Part shown: in pieces, positions 1-64,000 of the stretch | How positions within the stretch are numbered: position 1 is the stretch's first letter | Layout of the letters: every line of letters begins with the position of its first letter | Assembly (NCBI RefSeq): GCF_014205255.1 | Contig: NZ_JACHNE010000001.1 | Location: 6,014,001-6,078,000 of the forward strand | Length of the DNA: 64,000 nt | Direction: 5' to 3' | Source: Streptomyces caelestis | GTDB lineage: Bacteria; Actinomycetota; Actinomycetes; Streptomycetales; Streptomycetaceae | Translations under genes and position numbers: made by a program | The notes under the pieces: model-generated | Told to the model about the DNA's origin: nothing | Databases searched by the model: none | What the model saw: only the letters and a program-made list of their open reading frames with translations

Positions 1-348
1 GTCGATGATCACGCGCATGCCGCGCTGGTGGGCGGCGTCGACGAACTCCACGAAGTCGGCCAGGTCACCGAACTCCGGCAGCACGGCGGTGTAGTCGGAG
101 ACGTCGTAGCCGCCGTCCCGGAGCGGTGACTTGAAGAACGGCGGCAGCCACAGGCAGTCGACGCCGAGCCACTGCAGGTAGTCGAGCTTGGCGGTCAGGC
201 CTTTGAGGTCACCGACGCCGTCACCGTTGCTGTCCTGGAACGAGCGGACGAGTACCTCGTAGAAGACGGCGCGTTTGAACCACTCGGGGTCGCGGTCCCT
301 GGCAGGAGTGTCCTCGAAGGTGTCCTGAACGGGTTCGTTGACGATCAT
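1..348 (-). CDS. treS: Trehalose synthase (maltose-trehalose isomerase), N-terminal part
   Basis: This is the first 116 codons of a GH13 trehalose synthase; the rest lies beyond the left edge of the window. The protein opens [11 protein letters not shown] and then carries the family segments [26 protein letters not shown] and [12 protein letters not shown], which form the start of the catalytic barrel. TreS interconverts maltose and trehalose. In actinomycetes it works with Pep2 (maltokinase) and GlgE to turn trehalose into alpha-glucan. The ATG overlaps the glgE stop codon as ATGA, so the two genes are read in the order glgE then treS and are probably translationally coupled. Confidence 0.93.
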
Positions 349-2465
349 GTTGTGGGTGACCCTCCGATCTGCGGGGTGGACGGTCGCAGAACCGAGAAGA
401 CATGCGCGGGCCTGTGGCCCGGTTCGAGGCGCACATAATTGGCCCTGCCCCAGTGATAGGTCTCGCCGGTGAGCTCGTCGCGCACCGGTACCGACTCGTG
501 CCAGTCCAGGCCGAGTTGCGGCATGTCCAACGAGACGGTGGCCTCCTGGGTGTGGTGGGGGTCGAGGTTGGCGACCACCAGAACCGTGTTCGAACCCTTC
601 CGCTTCGAGTAGGCGATCACCGCTTCCTGGTCCGCGTGGTGGAAGTGGACGTCGCGCAGCTGCTGGAGTGCCGGGTTCTCCCGGCGGATGGTGTTGAGTT
701 TGGTGATCAGCGGGGTGATGGTGCGGCCCTCGCGTTCGGCGGCTTCCCAGTCGCGGTGCCTGAGCTGGTACTTCTCCGAGTCGAGGTACTCCTCGCTGCC
801 CTCTCTGAGCGGGGTGTTCTCGCACAGCTCGTAGCCGGAGTAGATGCCCCAGGTCGGCGAGAGGGTGGCCGCGAGGACGGCCCGGACCTCGAAGGCGGGG
901 CGGCCGCCGTGCTGGAGGTAGGCGTGCAGGATGTCGGGGGTGTTGGCGAAGAAGTTCGGCCGCATGTAGGAGGCGGCCTCGCCCGACAGCTCCGTGAGGT
1001 ACTCGGTCAGCTCCTCCTTGGAGTTGCGCCAGGTGAAGTACGTGTAGGACTGCTGGAAGCCGATCTGGGCGAGGGTGTGCATCATCGCCGGGCGGGTGAA
1101 CGCCTCGGCCAGGAAGATCACGTCGGGGTCGGTGCGGTTGATGTCCGCGATGACCCGTTCCCAGAAGACGACCGGCTTGGTGTGCGGGTTGTCCACCCGG
1201 AAGATCCGCACGCCGCGGTCCATCCAGTGCCGCAGCACCCGGCAGGTCTCGGCGATGAGGCCGTCCATGTCGGCGTCGAAGGCGACGGGGTAGATGTCCT
1301 GGTACTTCTTCGGCGGGTTCTCCGCGTAGGCGATGGTGCCGTCGGGGCGGTGGTGGAACCACTCGGGGTGTTTGTGCACCCAGGGGTGGTCCGGGGAGCA
1401 CTGCAGCGCGAAGTCCAGCGCGATCTCCAGCCCCAGATCCCGTGCCTGGCCGACGAACCAGGTGAAGTCCTCCAGGGTGCCCAGGGCGGGGTGGACGGCG
1501 TCGTGGCCGCCCTCGGGTGAGCCGATCGCCCAGGGCACGCCGACGTCGTCGGGGCCGGGGGAGAGGGTGTTGTTCCTGCCCTTGCGGAAGGTGGTGCCGA
1601 TGGGGTGGATGGGGGGCAGGTAGACCACGTCGAAGCCCATCGCCGCGATGGCCGGCAGTCTGCGGGCGGCGGTGCGGAAGGTGCCGTGCGGCTGCCGGCG
1701 GGTGCCCTCGGAGCGGGGGAAGAACTCGTACCAGGAGCCGTACAGGGCCCGTTCCCGCTCGACGAGGAGGGGCAGTGGCTCGGAGGTGGTGACCAGGTCC
1801 CGCAGCGGATGCCGGGCCAGGACCTCGTCCACCTGAGGCGTCAGCGCCGCCGCCAGCCGCGCCGCCGCCGGGCGGTTCTCGTCCCGCAGGGCCGCGACGG
1901 CCGCGAGGACCACGTCCCGCCGGCCCCCTTCCTCGGGCACACCGGCGGCCGCCCTCTCGTACAGACGCGCGCCCTCCTCCAGGACGATGTCCGTGTCCAT
2001 GCCCGCCGGGATCTTGATCTGCGCGTGATGGCGCCAGGTGCTGACCGGGTCGCCCCACGCCTCGACGGTGAACGTCCACAGGCCGGGCTCCCCGGCGGTG
2101 ACCTCGGCGCCCCACCGGTCCGTCCCGGGGGCCAGCTCACGCATCGGCGTCCACGGGCCGGGGCGGCCCTCGGGATCCTTCAGGACGACATTGGCGGCGA
2201 CCGCGTCGTGCCCCTCCCGGAACACGGTCGCCGAGATCTCGAAGGTCTCGCCGGTCACGGCCTTGGCCGGCCGGCGTCCGCGCTGGACGACCGGGCGGAC
2301 ATCGAGAACGGGTATGCGCCCGACGGCGGTCGTCTCGCCCACGGGGGGTGGTTGCGGGATCTGCGGACCGGCGTCGGCCGGGCGCGCGGGACGGGACTCG
2401 CCGTCGGGCGCGCGCGCCCCGGTGCGGCGGGTGGGGGGTGGTGACGAATGGTGCTTGGCGGGCAT
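345..2465 (-). CDS. glgE: Alpha-1,4-glucan:maltose-1-phosphate maltosyltransferase GlgE
   Basis: This is a 706-aa GH13_3 enzyme that transfers maltosyl units from alpha-maltose-1-phosphate onto alpha-1,4-glucan. The start is the ATG of [11 protein letters not shown], preceded by an AGGAG box; an upstream in-frame codon lacks this support. A Pro/Arg-rich leader of about 60 residues precedes [13 protein letters not shown], where similarity to known GlgE proteins begins. The expected catalytic residues are visible: nucleophile D425 in RVDNPH and acid/base E454 in FLAEAF. The short disordered leader and the sequence FRKGRNN are typical of Streptomyces GlgE1. The stop overlaps treS by four bases. 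The product acts in the cytosol in storage-glucan synthesis. Confidence 0.96.
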
Positions 2466-2625
2466 GACCGCTCCTGTCCGCGTCAACGTGGGTGGGCGGA
2501 TGTCTGTGGGGAGGTGGGTCCTGCATGGTGCTCCTGAGAGGGGTACCCGGAGGAGCCTTCCCACCCTATTCGGGTGAGCAATCCGGCAGGTTGCTAACTA
2601 CTCACGCGTATGTCGACACACAAGA

Positions 2626-2654
2626 CCGGCCTCGTCCGCGACGGACGAGGCCGG
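2626..2654 (-). terminator. Perfect 13-bp hairpin downstream of the S8 protease gene
   Basis: Arms at 2626-2638 and 2642-2654 are perfect reverse complements around a 3-nt loop. The hairpin starts 27 nt after the stop codon of the minus-strand protease gene. There is no long T tract, which is usual for Streptomyces terminators. The remaining interval up to the glgE start (2466-2625) holds the glgE ribosome binding site and presumably its promoter. Confidence 0.8.
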
Positions 2655-2680
2655 CCCCTTCGCGTGGCTGCTCCTTCGCC

Positions 2681-3883
2681 CTAGGCGCGCGGCACCCGCA
2701 GTAACTTGTCCGGCGAACCGGGACCCCGGCCGGAGATCTCCCCGGTCGCCGCACCCCTGGTCAGAGCCCTGCTGACCTGGTCCGGAGCCGCCCTCGGGTG
2801 GTCGGCCAGATACAGCGCGGCCGCGCCCGCGGCATGCGGTGCCGCCATCGAGGTACCCGAGAACGCGGCCCGTGCCGTGTCGCTCGCGGCGGACGTGGAG
2901 ATGATGTGCACGCCCGGTGCGAAGAGATCGAGGGCCGGACCGTGGTTGGAGAAGGCCGGTTTCGTATCCCTGAAGTCGGTCGCGCCGACCGTGATCGCCT
3001 GCTTGACACTCGCCGGGGAGTACAGGCCGGCCGGCCTGCCGTCGTTGCCCGCGGCGACCGTGTAGGTGACGCCGGCGGCGATGGAGGCGCGGACGGCGGC
3101 GTCCAGGCGGCCGTTGCGCGGGCCGTCCAGGCTGAGGTTGGCGACGGCGGGCTTCTCGGCGTGCCGGGTCACCCAGTCGATCCCCGCGATCACCCGGGCC
3201 GTGGTGCCCGCCCCCGCGGCGTCGAGGACGCGTACGGAGACGACGCGGGCCTTCTTGGCGACACCGTGGGTCGTCCCGGCGACCGTGCCGGCGACATGTG
3301 TGCCGTGGCCGTTGGCGTCCGACGCGACCTCGTCGTTCCCGACGAAGTCCCAGCCGTGGGCCGCCCGGCCGCCGAAGTCCCGGTGCGTGGTCCGGACGCC
3401 GCTGTCGATCACGTACACCGTCACCCCGGCGCCCGCCGGCCCGGGCCAGGTATAGCTCCGGTCCAGCGGCAGACTCGGCTGGTCGACGCGGTCCAGCCCC
3501 CAGGAGGGCGGCTCGTGCCGTGTGCGGTCCAGGCGCACTCGGGTGTCCTGGACGACCGAGACGACCCGGGGGTCGGCGGCGAGCCGCCCGGCCCGTCTTA
3601 CGTCGGTCCTGATCGCGTAGCCGTTCAGGACGGTGCCGTAGATGTGGCTGATCTTCACCCCGTACTTCTCGGCGAGGGCCTTTCCGGCCGCCGACGGAGC
3701 CCGGGTGCCCTCCTTCAGTGTGACCAGGTAACTTCCGTGCACGGAGCCGGGTTGTCCGGCGCCGAGTATCCGCCCCTCCGGTACGGCGTGCGCGGGCAGG
3801 GTGATGGCCGAAAACGCCGCGGCGCAGATCGCCGCCGTCAGGCCCCCCGCCCAGCGCAGACGCCGAGTGCGCGTCCGTGCCAT
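2681..3883 (-). CDS. Secreted subtilisin-like serine protease (S8 family)
   Basis: This is a 400-aa secreted protease. The ATG of MARTRTRRLRW has an AGGAGG box. Residues 1-33 form a signal peptide with an Arg-rich n-region and an AHA cleavage site. An inhibitor-I9 type propeptide follows (about 45-120, containing GSYLVTLKEGT). The S8 domain shows Asp160 in VYVIDSG, His193 in NGHGTHVAG, oxyanion Asn280 in VAAGNDG and Ser345 in FSGTSMAAPH. This resembles the proteinase K/aqualysin group, and the enzyme is expected to be active outside the cell. It sits between glgE and glgP, which I remember as adjacent in S. coelicolor, so it may be an insertion in this lineage. Confidence 0.92.
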   Translation of the reverse strand: MARTRTRRLRWAGGLTAAICAAAFSAITLPAHAVPEGRILGAGQPGSVHGSYLVTLKEGTRAPSAAGKALAEKYGVKISHIYGTVLNGYAIRTDVRRAGRLAADPRVVSVVQDTRVRLDRTRHEPPSWGLDRVDQPSLPLDRSYTWPGPAGAGVTVYVIDSGVRTTHRDFGGRAAHGWDFVGNDEVASDANGHGTHVAGTVAGTTHGVAKKARVVSVRVLDAAGAGTTARVIAGIDWVTRHAEKPAVANLSLDGPRNGRLDAAVRASIAAGVTYTVAAGNDGRPAGLYSPASVKQAITVGATDFRDTKPAFSNHGPALDLFAPGVHIISTSAASDTARAAFSGTSMAAPHAAGAAALYLADHPRAAPDQVSRALTRGAATGEISGRGPGSPDKLLRVPRA

Positions 3884-4173
3884 GGTCCGAGCTCCCCTCC
3901 TCGACTCGGCGTACGGCTGCCGCGGGGCACCGCGTGCGGCCGGCGCGGGCCGGTACGTCAGGGGCAGCCTCTCGTGGCGGGTGAAGCGCCACAAGGACGC
4001 CTGTGGGGGCGGAATCGGCCATATCCGCGGATGGGGCGGTTCCGGACGATCGGGGACTGGGTGCCCGGAGCTTCACCGGCGGCGGCACCGACGCCGGTAC
4101 TGTCGTAGGTGACGTCGATGAAGCCCTGTGTCAGAACCCTGCGTCATCCTGCGAATGCGCCGAGGTGGAACCC
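3884..4173. other. Divergent promoter region between the protease gene and glgP
   Basis: This interval of 290 bp has no convincing gene. It should hold the promoters of the minus-strand protease and plus-strand glgP. A GAGGTGGAA ribosome binding site lies just before the glgP GTG. No operator or clear -35/-10 pair could be fixed by eye. Confidence 0.5.
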
Positions 4174-6792
4174 GTGAAGGCGATCCGTCGATTCACCGTC
4201 CGACCCGTTCTCCCCGAACCCCTCCGGCCGCTCAGTGATCTGGCCCGCAACCTGCGCTGGTCGTGGCATGCGGAGACCCGTGACCTGTTCCAGTCCGTCG
4301 ACCCGGAGCGCTGGGCGGCCTCGAGCGGCGACCCGGTCCGGCTGCTGGGCAGCGTGCCGCCCGCGCGGCTCGCGGCCCTGGCCGGAGACCGCCGCTTCCT
4401 GCGCCGCCTCGCTGCGGTCGCGGGCGATCTGAACGACTACATGACCGGCGACCGCTGGTACCAGACCCAGCCGGACGAACTCCCCGCCGCGGTCGCCTAC
4501 TTCTCACCCGAGTTCGGCATCACGGCCGCCCTGCCCCAGTACTCCGGCGGCCTCGGCATCCTGGCCGGCGACCATCTGAAGGCCGCCAGCGACCTCGGCG
4601 TCCCGCTGATCGGCGTCGGCCTGCTCTACCGGCACGGCTACTTCCGCCAGACCCTGTCCCGGGACGGCTGGCAGCAGGAGCACTACCCCGTCCTCGACCC
4701 CAACGAGCTGCCCGTGGTCCTCCTGGAGGAGGCCGACGGCACCCCCGCCCAGGTCGCCCTCGCCCTGCCCGGCGGCAAGCAGCTGCACGCCCGGATCTGG
4801 CTGGCGCAGGTCGGCCGGGTCCCGCTGCTGATGCTGGACTCGGACGTCGAGGAGAACGACCTCGGCGAGCGCGGCGTGACCGACCGCCTCTACGGCGGCG
4901 GCAGCGAGCACCGGCTGCTCCAGGAGATGCTGCTCGGCATAGGAGGGGTCCGGGCGGTGCGCACGTACTGCCGGCTGACCGGGCACCCCGAGCCGGAGGT
5001 GTTCCACACGAACGAGGGACATGCCGGGTTCCTCGGCCTGGAGCGGATCGCCGAGTTCTGCGCGGAGGGCCTGGAGTTCGACTCGGCGCTGGAGGCGGTC
5101 CGCGCCGGGACCGTCTTCACGACCCACACCCCCGTCCCGGCCGGCATCGACCGCTTCGACCGCGCGCTGGTCGCCCGCCACTTCGGCCCGGACGCCGAGC
5201 TGCCCCGCATCGATGTCGAGCGCGTCCTCAGGCTCGGCATGGAGACCTACCCCGGCGGCGAGCCCAACCTGTTCAACATGGCCGTGATGGGCCTGCGCCT
5301 GGCCCAGCGCGCCAACGGCGTCTCCCTGCTGCACGGCCACGTCAGCCGCGAGATGTTCTCCGGCCTGTGGCCCGGATTCGACGCCGACGAGGTGCCGATC
5401 ACCTCCGTGACGAACGGGGTGCACGCGCCCACCTGGGTCGCCCCCGAGGTGTTCCGGCTCGGCGCCCGGCAGATCGGCGCCCAGCGCGCCGAGGACGCCC
5501 TGACCGTCGGCGGCTCGGACCGCTGGGACGCCGTGGCGGACATCCCCGACCAGGACATCTGGGAACTGCGACGGGGCTTGCGCGAGCAGCTCGTGACGGA
5601 GGTGCGGGAGCGGCTGCGGGCCGCCTGGCGGCAGCGCGGGGCCGGTACGGCCGAGCTGGGCTGGATCGACGGCGTGCTCGACCCGGACGTCCTCACCATC
5701 GGCTTCGCGCGGCGCGTCCCGTCGTACAAGCGCCTGACGCTGATGCTGCGCGACCGCGACCGGCTGATGGACCTGCTGCTGCACCCCGAGCGGCCGATCC
5801 AGATCGTCGTGGCGGGCAAGGCGCATCCCGCGGACGACGGCGGGAAGCGGCTGGTGCAGGAGCTGGTGCGGTTCGCGGACGATCCGCGGGTACGGCACCG
5901 GATCGTGTTCCTGCCGGACTACGGCATGGGGATGGCGCAGAAGCTCTACCCGGGCTGTGACATCTGGCTGAACAACCCTCTGCGCCCGCTGGAGGCCTGC
6001 GGCACCTCCGGGATGAAGGCGGCGCTCAACGGCTGTCTGAACCTCTCCGTCCTCGACGGCTGGTGGGACGAGTGGTTCCAGCCGGACTTCGGCTGGGCCG
6101 TCCCCACCGCCGACGGTGTCGGGACCGACCCGGACCATCGCGACGACATAGAGGCGGCGGCGCTGTACGACCTGCTGGAGCAGCGGGTGACGCCCCGCTT
6201 CTACGAGCGCGGGGAGAGCGGGCTGCCCGACCGGTGGATCGAGATGGTCCGCCAGACGCTGAGCCTGCTCGGACCGAAGGTGCTGGCCGGGCGGATGGTC
6301 CGCGAGTACGTCGAGCGGCTCTACTCGCCGGCGGCGCTCGCCCACCGGTCCATGGTTCCGGACGCGGCGCGGGAGCTCGCCGAGTGGAAGGACCGGGTGC
6401 GGGCGGCGTGGCCGGGCGTCACCGTCGACCATGTGGAGACGTCGGCGTCGGCGGCGCTGGCGGAGCTCGGTACGACGCTGGGGCTGCGGGTGCGGGTCGG
6501 TCTCGGGGATCTCGGGCCCGACGACGTCGAGGTGCAGGCGGTTTCCGGGCGGGTGGACGAGGAGGACCGGATCGGTGACGCGACGGTTGTTCCTCTGAAG
6601 CCGGTGGGGTCTCCCGACCAGGACGGGCGCTGGGTGTATGAAGGGCCCTTGTCCCTGGATCGCACCGGTCCTTTTGGGTATACGGTGCGGATCTTGCCGG
6701 CTCACCGGCTGTTGGCCTCCAGCGCGGAGTTGGGGCTTGTGGCCGGGCCGTCCGAGGAGTTGGTGGAGGCTGCGGGTTTGCTGCTGCGTTGA
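4174..6792 (+). CDS. glgP: Alpha-glucan (glycogen) phosphorylase
   Basis: This is an 872-aa phosphorylase that releases glucose-1-phosphate from alpha-1,4-glucan. The GTG start, giving MKAIRRFTVRPVLP, matches the family N-terminus; upstream in-frame codons lack similarity. The DUF3417 domain (about 1-115, including LARNLRWSW) precedes the GT35-type body. The PLP-binding lysine is probably K615 in ACGTSGMKAALNG, within the diagnostic C-terminal region that also contains GWWDEWFQPDFGWAVP. This is the actinobacterial/archaeal-type short phosphorylase. It is divergent from the GlgE locus, so synthesis and degradation of the same glucan are encoded side by side. Confidence 0.95.
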   Translation: MKAIRRFTVRPVLPEPLRPLSDLARNLRWSWHAETRDLFQSVDPERWAASSGDPVRLLGSVPPARLAALAGDRRFLRRLAAVAGDLNDYMTGDRWYQTQPDELPAAVAYFSPEFGITAALPQYSGGLGILAGDHLKAASDLGVPLIGVGLLYRHGYFRQTLSRDGWQQEHYPVLDPNELPVVLLEEADGTPAQVALALPGGKQLHARIWLAQVGRVPLLMLDSDVEENDLGERGVTDRLYGGGSEHRLLQEMLLGIGGVRAVRTYCRLTGHPEPEVFHTNEGHAGFLGLERIAEFCAEGLEFDSALEAVRAGTVFTTHTPVPAGIDRFDRALVARHFGPDAELPRIDVERVLRLGMETYPGGEPNLFNMAVMGLRLAQRANGVSLLHGHVSREMFSGLWPGFDADEVPITSVTNGVHAPTWVAPEVFRLGARQIGAQRAEDALTVGGSDRWDAVADIPDQDIWELRRGLREQLVTEVRERLRAAWRQRGAGTAELGWIDGVLDPDVLTIGFARRVPSYKRLTLMLRDRDRLMDLLLHPERPIQIVVAGKAHPADDGGKRLVQELVRFADDPRVRHRIVFLPDYGMGMAQKLYPGCDIWLNNPLRPLEACGTSGMKAALNGCLNLSVLDGWWDEWFQPDFGWAVPTADGVGTDPDHRDDIEAAALYDLLEQRVTPRFYERGESGLPDRWIEMVRQTLSLLGPKVLAGRMVREYVERLYSPAALAHRSMVPDAARELAEWKDRVRAAWPGVTVDHVETSASAALAELGTTLGLRVRVGLGDLGPDDVEVQAVSGRVDEEDRIGDATVVPLKPVGSPDQDGRWVYEGPLSLDRTGPFGYTVRILPAHRLLASSAELGLVAGPSEELVEAAGLLLR

Positions 6793-6796
6793 GTTT

Positions 6797-6866
6797 CGTC
6801 TGCGGGTGCGTGGGGGCTGGTCGCGCCCACCCGGCGGAGCCGTGAATCGATACAGCCCGCGCCTCT
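6797..6866. repeat. Streptomyces intergenic repeat with hairpins, between glgP and a DUF1990 gene
   Basis: The stretch GTGGGGGCTGGTCGCGCCCA, then CGGCGGAGCCG and CGATACAGCCC, matches a high-copy intergenic element that I recall from many Streptomyces genomes. GGGCTG (6814-6819) can pair with CAGCCC (6853-6858), and CGGC-GGA-GCCG forms an inner hairpin. It lies between two convergent genes and could terminate both. The DUF1990 stop codon lies at its edge. Confidence 0.65.
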
Positions 6867-7386
6867 AGGTATCCGCACCACCCTGCGTTGCCAGGTTCCG
6901 CAGGACGGTGCCGCACCTGCGTGCGTACGCGTGCTGGAACCCCCTGGTCGCCGGGCCACCGGCCCTCGCGTACCACTTGGCGCCGCGGCTGAAGGCGTTC
7001 ACGGTCAGCCAGACCGTGCCGTCGCCCGTGCGGTCGACCACGAAGGACTCCTCGCCGCACTCCGGGTGGCCGGGCAACGTGCCGTAGGCCCAGCCGGCGC
7101 GGCGGGGTTCCTCGACCGTCCACACCACACGGCAGGGGGCCTTGATCATCCCGGCGAGGGTGACGGTGACGTCGACGCCGGGGGCGGCCCGGTCCGCGCC
7201 GGCGTCGATGCCGACGCCCAGGGCTCGGTGCATCTCCCAGGTGAGCACCGCCTCCGAGGCGCGGTGGAAGACCTCCTCGCCCTCGCCGAGGCGGGTGCGC
7301 ACGTTCATGGGATGGAAGCCCGGCGGGCAGAAGCCCTGGTCACGGGTGGCGCCGACATCGGCGTAGGTGAAGTCTTCCGAAGACAT
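6865..7386 (-). CDS. DUF1990 family protein
   Basis: This is a protein of about 173 aa with the DUF1990 pattern: FTYADVGATRD near the start, GEGEEVFHRASEAVLTWEMHR, and a C-terminal part with GWAYGTLPGHPECGEESF and AFSRGAKWYARAGGP. No biochemical function is established for the family. The ATG at 7386 was chosen; TTG and GTG codons three and two residues upstream are also possible, and no ribosome binding site decides between them. The gene is convergent with glgP. Between it and the next minus-strand gene upstream (the M4 protease) lies that protease's strong hairpin, so it is probably transcribed on its own. Confidence 0.82.
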   Translation of the reverse strand: MSSEDFTYADVGATRDQGFCPPGFHPMNVRTRLGEGEEVFHRASEAVLTWEMHRALGVGIDAGADRAAPGVDVTVTLAGMIKAPCRVVWTVEEPRRAGWAYGTLPGHPECGEESFVVDRTGDGTVWLTVNAFSRGAKWYARAGGPATRGFQHAYARRCGTVLRNLATQGGADT

Positions 7387-7399
7387 GGTCACCAAGAGT

Positions 7400-7440
7400 A
7401 GGGCGGTACCCGGATGTGCCTTCCCTCCGGGTACCGCCCT
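7400..7440 (-). terminator. Perfect 15-bp hairpin after the first M4 protease
   Basis: Arms 7400-7414 and 7426-7440 are exact reverse complements around an 11-nt loop. It begins 14 nt beyond the protease stop codon on the minus strand and ends just before the DUF1990 start, so the DUF1990 promoter must lie in or overlap it. Confidence 0.85.
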
Positions 7441-7454
7441 CGGCCGTGCTTCGG

Positions 7455-9107
7455 TCAGCCCACGTTGACGGCGGACCAGGCGGCCGCGACCGCCTTGTAC
7501 TCGGCACTGGACGCGCCGTACAGCGCCGAGGCCGCGTTCAGGGTCGCCGTGCGGGCGCCCGCGTACTTGGTCGTCGACGTCATGTACGTCGTCAGCGCCT
7601 TGTACCAGATCTGGAGCGCCTTGGTGCGGCCGATGCCGGTGACCGTGGAGCCGTTGGAGGTGGGCGAGTTGTAGGTCACGCCGTTGATGGTCTTCGTGCC
7701 GCTGCCCTCGGACAGCAGGTAGAAGAAGTGGTTGGCGGGGCCCGAGGAGTAGTGGACGTCCAGGCTGTTGAGGCTGGAGGACCAGGCGTCGGCGGAGTCG
7801 CCGTCCTTGCTGGGCTTGTCCATGTAGCGCAGTGGCGTGCCGTCGCCGCGAATGTCGATCTTCTCGCCGATGAGGTAGTCACCGGCGTCGGAGGAGTTGT
7901 TCGCGTAGAACTCCGCGCCCGCGGCGAAGATGTCGCTGGTCGCCTCGTTCAGGCCGCCGGACTCGCCGCTGTAGTTGAGGCGCGCCGTGGCCGACGTCAG
8001 GCCGTGGCTCATCTCGTGGGCGGCCACGTCGAGCGAGGTCAGCGGTTTGGCGTTGCCCGCGCCGTCGCCGTAGGTCATGCAGAAGCAGCTGTCCGACCAG
8101 AAGGCGTTGTTGAAGTTGTTGCCGTAGTGGACGCGCGAGTAGGCGGCCTTGCCGTCGTTGCGGATGCCGTTGCGGCCGAAGGTGTTCTTGTAGAAGTCCC
8201 AGGTCACCTGGGCGCCGTAGTGGGCGTCGGCGGCGGCCGTCTCCAGGTTGGAGGGGTTGCCGTTGCCCCAGATGTCGTCGGAGCCGGAGAAGAGGGTGCC
8301 GGTGCCCGAGGTGCCGCGGTTGAGGTTGTACGTCTTGTTGCCGCCGCGCGTGCCGTCCGACAGGGTGTACGACGACCCGGACTTCGTGGTGCCGAGGGTG
8401 ACCTTGCCGCTGTAGGTGGTGTTGCCCGTGCCGGTCTCGATGCCCTGGTACTCGTAGAGCTTCTTGCCGGTGGCGGCGTCGGTGATGACGTGCAGCTCGT
8501 TCGGGGTGCCGTCCTCCTGGAGGCCGCCGACGACCGTCTCGTAGGCGAGGGTGGGCTTGCCGTCGGCCGCCCAGATCACCTTGCGCGGCGTGGAGTTCGC
8601 CTCGGTCTTCTCCGAGCCGGCCGCCTTGGCCAGCGTCACGGCCTGCTTCTCGGCCTTGGCGGCGGTGACCGCCGGCTTGAGCGAGGCGACCTTGAGGGCG
8701 GCCTTCGTCGCTCTGGTGACGCCCTTGGTCTCGCCGGACTTGGACTTGTGCACGACGAGGTCGCCGCCGAGGACCGGCAGGCCCGCGTAGGTGCGCTCGT
8801 AGCGGGTGTGGACCGTGCCGTCGGCGTCCTTCACGACGTCCTTGACGACCAGCTTCTCCTGTTCGCCGAGGCCTATCTCGTCGGCGGTCCCGGTGGCCTC
8901 CGCCTGCTGCTCCTTGATGAGGGCGGCACGGGCGGGCGCGGTCAGCAGGAGGGGCGCGGCGGCGAGGGCCGGCTTGCCGGCGGCGGAGGAGTCGGCGGCG
9001 ACGCTGCTGCCGGAGGTCAGACCGGTGGTGAGCAGGGCGCCGGTCGCGACGGCGGTGGCGATGGCCAGCGTGGTGCGCTTGTGACGCGCGTAGAGAGGGG
9101 TGGACAC
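7455..9107 (-). CDS. Secreted M4-family (thermolysin-like) neutral metalloprotease
   Basis: This is a 550-aa preproprotease. The GTG start has an AGGAG box six bases upstream; the longer upstream reading has no signal-peptide logic. A signal peptide covers about the first 38 residues. An FTP/PepSY propeptide follows, with TRYERTYAGLPVLGGDLVVH and KVIWAADGKPTLAYET. The catalytic domain holds zinc ligands H364 and H368 with catalytic E365 in AAHEMSHG, and third ligand E388 in GGLNEATSDI. The protein ends with an M4 C-terminal helical domain. It is expected to be activated by propeptide removal outside the cell. It is a close paralogue of the next gene upstream. Confidence 0.95.
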   Translation of the reverse strand: MSTPLYARHKRTTLAIATAVATGALLTTGLTSGSSVAADSSAAGKPALAAAPLLLTAPARAALIKEQQAEATGTADEIGLGEQEKLVVKDVVKDADGTVHTRYERTYAGLPVLGGDLVVHKSKSGETKGVTRATKAALKVASLKPAVTAAKAEKQAVTLAKAAGSEKTEANSTPRKVIWAADGKPTLAYETVVGGLQEDGTPNELHVITDAATGKKLYEYQGIETGTGNTTYSGKVTLGTTKSGSSYTLSDGTRGGNKTYNLNRGTSGTGTLFSGSDDIWGNGNPSNLETAAADAHYGAQVTWDFYKNTFGRNGIRNDGKAAYSRVHYGNNFNNAFWSDSCFCMTYGDGAGNAKPLTSLDVAAHEMSHGLTSATARLNYSGESGGLNEATSDIFAAGAEFYANNSSDAGDYLIGEKIDIRGDGTPLRYMDKPSKDGDSADAWSSSLNSLDVHYSSGPANHFFYLLSEGSGTKTINGVTYNSPTSNGSTVTGIGRTKALQIWYKALTTYMTSTTKYAGARTATLNAASALYGASSAEYKAVAAAWSAVNVG

Positions 9108-9250
9108 ACAAGCTCCTAGGTGTGGGGGAAGCGCTGTGGTGCTGTGCGGCGGGTGGGGGAAGAGTGGCACCTGAGACGCGTACATGTCATGAGCGGTACC
9201 TGATGTTGGCCGGAAAACGACGGCGATGTGTCGCACCGGAGACATGAAGC

Positions 9251-9292
9251 GGGCGCCGCCCCGGGGGAGTCGAACCCACCGGGGCGGCGCCC
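9251..9292 (-). terminator. Perfect 14-bp GC hairpin after the second M4 protease
   Basis: Arms 9251-9264 and 9279-9292 are perfect reverse complements with a 14-nt loop, starting 26 nt beyond the protease stop codon. The interval 9108-9250 upstream of the first M4 gene is otherwise without a gene and should hold its promoter. Confidence 0.85.
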
Positions 9293-9317
9293 TGCCCTGG
9301 GCAGGCCGCGAACGGGC

Positions 9318-11381
9318 CTACGGGAAGGTGAGCTTCCAGCTGCTGATGTATCCGGTGTCGCGGGCCGCGTTGTCCTGCACCCGCAGCTGCCAGACGCCGT
9401 TGGCGGCCTCGGAGGAGGCGTTCACCGTGTACGTGGTGGCGATGTTGTCCGCGCTGCCACCGGTGCCGTAGCCCTTCAGCGTGTACGCCGTGCCGTCGGG
9501 GGCGACCAACTGCACCTGGAGGTCACCGATGTACGTGTGGACGATGTCCACGGCGACCTGGAGGTCGGACGGCGCGTTGCCCGTCCGGCCGGAGACGGTG
9601 ACCGGTGAGGTGACCGCCGCGCCCCGGTCCGGGATCGCCACGTCGGCGGTGTTCTCGAAGGACGTACCGCCGCCGCCTCCGCCGCCGGAGCGGGCGCCGA
9701 CGTTCACGCCCGCCCACGCGTCCTGGACCGCCTTGTACTCGGCGCTGTCGGTGCCGTAGAGCTCACCGGTCGCCGCGAGGGTGCCGGTGCGGGCGCCCGC
9801 GTAGTTGGTGGTCGAGGTGAACTTGGTGGTCAGCGCCCGGAACCAGATCTTCTCCGCCTTGTCGCGGCCGATGCCGGTGACCGGAAGGCCGTCCGAGGTG
9901 GGCGAGTCGTAGGTGACACCGTTGATGGTCTTGGTGCCGCTGCCCTCGCTCAGCAGGTAGAAGAAGTGGTTCGCCGGGCCCGAGGAGTAGTGCACGTCGA
10001 TCGAGCCGATGCCCGAGTACCAGGCGTCCTTGGACGAGCCGTCCTTGCTGGGCTTGTCCATGTGGCGCAGCGGCGTGCCGTCGCCGTTGATGTCGATCTC
10101 CTCGCCGATGAGGTAGTCACCGACGTCGGAGGAGTTCTTCGCGTAGAACTCGACCGTCGCGCCGAAGATGTCGCTCGTCGCCTCGTTGAGGCCGCCCGAC
10201 TCGCCGCTGTAGTTGAGCCCGGCCGTGTTCGAGGTGAGCCCGTGGGTCATCTCGTGCGCGGCCACGTCGATCGACGTCAGCGGGTTCGCGTTGCCCGAGC
10301 CGTCGCCGTACGTCATGCAGAAGCAGCTGTCCGACCAGAACGCGTTGACGTAGTTGTTGCCGTAGTGGACCCGGGAGTACGCGGCCACGCCGTCGCCGCG
10401 GATGCCGCTGCGGCCGTGCACGTTCTTGTAGTAGTCCCACGTCAGCGCGGCGCCGTAGTGCGCGTCGGCGGCGGCCGACTCCAGGTCGGAGGGGCTGCCG
10501 TTGCCCCAGACGTCGTCGGAGCCGGAGAAGAGCGTGCCCGTGCCGGAGGTGCCGCGGTTGAGGTTGTACGTCTTGTGGTTGCCACGCGCGCCGTCGGTGA
10601 GGTTGTACGCCGAACCGGACTGCGTGGTCGTGAGGTCGACCGTGCCGCTGTAGACCGTGTTGCCGGTGCCGTTCTCGATGGCCTCCCACGCGTACAGCTT
10701 CTCGCCGGTGGTGGCGTCGGTGACGACGTGCAGTTCCTGCGGGGTGCCGTCGTGCTGGAAACCGCCGACGACCGTCTCGTACGCCACGGCCGGCTTGCCG
10801 TTCGCGGCCCAGATCACCTTGCGCGGCTCCCGGTTGACGGCCGGGCTCTTGGCGTCCTCGGCCTTCCCCGCGGCCACGGCCTGCTGCCGGGCCTTCGCGG
10901 CGGGCACCGCGGCCTTCGTCGTGGCCGGCTCGATGGCGGCGCGGGTGGCCTTCACGACGGACTCGGTGGCGTCCGCCTTCGTGCTCTGAACGACCAGGTC
11001 GCCGCCGAGGACCGGCAGGCCGTCGTAGGTGCGCTCGTAGCGCGTGTGCAGGGTGCCGTCGCGGTCCCTGAGGACGTCGCGGACGACCAGCTTCTCCTTT
11101 GCGCCGAGGCCCAGGTCCTTCGCCGCCTCGGCCTTGTCCGCGTCGGCCTCGCGGATCAGCGCCGCGCGCTGGGCGGGGGTGAGCCGGACCGGCTCCGAGC
11201 CGGGGTTCGCCTTGCTCGCGGCCGACGGTGCCTTCTGCGGGGCTGCGGTGGCGGTGCCGCTCTGCACAGCGGCGGCGATCAGCGCGGCGACGCCGGCGAG
11301 GGCCACGGCCGCGGTGCGGCGGGGGGCGTGGGGAGTGCGTCTGTGGGAGGTGCTTCTTCGCGAGGAACTGCTTCTCAACAC
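9318..11381 (-). CDS. Secreted M4-family metalloprotease with C-terminal P/Homo B domain
   Basis: This is a 687-aa paralogue of the neighbouring protease. A long Arg/Ser-rich n-region and hydrophobic core (AAVALAGVAALIAAAV) form the signal peptide. The FTP/PepSY propeptide is followed by a thermolysin domain with HEMTH at 376-380 and GGLNEATSDIFG. After a Gly-rich linker (RSGGGGGGGTSFENT), about 100 residues form a P-proprotein convertase domain ending DTGYISSWKLTFP. This domain is absent from the sister protein and often aids folding or substrate contact. The start is GTG or the next codon TTG; AAGGAG lies only three bases before the GTG, so the TTG is possible. Sequence upstream (11382-11548) shows no gene. 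Confidence 0.94.
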   Translation of the reverse strand: MLRSSSSRRSTSHRRTPHAPRRTAAVALAGVAALIAAAVQSGTATAAPQKAPSAASKANPGSEPVRLTPAQRAALIREADADKAEAAKDLGLGAKEKLVVRDVLRDRDGTLHTRYERTYDGLPVLGGDLVVQSTKADATESVVKATRAAIEPATTKAAVPAAKARQQAVAAGKAEDAKSPAVNREPRKVIWAANGKPAVAYETVVGGFQHDGTPQELHVVTDATTGEKLYAWEAIENGTGNTVYSGTVDLTTTQSGSAYNLTDGARGNHKTYNLNRGTSGTGTLFSGSDDVWGNGSPSDLESAAADAHYGAALTWDYYKNVHGRSGIRGDGVAAYSRVHYGNNYVNAFWSDSCFCMTYGDGSGNANPLTSIDVAAHEMTHGLTSNTAGLNYSGESGGLNEATSDIFGATVEFYAKNSSDVGDYLIGEEIDINGDGTPLRHMDKPSKDGSSKDAWYSGIGSIDVHYSSGPANHFFYLLSEGSGTKTINGVTYDSPTSDGLPVTGIGRDKAEKIWFRALTTKFTSTTNYAGARTGTLAATGELYGTDSAEYKAVQDAWAGVNVGARSGGGGGGGTSFENTADVAIPDRGAAVTSPVTVSGRTGNAPSDLQVAVDIVHTYIGDLQVQLVAPDGTAYTLKGYGTGGSADNIATTYTVNASSEAANGVWQLRVQDNAARDTGYISSWKLTFP

Positions 11382-11548
11382 TGACTCCTTCTGCGGGACC
11401 GGGGGTCGCCCGGCCTGGGGAGGTGGAGGTGTTGCCGTGAGGTCGCTGTGGAGCAGTCGTGGGAAGCGTGGCAGGGGAGTGCGCTTTCTGTCAGGGGCGC
11501 GTCAACAGTATGGCCGGAACCGGTTCGTTGACCGGAAGTTCATGTTCG

Positions 11549-11805
11549 TTATGCGGACGGAGTGGACGGCTCCCGGGTGTCGGGCAGGTCCCCGTGCCAG
11601 GAGTGCCACAGCGCCGCGTACGCCCCGCCGGCCGCCACCAGCTCGTCGTGCGTGCCGAGTTCGGTGAGCCTGCCGTCCTCCATCACCGCCACCCGGTCGG
11701 CGTCGTGCGCGGTGTGCAGCCGGTGCGCGACGGCGATGACGGTGCGCCCCTCGAGCACGGCGGCCAGAGCGCGCTCGGTGTGCCGGGCCGCACGGCCTGG
11801 CCGAC
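11549..11805 (-). pseudogene. Remnant of an ABC exporter gene (end of the ATPase domain only)
   Basis: About 85 codons encode the last part of an exporter nucleotide-binding domain: TERALAAVLEGRTVIAVAHRL (the H-loop), then DADRVAVMEDGRLTELGTHDELVAAGGAYAALW. No Walker A, Walker B or signature motif and no membrane domain precedes it. Upstream (to about 11930) the same strand reads unrelated residues such as EHVKDANFRTAKVVV, which I could not identify. The fragment lies just downstream of two intact exporter genes on the same strand. It is best explained as the tail left by deletion of a third exporter gene. Confidence 0.8.
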
Positions 11806-11967
11806 GACGACCTTCGCCGTGCGGAAGTTGGCGTCCTTGACGTGCTCCCTGGCCTGAGGTCCAGAGATTCCGGCCTGGGTCGGCTGACCCTTCCGGGGGC
11901 TTCCTGCTTCGACGCGCCGTGCGGGCACGTGTGCCCGCGAACGAGATGTCGCCCTTCCGCCGCCGTC

Positions 11968-13848
11968 CTACGCCAGGCTGTCCCGCCAGGCCCGGTGCAG
12001 ATCCGCGAACCTGCCCGTGCCCGCGACGAGTCCGGCCGGTTCGCCGTCCTCGACGATCTTCCCGTGTTCCATCACCAGGACACGGTCCGCGATCTCGACG
12101 GTCGACAGCCGGTGCGCGATGACCACGGCCGTACGGCCCTTCAGCACCGTCGCCATCGCCCGCTGCACCGCACGCTCGCCCGGGATGTCCAGCGAGCTGG
12201 TCGCCTCGTCCAGGATCAGCACCGCCGGATTGGCCAGCAAGGCCCGCGCGAACGCGACCAGTTGCCGCTGACCGGCGGAGATACGGCCGCCCCGCTTGCG
12301 GACGTCGGTGTCGTAGCCGTCGGGCAGCAAGCTGATGAAGTCGTGCGCGCCGATCTCCTTCGCCGCCCGCTCGATCTCCTCGCGCGTGGCGTCCGGGCGG
12401 CCGATCGCGATGTTCTCCGCGACCGTGCCGGAGAACAGGAACGCCTCCTGCGTCACCATGACCACCCCGCGCCGCAGTTCGGGCACGGAGAGGTCGCGCA
12501 GGTCGACGCCGTCCAGCAGTACCCGGCCGTCGGAGGGGTCGTAGAACCGGGCCAGCAGCTTGGCCAGCGTCGACTTGCCGGCGCCCGTGGAGCCGACGAC
12601 CGCGACCGTCTGCCCGGCCGGGATCGTCAGGTCGAAGCGGGGCAGCACCTCACCGCCCGTGCGGTAGCCGAAGCGGACGCCGTCGAAGACGACCTCGCGG
12701 CCCGACTGTTCGCTCGCCGGCGGGGGGAGCTGCCGGGGACTCGACGGCTCGGGCACGGACGGGGTCTGGGCGAGCAGCCCGGCGATCTTCTCCAGCGAGG
12801 CCGCCGCCGACTGGTAGGAGTTGAGGAACATCCCGAGCCGGTCGATGGGATCGTAGAGCCGCCGCAGGTACAGCACGGCCGCCGCCAGCACACCGAGGGC
12901 CAGGGTGCCGTCCGCGACCCGGTAGGCGCCCCACAGCACGATCGCGGCGACCGCCGTGTTGGCGACCAGCCGTGAACCGGTGACGTACCGGGCCATCTCC
13001 AGCAGCGCGTCGCCGTTGGTCCGCTCGTGCCGCTGGTTGAGCGCGCCGAAGTCCGCGTCGTTGGCCGCCTCGCGGCGGAAGGCGCGCACCGGGCGGATGC
13101 CGTTCATGGTCTCGACGAACTTGACGATGACGGCGGCGATCGCGGTCGACCTCGCCCGGTACACCCGCCCGGCGCGCCGCTGGTACAGCCGCACCAGGGC
13201 GTAGAGCGGCACCAGGGACGCCACCGCCACGCCGCCGAGGCCCAGATCGAGCCAGAGCAGCATCGCCGAGATGTAGACGAAGGACAGGATGACCGTCACG
13301 AGTTCCTGAAGGCCCTCGTCCAGCAGCTCGCGCAGCGACTCCACGTCCGTGGTGGAGCGGGAGATGAGCCGGCCCGAGGTGTAGCGCTCGTGGAAGTCGA
13401 CACTCAGCGCCTGCGCGTGGCGGAAGATCCGGCCGCGCAGGTCGAGCAGCACGTCCTGGCTGACGCGGGCCGCGGCGGCGACGAACGCGAACTGGAGCCC
13501 GCCCGCGGCCAGCGCGCACGCCAGATAGCCGACGGCCACCGCGATCAGCGGCCCGTGGTCCTGCGCCCGGAACGCCGGCACGGCACGGTCGATGGCGTAC
13601 GCCACGAGCAGCGGGCCCGCCTGCACGACGGCCTGCTGGAGCAGCAGCAGGAGCGTCGTGACCGTGACGCGGGCCTTCATCGGCGCGAGCAGGGAGCGCA
13701 GCAGGGCGGCGGTGGCGCCCGGGGGTGTGGGCAGGACGTCCCGGTCGAAGGGGTCGCCGGTGGCGGGGGTCCGCGCGTCGGGCATCTGGCCGTCGGGCTC
13801 TTCGTCGTCGGGTTTCCCGTCGGCCGGTGCGGTGGTGGCCGCCGTCAT
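11968..13848 (-). CDS. ABC exporter half-transporter, catalytic-glutamate subunit
   Basis: This 626-aa protein has a membrane domain (about 60-350) fused to an ATPase domain. Motifs are Walker A GSTGAGKS, a non-canonical signature ISAGQRQL, Walker B with catalytic E548 in LILDEATSSLD, and H-loop AHRLSTVE. Its start ATG overlaps the stop of the upstream exporter gene as ATGA, so the two subunits are made together. The N-terminal 45 residues are acidic and Pro-rich. The substrate cannot be told from sequence; relatives are multidrug or lipid exporters. With its partner it should form a heterodimer having one full and one degenerate ATP site. Confidence 0.93.
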   Translation of the reverse strand: MTAATTAPADGKPDDEEPDGQMPDARTPATGDPFDRDVLPTPPGATAALLRSLLAPMKARVTVTTLLLLLQQAVVQAGPLLVAYAIDRAVPAFRAQDHGPLIAVAVGYLACALAAGGLQFAFVAAAARVSQDVLLDLRGRIFRHAQALSVDFHERYTSGRLISRSTTDVESLRELLDEGLQELVTVILSFVYISAMLLWLDLGLGGVAVASLVPLYALVRLYQRRAGRVYRARSTAIAAVIVKFVETMNGIRPVRAFRREAANDADFGALNQRHERTNGDALLEMARYVTGSRLVANTAVAAIVLWGAYRVADGTLALGVLAAAVLYLRRLYDPIDRLGMFLNSYQSAAASLEKIAGLLAQTPSVPEPSSPRQLPPPASEQSGREVVFDGVRFGYRTGGEVLPRFDLTIPAGQTVAVVGSTGAGKSTLAKLLARFYDPSDGRVLLDGVDLRDLSVPELRRGVVMVTQEAFLFSGTVAENIAIGRPDATREEIERAAKEIGAHDFISLLPDGYDTDVRKRGGRISAGQRQLVAFARALLANPAVLILDEATSSLDIPGERAVQRAMATVLKGRTAVVIAHRLSTVEIADRVLVMEHGKIVEDGEPAGLVAGTGRFADLHRAWRDSLA

Positions 13849-15686
13849 CGTGCGCCCTCCTGTTCGACGGACTGTTCGCCTGACTGGTCCCCCGGCCGTT
13901 CGCCCGACTGCTCCCCTGACTGTTCGCCGGACATCAAGTGCGCGTACTCGGCGTTCGTGCGCAGCAGTTCCTGGTGCGTGCCGACCGCGGCGATCCGGCC
14001 GCCGGACAGCAGCGCGACGCGGTCGGCGAGCAGCACGGTGGACGGGCGGTGCGCCACGATCAGGGCGGTGGTGTCCACGAGGACCTGCCGCAGGGCGGCC
14101 TCCACGGCGGCCTCGGTGTGCACGTCCAGGGCCGACAGCGGGTCGTCCAGGACGAGGAACTCCGGCTGTCCGACCACGGCCCTGGCCAGCGCCAGCCGCT
14201 GTCGCTGCCCGCCGGAGAGACTGAGGCCCTGCTCGCCCACCCGGGTGTCCGTCCCCTGCGGCAGGGCGTACACGAAGTCGGCCTGGGCGACGGCCAGGGC
14301 GCGCTCCAGCTCGGCCGGGCCGGCGGTGTCGTCGGCGCCCATGAGAACGTTGTCGCCGACCGCGGCCGAGAAGAGCGTGGGCTCCTCGAAGGCGACCGCG
14401 ACCTTGGCGCGCAGCGCCTGACGGGACAGGGTCGTGATGTCGACGCCGTCAAGGGTGATGCGGCCCGAGGTCACCTCGTAGAAGCGGGGGATGAGCGCGG
14501 TGAGGGTGGTCTTGCCGCTGCCGGTCGCTCCGACCAGGGCCATGGATTCGCCGGGGCGGATGTGGAGGTCGACCTTGTCCAGGACGGGAGGGGAGCCGGG
14601 CGGGGCGTCGGGGTAGCGGAAGGTGACGTCGTGGAACCGGAGACCGGACCCGGCCGCGGTCGGTGATGCCGAGTCACCGCGAACTCCCGGCTCCTCGACA
14701 CCCTCGTCCATCACCTCGAAGTACCGCTCCGTCGCCGTCGCCGCCTCCTGGCTCATCGCCAGCAGGAACCCGATCGACTCCACCGGCCACCGCAGCGCCA
14801 GCGCCGTGGACAGGAACGCCACCAACGTGCCCGCCGACAGCGCCCCGTCGGCCACCTGCACGACCCCCACCACCAGCGCCGCCCCGATCGCGACCTCCGG
14901 CAGCGTCACGATGACGCCCCAGATCGTCGCCAGCATCCGCGCCTTGCGCAGCTCCGTGCCGCGCAGCCGCCCCGACAGCTCCCGGAACGCTCGGGCCTGG
15001 CTGCGGTGCCGGCCGAAGCCCTTGATGACGCGGACGCCGAGCACGCTCTCCTCGACGACCGTGGTCAGGTCGCCGACCTGGTCCTGGGCGAGCCGGGCCA
15101 CCTTGGCGTACCGCCTCTCGAAGATCACACAGGTGACCATGACGGGCACGGCGGGCCCGAGGATCACCAGCCCCAGGGTCCAGTCCTGGAGCAGCATGAT
15201 GACCACGCCGACGAGGATCGTCACGCCGTTGACCAGCAGGAACGTCAGCGGAAAGGCGAGGAACATGCGCAGCAGCATCAGATCCGTCGTCCCTCGGGAC
15301 AGCAACTGCCCCGAGGCCCACCGGTCGTGGAAGGCCACCGGCAGCCGCTGGAGGTGCCGGTACAGATCCGCCCGCATGGACGCCTCGACGTGGGAGAGCG
15401 GACGCGCCACCAGCCACCGCCGCAGCCCGAACAGCAGGGCCTCGGCGACGCCGAGCAGCAGCAGGTACAGCGCGCCGAGCCAGACCCCGCCCGGGTCCCG
15501 GTCTGCGATGGGCCCGTCCACCATCCACTTCAGGACGAGCGGGATCACCAGGGCCACGCAGGAGGCGAGTATCGCCACGAACGCGGCGGTGAACAGCCGC
15601 GCTCGCACGGGCCGCACGTACGGCCACAGGCGCAGCAGCGTACGCACGGTGGAACGGTCCTGGACGGGGGCGGGTGTCGTGGCCAT
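13845..15686 (-). CDS. ABC exporter half-transporter, degenerate Walker B subunit
   Basis: This is a 613-aa exporter subunit with membrane helices (about 25-310) followed by an ATPase domain. Walker A is GATGSGKTT and the signature is a canonical LSLSGGQRQ. Walker B reads FLVLDDPLSALD, so Asp515 replaces the catalytic glutamate; the H-loop His is kept (VAHRPST). The C-terminus holds short repeats of the type GEQSGEQSGERPGDQS. It is the first gene of the pair and overlaps the second by four bases. Residue swaps like these are the hallmark of heterodimeric exporters such as TM287/288 and BmrCD. Confidence 0.93.
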   Translation of the reverse strand: MATTPAPVQDRSTVRTLLRLWPYVRPVRARLFTAAFVAILASCVALVIPLVLKWMVDGPIADRDPGGVWLGALYLLLLGVAEALLFGLRRWLVARPLSHVEASMRADLYRHLQRLPVAFHDRWASGQLLSRGTTDLMLLRMFLAFPLTFLLVNGVTILVGVVIMLLQDWTLGLVILGPAVPVMVTCVIFERRYAKVARLAQDQVGDLTTVVEESVLGVRVIKGFGRHRSQARAFRELSGRLRGTELRKARMLATIWGVIVTLPEVAIGAALVVGVVQVADGALSAGTLVAFLSTALALRWPVESIGFLLAMSQEAATATERYFEVMDEGVEEPGVRGDSASPTAAGSGLRFHDVTFRYPDAPPGSPPVLDKVDLHIRPGESMALVGATGSGKTTLTALIPRFYEVTSGRITLDGVDITTLSRQALRAKVAVAFEEPTLFSAAVGDNVLMGADDTAGPAELERALAVAQADFVYALPQGTDTRVGEQGLSLSGGQRQRLALARAVVGQPEFLVLDDPLSALDVHTEAAVEAALRQVLVDTTALIVAHRPSTVLLADRVALLSGGRIAAVGTHQELLRTNAEYAHLMSGEQSGEQSGERPGDQSGEQSVEQEGAR

Positions 15687-15765
15687 CAGCAGCGAGCCTA
15701 CGGATCGCCACTGACACTGCCCACCGAGTTTCCGCCGTACGGCGTCGGCCGTTGGTCCTGCGACC

Positions 15766-15810
15766 TGGGGGTACCTCCCTGCGCGAGTGAAGCCGAGAGG
15801 TTGGGGGAGC
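15766..15810. repeat. Streptomyces-type intergenic repeat (GGTACCTCCC ... GGGGGAG)
   Basis: TGGGGGTACCTCCC is followed by GCGCGAGTGAAGCCGAGAGG and then TTGGGGGAG. I recall this as a widely scattered intergenic element of Streptomyces genomes. The CTCCC and GGGAG ends can pair. It lies in the 222-bp divergent region between the exporter pair and the following ABC operon, which otherwise shows no gene. Confidence 0.55.
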
Positions 15811-15908
15811 GTTCGAGAAGTCGTAGGGCGGCATCAGCCGATCGGATGATGCCCGTTCGAGCGCGACGGCCGATGCGCCGGCACCCGCTCCACCGCGAGG
15901 CTCGTCGC

Positions 15909-16823
15909 ATGCCGACCCGACCTGTCATCGAAGTCACCGAGTTGCGCAAGAGCTACGCCGGACGTCCCGCCGTCGACGGTGTCTCCCTCGCCGTGGAGGA
16001 GGGGGAGATCTTCGGGATCCTCGGGCCGAACGGCGCCGGAAAGACCACCACCGTGGAGTGTGTCGAGGGGCTGCGCGTGCCCGACTCCGGCCGGGTCCGC
16101 GTCACCGGCCTCGACCCCGTCACCGAGCACGAGGCCACCCGCCGTGTGCTCGGCGCGCAGCTCCAGGAGAGCGAGTTGCAGGCCAAGATCACTGTCCGCG
16201 AGGCGCTGGAGCTGTACAGCTCCTTCTACCCGAGCCCGCTCGACTGGCGGCCCCTCGCCGAACGCCTCGGACTCACGGCCAAGCTGACGACCCGGTTCGC
16301 CAAGCTCTCCGGCGGCCAGAAGCAGCGCCTGTTCATCGCGCTCGCGCTGGTGGGCAACCCCCGGGCCGTCGTCCTGGACGAGCTGACGACGGGCCTCGAC
16401 CCGCGCGCCCGCCGGGACACCTGGGAGCTGATCGAGGACATCCGCGCGAACGGCGTGACCGTCCTCCTCGTCACCCACTTCATGGAGGAGGCGCAGCGGC
16501 TGTGCGACCGGATCGCGGTGATCGACAAGGGCCGGGTGGCCGCCCTGGACACCCCGGCCGGGCTGATCCGCCGCTCGGCGGGCGCCACCGTCATCAGCTT
16601 CACGCCGTCCGCCCCACTGGACGACCGTGACCTGAACGCGCTGCCCGCGCTCGCGTCGGTCGCGTACAAGGACGGCCGCGTCACCCTGTCCGGCACCGAC
16701 GAGACGGTCAACGCCGTCATCACCCTCCTCGCCCGCACCCGCGTCACCGCCCACCAGCTCCGGGTCACCGACGCCACCCTGGACGACGCGTTCCTCGACC
16801 TCACGAAGGAGGCGGCGGCATGA
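15909..16823 (+). CDS. ABC transporter ATP-binding protein (drug/daunorubicin type)
   Basis: This is a 304-aa ATPase of the DrrA/CcmA type. Walker A is GPNGAGKTT near residue 40, the signature is LSGGQKQRLF, Walker B is AVVLDELTTGLD, and the H-loop is VTHFMEEAQ. A C-terminal extension after residue 220 is typical for drug-export ATPases. The ATG of MPTRPVIEV was chosen, with a GAGG box eight bases upstream; an ATG further upstream would add an Arg-rich tail. The stop overlaps the permease start as ATGA. The gene opens an operon with permease, sensor kinase and response regulator. Confidence 0.92.
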   Translation: MPTRPVIEVTELRKSYAGRPAVDGVSLAVEEGEIFGILGPNGAGKTTTVECVEGLRVPDSGRVRVTGLDPVTEHEATRRVLGAQLQESELQAKITVREALELYSSFYPSPLDWRPLAERLGLTAKLTTRFAKLSGGQKQRLFIALALVGNPRAVVLDELTTGLDPRARRDTWELIEDIRANGVTVLLVTHFMEEAQRLCDRIAVIDKGRVAALDTPAGLIRRSAGATVISFTPSAPLDDRDLNALPALASVAYKDGRVTLSGTDETVNAVITLLARTRVTAHQLRVTDATLDDAFLDLTKEAAA

Positions 16824-17569
16824 GCACGGCCCTCGTCAACACCGCCGTACTGCAGAGCGAGGTCCGCCTCTTCCGCCGGGAGCCCGGCAGCCTCTTCTGG
16901 GTCCTGGGGTTCCCGACCCTGCTGCTGGTGATCCTCGGCTCGATCCCGTCCTTCCGGGAGGCCGACCCGGCCTTCGGCGGGCTGCGTCCGGTCGACGGCT
17001 ACGTCCCGGTGAGCGTGCTGCTCGGCCTGATCATGGCCGGGGTCCAGGCGATGCCGCAGACCCTCACCGGCTACCGCGAGCGGGGCATCCTGCGCCGGAT
17101 GTCCACGACGCCGGTGCGGCCCGCCGCCCTGCTGTCCGCGCAGATGCTGCTGTACGGAGGGGCCGCCCTGGTGTCGGCGCTGCTCGCCCTCACGGTCGGC
17201 CGGCTCGCCTTCGGCGTACGACTGCCCGAGCAGGTCTTCGGATATGTCCTGGCCCTGTTCCTGGCAGTCCTGGCCGCCCTCGCGCTGGGCTCGGTGATCT
17301 CCGCGCTGTCCCGGTCGACGAAGATCGCCGGCGCCATCGGGTCGGCCGTGTTCTTCCCGGCGATGTTCAGCGCGGGCGTGTGGATGCCGGTGCAGACCAT
17401 GCCGGACGTCCTCGCCCGGTCCGTCGGCTTCACGCCGTTCGGCGCGGCGGCCGAGGCCCTGAACGAGGCGGCGGCGGGGGACTGGCCGGGCTGGGGCCAC
17501 CTCGGGGTGCTCGTGGCCTGGACCGTGCTGCTGACGGCAGGTGCCTCGCGCTGGTTCCGCTGGGAGTAG
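16820..17569 (+). CDS. ABC-2 type transporter permease
   Basis: This is a 249-aa integral membrane protein with six predicted hydrophobic segments (for example LFWVLGFPTLLLVIL, YVLALFLAVLAALAL and AIGSAVFFPAMFSAG). It has the ABC-2 signature region GYRERGILRRMSTTPVRP. It pairs with the ATPase whose gene overlaps it by four bases, giving a small exporter of unknown substrate. The two-component genes directly downstream suggest an exporter that is sensed and regulated by its own cell-envelope or drug stress system. Confidence 0.9.
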   Translation: MSTALVNTAVLQSEVRLFRREPGSLFWVLGFPTLLLVILGSIPSFREADPAFGGLRPVDGYVPVSVLLGLIMAGVQAMPQTLTGYRERGILRRMSTTPVRPAALLSAQMLLYGGAALVSALLALTVGRLAFGVRLPEQVFGYVLALFLAVLAALALGSVISALSRSTKIAGAIGSAVFFPAMFSAGVWMPVQTMPDVLARSVGFTPFGAAAEALNEAAAGDWPGWGHLGVLVAWTVLLTAGASRWFRWE

Positions 17570-17595
17570 GCGAAGGGGCGGTGCGCACTGGGCAG

Positions 17596-18846
17596 ATGAC
17601 CACGGCGGACGAGCGGATCGAGCACCGTCAGAACCAGTTCCACACCTGGGGCGTCTACGGACTGCTCGCCGTCTCCGCCCTCCTCTCGGTCGCCGCGCAC
17701 GAGCTGATGACGAGCCCCGCCGAGTGGTACGCGGCCGGGGCGCTGGTCGTCGCCGCGGTACTGCTCCAGCTGTGGCACGGGCCCCGCCGCGGCCGCCGGA
17801 CCCCGTCGACGCGCGGGACCGTCTACTACGTCCTGCGCTGGGCGATCTCCTTCGCCCTCACCTGGATGAACCCGTTCTTCGGGTTCTACGCGTCCACCGG
17901 CTACTTCGACAGCGACGAACTGATCCACGGAAGGCGCCGGCAGTGGCTCGGGCTCTTCGCCACCGTCGTGGTGGTGGCGGGCTCGCAGTCCGGCGGGATG
18001 CCACTCCGCGGCCCCGTCCAGTGGCTGCTGTTCGCCGTGCTGCTGGTCACGAACTACGGCCTGCTGACGGTGGTCGGCCACATCACCCAGCAGGAGGAAC
18101 AGCGCTCCCGCGAACGGGCCGTCACCATCACCGAACTCGAACGCACCAACGCCGCCCTGCAACAGGCCCTCGACGAGAACGCCGCCCTGCACGCCCAACT
18201 CCTCGTCCAGGCGAGGGAGGCGGGCGTCGCCGACGAACGCCGGCGGCTCGCCGCCGAGATCCACGACACCATCGCCCAGGGGCTGACCGGCATCATCGCC
18301 CAGCTCCAGGTCGTCGCGAACGCCCCCGACCTGGCCGTGGCCCGCACCCACCTCGAACGCGCCTCGGACCTGGCCCGGCACAGCCTCGGCGAGGCCCGCC
18401 GCTCCGTGCACAACCTCGCCCCCGTGGCGCTGACCGACGTCGGGCTGCCGGAAGCCCTGAAGAAGACAGTCGCCGAATGGGGCGAACGGACGGGGGCGCG
18501 CGCCGAGTTCACGGTCACCGGCACCGCCGAGCAACTCCACGAGGAGGTCGCGGCCACACTCCTGCGGATCGTCCAGGAGGCCCTGTCCAACACCGCCCGG
18601 CACGCGGCCGCCGACCGCGTCGGCGTGACGCTCACCTTCCTCGGCGACGAGGTCATCCTCGACATCCGCGACGACGGCCGCGGCTTCGACCCCCTCGCCG
18701 TCCCCTTACGCACCCGCTCCGGCGGCTTCGGCCTCGACGGCATGCGCGCCCGCGCCGAACGCGTCGCCGGTGCCCTCACCGTCGAGTCCGAGCCGGGCCA
18801 CGGCACGGCCGTCTCCGCTCGCGTACCGTTGGTCCGCCATGACTGA
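17596..18846 (+). CDS. Sensor histidine kinase (HisKA_3 / NarL-partner type)
   Basis: This 416-aa kinase has about five hydrophobic N-terminal segments within the first 165 residues, a coiled coil (ITELERTNAALQQALDENAA), and the dimerisation segment RRLAAEIHDTIAQGLTG with phospho-acceptor H223. A HATPase domain follows with LSNTARHAAA and DDGRGFDP. The ATG at 17596 was preferred; GTG at 17581 is possible, although AAGGGG lies only two bases before it. The end overlaps the response regulator start by eight bases. The kinase should phosphorylate that regulator, probably to control the ABC genes upstream. Confidence 0.92.
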   Translation: MTTADERIEHRQNQFHTWGVYGLLAVSALLSVAAHELMTSPAEWYAAGALVVAAVLLQLWHGPRRGRRTPSTRGTVYYVLRWAISFALTWMNPFFGFYASTGYFDSDELIHGRRRQWLGLFATVVVVAGSQSGGMPLRGPVQWLLFAVLLVTNYGLLTVVGHITQQEEQRSRERAVTITELERTNAALQQALDENAALHAQLLVQAREAGVADERRRLAAEIHDTIAQGLTGIIAQLQVVANAPDLAVARTHLERASDLARHSLGEARRSVHNLAPVALTDVGLPEALKKTVAEWGERTGARAEFTVTGTAEQLHEEVAATLLRIVQEALSNTARHAAADRVGVTLTFLGDEVILDIRDDGRGFDPLAVPLRTRSGGFGLDGMRARAERVAGALTVESEPGHGTAVSARVPLVRHD

Positions 18847-19483
18847 CGACGCCGCGATCACCCTGCTCATCGTCGACGACCACCCCGTCGTACGGGACGG
18901 CCTGCGCGGCATGTTCGAGTCCGCCCCGGGTTTCACGGTCCTGGCGGAGGCGTCGAACGGCGTCGAGGCGGTCTCGCTCGCCGGCGGCCTGGACCCGGAC
19001 GTGATCCTGATGGACCTGCGCATGCCCGGCGGCGGGGGAGTGGACGCCATCCGCGAACTGACCCGCACCGCCGCCCGCGCCAAGGTCCTCGTCCTCACCA
19101 CCTACGACACCGACTCCGACACCCTCCCCGCGATCGAGGCGGGCGCCACCGGCTACCTGCTCAAGGACGCGCCCCGCGAGGAGTTGTTCACCGCCGTACG
19201 GGCGGCGGCGCAGGGCCGTACGGTCCTCTCCCCGGCCGTGGCCTCCCGCCTGGTCAGCGCGGTCCGTGCTCCCAGGTCTCCCGGCAACGAGCCGCTCTCC
19301 GCGCGCGAACGCGAGGTGCTGGCCCTGGTCGCCAAGGGCACGTCCAACCGCGAGATCGCCCGCGAGCTGTTCATCAGCGAGGCGACCGTGAAGACCCACC
19401 TCACCCACCTCTACGCCAAGCTCGGGGTCAAGGACCGCGCGGCGGCGGTGGCGGCGGCGTACGACCGGGGGATCCTCGGCTAG
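18839..19483 (+). CDS. LuxR/NarL family response regulator
   Basis: This is a 214-aa regulator. The receiver domain (8-125) begins LLIVDDHPVVRDGL, has phospho-acceptor D59 in ILMDLRMPG, a switch Thr in VLVLTTYDTD, and Lys in GYLLKDAPREEL. The output domain is a LuxR helix-turn-helix, LSAREREVLALVAKGTSNRE followed by ISEATVKTHLTHLYAKLGV. It is translated from a start inside the kinase gene. Targets are not evident, but the cotranscribed exporter is the natural candidate. It is convergent with glgX. Confidence 0.94.
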   Translation: MTDDAAITLLIVDDHPVVRDGLRGMFESAPGFTVLAEASNGVEAVSLAGGLDPDVILMDLRMPGGGGVDAIRELTRTAARAKVLVLTTYDTDSDTLPAIEAGATGYLLKDAPREELFTAVRAAAQGRTVLSPAVASRLVSAVRAPRSPGNEPLSAREREVLALVAKGTSNREIARELFISEATVKTHLTHLYAKLGVKDRAAAVAAAYDRGILG

Positions 19484-19536
19484 GGGGCTTCTGATGGATC
19501 TCCGCGGCGTGCGGACCCGCCCGGCGAAACGATGCC

Positions 19537-21789
19537 TCAGCCCGCCACGCGCAGCAGCAGCACCGCCCGCGCCGGCATCGTGATCTCCGTCCCCGCCCGG
19601 TGCTCCACCCCCGGCGCCTCCCCTTGCTCCTCCAGGCTCGTGTCGACGACCACCTCGTAGCGCTCCGCCCAGGGCGGCCCCGGCAGCACGAAGCTCACCG
19701 GCCCCTCGCCCGCGTGCAGGACGGCGAGGAAGCTGTCGTCGAGGATCTGGTCGCCGCGCTCGTCCCGGCCGGGGATGTCGCGGCCGGAGAGGTACATGCC
19801 CAGCGTGGCGGCGGGCGCGTACCAGTCCTGCTCCGTCATCTCGGTGCCCCGGGACGTGAACCAGGCCAGGTCGCGCAGGCCGTCCGCGGTCTGGGCCCGG
19901 CCCGAGAAGAACGCCCGGCGCCGGAGCACCGGGTGCCGGTGGCGCAGGTCGATCAGGCGGGAGGTCAGCTCGAACAGCGCCTTCCAGCCCGGGTCCTGAA
20001 GCAGCCCCCAGTCCACCCAGCTGATCTCGTTGTCCTGGCAGTACGCGTTGTTGTTGCCGCCCTGTGTGCGGCCCAGCTCGTCGCCCGCGACCAGCATCGG
20101 CACACCCGTGGACAGCAGCAGCGTCGTCAGCAGGTTCCTGAGCTGCCGCCGCCTGAGCGCCCGTACGCCCTCGTCGTCCGTCTCGCCCTCGGCGCCGGCG
20201 TTCCAGGCCCGGTTGTCGTCCGTGCCGTCGCGGTTGCCCTCGCCGTTGGCCTCGTTGTGCTTGCGCTCGTAACTCACCAGGTCGCGCAGGGTGAAACCGT
20301 CGTGCGCGGTGATGAAGTTGACGGACGCGTACGGCCTGCGGCCGCCCCAGGCGTACAGGTCGCTGGAGCCCGACAGGCGGTAGCCCATCTCCCGCACGTC
20401 CGGCAGCGCGTGCCGCCAGAAGTCCCGTACGGCGTTGCGGTACCGGTCGTTCCACTCCGTCCACAGCGGCGGGAAGGCGCCCACCTGGTAGCCGCCCGAC
20501 CCCACGTCCCACGGCTCGGCGATCAGCTTCACCCGCCGCAGCACCGGGTCCTGGGCGATGACGGCCAGGAACGGGGAGAGCATGTCGACGTCGTGCATGG
20601 AGCGGGCCAGCGCGGCGGCGAGGTCGAAGCGGAAGCCGTCCACGCCCATCTCGGTCACCCAGTAGCGCAGCGAGTCCGTTATCAGGCGCAGGACGTGCGG
20701 CTGGACGACGTGCAGGGTGTTGCCGCAGCCGGTGTAGTCGGCGTAGCGGCGGGGGTCGTCCTGGAGGCGGTAGTAGCCGCGGTTGTCTATGCCCTTCAGG
20801 GACAGGGTCGGCCCGAGCTCGCCCGCCTCCGCCGTGTGGTTGTAGACCACGTCGAGGATGACCTCGATCCCGGCCGCGTGCAGGGCGCGCACCATGCGCT
20901 TGAACTCGCCGACCTGCCGGCCCCTCGTCCCGGAGGCCGCGTAGGCCGCGTGCGGGGCGAAGTAGCCGATGGAGTTGTAGCCCCAGTAGTTCCTCAGGCC
21001 TCTGCGCAGCAGATGGTCCTCGTGCGCGAACTGGTGCACCGGCAGCAGCTCCACCGCCGTCACGCCCAGCTTCACCAGGTGCTCGATCGCCGCCGGGTGC
21101 GCGAGGCCGGCGTAGGTGCCGCGCAGCTCCTCGGGGATGCCCGGGTGCAGCCGGGTGAAGCCCTTGACGTGCAGCTCGTAGATCACCGAGTCCGCCCAGG
21201 GCGTCTTCGGGCGGCGGTCGTCGGCCCAGTCGTCGTCATCGTGGACGACGACGCCCTTGGGCACGTACGGCGCCGAGTCCCGGTCGTCGCGCACGGTGTC
21301 GGCGACGTGCTGCTGCGGCCAGTCGCGTACGTGCCCGTACACCTCCGGCGGCAGGGTGAAGTCTCCGTCCACGGCACGGGCGTACGGGTCGAGCAGCAGC
21401 TTCGCCGGGTTCCAGCGGGCGCCGGTCCACGGGTCCCAGCGGCCGTGCACCCGGTAGCCGTAGCGCTGCCCGGGCAGCACGCCCGGGACGAAGCCGTGCC
21501 AGATCTCGTGGGTCAGTTCGGCGAGCCGGACCCGCGACTGGTTGCCCGCCTCGTCGAACAGGCACAGCTCGACCCCTTCGGCCCCGCCCGCCCACAGGGC
21601 GAAGTTGGTCCCCGCCACCCCGTCCGGGCCGACCCGGAACCGGGCACCCAGCGGGGTCGGCGCGCCCGGCCGGGCGGGCACCGTGGGCGGCGGCGCGGCC
21701 CGCCGTGCGCCGTTCACGGCGGCGGCCTGGCGCCCCTTCTCGGTGGCCTGATGACCGGCCACCGCCTCCTGCTCGGCTGCGCTGGACAC
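19537..21789 (-). CDS. glgX: Glycogen debranching enzyme GlgX (isoamylase type)
   Basis: This 750-aa GH13_11 enzyme hydrolyses alpha-1,6 branches. The GTG start has GGAGG seven bases upstream; the longer upstream reading is low complexity. A variable N-terminus leads into the CBM48 domain (TPLGARFRVGPDGVAGTNFA). Catalytic residues are nucleophile D389 in DGFRFDLA, acid/base E425 in LIAEPWDVG and D497 in ITAHDGF. It complements glgP and glgE elsewhere in the window by removing branches that phosphorylase cannot pass. The reading frame is complete. Confidence 0.94.
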   Translation of the reverse strand: MSSAAEQEAVAGHQATEKGRQAAAVNGARRAAPPPTVPARPGAPTPLGARFRVGPDGVAGTNFALWAGGAEGVELCLFDEAGNQSRVRLAELTHEIWHGFVPGVLPGQRYGYRVHGRWDPWTGARWNPAKLLLDPYARAVDGDFTLPPEVYGHVRDWPQQHVADTVRDDRDSAPYVPKGVVVHDDDDWADDRRPKTPWADSVIYELHVKGFTRLHPGIPEELRGTYAGLAHPAAIEHLVKLGVTAVELLPVHQFAHEDHLLRRGLRNYWGYNSIGYFAPHAAYAASGTRGRQVGEFKRMVRALHAAGIEVILDVVYNHTAEAGELGPTLSLKGIDNRGYYRLQDDPRRYADYTGCGNTLHVVQPHVLRLITDSLRYWVTEMGVDGFRFDLAAALARSMHDVDMLSPFLAVIAQDPVLRRVKLIAEPWDVGSGGYQVGAFPPLWTEWNDRYRNAVRDFWRHALPDVREMGYRLSGSSDLYAWGGRRPYASVNFITAHDGFTLRDLVSYERKHNEANGEGNRDGTDDNRAWNAGAEGETDDEGVRALRRRQLRNLLTTLLLSTGVPMLVAGDELGRTQGGNNNAYCQDNEISWVDWGLLQDPGWKALFELTSRLIDLRHRHPVLRRRAFFSGRAQTADGLRDLAWFTSRGTEMTEQDWYAPAATLGMYLSGRDIPGRDERGDQILDDSFLAVLHAGEGPVSFVLPGPPWAERYEVVVDTSLEEQGEAPGVEHRAGTEITMPARAVLLLRVAG

Positions 21790-21977
21790 CTGTCCGCCTC
21801 CCGCGGCTCGTGGAACGACGGGGGACAGAAGGGTGCGGCCCTGTGCTGCGGTCCGGGTCGCGGCTCCCCTGCGCGTCGTCCTCCCCACTGTTCTGCCCAG
21901 AGCGTGGGTCGCACTCACGTTTCCCCGGGGGCGGGCATGGTCGTTTCCCGGGGACACGGCCGGTCGTTGGGCACCTC

Positions 21978-23222
21978 GTGAGGCACGTACAAGGGCGCGC
22001 GCGGCGCGCGAGGGCCGCGCTGGCCGCCGTAGTGACATGGGCAGGGCTCCTGACCGGGGCCACCGGCTGTACCTCGGACGACGCGGGCGGGATCGCCGGG
22101 GCGTTCGGCGTGCCCCCGGCGCCCGAGGACGTCATCCGGGTCTCGCCCGCCGACGGCAGCCGGGGTGTGCGCCCCGGGCAGAAGCTGCGGGTGCGTGTGC
22201 CCGACGGCAGGCTGGAGTCGGTGAAGGTGGTCCGGTCGCAGGACGCGCAGGAGTCCCCGGTGCCCGGGCAGCTCTCCGCCGACGGACTGACCTGGGAACC
22301 CGACGACGAGCGGCTCGCGCTGGCCGCCAGGTACACGGTCGACGCGGTGGCCGTGGACGGCGACGGACGCCGCTCCGCACGGCACACCGCCTTCACGACG
22401 TACGTCCCGGAGGAACGCTTCATCGGCTACGTCAGCCCGGAGAACCGGGCCACGGTCGGCACCGGCATGATCGTCTCACTGGAGTTCAACCGGAAGATCG
22501 CCAACCGCGCCGCCGTCGAACGCGCGGTGCGGGTCACCGCCCGCCCGGCCGTCGAGATCCGCCCCCATTGGTTCGGCCGGACCCGCCTCGACTTCCGCCC
22601 CGAGCACTACTGGAAACCCGGCACCCGGGTCACCGTCGCCCTGCGCCTGCGGGACGTCGAGGGAGCGCGAGGGGTCTACGGCCTCCAGCACAAGACGTTC
22701 TCCTTCACCGTCGGCCGCAGCCAGGTCTCCGTGGTCGACGCCGCCCGGCACACCATGGAGGTGCGGCGCGACGGCGAGCCGCTCGCCACCGTGCCGATCA
22801 CGGCCGGCGCCCCCAAGACCGCCACGTACAACGGCAAGATGGTGGTGACCGAGATGCTCGACGTCACCCGGATGAACGGCGCCACGGTCGGCTTCAAGAA
22901 GCGCGACGGCAAGGGCGAGTACGACATCCCGGACGTCCCGCACGCCATGCGCCTGACCGACTCCGGCACCTTCCTGCACGGCAACTACTGGGCGCACCAC
23001 TCCGTCTTCGGGCGTACCAACGTCAGCCACGGCTGCGTCGGACTGCGGGACGTGAAGGGCGGCGGCTCGGACACCCCGGCCGGCTGGTTCTTCGACCGCA
23101 GCCTCGTCGGGGACGTCGTCGAGGTCGTCCACAGCAATGACAAAAAGGTCGCTCCCGACAACGGGCTCGGAGGCTGGAATATGGGATGGAACGCGTGGAA
23201 GACGGGCAGCGCGGTGAAGTAG
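21978..23222 (+). CDS. Lipoprotein L,D-transpeptidase with N-terminal Ig-like domains
   Basis: This is a 414-aa lipoprotein. A signal peptide ends at the lipobox-like LLTGATGC (Cys31). Two Ig-like domains follow (about 50-240, with ISPADGSRGV-like and FIGYVSPENRATVGTGM segments). A YkuD catalytic domain ends the protein, with HGNYW and active-site Cys353 in NVSHGCVGLRD. Such enzymes form 3-3 peptidoglycan cross-links or attach proteins outside the membrane. The GTG at 21978 gives a normal lipoprotein leader, although its RBS is weak. The next gene is a tandem paralogue with the same layout. Confidence 0.93.
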   Translation: MRHVQGRARRARAALAAVVTWAGLLTGATGCTSDDAGGIAGAFGVPPAPEDVIRVSPADGSRGVRPGQKLRVRVPDGRLESVKVVRSQDAQESPVPGQLSADGLTWEPDDERLALAARYTVDAVAVDGDGRRSARHTAFTTYVPEERFIGYVSPENRATVGTGMIVSLEFNRKIANRAAVERAVRVTARPAVEIRPHWFGRTRLDFRPEHYWKPGTRVTVALRLRDVEGARGVYGLQHKTFSFTVGRSQVSVVDAARHTMEVRRDGEPLATVPITAGAPKTATYNGKMVVTEMLDVTRMNGATVGFKKRDGKGEYDIPDVPHAMRLTDSGTFLHGNYWAHHSVFGRTNVSHGCVGLRDVKGGGSDTPAGWFFDRSLVGDVVEVVHSNDKKVAPDNGLGGWNMGWNAWKTGSAVK

Positions 23223-23381
23223 CGCGACACGGGGGCGCGTTGCATCGACTGTCCGTCGAAGCTGGGACTGAACAGTGACAATCGCAGGCCACCGGGGTGC
23301 GGCGCCTTGTGGTTAATATTCGCCGGTGCGCGGGGGACGCGCAGGGGTGGGCCTGGCCAGGTCCGGGGAGGGGAGAACAAC

Positions 23382-24614
23382 TTGAACGGGCGACCGATAT
23401 CGGGGGCGTCGGTTGGCGGCAGGCACGGACTGCTCGCGCTGATACTGGGGGTGCTGCTGCTCGCCGTCACGGCGTGCGGCGGCGGGGGGACCGGCTCCGG
23501 TTCCGGCGCGGGCGCCGGCGAGGGCAAGGGCGCGGACGCCGCGCAGAGCAAGCAGTCCGAGGCCGTCGTCGGCATCACCCCCAAGGACGGCGCCAAGTCC
23601 GTCGACACCAGCGGGGCGCTGAAGGTGACCGCCGCCAAGGGCAAGCTGACCGAGGTCGTGGTCAAGGACGCCAAGGGCAAGAAGGTCGACGGCGAGATAT
23701 CCGGCGACGGCGCCACCTGGACGCCGTCCACCCATCTGGCCGCCGCCACCAAGTACACGGTCCACGCGGTCGCCAAGGACTCCGAGGGCCGCACGGCAGC
23801 CGAGGACGCGGGCTTCACGACCCTGACGCCGAAGAACACCTTCATCGGCACCTTCACCCCTGAAGACGGCTCCAAGGTCGGCGTCGGCATGCCGTTCTCC
23901 ATCCGCTTCAGCCGGGGCATCACCAACCCGGACGACGTCGAGAAGGCCATCCGCATCAAGACGGAACCGGCCGTGGACGTCGAAGGCCACTGGTTCGGCA
24001 ACGACCGGCTCGACTTCCGCCCCGAGAAGTACTGGAAGCCCGGCACCAAGGTGACCGTCGACCTCGGCCTCGACGGCGTCGAAGGCCGCCCCGGCGTCTA
24101 CGGCGAGCAGGACAAGAAGGTCGAGTTCACCATCGGCCGCCACCAGGTCTCCGTCGTCGACGCCAAGAAGCTCACGATGAAGGTCATGCGCGACGGCAAG
24201 GTCATCAAGACCATCCCGGTCACCACCGGCAAGCCCGGCATGGAGACCTGGAACGGCCAGATGGTCGTCAGCGAGATGCTCCCGGTGACCCGGATGAACG
24301 GCGAGACGGTCGGCTACGGCGGCGAGTACGACATCAAGGACGTCCCGCACGCCATCCGCCTGACCACCTCCGGCACCTTCCTGCACGGCAACTACTGGGC
24401 GGGCGGAGCCTTCGGCAACCACAACGCCAGCCATGGCTGCATCGGCCTGCGCGACGTGCGCGGCGGCTGGGACAAGAAGGTGCCGGCCGCGTGGTTCTTC
24501 AACCACTCGATGGTCGGCGACGTGGTGATCGTCAAGAACTCCGAGGACCGCATCGTCGACCCGGACAACGGGCTCAACGGCTGGAACATGGCGTGGGAGA
24601 AGTGGAAGCAGTAG
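23382..24614 (+). CDS. Lipoprotein L,D-transpeptidase, tandem paralogue
   Basis: This is a 410-aa lipoprotein read from TTG with GGGAG six bases upstream. The signal peptide has lipobox LLAVTAC, followed by a Gly/Ser/Lys-rich linker. Ig-like domains follow and then a YkuD domain with HGNYW and Cys353 in NASHGCIGLRD, at the same residue number as in the upstream paralogue. The AT-rich patch TTAATATT about 65 bp before the start may be part of its own promoter. The two paralogues differ mainly in the linker, which may set distance from the membrane to peptidoglycan. Confidence 0.94.
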   Translation: MNGRPISGASVGGRHGLLALILGVLLLAVTACGGGGTGSGSGAGAGEGKGADAAQSKQSEAVVGITPKDGAKSVDTSGALKVTAAKGKLTEVVVKDAKGKKVDGEISGDGATWTPSTHLAAATKYTVHAVAKDSEGRTAAEDAGFTTLTPKNTFIGTFTPEDGSKVGVGMPFSIRFSRGITNPDDVEKAIRIKTEPAVDVEGHWFGNDRLDFRPEKYWKPGTKVTVDLGLDGVEGRPGVYGEQDKKVEFTIGRHQVSVVDAKKLTMKVMRDGKVIKTIPVTTGKPGMETWNGQMVVSEMLPVTRMNGETVGYGGEYDIKDVPHAIRLTTSGTFLHGNYWAGGAFGNHNASHGCIGLRDVRGGWDKKVPAAWFFNHSMVGDVVIVKNSEDRIVDPDNGLNGWNMAWEKWKQ

Positions 24615-24631
24615 CTCTCCGCCGCTGACAA

Positions 24632-24667
24632 GAGGGCCCCGGTGTGACGGACCGCACCGGGGTCCTC
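24632..24667 (+). terminator. Hairpin after the second L,D-transpeptidase
   Basis: Arms 24632-24644 and 24655-24667 pair over 13 positions with a single G-U pair and a 10-nt loop. The hairpin starts 18 nt after the stop codon and precedes the enoyl-CoA hydratase start by 29 nt. Confidence 0.8.
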
Positions 24668-24695
24668 GTCGTTAGTGGGCCTTAACCTGCTGCCC

Positions 24696-25463
24696 ATGAC
24701 CGTCTCTCTCGAAGTCGCTGAAGGCGTCGGCACGCTCCGTCTCGACCGCCCGCCCATGAACGCGCTGGACATCGCCACGCAGGACCGGCTGAAGGAACTC
24801 GCCGAGGAGGCCACGCGCCGCGAGGACGTGCGGGCCGTGGTGGTCTACGGCGGCGAGAAGGTGTTCGCGGCCGGCGCGGACATCAAGGAGATGCAGGCGA
24901 TGGACCACACCGCGATGGTCCTGCGCGCCCGCGCCCTCCAGGACTCGTTCACGGCGGTGGCCCGGATCCCCAAGCCGGTCGTCGCGGCCGTGACCGGCTA
25001 CGCGCTCGGCGGCGGCTGCGAACTCGCGCTGTGCGCGGACTACCGCATCGCCGCAGAGAACGCCAAGCTCGGCCAGCCGGAGATCCTGCTCGGCCTGATC
25101 CCCGGCGCGGGCGGCACCCAGCGCCTGGCCCGCCTGGTCGGCCCCTCCAAGGCCAAGGACCTGATCTTCACCGGCCGGATGGTGAAGGCCGACGAGGCGA
25201 AGGAGATCGGCCTGGTGGACCGGGTCGTACCCGCCGAAGAGGTGTACACGCAGGCGCACGCCTGGGCCGCGAAACTGGCGCAGGGCCCGGCCCTCGCGCT
25301 GCGCGCCGCGAAGGAGTCGATCGACACGGGCCTGGAGACGGACCTCGACACGGGCCTGGCGATCGAACGGAACTGGTTCGCAGGCCTGTTCGCCACCGAG
25401 GACCGCGAGCGCGGTATGCGCAGCTTCGTGGAGGAGGGGCCGGGCAAGGCGAAGTTCCTCTGA
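24696..25463 (+). CDS. Enoyl-CoA hydratase/isomerase family protein
   Basis: This is a 255-aa crotonase-fold protein. It shows the oxyanion-hole segments FAAGADIKEM and GYALGGGCELAL and the second catalytic region GQPEILLGLIPGAGGTQRL, with both usual acidic positions present. This predicts hydration of 2-enoyl-CoA in fatty-acid breakdown or a related CoA reaction; the exact substrate is unclear. The start MTVSLEVAEGVGTL lacks a strong RBS. The gene is single, between hairpins. Confidence 0.9.
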   Translation: MTVSLEVAEGVGTLRLDRPPMNALDIATQDRLKELAEEATRREDVRAVVVYGGEKVFAAGADIKEMQAMDHTAMVLRARALQDSFTAVARIPKPVVAAVTGYALGGGCELALCADYRIAAENAKLGQPEILLGLIPGAGGTQRLARLVGPSKAKDLIFTGRMVKADEAKEIGLVDRVVPAEEVYTQAHAWAAKLAQGPALALRAAKESIDTGLETDLDTGLAIERNWFAGLFATEDRERGMRSFVEEGPGKAKFL

Positions 25464-25524
25464 ACACCCCTCCGGGGGTTGGCCGTTGACGCGGTGCCTG
25501 TTCCGGATCCCTCGATGGGGCGGT

Positions 25525-25550
25525 TTATGGCTGCCTCAAGGCAGCCATAA
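25525..25550. other. Perfect 11-bp AT-containing hairpin with TCAA loop
   Basis: TTATGGCTGCC (25525-25535), loop TCAA, and GGCAGCCATAA (25540-25550) form an exact inverted repeat in the 273-bp gap between the hydratase and the ATPase gene. It is less GC-rich than its surroundings. A weak CCCC-TCC-GGGG hairpin just after the hydratase stop is the more likely terminator, so this could be an operator or a second terminator. Confidence 0.6.
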
Positions 25551-25736
25551 GCGTATCCGGTCGAGGAAACCTGTCGATTGCCGTGAAACGGGCCGTCGCC
25601 GCAGGTCAGCCGGGCTATGGCCGATATCGAAGCGCCACTGGCGTATGTCATCGGCCCGCCGGTCCGCACCCCGCTCCCGGGGGTGTATTCCCCGGGAACG
25701 GCCCCCAGGGGCGCTCCGGGCGGCCATGATGGGGGC

Positions 25737-26240
25737 ATGGCGGGGCTGGAGGGTATGGAACAGCCGCGGGGACACGCACAGGCGGCCGCGGCGCGCTGGT
25801 CGCCGACCGTCGAGGACGAACGCGCGCTGAAAGCGCTGGAGTTGTACGGCAACCCGACGGAGGCAGAGGTTCCACTGCCGTCCCGCCCCGAGTCCGCGGC
25901 CACCGCAAGACGGCTGACCCAGGTCGTCGTCCTGCGCCAGTGGGGACTCACCCCCAAGACCACCGAGGACGCGGTCTTACTCGTCTCCGAGCTGGTGGGC
26001 AACGCCGTACGCCACACCGGCGCCCGGGTCTTCGGGCTGCGTCTGCACCGGCGCCGCGGCTGGATCCGCGTCGAGGTCCGTGACCCGTCCCGGGGACTGC
26101 CCTGTCTGATGCCGGTCCAGGCGATGGACATCAGCGGCCGGGGCCTGTTCCTCGTCGACAAGCTGGCCGACCGCTGGGGGGTCGATCTGCTGCCCCGCGG
26201 GAAGACCACGTGGTTCGAGATGCGGGTGGCCGACCGCTGA
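25737..26240 (+). CDS. Anti-sigma-factor-like HATPase (RsbW/SpoIIAB-type) regulator
   Basis: This is a protein of about 167 aa with a single-domain GHKL ATPase. The N-box is LLVSELVGNAVRHTG, the G1 box is VEVRDPSRGLP and the G2 box is GRGLFLVDKLADRWGV. The segment LPSRPESAATARRLT is typical of the large Streptomyces family of stand-alone ATPases related to anti-sigma kinases. It may phosphorylate an anti-anti-sigma factor or bind a sigma factor; no partner gene is adjacent. The ATG at 25737 has GGGGG upstream. An in-frame ATG at 25617 would add 40 Pro/Gly-rich residues. Confidence 0.85.
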   Translation: MAGLEGMEQPRGHAQAAAARWSPTVEDERALKALELYGNPTEAEVPLPSRPESAATARRLTQVVVLRQWGLTPKTTEDAVLLVSELVGNAVRHTGARVFGLRLHRRRGWIRVEVRDPSRGLPCLMPVQAMDISGRGLFLVDKLADRWGVDLLPRGKTTWFEMRVADR

Positions 26241-26347
26241 GGCCGCCACCGGCGGCCGGGCTCGACGAGGGGTGTGACCTGCGGCTCGCCTGGCCGCCGA
26301 TCGGGCGAATCATCGTTTTCCCCGTGAAACGGCCCTTAAATGGTGCA

Positions 26348-27526
26348 ATGCACCGCCACCTTGTCAGAAGCGCCCTCGTCGTGGGCGCCGCCCTCGCCGT
26401 CCTCGCCGCCTGCGGCACCCAGGGCGGGGAACGGGCCTCCGAGGCACGCGGCACCAAGGCCGCCGTGCCCGCGCCGCCCGAGAAGAAGCCCATCAAGGGG
26501 CTGCCCGGCATGCCGCCCGTCCTCGACCCGGAGGACGTGTACGCGGCCGACCGCCCGAACAAACTGTCGCCCGTGGTCAAGGACTTCCCGTCCCGGGTCT
26601 ACGTCCCCAACACCGAGTCCGACACCGTCTCCGTCATCGACCCGAAGACGTACGAGATCATCGAGACGATCCCCGTGGGCCGGCAGCCTCAGCACGTCGT
26701 CCCCTCCTGGGACCTGAAGACGCTGTGGGTCAACAACAACCGCGGCCACACCCTCACCCCGATCGACCCGAAGACCGGCAAGGCGGGCAAGGAGGTCGAG
26801 GTCCACGACCCGTACAACCTCTACTTCACACCGCACGGCAAGTACGCCGTCGTCATGGCCTCCCTCGACCGCGAACTGGTCTTCCGCGACCCGCACACCA
26901 TGGAGATCAAGAAGACGGTCCCGGTCTCCTGCTACGGCGTCAACCACGCCGACTTCTCCCTCGACGGCCGCTACTTCATCGTCTCCTGCGAGTTCAGCGG
27001 CGAACTGCTCAAGGTCGACACCGAGAAGATGAAGGTCGTCGGGCAGCAGCGGCTGCCGTTCGACGGCGCCATGCCGCAGGACGTGAAGGTCTCACCCGAC
27101 GGCAAGAGGTTCTACATCGCCGACATGATGGCCCACGGCATGTGGGTCCTGGACGGCGACAAGTTCACCGAGCCCACCCTGCTGCCCACCGGCAAGGGCT
27201 GCCACGGCCTGTACGTCAGCCGCGACTCCCGCGAGATGTACGTGTCCAACCGCGGCGAGGGCACGATCTCCGTCTTCGACTTCACGCGGGACAAGCTGAC
27301 CAAGAAGTGGCAGCTGCCCGACGGCGGCAGCCCCGACATGGGCGGGATCTCCGCCGACGGCAAGGTGCTGTGGCTGTCCGGCCGCTACGACGCCGAGGTG
27401 TACGCCATCGACACGCGCACTGGCACCCAGCTCGCCCGCATCCCCGTCGGCAGCGGCCCGCACGGCCTCGCGGTCTACCCGCAGCCCGGCCGCTACTCGC
27501 TCGGCCACACCGGCATCTTCCGGTGA
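26348..27526 (+). CDS. Secreted YncE-like beta-propeller lipoprotein
   Basis: This is a 392-aa lipoprotein with lipobox AVLAAC (MHRHLVRSALVV start). The rest is built of repeated blades of the form VYVPNTESDTVSVIDPKTYE, LWVNNNRGHTLTPIDPKTGK and EMYVSNRGEGTISVFDF. This is the YVTN-type seven-blade propeller seen in YncE and surface-layer proteins. It is expected outside the membrane as a binding scaffold; no catalytic residues are recognised. The RBS is weak, and a GTG eight codons earlier is an alternative start. No operon partner is evident. Confidence 0.88.
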   Translation: MHRHLVRSALVVGAALAVLAACGTQGGERASEARGTKAAVPAPPEKKPIKGLPGMPPVLDPEDVYAADRPNKLSPVVKDFPSRVYVPNTESDTVSVIDPKTYEIIETIPVGRQPQHVVPSWDLKTLWVNNNRGHTLTPIDPKTGKAGKEVEVHDPYNLYFTPHGKYAVVMASLDRELVFRDPHTMEIKKTVPVSCYGVNHADFSLDGRYFIVSCEFSGELLKVDTEKMKVVGQQRLPFDGAMPQDVKVSPDGKRFYIADMMAHGMWVLDGDKFTEPTLLPTGKGCHGLYVSRDSREMYVSNRGEGTISVFDFTRDKLTKKWQLPDGGSPDMGGISADGKVLWLSGRYDAEVYAIDTRTGTQLARIPVGSGPHGLAVYPQPGRYSLGHTGIFR

Positions 27527-27618
27527 CGCGATCTGCCGTCCGCCCAAGGGGAGTTGACACGCCCTGATCGGGTGAGGGTCCCCGGTGCGGCCCGGGCCGG
27601 GGGCCATCGTGCTCCCCC

Positions 27619-27779
27619 GTGATCACTTATAACGCGCGGCGGCGCGTCGCTGCCGCCGCCCTCTCCCTGGCGGCATCGCCCGCGAGTACATCGTCGGCGT
27701 CTGCCCGGTCGACCAGCAGACCAAGACCGAGATCATGAGCGAGTGCGAGAGCAACCCGCACGACCGGCCCTGGCACTGA
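27619..27779 (+). pseudogene. Frameshifted small secreted-protein gene
   Basis: A GTG-led reading gives MITYNARRRVAAAALSLAA, a normal signal-peptide beginning, and then runs out of sense. From about 27686 another frame reads REYIVGVCPVDQQTKTE, then IMSECESNPHDRPWH and a stop at 27779. That frame has no start codon after its preceding in-frame stop at 27630-27632. The two halves together look like one short exported protein disrupted by a frameshift or small deletion. The end overlaps the tail of the opposite-strand pseudogene. I do not recognise the family. Confidence 0.55.
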
Positions 27780-28406
27780 GCAGCACCTCCGAGCCCACGG
27801 GCCGGTAACCGGCCGCCTGGAACGCCCGCGGACCGCGGGCGTTCCCCGCCGCCACCTGAGCCCACACGGGCGCGCCCTCCGGCCGGCTGCCGCGCCGCCG
27901 CCACCAGCCGCCGCCCGAGCCCCCGGTGCCGTGCCCCCTCGTCCACCTCGACCGCGACCTCCCACCGCCCGGCCACGCCACGGCCCAGCACGAGCCCCCC
28001 GCCGTCCGCCGCCCACACCCGCACGTCGTCACGCCGCCAGCGTGCGCGGACCACGCGCGGATGGCCGGGATCGTCGATCTCCTCCAGCGCGACCGACGGT
28101 TCCCCGGGCAGCGCGGCACCGGTTCAACAGTACGTCGATGGTGTCGGACGTACGTCCCGTCCGGTCCATGAGGGCCGTGAGGAAGCGGGCGTTCATCGTG
28201 GCCGCGAGCCTGTCGCGGTCGGTCCCGGCGAGCGTCCGCCGCACCCAGTCCGGATCCTCGTCGGTGAAGACGACCGAGTGAGCCGTGAAGGCCAGGACCC
28301 CCGCGTCCCGGGGCGAGAGCTGCGGCACGATCGTCGTACGGCCGTCCGCCGGCGGGAAGACGCCCCGTGCCGCCGCGTCGAGAAGGTCCCCCAGGGTGTC
28401 CGCCAC
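27733..28406 (-). pseudogene. GNAT acetyltransferase gene broken by two frameshifts
   Basis: The gene starts at a GTG with AAGGAG upstream (VADTLGDLLDAAARGVFPPA). It reads well to TSDTIDVLL near 28120, where the frame shifts to ALPGEPSVALEEIDDPGHPR, RVWAADGG and VAVEVDEGARHRGLGRRLVAA. At about 27885 it shifts again to PEGAPVWAQVAAGNAR and RAFQAAGYRPVGSEVLL. RGLGRRL is the acetyl-CoA loop of GNAT proteins. Each break is explained by a single extra base. Without the shifts the product would be about 220 aa. It is divergent from the MerR gene 49 bp away. Confidence 0.8.
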
Positions 28407-28455
28407 CCACGCGCTCCTTGAGTCTCCACCCACTGGAAGGCCCAGACTCCCAGAC

Positions 28456-29370
28456 ATGATCGACGACGGCACCGGGCTGCTCACCATCGGCGAACTGGCC
28501 CGGGTCACCGGGCTGACCGTGCGCACCATCCGGTACTGGTCCGACGAGGGCGCGCTGCCCCCGGTGGCCCGGTCCACGGGCGGTTACCGGCTGTACGACG
28601 CCGCGTCCGTGGCGCGCCTGGAGCTGATCCGGACCCTGCGCGAACTCGGCCTGGGCCTCGCGGACGTACGCCGGATCCTGGCCGGCGAGGTGACGGTCGC
28701 GCAGGTCGCGGCCGCGCACGTGGTGGCGCTGGACGCGCAGATCCGGTCGCTGAAGGTGACCCGGGCGGTGCTGTCGACAGTGGCCCAACGTGGTTCCAGC
28801 GCGGAGGAGACGACACTCATGAACAGACTGGCGCGACTGTCGGCGGCCGAGCGGCGGCGGATCGTCGAGGACTTCATGGCCGAGATCTTCGAGGGGATCG
28901 ACACGGCCGACCCGGACATCCGCAGCAGGTTGCGCTTCGCGGCCGCGCAGCTGCCCGACGACCCCACGCCCGAGCAGGTGGACGCCTGGGTGGAGCTCGC
29001 CGAGCTCATCCAGGACCCCGGCTTCCGGGCGCAGATGCGGCGGATGATCGAGTTCAACGCGGGGGACCGGGGACCGGACGTCCCGGCCGGGTCGTCCCTG
29101 TGGTTCATGAGCCGGCTCGTCCAGCTCGCGGCCGAGGCACGTCGGCGTGGCATCGCGCCCGAGGCGCCGGAGGCCGACGACGTCCTGCGGGAACTGCTGG
29201 GCAGCGCCGACCGGTCCGCCGTGCTCGAACGCCTCACGGCCGCCTCCGACGCCCGGGTCGCCCGCTACCGCGAGTTGCAGGCCGTCGTGAACGGCCTCGG
29301 ACCGCAGCCGACCTACGACGAGGAGTTCGCGTGGGTGGTCGCCGCACTTCAGTCGCGAGCGGGCGGTTAA
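28456..29370 (+). CDS. MerR family transcriptional regulator
   Basis: This 304-aa regulator has the N-terminal winged helix-turn-helix LLTIGELARVTGLTVRTIRY, then WSDEGALPP and STGGYRLYDAASVARLELIR. A dimerisation helix follows (LDAQIRSLKVTRAVLSTVA). The C-terminal 190 residues are helical, with no Cys cluster of a metal sensor, so a small-molecule or protein ligand is likely. It is divergent from the acetyltransferase pseudogene over 49 bp, which suggests it once controlled that gene. It ends 67 bp before the EF-hand gene. Confidence 0.9.
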   Translation: MIDDGTGLLTIGELARVTGLTVRTIRYWSDEGALPPVARSTGGYRLYDAASVARLELIRTLRELGLGLADVRRILAGEVTVAQVAAAHVVALDAQIRSLKVTRAVLSTVAQRGSSAEETTLMNRLARLSAAERRRIVEDFMAEIFEGIDTADPDIRSRLRFAAAQLPDDPTPEQVDAWVELAELIQDPGFRAQMRRMIEFNAGDRGPDVPAGSSLWFMSRLVQLAAEARRRGIAPEAPEADDVLRELLGSADRSAVLERLTAASDARVARYRELQAVVNGLGPQPTYDEEFAWVVAALQSRAGG

Positions 29371-29437
29371 TCTGACCTGCGTCAACAAGACCGGCCAGGA
29401 CGGCCAGGCGGCACAGCACGAGATGAGGGGCGGATCG

Positions 29438-29650
29438 GTGGCGGACATCGAGGAAGCACGCAAGCAGTTCGAGCAGATCGATACGGACGGCGACGGATTC
29501 ATCACCGCCGCGGAGTTCAAGTCCGCTCTGGCCCGGTCCGGCGACTGGAACGTGACCGAGTCGGTCGCCGAGGTCGTCATCAAGACCCGCGACCTCGACG
29601 GCGACAAGAAGCTGAGCTTCGACGAGTTCTGGGGCTACCTGAACAGGTGA
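29438..29650 (+). CDS. Small EF-hand calcium-binding protein
   Basis: This 70-aa protein contains two EF-hand loops and little else: DTDGDGFITAAE (15-26) and DLDGDKKLSFDE (52-63). Loop positions 1, 3, 5 and 12 carry the usual acidic ligands. The GTG start has GAGGGG upstream; an ATG five codons earlier lacks one. It resembles the small S. coelicolor calcium-binding proteins (I believe CabD). Such proteins may buffer or sense calcium during aerial growth and sporulation, but the partner is not evident here. Confidence 0.93.
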   Translation: MADIEEARKQFEQIDTDGDGFITAAEFKSALARSGDWNVTESVAEVVIKTRDLDGDKKLSFDEFWGYLNR

Positions 29651-29674
29651 CGCCGGCGCTCGGGCGCTGCGAGG

Positions 29675-29716
29675 CGTGGGGGCCAGGTCCGTCCGCGGAC
29701 GGACCTGGCCCCCACG
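29675..29716. terminator. 42-bp perfect palindrome (bidirectional-looking terminator)
   Basis: Positions 29675-29695 are the exact reverse complement of 29696-29716. It begins 25 nt after the EF-hand stop. With no unpaired centre, the practical loop would be the four central bases. It is very GC-rich and precedes the reductase gene by 112 bp. No T tract follows. Confidence 0.8.
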
Positions 29717-29828
29717 TCTGCGACCCGGGACCCGGAATAGCCCGCCCGTCCCGGAGGTTGACCCCGCTCACGAAGGTCTCGCGAAGAGGCCCAGGCGTCA
29801 CCGATCCCCGGAAGGGCGAGGCGAGGAC

Positions 29829-30491
29829 ATGAAGATCGGCATCATCGGAGCCGGCAACATCGGCGGCAATCTGACCCGGCGGCTCACCGCGCTCGGGCAC
29901 GACGTGTACGTCGCCAACTCCCGGGGCCCGCACACGCTCACGGCCCTGGCCGAGGAGACCGGCGCGACGCCCGTGACGGTCGAGGAGGCACCCCGGGGCG
30001 TCGAGATCGTCGTCGTCACCATCCCGCTGAAGGCGGTCCCGGACCTGCCGTCCGGCCTGTTCGACGGGGCGGCGGACGGCGTCGCGGTCATCGACACCGG
30101 CAACTACTACCCCCGGCAGCGGGACGGCAGGATCGCCGCGATCGAGGACGAGGGCCTCACCGAGAGCCGCTGGACGGAACGCCAGCTCGGCCACCCCGTG
30201 ATCAAGGCCTTCAACGGCACATACGCCCAGGACATCCTGGACCGCCCGCTCCCGGCAGGCGACCCCGACCGCATCGCCCTCCCGGTGGCCGGCGACGACG
30301 AGGCGGCCAAGCGCAAGGTACGGGACCTGATCGACGAACTCGGCTTCGACACCGTCGACGCGGGCGGCATCGACGACTCCTGGCGCCAGCAGCCCGACAC
30401 CCCTGTCTACGGCCTGCGCGGCGGCGTCGAGGCGGTCACGAAGGCCCTGGCGGAGGCGTCCCCGGAGCGCACACCGGACTTCCGCGGCTAG
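29829..30491 (+). CDS. NADPH-dependent F420 reductase-like protein
   Basis: This is a 220-aa Rossmann protein with the dinucleotide motif MKIGIIGAGNIGGNLTRRL. Further family features are YVANSRGPHT, EIVVVTIPLK and VIDTGNYYPRQRDG. The layout matches F420H2:NADP oxidoreductase-like proteins (NADP_Rossmann, YqcJ-type); whether it uses F420 is not proven by sequence. The stop codon TAG overlaps by two bases with the stop of the opposite-strand remnant. Confidence 0.85.
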   Translation: MKIGIIGAGNIGGNLTRRLTALGHDVYVANSRGPHTLTALAEETGATPVTVEEAPRGVEIVVVTIPLKAVPDLPSGLFDGAADGVAVIDTGNYYPRQRDGRIAAIEDEGLTESRWTERQLGHPVIKAFNGTYAQDILDRPLPAGDPDRIALPVAGDDEAAKRKVRDLIDELGFDTVDAGGIDDSWRQQPDTPVYGLRGGVEAVTKALAEASPERTPDFRG

Positions 30492-30702
30492 CCCGCGCTG
30501 ACGTAGTCGGCTATCCACAGGGCGTCGCCCGCGTAGGACGTCGTGTCGTGGTTCAGCAAGAAGTTCCGGTTGCAGTAGAGCACCACCTGGTTGTTCGGCC
30601 GGAGGTCCTTCAGTTTCCGGAGGAACAGGTCCTTCTCCGCGTTGCTCGCGTACGTCCCGTCACTGGTCGTCTCCCAGCCGAGGGCGAGGATGTCGCCCGG
30701 CC
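30488..30702 (-). pseudogene. Remnant of a GH25/lysozyme-like secreted enzyme
   Basis: About 70 codons read RPGDILALGWETTSDGTYAS, then LFLRKLKDLRPNNQVVLYCN and HDTTSYAGDALWIADYVSAG, and stop. In related proteins of this lysozyme-like fold, this is an internal part of the domain and is followed by a further C-terminal half. No signal peptide or catalytic N-terminus precedes it; upstream the frame enters the antisense of another remnant. It is therefore a fragment left after deletion at both ends. The family assignment is from pattern memory and is moderate. Confidence 0.6.
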
Positions 30703-30707
30703 GGTCC

Positions 30708-31027
30708 GGGGCCCACGCCGAACTCGACGCCGCCGCCGCGCGGGGACTGAGCGTCCACGCCGCGTCGTACGAGGCGCTGCTCGCCCTGCTCGCCGACGGG
30801 GAGCTGCCCGGTGAGACCGCCGAGCCGAGTCGCGGTGCGGCCATGGTGCTGCTGTCCAAGGACGGGCGCCCGGCGGGCGAGGTGGCCGTGGCCGTGCTCA
30901 CCCGCCCGCGGGCCGGTCCTCGCCGAGGACCGGCCCGCGGGCGGACGCCGTCGTGGCGATCGTCGTCACCGAGGACCCGGCCGATCCGCCCGCGGCGGTC
31001 GCGGACGTCCGCGAGTCGGCCCGGTGA
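30708..31027 (+). pseudogene. 3' remnant of an unidentified gene, interrupted by a palindromic insertion
   Basis: The plus strand reads AELDAAAARGLSVHAASYEA, then LLADGELPGE and AMVLLSKDGRPAGEVAVAVL up to 30905. It resumes in another frame as DAVVAIVVTEDPADPPAAVA, ending ADVRESAR and a stop at 31027. Removing 29 nt (30913-30941) joins the two frames exactly into AVAVLTRPRADAVVAIVV. There is no start codon with a ribosome site and the N-terminal part is missing at the junction with the lysozyme-like remnant. I do not recognise the family. Confidence 0.6.
30905..30941. repeat. 21-bp palindrome flanked by 8-bp direct repeats (CCCGCGGG)
   Basis: Two copies of CCCGCGGG (30905-30912 and 30934-30941) flank a 21-bp inverted repeat whose 10-bp arms are centred on one base at 30923. 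The whole 30902-30944 stretch is a near-perfect palindrome with 21-nt arms. The 29 nt formed by the palindrome and one repeat copy break the frame of the remnant gene. Confidence 0.75.
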
Positions 31028-31054
31028 CCGCCGGCCCCGCCACCGCGCGGGCCG

Positions 31055-32422
<1,368 letters not shown>

Positions 32423-32519
32423 GGGAACTCCTGACTACGGGGGTGGTGCAGAGGGGGGTGGGCGCCGCGCCGCTTGTGGCCGCACGGCGCCCGAAAGGTT
32501 TCTTCGCTCTGTGTGCTGG

Positions 32520-33782
32520 TCAGGCGTTCAGACCCGGGTACAGCGGGTGCTTGTCGGTCAGGGCCTTCACCCGGGCCTTGAGCGCCTCGGCGTCGTAGGA
32601 CGGCTTGAGAGCCCCGGCGATGACGTCCGCGACCTCCGCGAAGTCCTCGGCCTCGAAGCCCCGGGTCGCCAGGGCCGGCGTGCCGATCCGCAGACCCGAC
32701 GTCACCATCGGCGGGCGCGGGTCGTTCGGGATGGCGTTCCGGTTGACCGTGATGCCCACCTCGTGGAGGCGGTCCTCGGCCTGCTGCCCGTCCAGCTCGG
32801 AGTGGCGCAGGTCGACCAGGACCAGGTGCACGTCCGTGCCGCCGGACAGGACGTCCACGCCCACGGCCCGGACGTCGTCCTTCACCAGACGCTCGGCCAG
32901 GATGCGGGCACCCTCCAGCGTACGGCGCTGGCGCTCCTTGAAGTCCTCCGAGGCCGCGACCTTGAAGGCGACCGCCTTGGCCGCGATCACATGCTCCAGC
33001 GGACCGCCCTGCTGACCGGGGAAGACAGCGGAGTTGATCTTCTTGGCCAGTTCGGCCGTGGAGAGGATCACACCACCGCGCGGGCCGCCCAGCGTCTTGT
33101 GCGTGGTCGTGGTCACCACATGCGCGTGCGGCACGGGGTTCGGGTGCAGCCCGGCCGCGACGAGCCCCGCGAAGTGGGCCATGTCGACCATCAGGTAGGC
33201 GCCGACCTCGTCCGCGATCCGGCGGAACGCGGCGAAGTCCAGCTGCCGCGGGTACGCCGACCAGCCGGCCACGATCAGCTTCGGCTTGGACTCCTTGGCC
33301 AGCCGCTCGACCTCGGCCATGTCGACCCGGCCGTCGTCGCCGACGTGGTAGGCGACGACGTCGTACAGCTTGCCGGAGAAGTTGATCTTCATGCCGTGGG
33401 TCAGGTGCCCGCCGTGCGCGAGGTTCAGACCCATGATGGTGTCGCCCGGCTTGAGCAGCGCGAACATCGCGGCGGCGTTGGCCTGGGCACCCGAGTGGGG
33501 CTGGACGTTGGCGTGCTCGGCGCCGAACAGCTCCTTGACGCGGTCGATCGCGATCTGCTCGACCACGTCGACGTGCTCGCAGCCGCCGTAGTAGCGGCGG
33601 CCGGGGTAGCCCTCGGCGTACTTGTTGGTGAGGACCGAGCCCTGCGCCTCCATGACCGCGACCGGCGCGAAGTTCTCCGAGGCGATCATCTCCAGCGTGG
33701 ACTGCTGCCGGTGCAGCTCGGCGTCGACCGCGGCGGCCACGGCCGGGTCGAGCTCGTGCAGAGGTGTGTTCAAAACGGACAT
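32520..33782 (-). CDS. glyA: Serine hydroxymethyltransferase
   Basis: This is a 420-aa PLP enzyme that interconverts serine and glycine with tetrahydrofolate. Family features are [26 protein letters not shown] and the PLP lysine K229 in [18 protein letters not shown] is preceded by GAGGAGG. The start lies 14 nt after the gcvH stop, so the two are cotranscribed. It supplies or consumes 5,10-methylene-THF, the same one-carbon unit released by the glycine cleavage system encoded upstream. Confidence 0.97.
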
Positions 33783-33796
33783 ACGGCTACGCCTCC

Positions 33797-34174
33797 TCAG
33801 CCGGCGGAGAACGCGGTGTACTCGTCGGCGGAGAGCAGGTCGCCCGGCTCCTCCGAGACCCGCACCTTGAACAGCCAGCCGCCCTCGAAGGGGGCCGAGT
33901 TCACCAGCGACGGGTCGTTCACGACGTCCTCGTTGACCTCGGTGACCTCACCGGAGACGGGGGAGTAGAGGTCGGACACCGACTTGGTCGACTCCAGCTC
34001 GCCGCAGGTCTCGCCCGCGGAGACGGAGTCACCGACCTCGGGGAGCTGGACGAAGACCACGTCGCCGAGCGCGTTGGCCGCGTGCTCCGTGATGCCGACC
34101 GTCGCGACGCCGTCCTCGGCGGCCGACAGCCACTCGTGCTCCTTGCTGTAACGCAGCTGCTGGGGGTTGCTCAT
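33797..34174 (-). CDS. gcvH: Glycine cleavage system H protein
   Basis: This 125-aa lipoyl carrier has the lipoylated Lys64 in [14 protein letters not shown] and the family start [10 protein letters not shown]. It shuttles the methylamine intermediate between GcvP and GcvT. The ATG has AGGAG 11 bases upstream. gcvP and lpd are not adjacent in this window, so the complex depends on genes elsewhere. The gap of 104 bp to gcvT holds no gene. Confidence 0.97.
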
Positions 34175-34278
34175 GGCCTGGATTCTCCTGTACGCACGGG
34201 AGTGCTGTTGACGGGGGGACTGCTGGTGAGCTGGAACGACGGACCACGGGGGCGCTTGCGAGGGCCCCCGGCCAGTGT

Positions 34279-35400
34279 CTACTTCTGCCGCTTGTAGAAC
34301 GGCAGCGCCACGACCTCGTACGGCTCGTGACTGCCCCGGATGTCCACGGCCACGCCGGGCGTGCCGGGCGCGGCGTGCGCGGCGTCGACGTAGGCCATCG
34401 CGATCGGCTTGCCGAGCGTGGGGGAGGGGGCGCCGGAGGTGACCTCGCCGATCACCTCGCCGCCGGCGACGACCGCGTATCCGGCGCGCGGCACCCGGCG
34501 GCCCTCGGCGACGAGCCCGACCAGCACGCGAGGCGGGTTCCGCTCGGCGCGGGCGGCGGCCTCCCGCAGGGCCTCGCGGCCCACGAAGTCGCCCTCCTTC
34601 TCGAACTTCACCACCCGGCCGAGCCCGGCGTCGAAGGGCGTCAGGGAGGTGCTCAGCTCGTGCCCGTACAGCGGCATGCCCGCCTCCAGGCGCAGCGTGT
34701 CGCGGCAGGACAGCCCGCACGGGACCAGTCCGGCGCCCTCGCCCGCCTTGGTCAGGGCCTGCCACAGCTCGACCGCGTGCTCCGGCTTCACGAACAGCTC
34801 GAAACCGTCCTCGCCGGTGTAACCGGTGCGGGCGATCAGGGCCGGGACGCCCGCGACCGTGCCGGGCAGACCGGCGTAGTACTTCAGGCCGTCGAGGTCG
34901 GCGTCGGTGAGGGACTTCAGGATCCCGGGGGACTCCGGGCCCTGTACGGCGATCAGCGCGTAGGCGTCCCGGTCGTCGCGCACCTCGGCGTCGAAGCCCG
35001 CGGAACGTTCCGCCAGGGCGTCCAGCACCACCTGGGCGTTGGAGGCGTTGGCGACGACCATGTACTCGGTCTCCGCGAGCCGGTAGACGATCAGGTCGTC
35101 GAGGATGCCGCCGTCGGCCCGGCAGATCATGGTGTAGCGGGCGCGGCCGGGCTTGACGCCGGCGATGTTGCCCGCCAGGGCGTAGTCGAGGAGGGCGGCG
35201 GCCTGCGGACCGGTGACGGTGATCTCCCCCATGTGGGAGAGGTCGAAGAGCCCGGCCTTCGTGCGCACGGCGTTGTGCTCGTCGCGCTCGGAGCCGTAGC
35301 GCAGGGGCATGTCCCAGCCGGCGAAGTCGGTCATCGTCGCGCCGAGCGAACGATGCAGGGCATCGAGCGCGGTATGGCGGAGTTCTCCTGAACTGCTCAC
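34279..35400 (-). CDS. gcvT: Glycine cleavage system T protein (aminomethyltransferase)
   Basis: This 373-aa folate-dependent aminomethyltransferase transfers the methylene carbon to THF and releases ammonia. It shows [28 protein letters not shown], the folate region [14 protein letters not shown]-like, and [18 protein letters not shown]. The GTG ([16 protein letters not shown]) was chosen because it fits the family length; GGGAGA lies about ten bases upstream. The leader ahead of it contains a tandem glycine riboswitch, so the whole unit should respond to glycine. Confidence 0.96.
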
Positions 35401-35438
35401 GGTCGGTCGTCTCCCAAGGCAATGACGGGCGAGGTCGT

Positions 35439-35642
35439 TCCTCCCCATCTGTCATCGGAACCTGAGAGGTTCGCCATGACCACACAGGACATGGCTTGCA
35501 CCTTGGGTGGGACCACCGAGGTGGCGGCCCGCTTTTCAGATGTGCCTCGCCCGCGCGGTAACGGGGCCTGAGAGATTCAAGGGAGGGACTTGCTCCTTCG
35601 GCGCCCCAGCGTCAGACGGTGCTGGGAACTCTCCCGCGCGGA
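35439..35642 (-). promoter_or_regulatory. Tandem glycine riboswitch in the gcvT leader
   Basis: Read on the minus strand, the first aptamer has GCGGGAGAG, then CGCCGAAGGAGCAAG and GAATCTCTCAGGC. A linker containing CTGAAAAGCGGG leads to the second aptamer, with ACCCAAGGTGCAAGCC and GAACCTCTCAGGTTCCGATG, followed by ACAGATGGGGAGG. These are the conserved blocks of the gcvT-motif riboswitch. It ends 38 nt before the gcvT start. In relatives, glycine binding turns on expression of the glycine cleavage operon, which fits the genes here. Confidence 0.93.
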
Positions 35643-35826
35643 TTCAAACGGCCGGTATGCAGTTGGCGCGCACATCATTGCACGCATCGTCGCGGCGTGG
35701 CAGGGGACCACCCTGTAGCAGGCCTGTTGCAGGAAGAGGACTAAAACCAGAGAGATCGGGCATTACCTTCTCTTTACACTCAGCGGGGATGGGACTCCAT
35801 ACCTGGCCCCAGGGGAGGACATCACG

Positions 35827-36495
35827 GTGAACAGGACCACCGCGTACGCCACGACATCGGGCGTCGCGCTGCCCGAGCAGCCGGCCGTTCCGGCACGGGC
35901 GGTCTGCGGCCCGCTGCCGGTGCCGGTCGTCCGCGATCTGCGCGAGCGCGCCGGCCGCAGCCCGCACGCACTGCTCTTCGGCCCCCGCGACCTCGTCGTG
36001 GTCACGGGCCTGCCCGGCAGCGGCAAGTCCACGCTGATGCGGCGCACCGTGCCCGGCCGGCGCATCGACTCCCAGGACACCCGCGACCGCTGGGACAGCC
36101 GCATGCCGCGCTTCCTGCCGTACGCGGTCTACCGCCCGCTCGTCCGCCTCGCGCACTACGCCGGGCTGCGCCGCGCCCTGCGCACCGGCGAGGGCGTCGT
36201 CGTGCACGACTGCGGCACCCAGGCCTGGGTCCGCCGCTGGCTGGCCCGCGAGGCCCGCCGCCGGGGCGGCACCCTGCATCTGCTCATGCTCGACGTCACC
36301 GCCGAGGAGGCCCTGGCCGGCCAGCGTGACCGCGGCCGCGGCGTCTCGCGGTACGCGTTCCTGCGCCACCGCGCGGCGACCACCCGCCTGCTGCGCGCCG
36401 TGGAGCGGGGCGAACTGCCCGCGGGCTGCGGCTCGGCGATCCTCGTCGACCGCGACGCGGCGGACACCCTGCGCCGGATCGGGTTCACGGGCTGA
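35827..36495 (+). CDS. P-loop ATPase / kinase-like protein (AAA_33 type)
   Basis: This 222-aa protein has a Walker A motif GLPGSGKST at 61-69 and a lid-like Arg-rich segment (AGQRDRGRGVSRYAFLRHR). It also has VVVHDCGTQAWVRRWLAREA and LLMLDVTAEEAL. The fold resembles small P-loop kinases such as those in polynucleotide or shikimate kinase groups; the substrate is unknown. The GTG has GGGGAGG eight bases upstream. It is divergent from the riboswitch-controlled glycine genes; 35643-35826 contains the two promoters but no gene. Confidence 0.8.
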   Translation: MNRTTAYATTSGVALPEQPAVPARAVCGPLPVPVVRDLRERAGRSPHALLFGPRDLVVVTGLPGSGKSTLMRRTVPGRRIDSQDTRDRWDSRMPRFLPYAVYRPLVRLAHYAGLRRALRTGEGVVVHDCGTQAWVRRWLAREARRRGGTLHLLMLDVTAEEALAGQRDRGRGVSRYAFLRHRAATTRLLRAVERGELPAGCGSAILVDRDAADTLRRIGFTG

Positions 36496-36562
36496 CCGCG
36501 GGCGGCCGGCGAACCGCTAGCCTTTTGAGCCACAGCAGTGGTTCCAGGCAGGCGGTAGGCAG

Positions 36563-37351
36563 ATGGACTTCCCGGCGGACTTCTCCGCGGACTTCCCGGC
36601 GCACACGCAGACCCACCCGCACGGCGGATGGCCCGGCAACGAACTGGAGGAGGTGCTCTCGGCCTCCCTCGGCGCCGGGCCGTCGGCCGGCGGGCGGATC
36701 GTCGAGGTGCTCGGCCGGAGTTTCGTCTGGGTCCCCCTGCCGAGCGGCGGCGGCCCGCAGAGCGGCCCCCTCGACCTGCCCGGCATAGAGATCGAGGGTC
36801 AGGCATACGTACCGGTGTTCAGCTCCGAGGAGCAGTTCCGCCAGGTCGTCGGCTCCCACATGTCGTACACCATCGCGCCGGCCGTGGAGTTCGCCCGCGG
36901 CCTGCCCCCGCACGCCGGGATAGCCGTCAACCCGGGCGGTGTGGTCGGCATACCGCTTCCGCCGCCCGCCGTGGCCGAGCTCTGCCGGGCCGGCCGGACA
37001 CCCTTGGACGGCCCCGCGAGCGGCGGCCGGGTCCGCCTCTTCGAGCCGGACTGGCAGGACGACCCGGTGGACTTCCTCGCCGCCGCCTCCGCCGAGTTCG
37101 AGGCGGTCGGCGTGGTCGTCACCGCCCGCCGCTGCCTCGCCGCGATCGAGACCGCCGATCCGGTGATGTTCGTGGGCGTCGAACTCTCCCAGTGGGAAGG
37201 CGATCTGCGGGCCCTCCCCCTGGAGGCCCTGTCCCGGGCCGTGACCACGTCCCCGGCCCCGTGGCCGGTCAACCTGGTCCTCCTGGACGTGGCGGAGGAC
37301 CCGGTGGGCACGTGGATGAAGGACCGGGTCCGGCCCTTCTACCAGCGGTAG
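36563..37351 (+). CDS. SseB family protein with C-terminal enhanced-serine-sensitivity region
   Basis: This 262-aa protein begins with an acidic/aromatic repeat (DFPADFSADFPAH). It continues with the SseB pattern: NELEEVLSASL, GIEIEGQAYVPVFSSEEQF, and a second half ending DVAEDPVGTWMKDRVRPFYQ. SseB is named for altered serine sensitivity in E. coli, but its molecular role is not known. Proximity to the sdaA-glyA unit is notable but may be chance. A second SseB-type gene follows after 162 bp. Confidence 0.85.
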   Translation: MDFPADFSADFPAHTQTHPHGGWPGNELEEVLSASLGAGPSAGGRIVEVLGRSFVWVPLPSGGGPQSGPLDLPGIEIEGQAYVPVFSSEEQFRQVVGSHMSYTIAPAVEFARGLPPHAGIAVNPGGVVGIPLPPPAVAELCRAGRTPLDGPASGGRVRLFEPDWQDDPVDFLAAASAEFEAVGVVVTARRCLAAIETADPVMFVGVELSQWEGDLRALPLEALSRAVTTSPAPWPVNLVLLDVAEDPVGTWMKDRVRPFYQR

Positions 37352-37513
37352 ATCAGCAGACCCGGGGCGCGGGAAGTGACATCATGCGGCTCCGCCGCGT
37401 GGGCGCGACGCGTCCCGGACGGACCCGCACCCGCCGGACGAGGACAAGTCGCGAGTCGGTGGGCGGGCTTAAGCTAGGTCACGGTCGAGGCGTTGTACGA
37501 AGGGGCGGTAAAG

Positions 37514-38320
37514 GTGAGCGCGAGCGGCACGGCCGCGGCCGGACAGGTCGAGCACATGCTGCGCCAGGTCACGCCCGGGCGTTACGACGCCTACGAGGCA
37601 CTCCTGCGCGCGCTCGCGACCCCGCACTCCGGCCAGATCTGGATGCTCCTCTGGCACGGCCAGGCGGGCTCCCCCGATGCCCAGTACGGGAACATGGAGG
37701 TCGACGGCTACGGCTACGCGCCCTGCGTGACCTCCGCCCAGGAACTCTCGGCCAGCGGCTGGAACCGCTCGTACGAGGTGGTCGACGGAGTCGACGTGGC
37801 CCGCGCCCTCTACCCCGACCACTACGGCCTCTGGCTCAACCCGCACGCCCCCGGCGGCGGCGTCGGCATCCCCTGGCTCGACCTGCGCCGGATCGCCACG
37901 GGCCTGGACCGCCAGCCCGCCGGTCCGCTGCGGCTGTCCGAACCGGCCATCGAGATCCCGCAGTTCTACGCCCTGCTCGCGCAGAACGCCCATCGCACCC
38001 CGGCCGTCCGGTCGCTGCGCCGGGCCTGGGTGCAGCCCGCGCTCGGGGCGCCGTATCTCGCCATCGGACTGGACGTGTACGACACTTCGCCCCCGGCCGT
38101 GGATTCCGTGCGCGCGATGATGCAGCAGTCCCTCGGTGCCGTACCGGACGGGCTGCCCGTCTCGACCGTCGCGATGTCCGACGAGCACGACCCGGTCGCC
38201 ATGTGGCTGCGCGCGAACGCCCGTCCCTTCTACGACCGCGAGGCTCACGCCACCGCCCCTGTCCAGGCCCAGGCACCGGCCTCGGACTACGGCTTTCCCC
38301 CGGCCCAGGGCAGGTACTGA
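37514..38320 (+). CDS. SseB-type protein, tandem relative
   Basis: This 268-aa protein shares the C-terminal pattern of its neighbour, with AMSDEHDPVAMWLRANARPFYD. It has the SseB-like N-terminal half VEHMLRQVTPGRYDAYEALL and YGYAPCVTSAQELSAS. The GTG start has AAGGGG about ten bases upstream; a TTG seven codons earlier is less likely. Both tandem proteins end in the same ...RPFY motif, which points to an old duplication. No enzyme motif is recognised. Confidence 0.83.
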   Translation: MSASGTAAAGQVEHMLRQVTPGRYDAYEALLRALATPHSGQIWMLLWHGQAGSPDAQYGNMEVDGYGYAPCVTSAQELSASGWNRSYEVVDGVDVARALYPDHYGLWLNPHAPGGGVGIPWLDLRRIATGLDRQPAGPLRLSEPAIEIPQFYALLAQNAHRTPAVRSLRRAWVQPALGAPYLAIGLDVYDTSPPAVDSVRAMMQQSLGAVPDGLPVSTVAMSDEHDPVAMWLRANARPFYDREAHATAPVQAQAPASDYGFPPAQGRY

Positions 38321-38666
38321 GCCCACCCCCGCGGCCCGGCCCGCAAGTCCCTGTCTCCCCGCTCCCGAACGCGACGAACTCTCAGCTCTTCGCGCGTAGA
38401 TAAGGGTGAAACGTAGGGGTCTGCCCTAATATGCCCCTGTCTCAGCGTGTCCGACCCCCGTTACCCGTTGTCCGGATAACGGAACCCCGCAGACAGCATC
38501 ACGTTTACGCATCCTTTCACCGCCAAGTCTGGCAACAGATCGCCAAAGCGTTGAAGACTCCCCGCAAGACACGGGCCGGGTCGGTCCTGTGTACGAGACA
38601 AACAAAACCGCTACAGCGGCAGCCAGGGGCTCGGCGATCGCCGGCCCGAGAGGGGTCAATCGCACC
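38321..38666. other. Leader region of the peptide importer operon
   Basis: No gene is supported in this 346-bp gap, apart from a possible 26-codon extension of the permease (GTG at 38589). It should hold the promoter of the following operon. A partial inverted repeat, GTTACCCG against CGGATAAC, lies near 38460-38480, but its role is unclear. Confidence 0.4.
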
Positions 38667-39665
38667 GTGACCGCACCGATCGAGACCACCGGGGCGGAAG
38701 CCGGAGCACAGCCCGAGGCCGTGCTCTCCGGGGTCAAGAAGAGCCAGATCGAAGGGCGTTCGCTCAGCCAGATCGCCTGGATGCGCTTCAAGCGGGACAA
38801 GGTGGCGATGGCGGGAGGCGTCATCGTCATCCTGCTCGTGCTGATGGCGGTGTTCTCCAAGCCGATCCAGTGGATCTTCAACCTCGATCCCAACAAGTTC
38901 AACCAGGACCTCATCGACCCCGCGCTGCTCGCCCCCAAGGGCGGCTGGGGAGGCATGAGTTGGGACCACCCCCTCGGCGTGGACCCGCAGTACGGCCGGG
39001 ACATGCTCGCCCGCATCATCGACGGCTCGTGGGTCTCCCTGCTGGTCGCGGGCGGCGCCACGCTGCTGTCCGTGTGCATCGGCACCGTGCTCGGCGTCAT
39101 CGCCGGCTACTACGGCGGCTGGATCGACGGCGTCATCAGCAGGATGATGGACACCTTCCTGGCGTTCCCGCTGCTGCTGTTCGCCATCTCGATCTCGGCC
39201 TCGGTGCAGGACGGCTTCTTCGGCCTCGACGGACTGCCGCTGCGTATCTGCGTGCTGATCTTCGTGATCGGCTTCTTCAGCTGGCCGTACATCGGCCGCA
39301 TCGTGCGCGCCCAGACGATGACCCTGCGCAAGCGGGAGTTCATCGAGGCCGCCACGAGCCTCGGGGCACGCGGCCCGTACGTCCTGTTCCGGGAGTTGCT
39401 CCCGAACCTCGTCGCGCCGATCCTCGTCTACTCGACGCTGATCATCCCGACGAACATCCTGTTCGAGGCCGCGCTGAGCTTCCTCGGTGTCGGTATCGCT
39501 CCGCCGCAGGCCTCCTGGGGCGGCATGCTCAGCAACGCTGTGGACCTCTACACGGCTGATCCGCAGTACATGTTCGTGCCCGGACTGGCGATCTTCATCA
39601 CCGTCCTGGCCTTCAACCTGCTGGGTGACGGGCTGCGTGACGCCCTCGACCCTCGCAGCAAGTGA
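38667..39665 (+). CDS. Peptide ABC transporter permease (DppC/OppC type)
   Basis: This permease of about 332 aa has an N-terminal OppC_N helix (VAMAGGVIVILLVLMAVF) and the BPD_transp_1 domain. Its EAA loop reads RKREFIEAATSLGARGPYVL. The large loop DHPLGVDPQYGRDMLARIIDG is typical of DppC. The GTG at 38667 was preferred; the GTG at 38589 would add a Thr/Ala-rich leader. It is the first of five importer genes. Having the permease before the binding protein is unusual but is seen in Streptomyces. Confidence 0.9.
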   Translation: MTAPIETTGAEAGAQPEAVLSGVKKSQIEGRSLSQIAWMRFKRDKVAMAGGVIVILLVLMAVFSKPIQWIFNLDPNKFNQDLIDPALLAPKGGWGGMSWDHPLGVDPQYGRDMLARIIDGSWVSLLVAGGATLLSVCIGTVLGVIAGYYGGWIDGVISRMMDTFLAFPLLLFAISISASVQDGFFGLDGLPLRICVLIFVIGFFSWPYIGRIVRAQTMTLRKREFIEAATSLGARGPYVLFRELLPNLVAPILVYSTLIIPTNILFEAALSFLGVGIAPPQASWGGMLSNAVDLYTADPQYMFVPGLAIFITVLAFNLLGDGLRDALDPRSK

Positions 39666-39691
39666 TCCATCGAAAGAGGGGGCTTCCTCAG

Positions 39692-41443
39692 GTGAAGACG
39701 AGAAGGGTGACCGCCGGCGTTGCGTCGGTCCTGGCACTGTCGCTGGGCGCTGCCGCATGTGGCGGCGGAGGTGACGACAACGACGGGAACGGAGGCAACG
39801 GCAAGAAGGACGCCGCGCTGACCTCGATCGTCAACCCGTCGAGCAAGAAGGGCGGGACGGTCGCGTACGAGCACTCGGACGTGCCCGACTCCCTCGACCC
39901 GGGCAACACGTACTACGGGTGGGTGCAGAACTTCTCCCGCCTCTACGGCAGGACGCTCACCACGTTCAAACCGGCGGCGGGCAAGGAAGGACTGGAGGTC
40001 GTCCCGGACCTCGCCGAGTCCCTCGGCAAGTCCAGCCCGGACGCCAAGACCTGGACGTACAAGCTGCGCGCCGGCGTGAAGTTCCAGGACGGCACCCCGG
40101 TGACGTCCAAGGACGTGAAGTACGCCATCGAGCGCTCCAACTTCTCGCCGGAGGCCCTGTCCAACGGCCCGACGTACTTCAAGTCGTACCTGGAGGGCGG
40201 CGACAAGTACCAGGGTCCCTACAAGGACAAGTCCGCCGAGGGCATCAAGTCGATCGAGACGCCGGACGACCGGACGATCGTCTTCAAGCTGAAGCAGCCG
40301 TTCGCCGACTTCGACTACCTGGCGACGTTCTCGCAGACGGCGCCGGTGCCGAAGGCGAAGGACACCGGTGCGAAGTACGTGCAGAGCATCGTGTCCTCCG
40401 GCCCGTACCAGTTCCAGTCCTACGAGGAGGGCCGCGGCGCCACCCTGGTGCGCAACCCGCAGTGGGACGCGAAGACGGACCCGGTCCGCAAGGCTCTGCC
40501 GGACAAGGTCACGATCAAGTTCAAGGTCAACCCGGTCACGGTCGACAACAACCTGCTCTCCGACAAGACCACGGCTGACGCGGGCGGCACGGGTGTGCAG
40601 CCGCAGACCCAGCCGAAGGTGCTGCGCGGCAAGTACGCCAACCAGACGGACAGCTCCTACGCGGGCGCCACGCAGTACATCGCGCTCAACGTGAAGGTCA
40701 AGCCGTTCGACAACGAGCACTGCCGCAAGGCCGTCCAGTGGGGTCTCGACAAGCAGTCCGTGCTGAACGCGGTGGGCGGTTCGCCGAAGGGCGACGTGGC
40801 GACCACGCTGCTGCCGCCGTCGGTCAACGGCTACACCAAGTTCGACACCTACGCGACCGGCGGTCACAAGGGTGACGTGGCCAAGGCCAAGGAAGAGCTG
40901 AAGGCGTGCGGCAAGCCGAACGGCTTCAGCACGATTCTGACGGCCCGTTCCGACCGGCCCGCCGAGATCGCTGCCGCGACGGCCACCCAGGAGTCGCTGA
41001 AGAAGATCGGCATCAACATCGAGATCAAGCAGTTCCCCTCCGGCAAGTACTTCTCCAACTTCGCCGGTGTTCCGAGCTACGTCCACCAGAACAAGCTCGG
41101 CATGCTCTCGATGGCTTGGGGCGCCGACTGGCCGACCGGCTACGGCTTCCTCGACCAGATCGTCAACGGCGCGGCCATCAAGCCCTCGGGCGGCAACAAC
41201 CTGATGGAGCTGGACGACCCGAAGATCAACAAGGCTCTGAGGGACGCGATCGCCAACACCGACGACGCGGCCCGCACCAAGGCCTGGGGTGACATCGACA
41301 AGATGGTCCTCGACAACGCCTCGGTCGTCCCGCTCTTCTACCGCAAGAACCTGCTGGTCCGGCCGGCGTCCGCGAACAACGTCACGGTCACGCAGGCCTA
41401 CCTCGGCATGTACGACTACCTGCTCATGAGTTCCTCGAAGTAA
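39692..41443 (+). CDS. Peptide-binding lipoprotein (SBP family 5)
   Basis: This is a 583-aa extracytoplasmic binding protein. The signal peptide ends at lipobox SLGAAAC, followed by a Gly/Asp/Asn linker. The SBP_bac_5 domain shows TVAYEHSDVPDSLDPGNTYY, LPDLAES-like and TWTYKLRAGVKFQDGTPVTS. It delivers oligopeptides or a related solute to the permease pair. The start is GTG, with GAGGGGG 11 bases upstream, 26 bp after the first permease gene. The mature protein ends YDYLLMSSSK. Confidence 0.93.
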   Translation: MKTRRVTAGVASVLALSLGAAACGGGGDDNDGNGGNGKKDAALTSIVNPSSKKGGTVAYEHSDVPDSLDPGNTYYGWVQNFSRLYGRTLTTFKPAAGKEGLEVVPDLAESLGKSSPDAKTWTYKLRAGVKFQDGTPVTSKDVKYAIERSNFSPEALSNGPTYFKSYLEGGDKYQGPYKDKSAEGIKSIETPDDRTIVFKLKQPFADFDYLATFSQTAPVPKAKDTGAKYVQSIVSSGPYQFQSYEEGRGATLVRNPQWDAKTDPVRKALPDKVTIKFKVNPVTVDNNLLSDKTTADAGGTGVQPQTQPKVLRGKYANQTDSSYAGATQYIALNVKVKPFDNEHCRKAVQWGLDKQSVLNAVGGSPKGDVATTLLPPSVNGYTKFDTYATGGHKGDVAKAKEELKACGKPNGFSTILTARSDRPAEIAAATATQESLKKIGINIEIKQFPSGKYFSNFAGVPSYVHQNKLGMLSMAWGADWPTGYGFLDQIVNGAAIKPSGGNNLMELDDPKINKALRDAIANTDDAARTKAWGDIDKMVLDNASVVPLFYRKNLLVRPASANNVTVTQAYLGMYDYLLMSSSK

Positions 41444-41486
41444 CTCAGCAGGCCGGATCCTTTCGAAAGGCAGGTGAAGGCACCGG

Positions 41487-42545
41487 GTGGCCGCGGCGGA
41501 CGACCCCGCCGCGGCCACCCGGGGCCGTACAGCTGTGGCTGCGTACATCCTCCGACGCGTCATGGGCGCGGTGCTGTTGCTGCTGGTGGTCAGCGCAGTC
41601 ACCTTCGCCATCTTCTTCCTGGTACCCCGTCTCGGGGGCCAGACGGCCGACCAGTTGGCCACCCAGTACGTCGGCAAGGACGCGAACCCCGAGTCCGTCG
41701 CCGCGATCAAGAAGAACCTGGGACTGGATCAGCCCCTCTACGAGCAGTTCTGGAACTTCGTCAAGGGCCTCGTGGCGGGCGCCGACTACCGGTTCGGTCC
41801 CGACGCGACGCACTGCAGCGCACCCTGCTTCGGGTACTCCTTCAAGAGCCACATCGAGGTGTGGCCGCAGTTGGAGCAGCGGATCCCGGTCTCCTTCTCG
41901 CTGGCCATCGGCGCGGCGGTGATCTGGGTGATCAGCGGCGTGACGATCGGTGTCGTCTCGGCACTGCGCAAGGGCAAGCCCGTCGACCGCATCTCCATGT
42001 TCATCGCGCTCGCCGGCGTCTCGCTCCCGATCTTCTTCACCGGCCAGGTGCTGAACGCGCTCTTCGTCTACGAGATCCCCATCTGGGACAGCATCGACTA
42101 CGTCCCGTTCACCGAGAACCCGGCCGACTGGGCATGGCATCTGCTCCTGCCCTGGATCAGCCTCGCCTTCCTGTTCTCCGCGCTGTACGCCCGGCTCACC
42201 CGGGCGGGCATGCTGGAGACGATGAGCGAGGACTACATCAGAACGGCCAGGGCCAAGGGGCTGAAGGAGACCACGGTCGTGACCAAGCACGGCCTGCGCT
42301 CCGCGCTCACTCCGATCGTCACCATCTTCGGCATGGACTTCGGCACCCTCGTCGGCACCGCGGTGCTCACCGAGACGGTGTTCTCCCTCCAGGGCATCGG
42401 CGCGTACTCGGTCCAGGCCATCAAGGACAACGACCTGCCCATCGTGATGGGCGTGACCCTGGTCGCCGCGTTCTTCATCGTCTTCTGCAATCTCGTCGTC
42501 GACCTGGTGTACGCAGCCATCGACCCCCGGGTGAGGTACTCGTGA
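41487..42545 (+). CDS. Peptide ABC transporter permease (DppB/OppB type)
   Basis: This is a 352-aa permease with the OppB N-terminus YILRRVMGAVLLLLVVSAVT, then FLVPRLGGQ and a long external loop. The EAA loop is SEDYIRTARAKGLKETTVV. The loop contains cysteines (THCSAPCFGYSF), which could form a disulfide outside the membrane. GTG is preceded by GAAGG; a second GTG 16 codons in is possible. Its stop overlaps the next gene as GTGA. Confidence 0.91.
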   Translation: MAAADDPAAATRGRTAVAAYILRRVMGAVLLLLVVSAVTFAIFFLVPRLGGQTADQLATQYVGKDANPESVAAIKKNLGLDQPLYEQFWNFVKGLVAGADYRFGPDATHCSAPCFGYSFKSHIEVWPQLEQRIPVSFSLAIGAAVIWVISGVTIGVVSALRKGKPVDRISMFIALAGVSLPIFFTGQVLNALFVYEIPIWDSIDYVPFTENPADWAWHLLLPWISLAFLFSALYARLTRAGMLETMSEDYIRTARAKGLKETTVVTKHGLRSALTPIVTIFGMDFGTLVGTAVLTETVFSLQGIGAYSVQAIKDNDLPIVMGVTLVAAFFIVFCNLVVDLVYAAIDPRVRYS

Positions 42546-43624
42546 GTAAGCTCGACAAAGCCGCGCTCGGCGAACCGGACACCGTCGTCCCCTCCGTGGA
42601 CGACGACGTGTTCCTTTCCGTCCGCGATCTGCGCATCCACTTCAACACGGACGACGGCCTGGTCAAGTCGGTGGACGGAGTCAGCTTCGACGTGCGCAAG
42701 GGCAAGACCCTGGGCATCGTGGGCGAGTCCGGCTCCGGCAAGTCCGTCACCTCGCTCGGCGTGATGGGCCTGCACCGCTCGGCCAACGCCAAGGTCTCCG
42801 GCGAGGTGTGGCTGGACGGCCAGGAGCTGATCGGCGCCGACCCGGACGCCGTACGGCGGCTGCGCGGCCGGAAGATGGCGATGATCTTCCAGGACCCGCT
42901 GTCGGCGATGCACCCGTACTACACGGTCGGGCAGCAGATCGTGGAGGCGTACCGCGTCCACCACGACGTCAGCAAGAAGGCCGCCAAGCAGCGGGCGGTC
43001 GAGATGCTCGACCGGGTCGGCATCCCCGAGCCCGCCAAGCGGGTGGACGGCTACCCGCACGAGTTCTCCGGCGGTATGCGCCAGCGCGCCATGATCGCCA
43101 TGGCGCTCGTGAACAACCCCGAGCTGCTCATCGCCGACGAGCCGACCACCGCCCTGGATGTCACCGTGCAGGCTCAGATCCTGGACCTGATCCACGATCT
43201 GCAGAAGGAGTTCGGCTCCGCGGTCATCATGATCACCCACGACCTGGGCGTGGTCGCCGAGATGGCCGACGACCTGCTGGTGATGTACGGCGGCCGGTGT
43301 GTGGAGCGGGGGCCCGCCGAGGCCGTGTTCTCCGAACCCCGGCACCCCTACACCTGGGGTCTGCTCGGCTCGATGCCGCGCCTGGACCGCGAGGAGACCG
43401 ACCGGCTCATCCCGATCAAGGGCGCGCCGCCCTCCCTCATCAACCTCCCGTCCGGCTGCGCCTTCCATCCGCGCTGCCCGTACGCGGACATCCCGAAGGA
43501 CAACGTCACCCGCACGGTCCGCCCCGAGCTGACCGAGGTCGGCGGCTCGCACTGGGCCGCCTGCCACATGGGCCAGGAGCAGCGGGAGCGTATCTGGACC
43601 GAAGAGATTGCGCCGAAGCTGTGA
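42542..43624 (+). CDS. Peptide ABC transporter ATPase (DppD/OppD type)
   Basis: This 360-aa ATPase has Walker A GESGSGKS, signature [10 protein letters not shown], Walker [13 protein letters not shown] and H-loop ITHDLGVV. The C-terminal oligopeptide-transporter domain carries the cysteines [10 protein letters not shown], which in relatives help bind a 4Fe-4S cluster. The GTG start overlaps the preceding stop, and its own stop overlaps the next GTG, so translation of the whole set is coupled. Confidence 0.94.
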
Positions 43625-44757
43625 GCGACGAAAAAGCGGTGAGCAAAGCGGACACGAGCGGGAGCCCCCTCACCCAGGACACCGCCGCCGACGGCGAGAT
43701 CCTGCTGAAGGTGACCGGCCTGCAGAAGCACTTCCCGATCCGCAAGGGCCTGCTCCAGCGGCAGACCGGCGCCGTGCGCGCCGTCGACGGCATCGACTTC
43801 GAGGTCCGCAAGGGCGAAACCCTCGGCGTCGTCGGTGAGTCGGGCTGCGGCAAGTCCACCATGGGCCGGCTGATCACACGGCTGCTCGAACCGACCGGCG
43901 GCACCGTCGAGTTCCAGGGCAAGGACATCACGCACCTGAAGACCGGCGAGCTGCGTCCGATGCGCCGCGACGTGCAGATGATCTTCCAGGACCCGTACTC
44001 CTCGCTGAACCCCCGGCACACGATCGGCACGATCGTCGGCGCCCCCTTCCGGCTCCAGGGCGTCCAGCCCGAGGGCGGGGTGAAGAAGGAGGTCCAGCGG
44101 CTGCTGTCGGTGGTCGGCCTCAACCCCGAGCACTACAACCGCTATCCGCACGAGTTCTCCGGCGGCCAGCGCCAGCGCATCGGCATCGCCCGGGCGCTCG
44201 CCCTCAACCCCAGGCTGGTCGTGGCGGACGAGCCGGTCTCCGCGCTGGACGTGTCGATCCAGGCGCAGGTGGTGAACCTGCTGGACGACCTCCAGGAGGA
44301 GCTCGGGCTGACGTACGTGATCATCGCGCACGACCTGTCGGTCGTCCGGCACGTCTCGGACCGGATCGCGGTGATGTACCTCGGCAAGATCGTCGAGCTG
44401 GCCGACCGCGACAAGCTGTACAAGTCGCCGATGCACCCGTACTCCAAGGCCCTGCTGTCGGCCGTGCCGATACCGGATCCGAAGCGCCGGGGCGTCAAGA
44501 GCGAGCGCATCCTGCTCAAGGGCGACGTGCCCTCGCCGATCGCCCCGCCGAGCGGCTGCCGCTTCCACACCCGGTGCTGGAAGGCGACGGAGATCTGCAA
44601 GACGACCGAGCCGCCGCTGGTGGAGCTGCGGGCCGGGCAGCGCGTCGCCTGCCACCACCCGGAGAACTTCGAGGACCAGCAGCCGCAGGACACCAAGCTG
44701 CTGTCCTCCGCCAAGGAGGTCCTGGTGGAGAACAACACCGCCGCCGTGGAGAAGTGA
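43621..44757 (+). CDS. Peptide ABC transporter ATPase (DppF/OppF type)
   Basis: This is a 378-aa ATPase, the partner of DppD. It has Walker [10 protein letters not shown], signature [10 protein letters not shown], Walker [13 protein letters not shown] and H-loop IAHDLSVV. The C-terminal domain has [15 protein letters not shown], another cysteine set typical of the family. It is the last gene of the importer operon, with a terminator 21 nt further on. Confidence 0.94.
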
Positions 44758-44777
44758 TCCCATAGAGCCCTCGGCCC

Positions 44778-44809
44778 CGCCCCCACCCCCGCGCCTCGGG
44801 GCGGGGGCG
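44778..44809 (+). terminator. GC-rich hairpin after the importer operon
   Basis: Arms 44778-44789 and 44798-44809 pair at 11 of 12 positions (one A-C mismatch) with an 8-nt loop. It starts 21 nt after the dppF-type stop. The following run GTAAAAATG has few T residues. Confidence 0.75.
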
Positions 44810-44832
44810 CACCCGTGGGTAAAAATGTTCGG

Positions 44833-45507
44833 GTGCTCCAGCAACTCTTCAGTCCGTCCGTCCAGCACACGCTCGACCTGATCGGCATCTTCGTCTTCGC
44901 GATCTCCGGCGCCCTGCTGGCCGTGCGCAAGAACTTCGACGTGTTCGGCATCGCCGTGCTCGCCGAGGTCACCGCGCTGGGCGGCGGGCTCTTCCGTGAC
45001 CTGGTCATCGGGGCCGTGCCGCCCGCCGCCTTCACGGACCTGGGATACTTCCTCACCCCGCTGCTCGCCACCCTGCTCGTCTTCTTCCTGCACCCGCAGG
45101 TGGAGCGCATCCAGGTCGCCGTGAACGTCTTCGACGCGGCCGGCCTCGGCCTGTTCTGCGTCGCCGGCACGATCAAGGCGTACGAGTACGGGCTCGGCCT
45201 GACCGCCTCCGCCGGCCTGGGCCTCACCACCGCGGTGGGCGGCGGTGTGCTGCGGGACGTCCTCGCCAACGAGGTGCCCTCCCTGCTGCGCTGGGACCGC
45301 GACCTCTACGCGGTCCCGGCGATCGTCGGCGCCGCCCTGGTCGCCCTGTGCATCCGCTACGACGCCCTGAACCCGTTCACCAGCGCCCTCGCGGTGATCA
45401 CCGCGTTCGTACTGCGCCTGCTCGCGATGCGGTTCCACTGGCGAGCTCCGCGGGCCTGGCACCGGCGTTCGACGGTGAGCGAGGAGGAGCAGCCCGTCCT
45501 GCCGTGA
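44833..45507 (+). CDS. TRIC-type (UPF0126) membrane protein
   Basis: This is a membrane protein of about 224 aa with seven hydrophobic segments in two homologous halves. Each half carries the family motif: GGGLFRDLVIG and GGGVLRDVLANEVP. Bacterial relatives are trimeric monovalent cation channels related to animal TRIC. No RBS is obvious; GTG at 44833 (VLQQLFSPSVQ) or GTG at 44815 are both possible. The gene runs into the opposite-strand esterase gene, overlapping it by 110 bp at the 3' end. Confidence 0.88.
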   Translation: MLQQLFSPSVQHTLDLIGIFVFAISGALLAVRKNFDVFGIAVLAEVTALGGGLFRDLVIGAVPPAAFTDLGYFLTPLLATLLVFFLHPQVERIQVAVNVFDAAGLGLFCVAGTIKAYEYGLGLTASAGLGLTTAVGGGVLRDVLANEVPSLLRWDRDLYAVPAIVGAALVALCIRYDALNPFTSALAVITAFVLRLLAMRFHWRAPRAWHRRSTVSEEEQPVLP

Positions 45508-46633
45508 CGTGGCCGCGGCCGGTCACCTCCGTCAGCCAGCGGAACGCCGGGACCACCTGCGGCCGCCACAGCGCCATGGTGTGACCGCCCGCGCTCCTCG
45601 GGATGTACACCACGTGCACGGTCGTCGGCGCCTTCGCGGCCTGTTCCAGGGCGACGGCCGCCTCGTAGCCGTCGTGCGGCTGGCCGGAGAGGTAGAGCGA
45701 GACGCGCGGCGGGACGGGCGCCTTGCGCAGCAGCAGGTAGGGGTTGTTCTCGGCCCGCAGGGCGGGGGTCTGCGCGGCGAGCGAGTCGCGTTCGCCGATC
45801 GGGTCGTTGTAGCCGGACAGGCTGACGGCCGCCCCGTAGCGGTCGGGGTGGGCGATGGCGAGCTTGGCCGCGCAGTGCGCCCCGGCCGAGTAGCCGGCCA
45901 CCGCCCAGCCCCGCGGGGCGGACTCGGCGCGGAAGTTGTCCATGACCATCATCGGCACGTCGACGCTCAGCCAGGTGTCGGCGTTGACCGTGCCCGGGAT
46001 GTTGGCGCAGCCGGTGTCCACCCCGGCCAGCAGATTGGTGCGCGGCGCGACCAGGATGAACGGGGCGATCTGCCCGTCCCGCATCAGCGGCTCCACCTGC
46101 TCGTGCGCGTGCAGCGAGCCGAACCAGGCCTTCGCCGAGCCGGGGTAGCCGGGCAGCAGCTCCACGACCGGGAACCTGTGGTGCCGGTAGGCCGGTTCGC
46201 CGTACTGCGGCGGGAGCCAGACGTAGACCTCGGCGTTCACGCCCGACACCCGGCCCTTGAGCTGGGTGACGCGCACCCCGCCGGCCGCGCGCATGCCGGG
46301 TCCGGTGTCCGGCCGGAAGGTCTGGCGTACCTTGGGCAGCCGCTTCAGCGCGATGCCCCCGGTGCCGTCGGCTCCCAGGTCGGCCGCCTGCTGCACGTGG
46401 TCGCCGGTGCCGAGCAGGTCGGCCCAGTTGTCGTAGAGGTTGTTGGCGTTGTTGACCAGCGTGAAGACCAGCGCCACGGCAGTCCCCTGGGCGAACAGCA
46501 GCATCAGCGTGCGCGTCACGGTGCGCAGGGCGCGCGGGCCGCGGACGCGCGACCACAGGGCGAGCGGCAGCGCGAGCGCGACGACCGACAGCGCGATCAG
46601 CGTGTAGAGGAACGGAGTCCCGGTGAGGCTCAT
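45398..46633 (-). CDS. Membrane-anchored esterase (alpha/beta hydrolase, esterase D family)
   Basis: This is a 411-aa protein. The N-terminus has two or more membrane helices (FLYTLIALSVVALALPLAL, TLMLLFAQGTAVALVF). A hydrolase domain follows, with PVVELLPGYPGSAKAW, the nucleophile elbow GYSAGAHCA and a terminal His in GGHTMALW. It resembles Streptomyces putative esterases related to mycolyltransferase-type folds. Start ATG has GAGGAG. The last 60 residues are low complexity and lie over the 3' end of the convergent TRIC gene, so the true end could be shorter in function. Confidence 0.87.
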   Translation of the reverse strand: MSLTGTPFLYTLIALSVVALALPLALWSRVRGPRALRTVTRTLMLLFAQGTAVALVFTLVNNANNLYDNWADLLGTGDHVQQAADLGADGTGGIALKRLPKVRQTFRPDTGPGMRAAGGVRVTQLKGRVSGVNAEVYVWLPPQYGEPAYRHHRFPVVELLPGYPGSAKAWFGSLHAHEQVEPLMRDGQIAPFILVAPRTNLLAGVDTGCANIPGTVNADTWLSVDVPMMVMDNFRAESAPRGWAVAGYSAGAHCAAKLAIAHPDRYGAAVSLSGYNDPIGERDSLAAQTPALRAENNPYLLLRKAPVPPRVSLYLSGQPHDGYEAAVALEQAAKAPTTVHVVYIPRSAGGHTMALWRPQVVPAFRWLTEVTGRGHVTAGRAAPPRSPSNAGARPAELASGTASRAGAVRTR

Positions 46634-46768
46634 GTCTCCTCAGAGGGACGGACGGCCCTTCGGGTTTACGGACGAGTGCGGACACTTACCGAGAAATTGC
46701 CGACGCCTCACCCAAGCCTGAACCGACCAAAGCTACCGCTTAGTAGTTAGTTCTTGTACTGTTCAGCC

Positions 46769-47629
46769 ATGCCTGAAGCAGCCTCCGCACCGGCCGTCCG
46801 GGCCACGATCGGCGACAGCGAGTTCGACCGCGACACCGCCCTCACCCGGCGCGCGCCCGGCGTCTACGACATCGACCTCTCCGCCGGCTGGACGATCATC
46901 AGCGCCGTCAACGGCGGCTATCTGCTGGCCGTTCTGGGCCGCGCGCTGGTGGACACCCTGCCGCACGGCGACCCCTTCACCATCTCGGCGCACTACCTGA
47001 CCGCCTCGCGGCCCGGCCCGGCGGTCGTCCGAACCGACGTCGTCCGCACCGGCCGGACCCTGTCGACGGGCCAGGCCTCCCTCTTCCAGTACGACGACGA
47101 GGGCCGCGAGGTGGAACGCATCCGCGTCCTCGCCTCCTACGGCGACCTGGACGCCCTGCCCGACGACGTCCGTACGACGGCCCGGCCGCCCGCGATCCCG
47201 CCGCTGGAGCACTGCTTCGGCCCGGAGGACGGCCCGGCCCCGGTGCCCGGCAGCTCGGCCCTCGCCGACCGGCTGATGCTCAAGCTGGACCCGTCGACCC
47301 TGGGCTGGGCCCTCGGCAAGCCGTCCGGCAAGGGCGAGATGCGGGCCTGGTTCGGGTTCGCGGACGGCCGTGACCACGACCCGCTCTCCGTGCTGCTGGC
47401 GGTGGATGCCCTGCCGCCCACCGCCTTCGAGCTCGGGCTGAAGGGCTGGGTGCCCACCGTCGAGCTGACCGTGCACGTCCGCTGCCGCCCGGCGCCGGGC
47501 CCGCTGCGGGTGTCGATCACCACGCGCAATCTCGCCGGCGGCTTCCTGGAGGAGGACGCCGAGGTGTGGGACAGCGCCGGCCGGCTGGTGGCGCAGTCCC
47601 GTCAGCTCGCGCGGGTCAGGCTCGGCTGA
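46769..47629 (+). CDS. Acyl-CoA thioesterase family protein (TesB-like double hotdog)
   Basis: This 286-aa protein has the pattern FDRDTALTRRAPGVYDIDLS, SAVNGGYLLAVLGRAL and SAHYLTASRPGPAVV, which fits the hotdog-fold thioesterase-like superfamily (4HBT_3). The second hotdog has GLKGWVPTVELTVHVRC. The enzyme should cleave an acyl-CoA, but the substrate is unknown. It is divergent from the esterase over 135 bp. That gap has an AT-rich stretch (TTAGTAGTTAGTTC) close to the ATG; no Shine-Dalgarno is seen, so a leaderless or short-leader mRNA is possible. Confidence 0.82.
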   Translation: MPEAASAPAVRATIGDSEFDRDTALTRRAPGVYDIDLSAGWTIISAVNGGYLLAVLGRALVDTLPHGDPFTISAHYLTASRPGPAVVRTDVVRTGRTLSTGQASLFQYDDEGREVERIRVLASYGDLDALPDDVRTTARPPAIPPLEHCFGPEDGPAPVPGSSALADRLMLKLDPSTLGWALGKPSGKGEMRAWFGFADGRDHDPLSVLLAVDALPPTAFELGLKGWVPTVELTVHVRCRPAPGPLRVSITTRNLAGGFLEEDAEVWDSAGRLVAQSRQLARVRLG

Positions 47630-47790
47630 GCGTCTCGCGCCCCAGCGTCACATGCCGGGTCGGCGAGGTGACTTGAGGCACGCTTTGCCCTGCTCACAGG
47701 GCGGTCACAGGGCGGTCCCAAGGAAGCCCTGAGCGGCGTTGGTTGAGTGCCTGCCTCAGGACTTTCCCATCTTCCCTGGAGTTGGCTCTC

Positions 47791-48156
47791 ATGAAGCGTG
47801 TGCGTCTCGTTCCTGCCGTGGCCCTGCTGGCGCTCGCACCCCTGGCCCTGGTGGGCTGCGGCTCCAGCGACTCCTCGACGTCTTCGGGCAACGGGGGTTC
47901 CGGGCAGAGCCAGGCCTGCCGGGCGCCGTCGGGGGCGCCGAGCGGTGCGCCCTCGGGGGCTCCGTCCGAGGCGCCGTCGGATAGCACGTCCCGCGGTGCC
48001 AAGCCGACCGGGACGCCGTCCGGGGTGCCTTCGGGAATGCCCAGCGGGTCGCCGGGCGGCGGGCAGGGCGGTCCTGGGGGCGGCCAGGGCGGCGGCTGCG
48101 GGGGACCGGGCGGCGGGGGCCAGGCCGCCGGCGGGCAGGGGCAGCAGGCCAAGTAG
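47791..48156 (+). CDS. Low-complexity Ser/Pro/Gly-rich lipoprotein
   Basis: This 121-aa lipoprotein has a clear signal peptide and lipobox APLALVGC. The mature part is PSGAPSGAPSGAPSEAPS, then GTPSGVPSGMPSGSP and a Gly/Gln tail GGGQGGPGGGQGGG. No fold is expected. Two cysteines remain in the mature chain. It may be a cell-wall-spanning or surface spacer. The ATG has TGGAG about nine bases upstream. The short repeats make replication slippage and length differences between strains likely. Confidence 0.8.
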   Translation: MKRVRLVPAVALLALAPLALVGCGSSDSSTSSGNGGSGQSQACRAPSGAPSGAPSGAPSEAPSDSTSRGAKPTGTPSGVPSGMPSGSPGGGQGGPGGGQGGGCGGPGGGGQAAGGQGQQAK

Positions 48157-48163
48157 GCGTACG

Positions 48164-48184
48164 CGGACGGGCCCGGCCCGTCCG
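48164..48184. terminator. Short GC hairpin between lipoprotein and regulator genes
   Basis: CGGACGGG (48164-48171) and CCCGTCCG (48177-48184) are complementary with a 5-nt centre. It lies 7 nt after the lipoprotein stop and 68 nt beyond the stop of the convergent TetR gene. Confidence 0.6.
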
Positions 48185-48252
48185 GGACACGGCAGGGGCG
48201 GCGCGCTCGACGAACGGGCGCGGCCGCCCCTGCTGTCGCTCCCGGCGTGCGG

Positions 48253-48891
48253 TCAGTCCAGCCAGTGATGGCGGCCCAGGCCGATCAGCCGCATCTGGCG
48301 GGTCGCCACCCGCGTGGCGTGCCGGGTCCGCTCCTCGCGCTCCTGCTCCGGCCCCTCCAGCGCCTCCAGGAAGAGCGACGCGGTGATCAGCATCTGGTCG
48401 ACGTAGAGGTGCGCGAGCATCAGCAGGTCGTCCTCGGTCCAGCCCGCGGACACCGGGTCCTTGGCCAGTTCGTCCCTGACCTCCTGGGTGAACCGGGCCA
48501 GTTGTTCCCGTATGGCCTCCCGTACCGGCTGGACTCCGCCATGTCGTTCACGGGCGATGAATCGGACATGTGCGGGGTACCCGTCGACATGACGGGCGAT
48601 CAACTCGATGGCGCGCGCGATGCGTTCCTCCTGGTCACCCGTTCCGGACACCGTCGTCCGGATCATCGGGTGCAGGCTGCCCAGCGCCTCCTCGACCAGG
48701 GCCACGCCCAGATCCGCCGTGGAGCGGAAGTGGCGGTAGAAGGCCGTCGGGGCGACACCGACGGCGCGGGTGACCGCGCGCAGTCCCAGGCTGCTCAGAC
48801 TCTGCTCCTCCAGCAGCCCGAGGGCCGCGTCCAGGAGTGCCTGCCGGGTCTTCTGCTTCTGGGCCTGCCGGATGCCGAGCGTGTGACTCAT
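48253..48891 (-). CDS. TetR family regulator (FabR-like)
   Basis: This 212-aa regulator has the TetR helix-turn-helix LLDAALGLLEEQSLSSLGLR, then AVTRAVGVAPTAFYRHF, which strongly resembles FabR, the repressor of unsaturated fatty-acid genes. The C-terminal ligand domain has the pattern ...DQMLITASLFLEALEG. It is divergent from two small membrane-protein genes over 116 bp, which contain possible half-sites (GTGAAC and GTTCAC, 16 bp apart at 48957-48984). Lipid control is an inference from the resemblance. Confidence 0.87.
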   Translation of the reverse strand: MSHTLGIRQAQKQKTRQALLDAALGLLEEQSLSSLGLRAVTRAVGVAPTAFYRHFRSTADLGVALVEEALGSLHPMIRTTVSGTGDQEERIARAIELIARHVDGYPAHVRFIARERHGGVQPVREAIREQLARFTQEVRDELAKDPVSAGWTEDDLLMLAHLYVDQMLITASLFLEALEGPEQEREERTRHATRVATRQMRLIGLGRHHWLD

Positions 48892-49007
48892 ACCATGCAG
48901 TTAACAACTGTTCTCTGGAATTGAAAAGTCGTGGGACGCGCTAGACTGAGAAGTCAGTGAACAAGTGTAACTACAACCGTTCACCGAAACTCTGGGGGTT
49001 GTTTCCC

Positions 49008-49175
49008 GTGCTGTTCATCGTCGCCGCGCTCCTGCTGCTGGGTGTCGTCCTGGGCACCGTGGCCCACGCGCCGCTCACCTTCTCCGTCGCCGCGGGCGTG
49101 GTCATCGCCGTCTGGCTCGGCATCTTCGCGCTCCGCGAGCGTCACGGCCGCCGGCGCCACACGCAGGCCCACTGA
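49008..49175 (+). CDS. Small two-helix membrane protein
   Basis: A GTG with GGGGG nine bases upstream gives a 55-aa protein with two hydrophobic segments (VAALLLLGVVLGTVA and VAAGVVIAVWLGIFAL) and a basic tail RERHGRRRHTQAH. A GTG at 48957 would add 17 residues. No family is recognised. It sits in the divergent region with the FabR-like gene and may be its target. Confidence 0.6.
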   Translation: MLFIVAALLLLGVVLGTVAHAPLTFSVAAGVVIAVWLGIFALRERHGRRRHTQAH

Positions 49176-49232
49176 CCCCGAGCACGCTCACCGAGCACCA
49201 CACCACCGATCCGACACCGGGAGTCGATCACC

Positions 49233-49499
49233 ATGCAGCTCACCGCACCGGCCAGCCGCCGCACCGGTATCCGCGACACCGACGGCATGGCCGTCGCGTC
49301 CTTCGTCCTGGGCCTGCTGGGCCTGCTGGTCCTGAACGTCTTCCTCGGCCCGATCGCCATCGTGCTGGCGAGCATCGCCCTGTGGCGCGGCACCCAGCGC
49401 CGTGGCCGCGCGTTCCTGGGTCTGGGCCTCGGCATCGCCGACCTGGTGGTCCTGGCGGCGTTCATGCAGGCCGACAGCACGATCTCCTGGAGCTTCTGA
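49233..49499 (+). CDS. DUF4190-type small membrane protein
   Basis: This 88-aa protein has MAVASFVLGLLGLLVLNVFL, then PIAIVLASIALWRGTQRRGR and a last hydrophobic stretch GLGLGIADLVVLAAF. This is the two-helix DUF4190 pattern common in actinomycete membrane proteins of unknown role. ATG is preceded by GGGAG ten bases upstream. It is 57 bp from the preceding small membrane gene, so they may be cotranscribed. Confidence 0.8.
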   Translation: MQLTAPASRRTGIRDTDGMAVASFVLGLLGLLVLNVFLGPIAIVLASIALWRGTQRRGRAFLGLGLGIADLVVLAAFMQADSTISWSF

Positions 49500-49647
49500 G
49501 CCGTCGCCGGACAGCCTTTCGCCGACACGGCGCAGCCGGCCCGGGGGCGACGGGCCGCAGCCGCGCGGTAAAGCGGTTCGCTTCTCCTCAGTTCGGCCAG
49601 CCTTGATCTGAGGGCGGCCGGAGGGGAGCCGTAGAATCGGGCTCACC

Positions 49648-50817
49648 ATGGCTTACCTCGACCACGCCGCGACCACCCCGATGCTCCCGGAGGCGGCAGA
49701 GGCGCTCACCGCCCACCTGGGTGCCACCGGCAACGCCTCCTCCCTCCACGCATCCGGCCGGCAGGCCCGCCGCACCGTCGAGGAGGCCCGCGAGACCCTC
49801 GCCGAAGCCCTCGGCGCCCGTCCCAGCGAGGTCGTCTTCACCTCGGGCGGTACGGAGGCCGACAACCTCGCCGTCAAGGGCCTTTACTGGTCACGCCGTG
49901 ACGCCGACCCGGCCCGCACGCGCGTCCTCGCCAGCCCCGTCGAGCACCACGCGGTCCTCGACGCCGTGCACTGGCTCGGCGAACACGAGGGCGCCACCAT
50001 CGAGTACCTGCCCGTCGACGCCCACGGACGCGTCCACCCGGACGCCCTGCGCGAGGCGATCGCCCGCGACCCCGACGACGTGGCCCTCGCCACCGTCATG
50101 TGGGCGAACAACGAGATCGGCACGATTCTGCCGATCCGCGAACTCGCCGACGTGGCCGCCGAGTTCGGTGTCCCGCTGCACTCGGACGCCGTCCAGGCCT
50201 TCGGCCAGATCCCCGTGGACTTCGCCGCCTCCGGCCTCGCCGCGATGACGGTGTCGGGCCACAAGATCGGCGGCCCGTACGGCATCGGCGCGCTCATCCT
50301 CGGCCGCGAGCACGCCCCCGTGCCCGTCCTGCACGGCGGCGGCCAGGAACGCCACGTCCGCTCCGGCACACTCGACGTGCCCGCCATCGCCTCCTTCGCG
50401 GTCGCCGGCCGGCTGGCCGCCGAGCAGCGCGAGTGGTTCGCCCGCGAGATCGGAGCCCTGCGCGACGCCCTCGTCACCGCCGTCCGTACGGCGGTGCCGG
50501 ACGCGATCCTCGGCGGCGACCCGGACCCGGAGGGACGCCTCCCGGCCAACGCGCACTTCACCTTCCCCGGCTGCGAGGGCGACTCCCTGCTGCTCCTCCT
50601 CGACGCCCAGGGCATCGAGTGCTCCACCGGCTCCGCCTGCACCGCCGGCGTCGCACAGCCCAGCCACGTCCTCCTCGCCACCGGCACCGCCCCGGACCTG
50701 GCCCGCGGCACCCTCCGTTTCTCCCTCGGCCACACCTCGACGGAGGCCGATGTCGAGGCCCTGGCGAAGGCCATCGGCCCGGCCGTTGAGCGGGCGCGGG
50801 CGGCGGGGCTGACGTAG
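49648..50817 (+). CDS. Cysteine desulfurase (IscS/NifS type)
   Basis: This 389-aa PLP enzyme takes sulfur from cysteine. It has [36 protein letters not shown], the PLP Lys206 in [11 protein letters not shown] and active-site Cys331 in [10 protein letters not shown] gene for tRNA 2-thiouridylase (mnmA) follows in the same direction, so this desulfurase probably provides sulfur for that modification. An Fe-S role is also possible; no iscU or suf genes are nearby. The start is at MAYLDHAAT. Confidence 0.94.
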
Positions 50818-50838
50818 GGACCGGCGCGATCCCGGGGG

Positions 50839-50882
50839 CGTGCGGCGCTCGGCGCGGACCGGGGACGTGCGGCGCTCGGCGC
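50839..50882. repeat. Direct repeat of a 17-nt unit
   Basis: CGTGCGGCGCTCGGCGC occurs at 50839-50855 and again at 50866-50882, a 27-nt period. It lies in the gap after the cysteine desulfurase, just before a decayed membrane-protein gene. Confidence 0.7.
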
Positions 50883-50923
50883 CGGCCCTTGCCCGGGGCC
50901 GGGCCCGGGCGGACGTTCCGGAC

Positions 50924-51200
50924 GTGAACGTCGTCACGCAGGTCTTCGTCCCGCTCGCCGCCTGATCCACTCGGACTCGGACTCGTCGCCGGCGCCGTGG
51001 CCCCGCACACCGGGGGCATCACGGCCGCGCGCCCTGATCGGCTACCTGTGCGGGTTCCTGATCGCGTCCGCGGTCCTCATCGCGCTGTCGTTTGCCCCGG
51101 CTGTGGCGCGGGGCGCTCGGCCAGGGGCTGGCATCCGCCGTCGCGCTCGTGGCCGCCCCGTTCCGACCGGTCAGGCCGACGCCGTACGCGCCTCGCGGAC
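50924..51200 (+). pseudogene. Decayed small membrane-protein gene
   Basis: GTG at 50924 reads [13 protein letters not shown] and then a stop. About 71 nt later another frame continues with [20 protein letters not shown], and a third gives [20 protein letters not shown]. Joined together these would make a two-helix membrane protein. The interrupting stretch contains GGACTC repeats. The 3' end overlaps the minus-strand amidase gene. I do not recognise the family; the reconstruction is inference. Confidence 0.5.
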
Positions 51201-51836
51201 CAGCCGCATGTACGTGTCCCAGTCCCAGTGCGGCCCCGGGTCCGTGTGGTCCGTGCCCGGGACCTCCACGTGACCGATGATGTGCTCGCGGTCGACGGGG
51301 ATGTCGTAGCGCGCGCAGATCCGGGCCGTGAGGCGGGCCGAGGCCTCGTACATCTCGTCAGTGAAGTCCTGCGGGCGGTCCACGAAGCCCGCGTGCTCGA
51401 TGCCGACACTGCGCTCGTTGTAGTCGCGGTTGCCCGCGTGGTACGCCACGTCCAGCTCGCGGATCATCTGCGCGATGTGCCCGTCCTTGCGGACGATGTA
51501 GTGCGACGCCGCTCCGTGCGACGGGTCCTGGAAGACCCGCACGGCGCTGTCGAAGCTGCCCTGGGTGACGTGGATGACCACCATGTCTATGCCGTAGTCG
51601 TCGGGACGGTCCGCGCGGCGCCAGTTGGCGTCCGACGCGGCCACCCAGCGCGCGCCCGCGTAGTCGACCTCGCCGACCTTGCGGGGCTTCTCGACACCCG
51701 GCACGCGCCACCACAGACGCGCCAGCTCGTCCCGGGCCAGCAGGGCAGAGCCCGCCGCGGCCACCGTGCCACCGATCAGCAGCGCGCGACGGCCGACCTT
51801 CCGGTCGCCGTCCTTCGAAGCCTTCCGCTGTCCCAT
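51171..51836 (-). CDS. N-acetylmuramoyl-L-alanine amidase with Tat-like signal
   Basis: This is a 221-aa Amidase_2 (PGRP-type) enzyme. The N-terminus has a twin-arginine motif, [20 protein letters not shown], suggesting Tat export. The amidase domain shows the zinc-site regions [17 protein letters not shown] and [10 protein letters not shown]. It should cleave the bond between muramic acid and the stem peptide. It is divergent from mnmA over only 60 bp. Confidence 0.9.
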
Positions 51837-51896
51837 GTGATCGCCAACGGATACCCGGCGGCCTTGGTTCCCGCGCCCCCGTACCCTGGAAGGGTT

Positions 51897-53027
51897 ATGA
51901 CTGACACCCCGCAGCGCACCCGTCCCCTCCGCGTCCTGGCCGCCATGTCCGGCGGAGTCGACTCCGCCGTCGCCGCCGCCCGCGCGGCCGAGGCGGGCCA
52001 CGACGTGACCGGCGTCCACCTCGCGCTCTCCGCCAACCCCCAATCCTTCCGCACGGGCGCGCGGGGCTGCTGCACCATCGAGGACTCGCGCGACGCCCGC
52101 CGCGCCGCGGACGTCATCGGCATCCCCTTCTACGTGTGGGACCTCGCCGACCGCTTCCGTGAGGACGTCGTCGAGGACTTCGTCGCCGAGTACGAGGCCG
52201 GGCGCACCCCCAACCCCTGCCTGCGCTGCAACGAGAAGATCAAGTTCGCGGCGCTGCTGGACAAGGCGCTGGCGCTGGGCTTCGACGCCGTCTGCACGGG
52301 CCACTACGCCAAGGTGATCGTCCACGAGGACGGCACGCGCGAGCTGCACCGCGCCTCCGACATGGCCAAGGACCAGTCGTACGTCCTCGGTGTCCTGGAC
52401 GACAGGCAGCTCGCCCACGCGATGTTCCCCCTCGGTGACACGGTCACCACCAAGGACGAGATCCGCGCGGAGGCCGAGCGCAGGGGCCTGGCGGTGGCCA
52501 AGAAGCCCGACTCGCACGACATCTGCTTCATCGCCGACGGCGACACCCAGGGCTTCCTGGCCGACCGGCTCGGCAGGTCCGAGGGCGACATCGTCGACGA
52601 GTCCGGCAACCGGCTCGGCACGCACGAGGGCGCGTACGGCTTCACCATCGGCCAGCGCAAGGGCCTGCGCATCGGCACCCCGGCGCCCGACGGCAAGCCG
52701 CGCTACGTCCTCGACATCTCCCCGGTCACCAACACGGTCACGGTCGGCCCGGCCGACGCACTGGACGTCAACGCCCTGACCGCGATCAAGCCGCGCTGGT
52801 GCGGCGTCGCCCCCAGCGGCCCGGGCACCTACACGGCCCAGCTCCGCGCCCACGGCGGCGAGACCGAGGTCACCGCCGAGCTGGTCGACGGCCGGCTGGA
52901 GGTGTCGTTCGCGGAGCCGGTCCGCGGCGTCGCCCCCGGCCAGGCGATCGTCCTGTACGACGGCACACGCGTGGTGGGCTCGGCGACGATCGCGTCGACC
53001 AGGCGGGCGACGGCGGGCGTGGCCTGA
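51897..53027 (+). CDS. mnmA: tRNA-specific 2-thiouridylase MnmA
   Basis: This 376-aa enzyme thiolates U34 of Glu, Gln and Lys tRNAs. The P-loop-like motif is [13 protein letters not shown]. Catalytic cysteines are C108 in [14 protein letters not shown] and C210 in [11 protein letters not shown]. The family motifs GHYAK and DQSYVLG are present. The ATG follows GGAAGGG closely. Sulfur is probably relayed from the cysteine desulfurase encoded 1.1 kb upstream, across the divergent amidase gene. Confidence 0.96.
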
Positions 53028-53133
53028 CCCCGCGGGGTGCGGACATCCGGGGCAGGCATGCCTCACGCGCGCGTGCCCCGTCCGGCTCAGCCGCCACGCG
53101 CGCGTGCCTCCGTCCCTCTCAGCCGCCGCGTGC

Positions 53134-53922
53134 TCACCCCCGCGTGAAGAACTCCGCCAGCGCCGGCGCCAGCACGTTCGGCTCCACCATGTGCGTCTGG
53201 CCCTGGAGCGTGCGGTACGACCCGTCGGGGACGGAGTCCGCGATCGCCCGGGCCGCCTCGCGCAGCCAGCCGGGGCTCGCGTCGCCCGCGACCGCCAGCA
53301 CGGGGACGCCGATCGAGGCCAGCCGGGCGCGCGGGACCCGGCCGTCGCGCATGACGGCGTCGTCGTAGGCGAGGCTCGGGGCGAGCGCCTCCATGCCGGC
53401 CCACATGGGGGACTGGCGGGCGCCCTGGATCACCCCCTCGGCCAGGCCGGTCAGCCGCAGGAACAGCTCGACCGCGTCCCCGCGCCGCCCCTCGCCGAGT
53501 GCCTCCGTCAGACGCGCGGTGTACTCCGCGCGCTCCCTGGCGCCCTCCTCGGACATCGTGAACGGCGTCTCGTAGACCGCGACGCGCCGCACCGGCAGGC
53601 CGCTCGCCGCCGCCTCAAGTGCCAGTGCCCCGCCCGACGAGATGCCGTACAGGAACGCCTCGCCGCCCACCGCCTCGATCACCGCCGCGAGGTCCTCGAC
53701 CTCACGCTCCACGGCGTACGGCGCCGTGTCCCCGCTGGCACCGCGACCCCGGCGGTCGTACACCACGGCCTGGAAACGCTCCGCGAGCGACACGGCCAGC
53801 GGCGCCAGGGTGCCGCCGGTCGACATCGCGCCGCTCACCAGGACGACCGCGGGGCCCCGGCCGGTGCTCTCGTAGGCGATGCGGGTGCCGTCACGCGAAA
53901 GGATCTTCTTGTCCATGCCCAT
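53134..53922 (-). CDS. Alpha/beta hydrolase
   Basis: This 262-aa hydrolase has PAVVLVSGAMSTGG near the start (oxyanion region), DRRGRGASGD, the nucleophile elbow YGISSGGALAL with Ser, an Asp in VAGDASPGW and the catalytic His in GQTHMVEPN. The substrate is unknown. Two ATGs are close together (53922 and 53916). It runs in the same direction as the DUF427 gene upstream of it, 55 bp apart. Confidence 0.88.
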   Translation of the reverse strand: MGMDKKILSRDGTRIAYESTGRGPAVVLVSGAMSTGGTLAPLAVSLAERFQAVVYDRRGRGASGDTAPYAVEREVEDLAAVIEAVGGEAFLYGISSGGALALEAAASGLPVRRVAVYETPFTMSEEGARERAEYTARLTEALGEGRRGDAVELFLRLTGLAEGVIQGARQSPMWAGMEALAPSLAYDDAVMRDGRVPRARLASIGVPVLAVAGDASPGWLREAARAIADSVPDGSYRTLQGQTHMVEPNVLAPALAEFFTRG

Positions 53923-53977
53923 GCAGACTGCCGCACGGCACGGTGTTCATCGATGAGGCGGGCCGCGCGTCAGCCGA

Positions 53978-54301
53978 TCACATCACTTCCACCTCGTAGA
54001 AGCACAGGTGGTCCTTGATCTCCGCCACGTCCGGCTTCGGCTCCGGATACGCCCAGACGAGATCCGCGGCGTCCGGCAGCGACCAGTAGGACGCGGTGCC
54101 CTTGAACGGGCAGTACGTGCGCGTGCCGGACGGCGTCAGCAGGTCGAGGCGTACGTCCTCGGCCGGGATGTAGTAGCGATCGGGACAGCCCGTCTCGCGC
54201 AGGACGAGCGGCCGGTCGCTCTCCGCCAGGACCTGCCCGGCGTACACCACGCGCACGGGCCGGTCACTCTTCTTGATGGTGATGCGGTGCCCGGTGGTCA
54301 C
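53978..54301 (-). CDS. DUF427 domain protein
   Basis: This is a small 107-aa single-domain protein with the DUF427 pattern VRVVYAGQVLAESDRPLVLR, YYIPAEDVR and TYCPFKGTASYWSL. The family is common in actinomycetes and its function is unknown. GTG has GAGGAGGG six bases upstream. It is divergent from the methyltransferase gene over 82 bp. Confidence 0.9.
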   Translation of the reverse strand: MTTGHRITIKKSDRPVRVVYAGQVLAESDRPLVLRETGCPDRYYIPAEDVRLDLLTPSGTRTYCPFKGTASYWSLPDAADLVWAYPEPKPDVAEIKDHLCFYEVEVM

Positions 54302-54383
54302 GAACGCCCTCCTCGGGGTAGCGGACTCCTCGGATACAGCGCACGTCGAAGCGGAGTTCTTCCCTCGCCGCAGGAGGCCACCC

Positions 54384-55187
54384 ATGCGAGCCACGGAACC
54401 GGCCAGAAACCGCAGTGCCCTGGCCCACCAGGTCCGGTACGCCCTGCGCCACCCGGAGCGCGTGCCCGCGCACGCCCGGCGCGCGGTGCGAGACGCCTGG
54501 CTGCGGCTGCGATACCGCGACCACATCGCGTACTACCGCGCCGTGATGGCCTCCGACGCGGCGCGCAGCGCGGAGGCGGCGGTGGGACACAACCCCTCGC
54601 GCGAGGCGTGGCTGCGGATCGGGCGCATGCAGTTCGACTACCTCGTGAAGCACGGTCTCCGGCCGCACCACCGCATGCTGGAGATCGGCTGCGGCAACCT
54701 GCGCGCCGGGCGCCTGTTCATCGACTACCTCGACGCCGGGCACTACTACGGCATCGACATCTCGCCGCACATCCTGCTCGCCGCCCAGGACACCCTCGTG
54801 GCCGAGAAGCTCCAGCCCAATCTGCCCTACCTGGCGCTCGCCGACGACCTCACCTTCGCCTTCCTGCCCGACGCGCACTTCGACGTCGTACACGCCCACA
54901 GTGTCTTCTCGCACTCGCCGCTGCACGTCATCGAGGAGTGCTTCGCCCACGTCGGCCGGATCCTCGCGCCCGGTGGGTTCTTCGACTTCACGTTCGACCG
55001 CACCGAGGGCGAGGAGCACCAGGTGCTGCACGAGGACTTCTACTACCGGACGGCGACGCTGACCGAACTCGCCGCCAAGTACGACCTGGAGGCCCGGTTC
55101 ATGGACGACTGGGAACAACTCCCGCACCGGCAGTCCAAAATGCGGGTCACCGCGACGGCGGACCGGGCCCGTACGGTGGGCTCATGA
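54384..55187 (+). CDS. SAM-dependent methyltransferase
   Basis: This 267-aa protein has a basic N-terminal helix (RSALAHQVRYALRHPERVPA) followed by a class I methyltransferase domain. SAM motif I is MLEIGCGNLRAGRL, and later motifs are YYGIDISPHIL, DVVHAHSVFSH and ILAPGGFFDFTF. The substrate is unknown. ATG has AGGAGG eight bases upstream. Its stop overlaps the LOG-like gene start as ATGA. Confidence 0.88.
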   Translation: MRATEPARNRSALAHQVRYALRHPERVPAHARRAVRDAWLRLRYRDHIAYYRAVMASDAARSAEAAVGHNPSREAWLRIGRMQFDYLVKHGLRPHHRMLEIGCGNLRAGRLFIDYLDAGHYYGIDISPHILLAAQDTLVAEKLQPNLPYLALADDLTFAFLPDAHFDVVHAHSVFSHSPLHVIEECFAHVGRILAPGGFFDFTFDRTEGEEHQVLHEDFYYRTATLTELAAKYDLEARFMDDWEQLPHRQSKMRVTATADRARTVGS

Positions 55188-55723
55188 ACATCTGTGTCTT
55201 CCTGTCCGCCGCCGACCTCGACGAGCGCTACACCCGTCCCGCGCGGGAGTTCGCCACGCTGCTGGGCAAGGGCGGCCACACCCTGGTGTGGGGCGGCTCC
55301 GACGTCGGCCTCATGAAGGTGGTCGCCGACGGGGTGCAGGAGGCGGGCGGCCGGCTCGTCGGCGTCTCCGTGCGGTTCCTCGCGGCCAAAACCCGCCCCG
55401 GCGTCGACGAGATGGTCGTCGCCCGTGACCTCGCCGAGCGCAAGAAGCTGCTCCTGGAGAAGGCCGACGCCGTGGTGATCATGGTCGGCGGCACCGGCAC
55501 GCTCGACGAGGCGACCGAGATCCTGGAACTGAAGAAGCACGGCCACACGGACAAGCCCGTGGTCCTGCTCAACACCGCGGGCTTCTACGACGGCCTGAAG
55601 GAACAGTTCCGCCGTATGGAGGACGAGGGCTTCCTGCCTCGCCCGCTCACCGACCTGGTGTTCTTCGCGGAGGAGCCGGTGGGGGCGCTGGCGTACCTGG
55701 AGGAGAGCCGGGGCGTCGAGTGA
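55184..55723 (+). CDS. LOG-family-like protein (TIGR00730 / nucleotide phosphoribohydrolase fold)
   Basis: This 179-aa Rossmann-like protein has the family shape: MNICVFLSA at the start, LVWGGSDVGLMKVVADG, and the signature MVGGTGTLDEATEI. The usual signature PGGxGTxxE is nearly kept, with Val in place of Pro. LOG proteins release cytokinin-like bases from nucleoside 5'-monophosphates; the role in bacteria is less clear. The start lies inside the methyltransferase stop. Confidence 0.87.
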   Translation: MNICVFLSAADLDERYTRPAREFATLLGKGGHTLVWGGSDVGLMKVVADGVQEAGGRLVGVSVRFLAAKTRPGVDEMVVARDLAERKKLLLEKADAVVIMVGGTGTLDEATEILELKKHGHTDKPVVLLNTAGFYDGLKEQFRRMEDEGFLPRPLTDLVFFAEEPVGALAYLEESRGVE

Positions 55724-55750
55724 CCGCGCCCTGATGCGAGCATGGCCGGC

Positions 55751-56440
55751 ATGGCTACTCATGTGATCACCGGAGCCGGCTCCGGCATCGGCGCCGCCGT
55801 GGCCCGCCGTCTGCACGCGCGCGGGGACGACCTCGTGCTGCACGCGCGCGACGCGGGCCGCGCGAAGGAGCTGGCGGCCGCGTTCCCCGGGGCGAAGACC
55901 CTGGTCGGCGACCTGGCCGACCCCGACAAGCTCTCCTGGGCCTTCTCCCACCAGTCGCTGCCCGACCGCGTGGACTCGCTGCTGCACATCGCCGGGGTCG
56001 TCGACCTCGGCCCGGTCGGCGAGCTCACCCCGAAGACCTGGCGTCACCAGCTCAACGTCAACCTCGTCGCTCCGGCCGAACTGACCCGCCACTTCCTGCC
56101 CCAGCTGCGTGCCGCCCGGGGCCACGTGGTCTTCGTCAACTCCGGCGCCGGTCTCAACGCCCACGCCGACTGGTCCGCGTACGCCGCCTCCAAGCACGGT
56201 CTGAAGGCCCTCGCCGACTCCCTGCGCCACGAGGAGCACGCGGGCGGCGTCCGCGTCACCTCGGTCTACCCCGGCCGCACGGCAAGCCCCATGCAGGCCA
56301 AGGTCCACCAGCAGGAGGGCAAGGAGTACGACGCGTCGAAGTGGATCGCCCCCGAGTCGGTCGCGACGACGATCCTGATGGCCCTGGACCTGCCGAGGGA
56401 CGCCGAGGTCAACGACCTGACGGTACGACCGGGGAACTGA
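55751..56440 (+). CDS. Short-chain dehydrogenase/reductase
   Basis: This is a 229-aa SDR with the nucleotide motif VITGAGSGIGAAVA, the structural LHIAGVVDLGP region, and catalytic Ser in FVNSGAGLNAH with YAASKHGLKAL. All three of Ser, Tyr and Lys are present. The substrate is unknown. The ATG of MATHVITG was chosen; another ATG three codons earlier is possible. It is close behind the LOG-like gene. Confidence 0.91.
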   Translation: MATHVITGAGSGIGAAVARRLHARGDDLVLHARDAGRAKELAAAFPGAKTLVGDLADPDKLSWAFSHQSLPDRVDSLLHIAGVVDLGPVGELTPKTWRHQLNVNLVAPAELTRHFLPQLRAARGHVVFVNSGAGLNAHADWSAYAASKHGLKALADSLRHEEHAGGVRVTSVYPGRTASPMQAKVHQQEGKEYDASKWIAPESVATTILMALDLPRDAEVNDLTVRPGN

Positions 56441-56469
56441 CCGGCCGGGACGCTGCGTAGGCTGCTCCG

Positions 56470-57477
56470 GTGAGCGAAAACAGCCAGTTCAGGTTCGGTG
56501 CCGCCACGGGTGTCGGCTCCATGCCCGGAGGCGACGCCCGGGAAGCCGCCAGAACCGTCACCGGAACCTTCGAGGACTTCCCCTTCCTGCCCGAACTGCC
56601 CGCCCGCGGGCCCGGCGCGGACATGATCGGGCGGACCGCCGGCATGCTCGTCGAGCTGTACGCGCGCGTGGAGCCCAGCGGCTGGCGGCTCGGCGACCGC
56701 CCGGGACGGGACACCAAACGGGCCCGCTCCTGGCTCGGCCAGGACCTCGACGCGCTGGAGGAATTCACGCAGGAGTACCAGGGGCCGCTGAAGGTCCAGG
56801 CCGTCGGGCCCTGGACCCTCGCCGCCAACCTGGAGCTGCGAGGCGGCGAGGCCGCCCTCTCCGACCCCGGAGCCTGCCGCGACCTCGCCGCCTCCCTCGC
56901 CGAGGGGCTGCGTCTGCACCTCGCCGAGGTCCAGCGGCGGGTCCCCGGCGCGCAGATCGTCCTCCAGCTCGACGAGCCGTCCCTCACCGCCGTCCTGCGC
57001 GGCCAGGTGAAGAGCGCCAGCGGCTACCGCACCCACCGGGCCGTCGACCGGCAGATCGTCGAGGGCGCACTCCGCGACGTCGCCGGAGTGCACGGCGGCG
57101 GCCCGGTCGTCGTCCACTCCTGCGCACCGGACGTCCCGTTCGCCCTGCTGCGCCGGGCGGGCGCGGCGGCCGTCTCCTTCGACTTCTCCCTGCTCACCGA
57201 GCGTGACGACGAGGTGATCGGCGAGGCGGTGGAGGGCGGGACCCGGCTCTTCGCCGGTGTCGTCCCGTCCGCGGAGGGCCCATTGTCAGACCCTGCCGGT
57301 AGCGTCATGGGTGTCAGGACGCTGTGGCGCAGGCTGGGGCTGTCACCGGGGCTTCTCGCGGAGGCGGTCACGGTCACCCCGGCGTGCGGACTCGCGGGGG
57401 CCTCCCCGGGGTACGCGCGCGCGGCTCTCGCCCACTGCGTCCAGGCGGCGAGATCCCTCGCGGACAACCCAGAGTAA
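56470..57477 (+). CDS. Core-MetE-like protein (methionine synthase, B12-independent type, C-terminal domain only)
   Basis: This 335-aa protein is about half the length of MetE (about 750 aa) and corresponds to its catalytic C-terminal barrel only. Visible features are VGSMPGG, LDEPSLTAVL, the zinc-region VVHSCAPDVPF and the final cysteine in VTPACGLAGAS. Truncated core-MetE proteins of archaea take the methyl group from a corrinoid protein rather than folate; whether this one does is unknown. GTG start. It lies 15 bp ahead of ligA, so the two are probably cotranscribed. Confidence 0.8.
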   Translation: MSENSQFRFGAATGVGSMPGGDAREAARTVTGTFEDFPFLPELPARGPGADMIGRTAGMLVELYARVEPSGWRLGDRPGRDTKRARSWLGQDLDALEEFTQEYQGPLKVQAVGPWTLAANLELRGGEAALSDPGACRDLAASLAEGLRLHLAEVQRRVPGAQIVLQLDEPSLTAVLRGQVKSASGYRTHRAVDRQIVEGALRDVAGVHGGGPVVVHSCAPDVPFALLRRAGAAAVSFDFSLLTERDDEVIGEAVEGGTRLFAGVVPSAEGPLSDPAGSVMGVRTLWRRLGLSPGLLAEAVTVTPACGLAGASPGYARAALAHCVQAARSLADNPE

Positions 57478-59688
<2,211 letters not shown>

Positions 59689-59697
59689 CGGTTGAAG

Positions 59698-59735
59698 GCC
59701 ACCCGTTCGGCGCATACCAGATGCATACGGGTGGC
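59698..59735 (+). terminator. Hairpin after ligA
   Basis: GCCACCCGT (59698-59706) and ACGGGTGGC (59727-59735) are perfect complements around a 20-nt loop that includes a small GCAT/ATGC stem. It starts 9 nt after the ligA stop. The remaining gap to 59946 carries no gene and should hold the promoter of the next gene. Confidence 0.7.
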
Positions 59736-59945
59736 TGGGGCGCATTCGGGCAACCGTCGGCGACCGCTGCCCGTGGAAGCCTTCTGCGGCCTACTGTTGA
59801 GATGTGCGCCTGCCGTGCCCAGCTGCGGTCGGGGCATCTTCGTGTTCGCGGAGCACGGGGAAGGGTTTTCCAACGCGGGCCGCCCAAGGGTTGTCGGGCA
59901 CCGGGCCGCGGGGCGTGGGCACCGCCGGCTGTGAGAGGGACGGGA

Positions 59946-62243
59946 ATGGAACCGACCGAGAGCGCCGTGCCGGGCTCACGGCTGCGCCTGCGCCGCATGG
60001 CGGTCGTATGGCGTGCAGTCCGTGGGACAGGCCGGCCGGCGGGGCGTCCGGGCGCGGAAGCGCGCGCCCTCGGACAGTACACCGCGGACGGGCGCGCCTC
60101 CGAGGGGCGCGCCGCGGCGGACGGCCGCGGCGCCGCACAGCCGGTCACCGAGCACACGTCCGGCCTGACCGGCGAGGACGGGGACACGGAACGGCACCTG
60201 TCCTGGCCCGCGCTGCCCGCGGCGGTCGTCGCGGCGGCCGGGTTCGTCCTGGGCGCCGGCTTCTACCGCGCCTTCACCGGCGACCACGCGCTCTTCCCGT
60301 CCGGCACGGCCGGCTGGGCGCTGGCCGTGCTGACCGGCATCATCGTCGGCCACCTCGTGATGCTCGGCCGCTCCCGCTGGTGGGGCGGCACCGGCTCGGG
60401 CGCCGCCCTCACGCTCGCCGTGCTGCTGCTGTACGGCTGGGTACCGGCCGGCATGGTCAGCCTCACGGTCGTCGTGCTGGTCGGCATAGCCCGCCGCAAC
60501 CGCTGGCGCCAGGGCATCCTGCACGGGGCGGTCGACCTCCTCGGCATCGGCGCCGGCGCCCTGGTGCTGGGCGTCTTCGGATCCATACCGTCCGTCGAGT
60601 CCCCCTCGGATCCGGACAGCTGGACGCTGTACACCGCGTCCGAGGTGGTCATGGTCGCCGTCGCCTACCTGGCGGTCAGCCGCGTCCTGCTGTGGTACCT
60701 GCACGCCCCGCGCTCCGGCCTGCCCACCGTCGCCCGCACCGCCCTGGTCAGACAGGGCCTGGTCGCGGTCGCGCTGCTGGGGATCGCGCCGCTGGTCTGC
60801 GTGGTGGCCGTGGCCAAGCCGATCCTGCTGCCGCTGTTCTCCATCCCCCTCATCGCCCTGGACTCCACGCTCTGGATAGCCCGGGCCCGGGCCGAGGAGC
60901 AGCTGCGCGACCCGCTGACCGGGCTGCCCAACCGTCAGTGGCTCCTGGAGCGCATCTGGACCGCGCTGGACGACGCCGAGCGGATCGATGCGCGCGCCGC
61001 CCTGATGCTGATCGACCTGGACCGTTTCCGGTCGGTCAACGACACGCTCGGTCATCTGGCCGGTGACCGGCTGCTGCTCCAGATCGCCGACCGGCTGCAG
61101 GTGGCGCTGCCGCGGGGCGCGGAGGCCGCACGGCTCGGCGGGGACGAGTTCGCCGTCTTACTGCCGGTCGCCGACTCCACGACGTCCGCGACCCGGATCG
61201 CCCGCAACCTGGTCGCGGCGCTCAGCTGCCCGCTCGACCTCGACGGCCTCACCCTCGTCCTGGAGGCCAGCGCCGGGGTCGCCGTCTTCCCCGACCACGC
61301 GCTGGACGCCGAAGGGCTGCTGCGGCGGGCGGACGTGGCGATGTACCAGGCGAAGCGGGACCGCACGGGCGTGGAGGTCTACGAGTCCAAGCGCGACTCG
61401 AACACCCCGGACCGGCTCGGTCTGCTGGGAGACCTCCGCAGGGCGCTGGACGCCCACGAGGTCGAGCTGCACTACCAGCCCAAGGTCCGCTTCGACGGAC
61501 AGGTCGCGGGTCTGGAGGCCCTGGTCCGCTGGGTGCACCCCGAGCGGGGCAAGGTGCCGCCGGACGAGTTCATAGCGATCGCCGAGTCCTCCGGCCTCAT
61601 GCCCCATCTCACCGAGTACGTCCTGGAGACCGCGCTCGCCCAGGTCGCGCGGTGGCGGGCCCAGGGACTGTTCGTCCCGGTCGCGGTCAACGTCTCCCCG
61701 CGTGACGTCCACACCCCCGGCTTCGCCGGCTCGGTCGCCGCGCGGCTGGCCCGGCACGGCGTCCCGGCGGGAGCGCTCCAACTGGAGATCACGGAACACG
61801 TCCTCCTGGAGGATCCGCAGCGCGCCGCCGACACCCTCAACGGGCTGACCGGGCACGGCGTGAAGATGTCCCTGGACGACTTCGGCACGGGGTACTCGTC
61901 GCTGGTGCACCTGCGCAAGCTCCCGGTCAGCGAACTGAAGATCGACCGCTCGTTCGTCGCCCGGCTCGCCGTCGACACCGAGGACGCGGCGATCGTGCGC
62001 TGCACGGTCGACCTGGCGCACTCCCTCGGCCTGCTGGTCGTCGCCGAGGGCGTCGAGGACGACGAGACCTGGGAGCGTCTGCGCGACCTCGGCTGCGACG
62101 CCGTCCAGGGCTGGCTGGTCGCCGCCGCGATGCCCCCCGAGGAGACCACGGCCTGGCTCCGCGCCCGGGGCTCCCGCGGCTGGCAACGCCCCCGGGCCGC
62201 CCTCCCGGCGGCGACGGCGGACGACTCGGGCCGCATCGCCTAG
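59946..62243 (+). CDS. rmdB: Membrane GGDEF-EAL cyclic di-GMP protein (RmdB-like)
   Basis: This 765-aa protein has an N-terminal soluble stretch, about seven membrane helices (75-300), then a GGDEF domain (about 315-480) and an EAL domain (about 490-745). GGDEF is intact (RLGGDEFAVLL); no inhibitory RxxD lies at the usual place. The EAL domain has GLEALVRW, VNVSPRDV, LEITEHVL, LDDFGTGYSSL, LKIDRSF and VVAEGVED, so it should hydrolyse cyclic di-GMP. Gene order matches S. coelicolor SCO5495, which I recall as RmdB, a phosphodiesterase affecting development. ATG has GAGAGGG. Confidence 0.92.
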   Translation: MEPTESAVPGSRLRLRRMAVVWRAVRGTGRPAGRPGAEARALGQYTADGRASEGRAAADGRGAAQPVTEHTSGLTGEDGDTERHLSWPALPAAVVAAAGFVLGAGFYRAFTGDHALFPSGTAGWALAVLTGIIVGHLVMLGRSRWWGGTGSGAALTLAVLLLYGWVPAGMVSLTVVVLVGIARRNRWRQGILHGAVDLLGIGAGALVLGVFGSIPSVESPSDPDSWTLYTASEVVMVAVAYLAVSRVLLWYLHAPRSGLPTVARTALVRQGLVAVALLGIAPLVCVVAVAKPILLPLFSIPLIALDSTLWIARARAEEQLRDPLTGLPNRQWLLERIWTALDDAERIDARAALMLIDLDRFRSVNDTLGHLAGDRLLLQIADRLQVALPRGAEAARLGGDEFAVLLPVADSTTSATRIARNLVAALSCPLDLDGLTLVLEASAGVAVFPDHALDAEGLLRRADVAMYQAKRDRTGVEVYESKRDSNTPDRLGLLGDLRRALDAHEVELHYQPKVRFDGQVAGLEALVRWVHPERGKVPPDEFIAIAESSGLMPHLTEYVLETALAQVARWRAQGLFVPVAVNVSPRDVHTPGFAGSVAARLARHGVPAGALQLEITEHVLLEDPQRAADTLNGLTGHGVKMSLDDFGTGYSSLVHLRKLPVSELKIDRSFVARLAVDTEDAAIVRCTVDLAHSLGLLVVAEGVEDDETWERLRDLGCDAVQGWLVAAAMPPEETTAWLRARGSRGWQRPRAALPAATADDSGRIA

Positions 62244-62292
62244 ATCCCGGACCGGACCTGTTCCGTTTCCCTTCCCGGGCCACTCCGGCAGG

Positions 62293-62312
62293 GCCGGGCC
62301 ACCGGGCCCGGC
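62293..62312 (+). terminator. 8-bp GC hairpin after rmdB
   Basis: GCCGGGCC and GGCCCGGC flank the loop ACCG. It lies 50 nt after the rmdB stop, upstream of the gatC promoter region. Confidence 0.65.
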
Positions 62313-62345
62313 GAAACCGTTTCACGGTCACAGCTGCCCGCCCCA

Positions 62346-62351
62346 TAGGAT
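62346..62351 (+). promoter_or_regulatory. Probable -10 box (TAGGAT) for gatC
   Basis: TAGGAT fits the principal-sigma -10 consensus of Streptomyces. TTCACG at 62321-62326 is a possible -35 at 19 bp. Initiation would fall about 62357-62360, inside the 5' arm of the structured element that follows. Confidence 0.55.
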
Positions 62352-62529
62352 TAGGACCTGGCGCCACATTCCCGCCTGCCGTGCGACGCCTGGCACGCAC
62401 GCTCGCCGCGTTGCCGAATCGCCCACGTGGCTGTGCCACGAGGACGCTCCGGCGCCTTGCGATCGCTCGCGCCGGACGCCGCACGGCCCGCCCTCCGGGC
62501 GGACGACGGGAATGTGACGCCAGGTCCTA
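62352..62529 (+). ncRNA. Highly structured 178-nt element in the gatC leader (candidate RNA or miniature inverted-repeat element)
   Basis: Arms 62352-62374 and 62507-62529 pair at 22 of 23 positions (only C64/A17 mismatch by last two digits of 62364/62517). Inside are an 8-bp stem (62378-62385 with 62480-62487), hairpins CGTGGC-TGT-GCCACG (62426-62440), an 8-bp stem 62448-62455 with 62469-62476, and CCGCCC-TCC-GGGCGG (62488-62502). The element ends 38 nt before the gatC start. No open reading frame or known riboswitch motif was recognised. Whether it is RNA or a transposon-derived repeat is open. Confidence 0.6.
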
Positions 62530-62567
62530 GGCCCAAACCACACACACTCACCCCAGAGGATCGCTGC

Positions 62568-62864
62568 ATGCCTGGCATCACGCGCGAGGAGGTCGCCCAC
62601 CTCGCCCGGCTGGCGCGTCTGGAGCTGAAGCCCGAAGAGCTCGACCACTTCGCGGGACAGCTGGACGACATCATCGGCGCGGTGGCCCGCGTCAGCGAGG
62701 TCGCCGACCAAGACGTACCGCCGACCTCGCACCCGCTCCCGCTGACGAACGTCATGCGCCCGGACGAGGTCCGTCCCTCGCTCACCCCCGAGCAGGCGCT
62801 CTCCGGAGCCCCCGCCCAGGAGCAGCAGCGTTTCAAGGTGCCGCAGATCCTGGGGGAGGAGTAA
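62568..62864 (+). CDS. gatC: Asp/Glu-tRNA amidotransferase subunit C
   Basis: This is a 98-aa GatC with [32 protein letters not shown] and the tail [10 protein letters not shown]. It clamps GatA and GatB together in the complex that converts Glu-tRNA(Gln) and Asp-tRNA(Asn) to the amides. ATG has GAGGA nine bases upstream. gatA follows after 6 bp. Confidence 0.96.
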
Positions 62865-62870
62865 CCCGCC

Positions 62871-64000
62871 ATGACGGACAGCCCCATCATCAAGCTCACG
62901 GCCGCCGAGACCGCCGCGAAGATCGCCTCCGGCGAGCTCACGGCCGTCGAGGTCACCGAGGCCCACCTCGCCCGGATCGAGGCCGTCGACGAGAAGGTGC
63001 ACGCCTTCCTGCACGTCGACCGCGAGGGCGCGCTCGCCCAGGCCCGTGCCGTCGACGAGAAGCGGGCCAAGGGGGAGAAGCTCGGTCCGCTGGCCGGTGT
63101 TCCCCTGGCGCTCAAGGACATCTTCACCACCGAGGGGATCCCGACGACCGTCGGTTCGAAGATCCTCGAAGGCTGGATCCCGCCGTACGACGCGACCGTC
63201 ACCAAGCGGCTCAAGGCCGCCGACGTGGTCATCCTCGGCAAGACCAACATGGACGAGTTCGCCATGGGGTCCTCCACCGAGAACAGCGCCTACGGGCCGA
63301 CCGGCAACCCCTGGGACCTGACCAGGATCCCCGGCGGCTCCGGCGGCGGTTCCTCCGCCGCGCTCGCCTCCTTCCAGGCCCCGCTCGCCATCGGCACGGA
63401 CACCGGCGGCTCCATCCGCCAGCCCGCCGCCGTCACCGGCACGGTCGGTGTGAAGCCGACGTACGGCGGGGTGTCGCGCTACGGCATGGTCGCCTTCTCC
63501 TCCTCCCTCGACCAGGGCGGCCCCTGCGCCCGCACGGTCCTGGACGCGGCCCTGCTGCACGAGGTGATCGCCGGTCACGACCCGATGGACTCCACGTCGA
63601 TCGACGCCCCGGTCCCGCCGGTCGTCGAGGCCGCCCGCAACGGCAGCGTCGAGGGCATGCGCGTCGGCGTCGTCAAGCAGTTCCGCGGCGAGGGCTACCA
63701 GGCAGGTGTCATCCAGCGGTTCGACGAGTCCGTCGCGCTGCTGAAGGAACTGGGCGCCGAGATCGTCGAGCTGGACTGCCCGTCCTTCGACCTGGCGCTG
63801 TCGGCGTACTACCTGATCGCGCCGTCCGAGTGCTCCTCCAACCTCGCCCGCTTCGACGGCCTGCGCTACGGTCTGCGCGCCGGTGACGACGGCACGCACT
63901 CCGCCGAGGAGGTCACCTCCCTGACCCGCGAGGCCGGCTTCGGCCCCGAGGTCAAGCGCCGCATCATGCTCGGCACGTACGCGCTGAGCTCCGGCTACTA
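62871..64000 (+). CDS. gatA: Asp/Glu-tRNA amidotransferase subunit A, N-terminal part
   Basis: This is the first 376 codons of GatA, an amidase-signature enzyme that releases ammonia from glutamine. The catalytic triad region is visible: K82 in PLALKDIF, the cis-Ser region [14 protein letters not shown] and the nucleophile loop [13 protein letters not shown]. The gene runs off the right edge. ATG follows GGGGGAGGA. The start is 6 bp after the gatC stop, so the two are cotranscribed. Confidence 0.96.

Follow-up and report, generated by a model that had tools for sequence, protein, structure and literature searches.

A probable transposable element between the gatC promoter and start codon of Streptomyces caelestis, and its repeat family with a conserved, strand-specific core

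The window analyzed here, a stretch of 64,000 nucleotides of the Streptomyces caelestis genome, ends with the genes gatC and gatA. The interval between the gatC promoter and its start codon contains an inverted repeat that encloses a structured sequence. The features of this region are the following.

62346 to 62351, plus strand: TAGGAT, likely -10 box of gatC, from its spacing to the ATG in 72 of 110 gatC loci and a presumed consensus
62352 to 62353, no strand: likely TA target duplication, left copy, from the comparison of filled and empty sites
62354 to 62374, plus strand: left terminal inverted repeat (arm), GGACCTGGCGCCACATTCCCG, from arm pairing
62354 to 62527, no strand: probable copy of a miniature inverted-repeat transposable element (MITE), 174 bp, from the empty-site comparison and from relatives dispersed in its own genome and in the genus
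62383 to 62482, minus strand: conserved structured core, RNA-like, with the minus strand as sense strand; part of model R1, from covariation and G.U bias
62488 to 62502, minus strand: side hairpin P2 (CCGCCC-TCC-GGGCGG), adjoining the core
62507 to 62527, minus strand: right terminal inverted repeat (arm), from arm pairing
62528 to 62529, no strand: likely TA target duplication, right copy, from the comparison of filled and empty sites
62568 to 62864, plus strand: gatC, from the list of open reading frames and a match in 295 of 295 genus genomes
62871 to 63998, plus strand: gatA, running off the window, from the list of open reading frames, its name being taken from the original prediction and from its position after gatC

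The inverted repeat is as originally predicted: 22 of 23 arm positions pair between 62352-62374 and 62507-62529, with 132 nt enclosed. The left arm plus TA (62352-62374) reads TAGGACCTGGCGCCACATTCCCG. The ability of this sequence to fold was also confirmed, the plus strand RNA reaching -113.3 kcal/mol (z -7.61) with 0 of 200 shuffles equally stable. The TAGGAT box is located, as had been noticed, directly 5' of the left arm at 62346-62351, and the gatC ATG at 62568. We take this box to be the -10 element of the gatC promoter on the basis of the consensus and not of mapped ends. The proposed start of transcription inside the left arm would follow from the same predicted, unmapped box; the mRNA leader would then measure about 210 nt with the element, compared to about 35 nt in the empty state. 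An Rfam search of the window stretch returned nothing on the element up to E 1. Further upstream, a GC-rich inverted repeat (62288-62317) located 3' of an EAL/GGDEF-like gene may correspond to a terminator hairpin; it gave a sub-threshold Rfam CRISPR-repeat match (24.4 bits versus a gathering score of 39).

Related sequences are widespread. A nucleotide search of the element's own genome identified 21 matched stretches, a count that includes the query and partial pieces; several of these matches have both arms. The pattern TAGGGCGTGTCCGCAAAGTCCCG, when up to 3 mismatches are allowed, occurs 16 times in this genome versus 0 times for the reversed control, and a covariance model of the core gave 13 matches at 12 places. 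The search for arm copies elsewhere in the genome, which had been suggested with the original prediction, therefore reveals dispersed copies, which argues against a cis-regulatory reading. Another core match of the same genome (L381, G000:C1:6100095-6100196, 51.5 bits) lies 22 kb past the window. In the genus, the element was matched in 262 of 295 genomes; 35 plasmid records also contain a match, and none was obtained in the phage records searched. Class-wide, the core model has matches in 51 of 197 genomes and 17 of 90 genera, with at least 20 matches in each of five genomes. The element measures 174 bp at gatC and most copies are 140-220 nt long; in 85 of 109 loci, a copy of 140-230 nt was obtained whose arms match at 20 or more of 24 positions. 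The element contains no gene, the coding potential of the core being judged by eye.

The genomic setting of the other copies was described with crude gene calls. The terminal TAG is the stop codon of a neighboring gene in 18 of 70 other copies, five times at the left end and 13 times at the right end, and the family may thereby have a part in forming mRNA 3' ends. As for orientation relative to neighboring genes, examined as a sign of transcription, no clear bias was found, with 44 genes pointing at the left end and 30 at the right end. Several copies are associated with further sequences. In locus L098 (own genome, about 842,000-844,000), an insertion sequence of about 1.4 kb with ends CTAGTAGTGCTTCGTTA lies directly at the CTAG end of the copy, and the ends of the element seem to act as targets for other insertion sequences. 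An inner hairpin like CTCCCCCAAGCTCTTCGAGCAGGGGG is inserted or substituted in L132, L040-L042, L044-L046 and L048, with variants in L035 and L222; this repeat has the appearance of a small element of its own, nested within the present one. The copies with GTCGTCAAATT arms (L012, L015, L018 and others) contain an outward-reading TTGACGAC that resembles a -35 box and could form hybrid promoters with the flanking DNA.

The gatC leaders were compared at 110 loci. These are the loci with the highest-ranking GatC matches (80 of 462 confirmed, plus 30 of 295 genomes); they are not a random draw and include 11 pairs of identical sequences drawn from two collections. The distance from TAGGAT to ATG is 44-48 nt, i.e. 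a short leader, in 72 of these loci, 52-97 nt in 25 and at least 100 nt in 13, all of which contain the element or a deleted form of it. Eight of the 13 carriers are full-length, the window genome and one genome counted twice being included, and five are internally deleted. The core is mostly gone in five gatC copies (L110, L192, L203, L204 and L205), of which at least four keep both arms recognizable. Other insertions of about 6-50 nt were observed at the same place in 25 of the 110 leaders; many of these leaders belong to one clade, with repeat units like CCGACTTGCC/GCCGATTTGCC and lengths stepping through 58, 71, 73, 83 and 97. The leader insertions of L179 and perhaps L133 resemble decayed copies of the element.

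Filled and empty sites could be aligned at their junctions. The window site reads GGAT-TA-[GGACC...GGTCC]-TA-GGCCC, and among the empty sites GGAT-TA-GGCC is found in L114 (which belongs to the clade of the window genome), L175 and L176, and GGAT-TA-CGCC in L198. Filled and empty junctions of the L114 type thus differ by the element plus TA. The absence of a target duplication reported originally has to be revised: a TA duplication is likely and visible against the empty sites of other species, and it was missed by eye because TA is self-complementary and hidden inside the palindrome. The start of a second copy of the same genome (5,350,863-5,351,041) coincides with the TAG that closes an open reading frame. 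At that site the sister genome G009, 99% identical to the window genome over the 500 nt before it, contains GCGCTAGGGGTGTCC without the element, and it also lacks the element at gatC.

From these observations, the gatC element is very probably a non-autonomous transposable element, a MITE, inserted at a TA between the gatC promoter and its ribosome-binding site. It is short and gene-less, with terminal inverted repeats, a target duplication matched by empty sites and many dispersed copies; the miniature inverted-repeat element, which had been mentioned as the alternative to a regulatory RNA, is the reading that these data favor. This reading is tempered by the target sites. GGATTA was found in only 4 of the 72 short-leader sites (L114, L175, L176 and L198), most of the others reading GGATTG, and the far (right) flank of the second site (5,350,863-5,351,041) is TG, not TA. 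A TA is present at both ends in 3 of 22 gatC copies and in 28 of 70 other copies with well-paired arms, so that the duplication appears to be often mutated among copies.

The distribution of the insertion among hosts was mapped onto a tree of 113 gatC-gatA sequences, a set enriched for carriers since L009-L037 were chosen for a matching element. The element is carried by 26 of the 113 rows and 18 changes are needed, versus a shuffled mean of 23.6; 9 of the 18 gains or losses are forced by well-supported branches. The row of the window genome clusters with one carrier and two non-carriers with 99% local support. This pattern across species suggests that the gatC insertion would be tolerated rather than needed by the host. 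Recombination between species could also move the insertion site.

The family has terminal inverted repeats of the kind found in Streptomyces IS5-type elements, whose transposases would move the element in trans. Transposases of the IS5 type (PF13340) were identified in 120 of 121 genus genomes. An arm type of the own genome is present in 4 of 30 PF13340 loci with 1, 1, 2 and 2 mismatches of 20 (L242, L247, L249 and L250), versus at best 4 mismatches in 30 gatC loci and 6 in 30 shuffles. Among 50 arm strings, a few of which were cut imprecisely, eight match IS5 loci with 0-2 mismatches of 18, and none of the 50 does so in the control loci; two of the eight (L232 and L244) may be chance matches. 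In L247 and L250, two matching ends are located 891 bp apart around a transposase. The IS5-family ends, such as TAGGYCGTGTCCGNAAAGT and TAGGGCCTGTCTGACAAAT, have TA/CTAG at their ends. For copies with TAGGGCGTGTCCGCAAAGT arms, we infer that the helper would be an IS5 transposase of the L247/L250 type. The family ends are therefore matched for several arm types but not for that of the window copy, no insertion sequence with the latter type being found among the IS5 loci searched. From the matching ends, mobilization in trans by IS5-type transposases would be the most likely way in which the element moves.

Other candidate partners were considered. In the own genome, no full insertion sequence with matching ends was found in 9 of 9 PF13359, 30 of 41 PF01609 and 30 of 32 PF13340 loci. 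An autonomous partner in these loci was rejected: they were scanned for matching or TA-anchored ends, and arms of the right type were found only in element copies. A full transposon behind the plasmid matches limited to the right end was also rejected, as the seven annotated regions are all complete or decayed short elements. An IS630/Tc1-type origin, suggested by the TA duplication, was dropped solely on the basis of the IS5-type end matches. The core model was run on 41 transposase loci. In L222 it detected a short element adjoining the transposase and in L250 a weak, partial match located outside the insertion sequence (E 0.003); two further places are at chance level (E 0.56 and 0.94). No full-length core match lies inside the insertion sequence loci searched and the core is thus not part of these insertion sequences.

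In typical MITEs, the ends are kept and the interior is variable. Here, the core is kept while the ends vary, which, together with the lack of an insertion sequence with the window arm type, further tempers the MITE reading. Between the arms lies a conserved structured core, which the family carries with many different arm sequences. The 100-nt core (62383-62482) was found with at least 10 different, still complementary arm types among 25 loci, the arm ends being chosen by best pairing in this comparison, and 25 of 25 loci fold better on the minus strand. In alignment A1, composed of 37 minus-strand cores picked by sequence similarity, pairing holds in 93.6% of the cells and two-sided changes occur in 20 of 42 pairs, a count that 0 of 500 shuffles reach (shuffle mean 8.5; slid controls 6-10). 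Its basal helix contains 192 G.U versus 12 A.C, and the letters around the central internal loop (UCGCAA.GGCG, CAACGC.GCGA) show no or almost no variation. The pairing register of the core was set separately; a consensus fold over full-length copies mispairs it. The consensus fold of the cores reaches -46.4 kcal/mol on the minus strand versus -11.9 on the plus strand, and the window core scores 98.3 bits on the minus strand and 47.6 on the plus strand. In 22 cores picked by the model, 19 of the 23 basal pairs show two-sided changes, selection by a structure model biasing this set. L387-L401 were picked by the structure model, and the G.U:A.C ratio of 100:7 in alignment A2 is biased in the same way; A2 leaves out L391, L400, L393 and some near-duplicates. 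The sense strand gives the better fold in 28 of 29 model-matched loci; the remaining one, L391, was cut wrongly. The adjoining hairpin P2 is swapped for another sequence in many distant copies. No Rfam family was matched at gathering score by other copies or cores, the sole sub-threshold match on the cores searched being mir-431 on L399 (27.1 bits, gathering 70, E 0.52). Covariation of the stems, which had been put forward as the test of a regulatory RNA, is present, but what covaries is a dispersed family, and it does so on the antisense strand with respect to gatC.

The preference for one strand extends to the whole element. The reverse complement of the window element folds at -143.6 kcal/mol (z -11.1), compared to -113.3 on the plus strand. 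Among the copies with well-paired arms, the only ones compared (85 of 109 loci), the minus strand folds better in 85 of 85, with a mean difference of 27.3 kcal/mol and one by only 0.1. This is because most mispairs are A.C when read on the gatC strand, and hence G.U on the other. In an alignment treating both strands alike, the transition mispairs of 72 main-type copies are G.U on the minus strand in 527 cases versus 158 on the plus strand, and 71 of the 72 copies lean the same way. Minus-strand G.U also leads in other copies: by 13:0 and 9:0 in two whose inner module differs, by 9:0 in L216, by 56:15 in eight unsorted copies (L216 included) and by 15:3 in three more. A double-stranded DNA palindrome provides no evident reason for this asymmetry; a folded single strand, RNA above all, has one.

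The evidence leaves evenly poised the proposal that a structured RNA, or a folded single strand of DNA, is what the family primarily consists of, in exchangeable IS5-type ends and under selection on the minus strand, which is compatible with a MITE. The two-sided changes in the sequence-chosen set, the G.U excess of the basal helix, the invariant loop letters and the uniform strand preference argue for it. On the other hand, no clear orientation bias towards neighboring genes accompanies it, and shared ancestry makes the alignment cells dependent on one another. Strand-biased mutation could contribute as well and, with shared ancestry, may explain part of the G.U excess; the two-sided pair changes are harder to attribute to mutation alone. 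Folded single-strand DNA would be an alternative to RNA for the constrained core: the predicted DNA folds reach -80.8 versus -68.8, and such a strand would tolerate G.T as well. A more specific version, which we regard as slightly less likely than not, is that of a class-wide actinomycete family of folded RNA or single-strand DNA cores moving in the ends of many IS5-type transposons, with an own function of the core in transposition or in the host, and antisense to gatC here. The core and its invariant loop would be kept while both ends would be exchanged together to fit whichever helper is present.

Arm pairing could also be maintained by template switching during replication, one arm being corrected from the other, instead of by selection. 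Paired arm changes were indeed found even between gatC copies of related species. As template switching leaves unexplained both the G.U/A.C strand asymmetry and the match of arm types to IS5 ends, we regard it as improbable.

Somewhat less probable still is the exaptation of an ordinary MITE that later acquired a role at gatC, e.g. as a 5' hairpin altering mRNA stability or translation. A location between promoter and start codon is uncommon in this family: of the 63 other copies with both neighbors called (crude gene calls), 5 sit between two genes pointing away from each other. In the core tree, the gatC copies tend to cluster (3 changes versus 10.3 shuffled, weak support), and an old insertion may thus be kept in several species. 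The repeated loss or absence of the element in close relatives speaks against such a role.

A cis-regulatory leader of gatCA, whose plus strand transcript would fold and sense charged tRNA or an amino acid as originally predicted, is very improbable: the -10 box abuts the left arm so that the hairpin would be transcribed, and the arms of 16 gatC copies stay paired despite differing sequences (368 of 393 arm cells Watson-Crick), but this proportion (94%) is hardly better than in dispersed copies (91%), the core is largely deleted in five gatC copies, and most gatC leaders examined lack the element (13 of 110 carry it or a deleted form), whose presence differs between close sister species. Mispairs on the gatC strand are mostly A.C, not G.U, and the conserved fold, optimized on the strand opposite gatC, is on the wrong strand for a gatCA sensor. 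Neither conservation upstream of the gene nor a match to a known RNA family, as expected for a riboswitch or T-box-like element, was observed.

The gatC leader hairpin, read as a transposon insertion, should not be modeled as a conserved riboswitch, which settles most of the gatC case. Such an insertion is commonplace, whereas the combination of exchangeable transposon ends with a conserved, strand-specific core is out of the ordinary. The family is conserved and covaries inside, on one strand, rather than at its ends, which raises the question of why a gene-less parasite keeps an RNA-like core and switches both ends to follow different transposases. No description was found in the open-licence literature on Streptomyces MITEs and repeats and on MITEs generally, and an earlier one may exist elsewhere. 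This abundant repeat family of Streptomyces and other actinomycetes is apparently undescribed.

Several known systems share part of these properties. In integron attC sites and IS200/IS605 ends, one folded strand is favored. The present element resembles them in its favored folded strand and differs from them in its ends and TA duplication, which fit a DDE transposase. With the insertion sequences of the IS5 family (PF13340/DUF4096) it shares the ends and TA/CTAG, whereas these are about 890-970 bp long (one larger pair of ends being 1,672 bp apart) and encode a transposase. From MITEs in general it is distinguished by a conserved core and variable ends, the reverse of the usual arrangement, and by a core that covaries as a folded strand. 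In the features treated in the main text of a MITE review, it agrees with them: both are short, gene-less and dispersed, with terminal inverted repeats, a short target duplication and ends like those of insertion sequences (PMC10969869). This main text contains no occurrence of Streptomyces or actinobacteria (PMC10969869). It describes the Correia/NEMIS elements of Neisseria as inserted next to genes, one of them just downstream of the mtrCDE promoter, and the transcripts bearing them as cut by RNase III at the repeats (PMC10969869). As far as this account goes, both the Correia/NEMIS elements and the present one are found near genes and form hairpins that can be transcribed, in different hosts.
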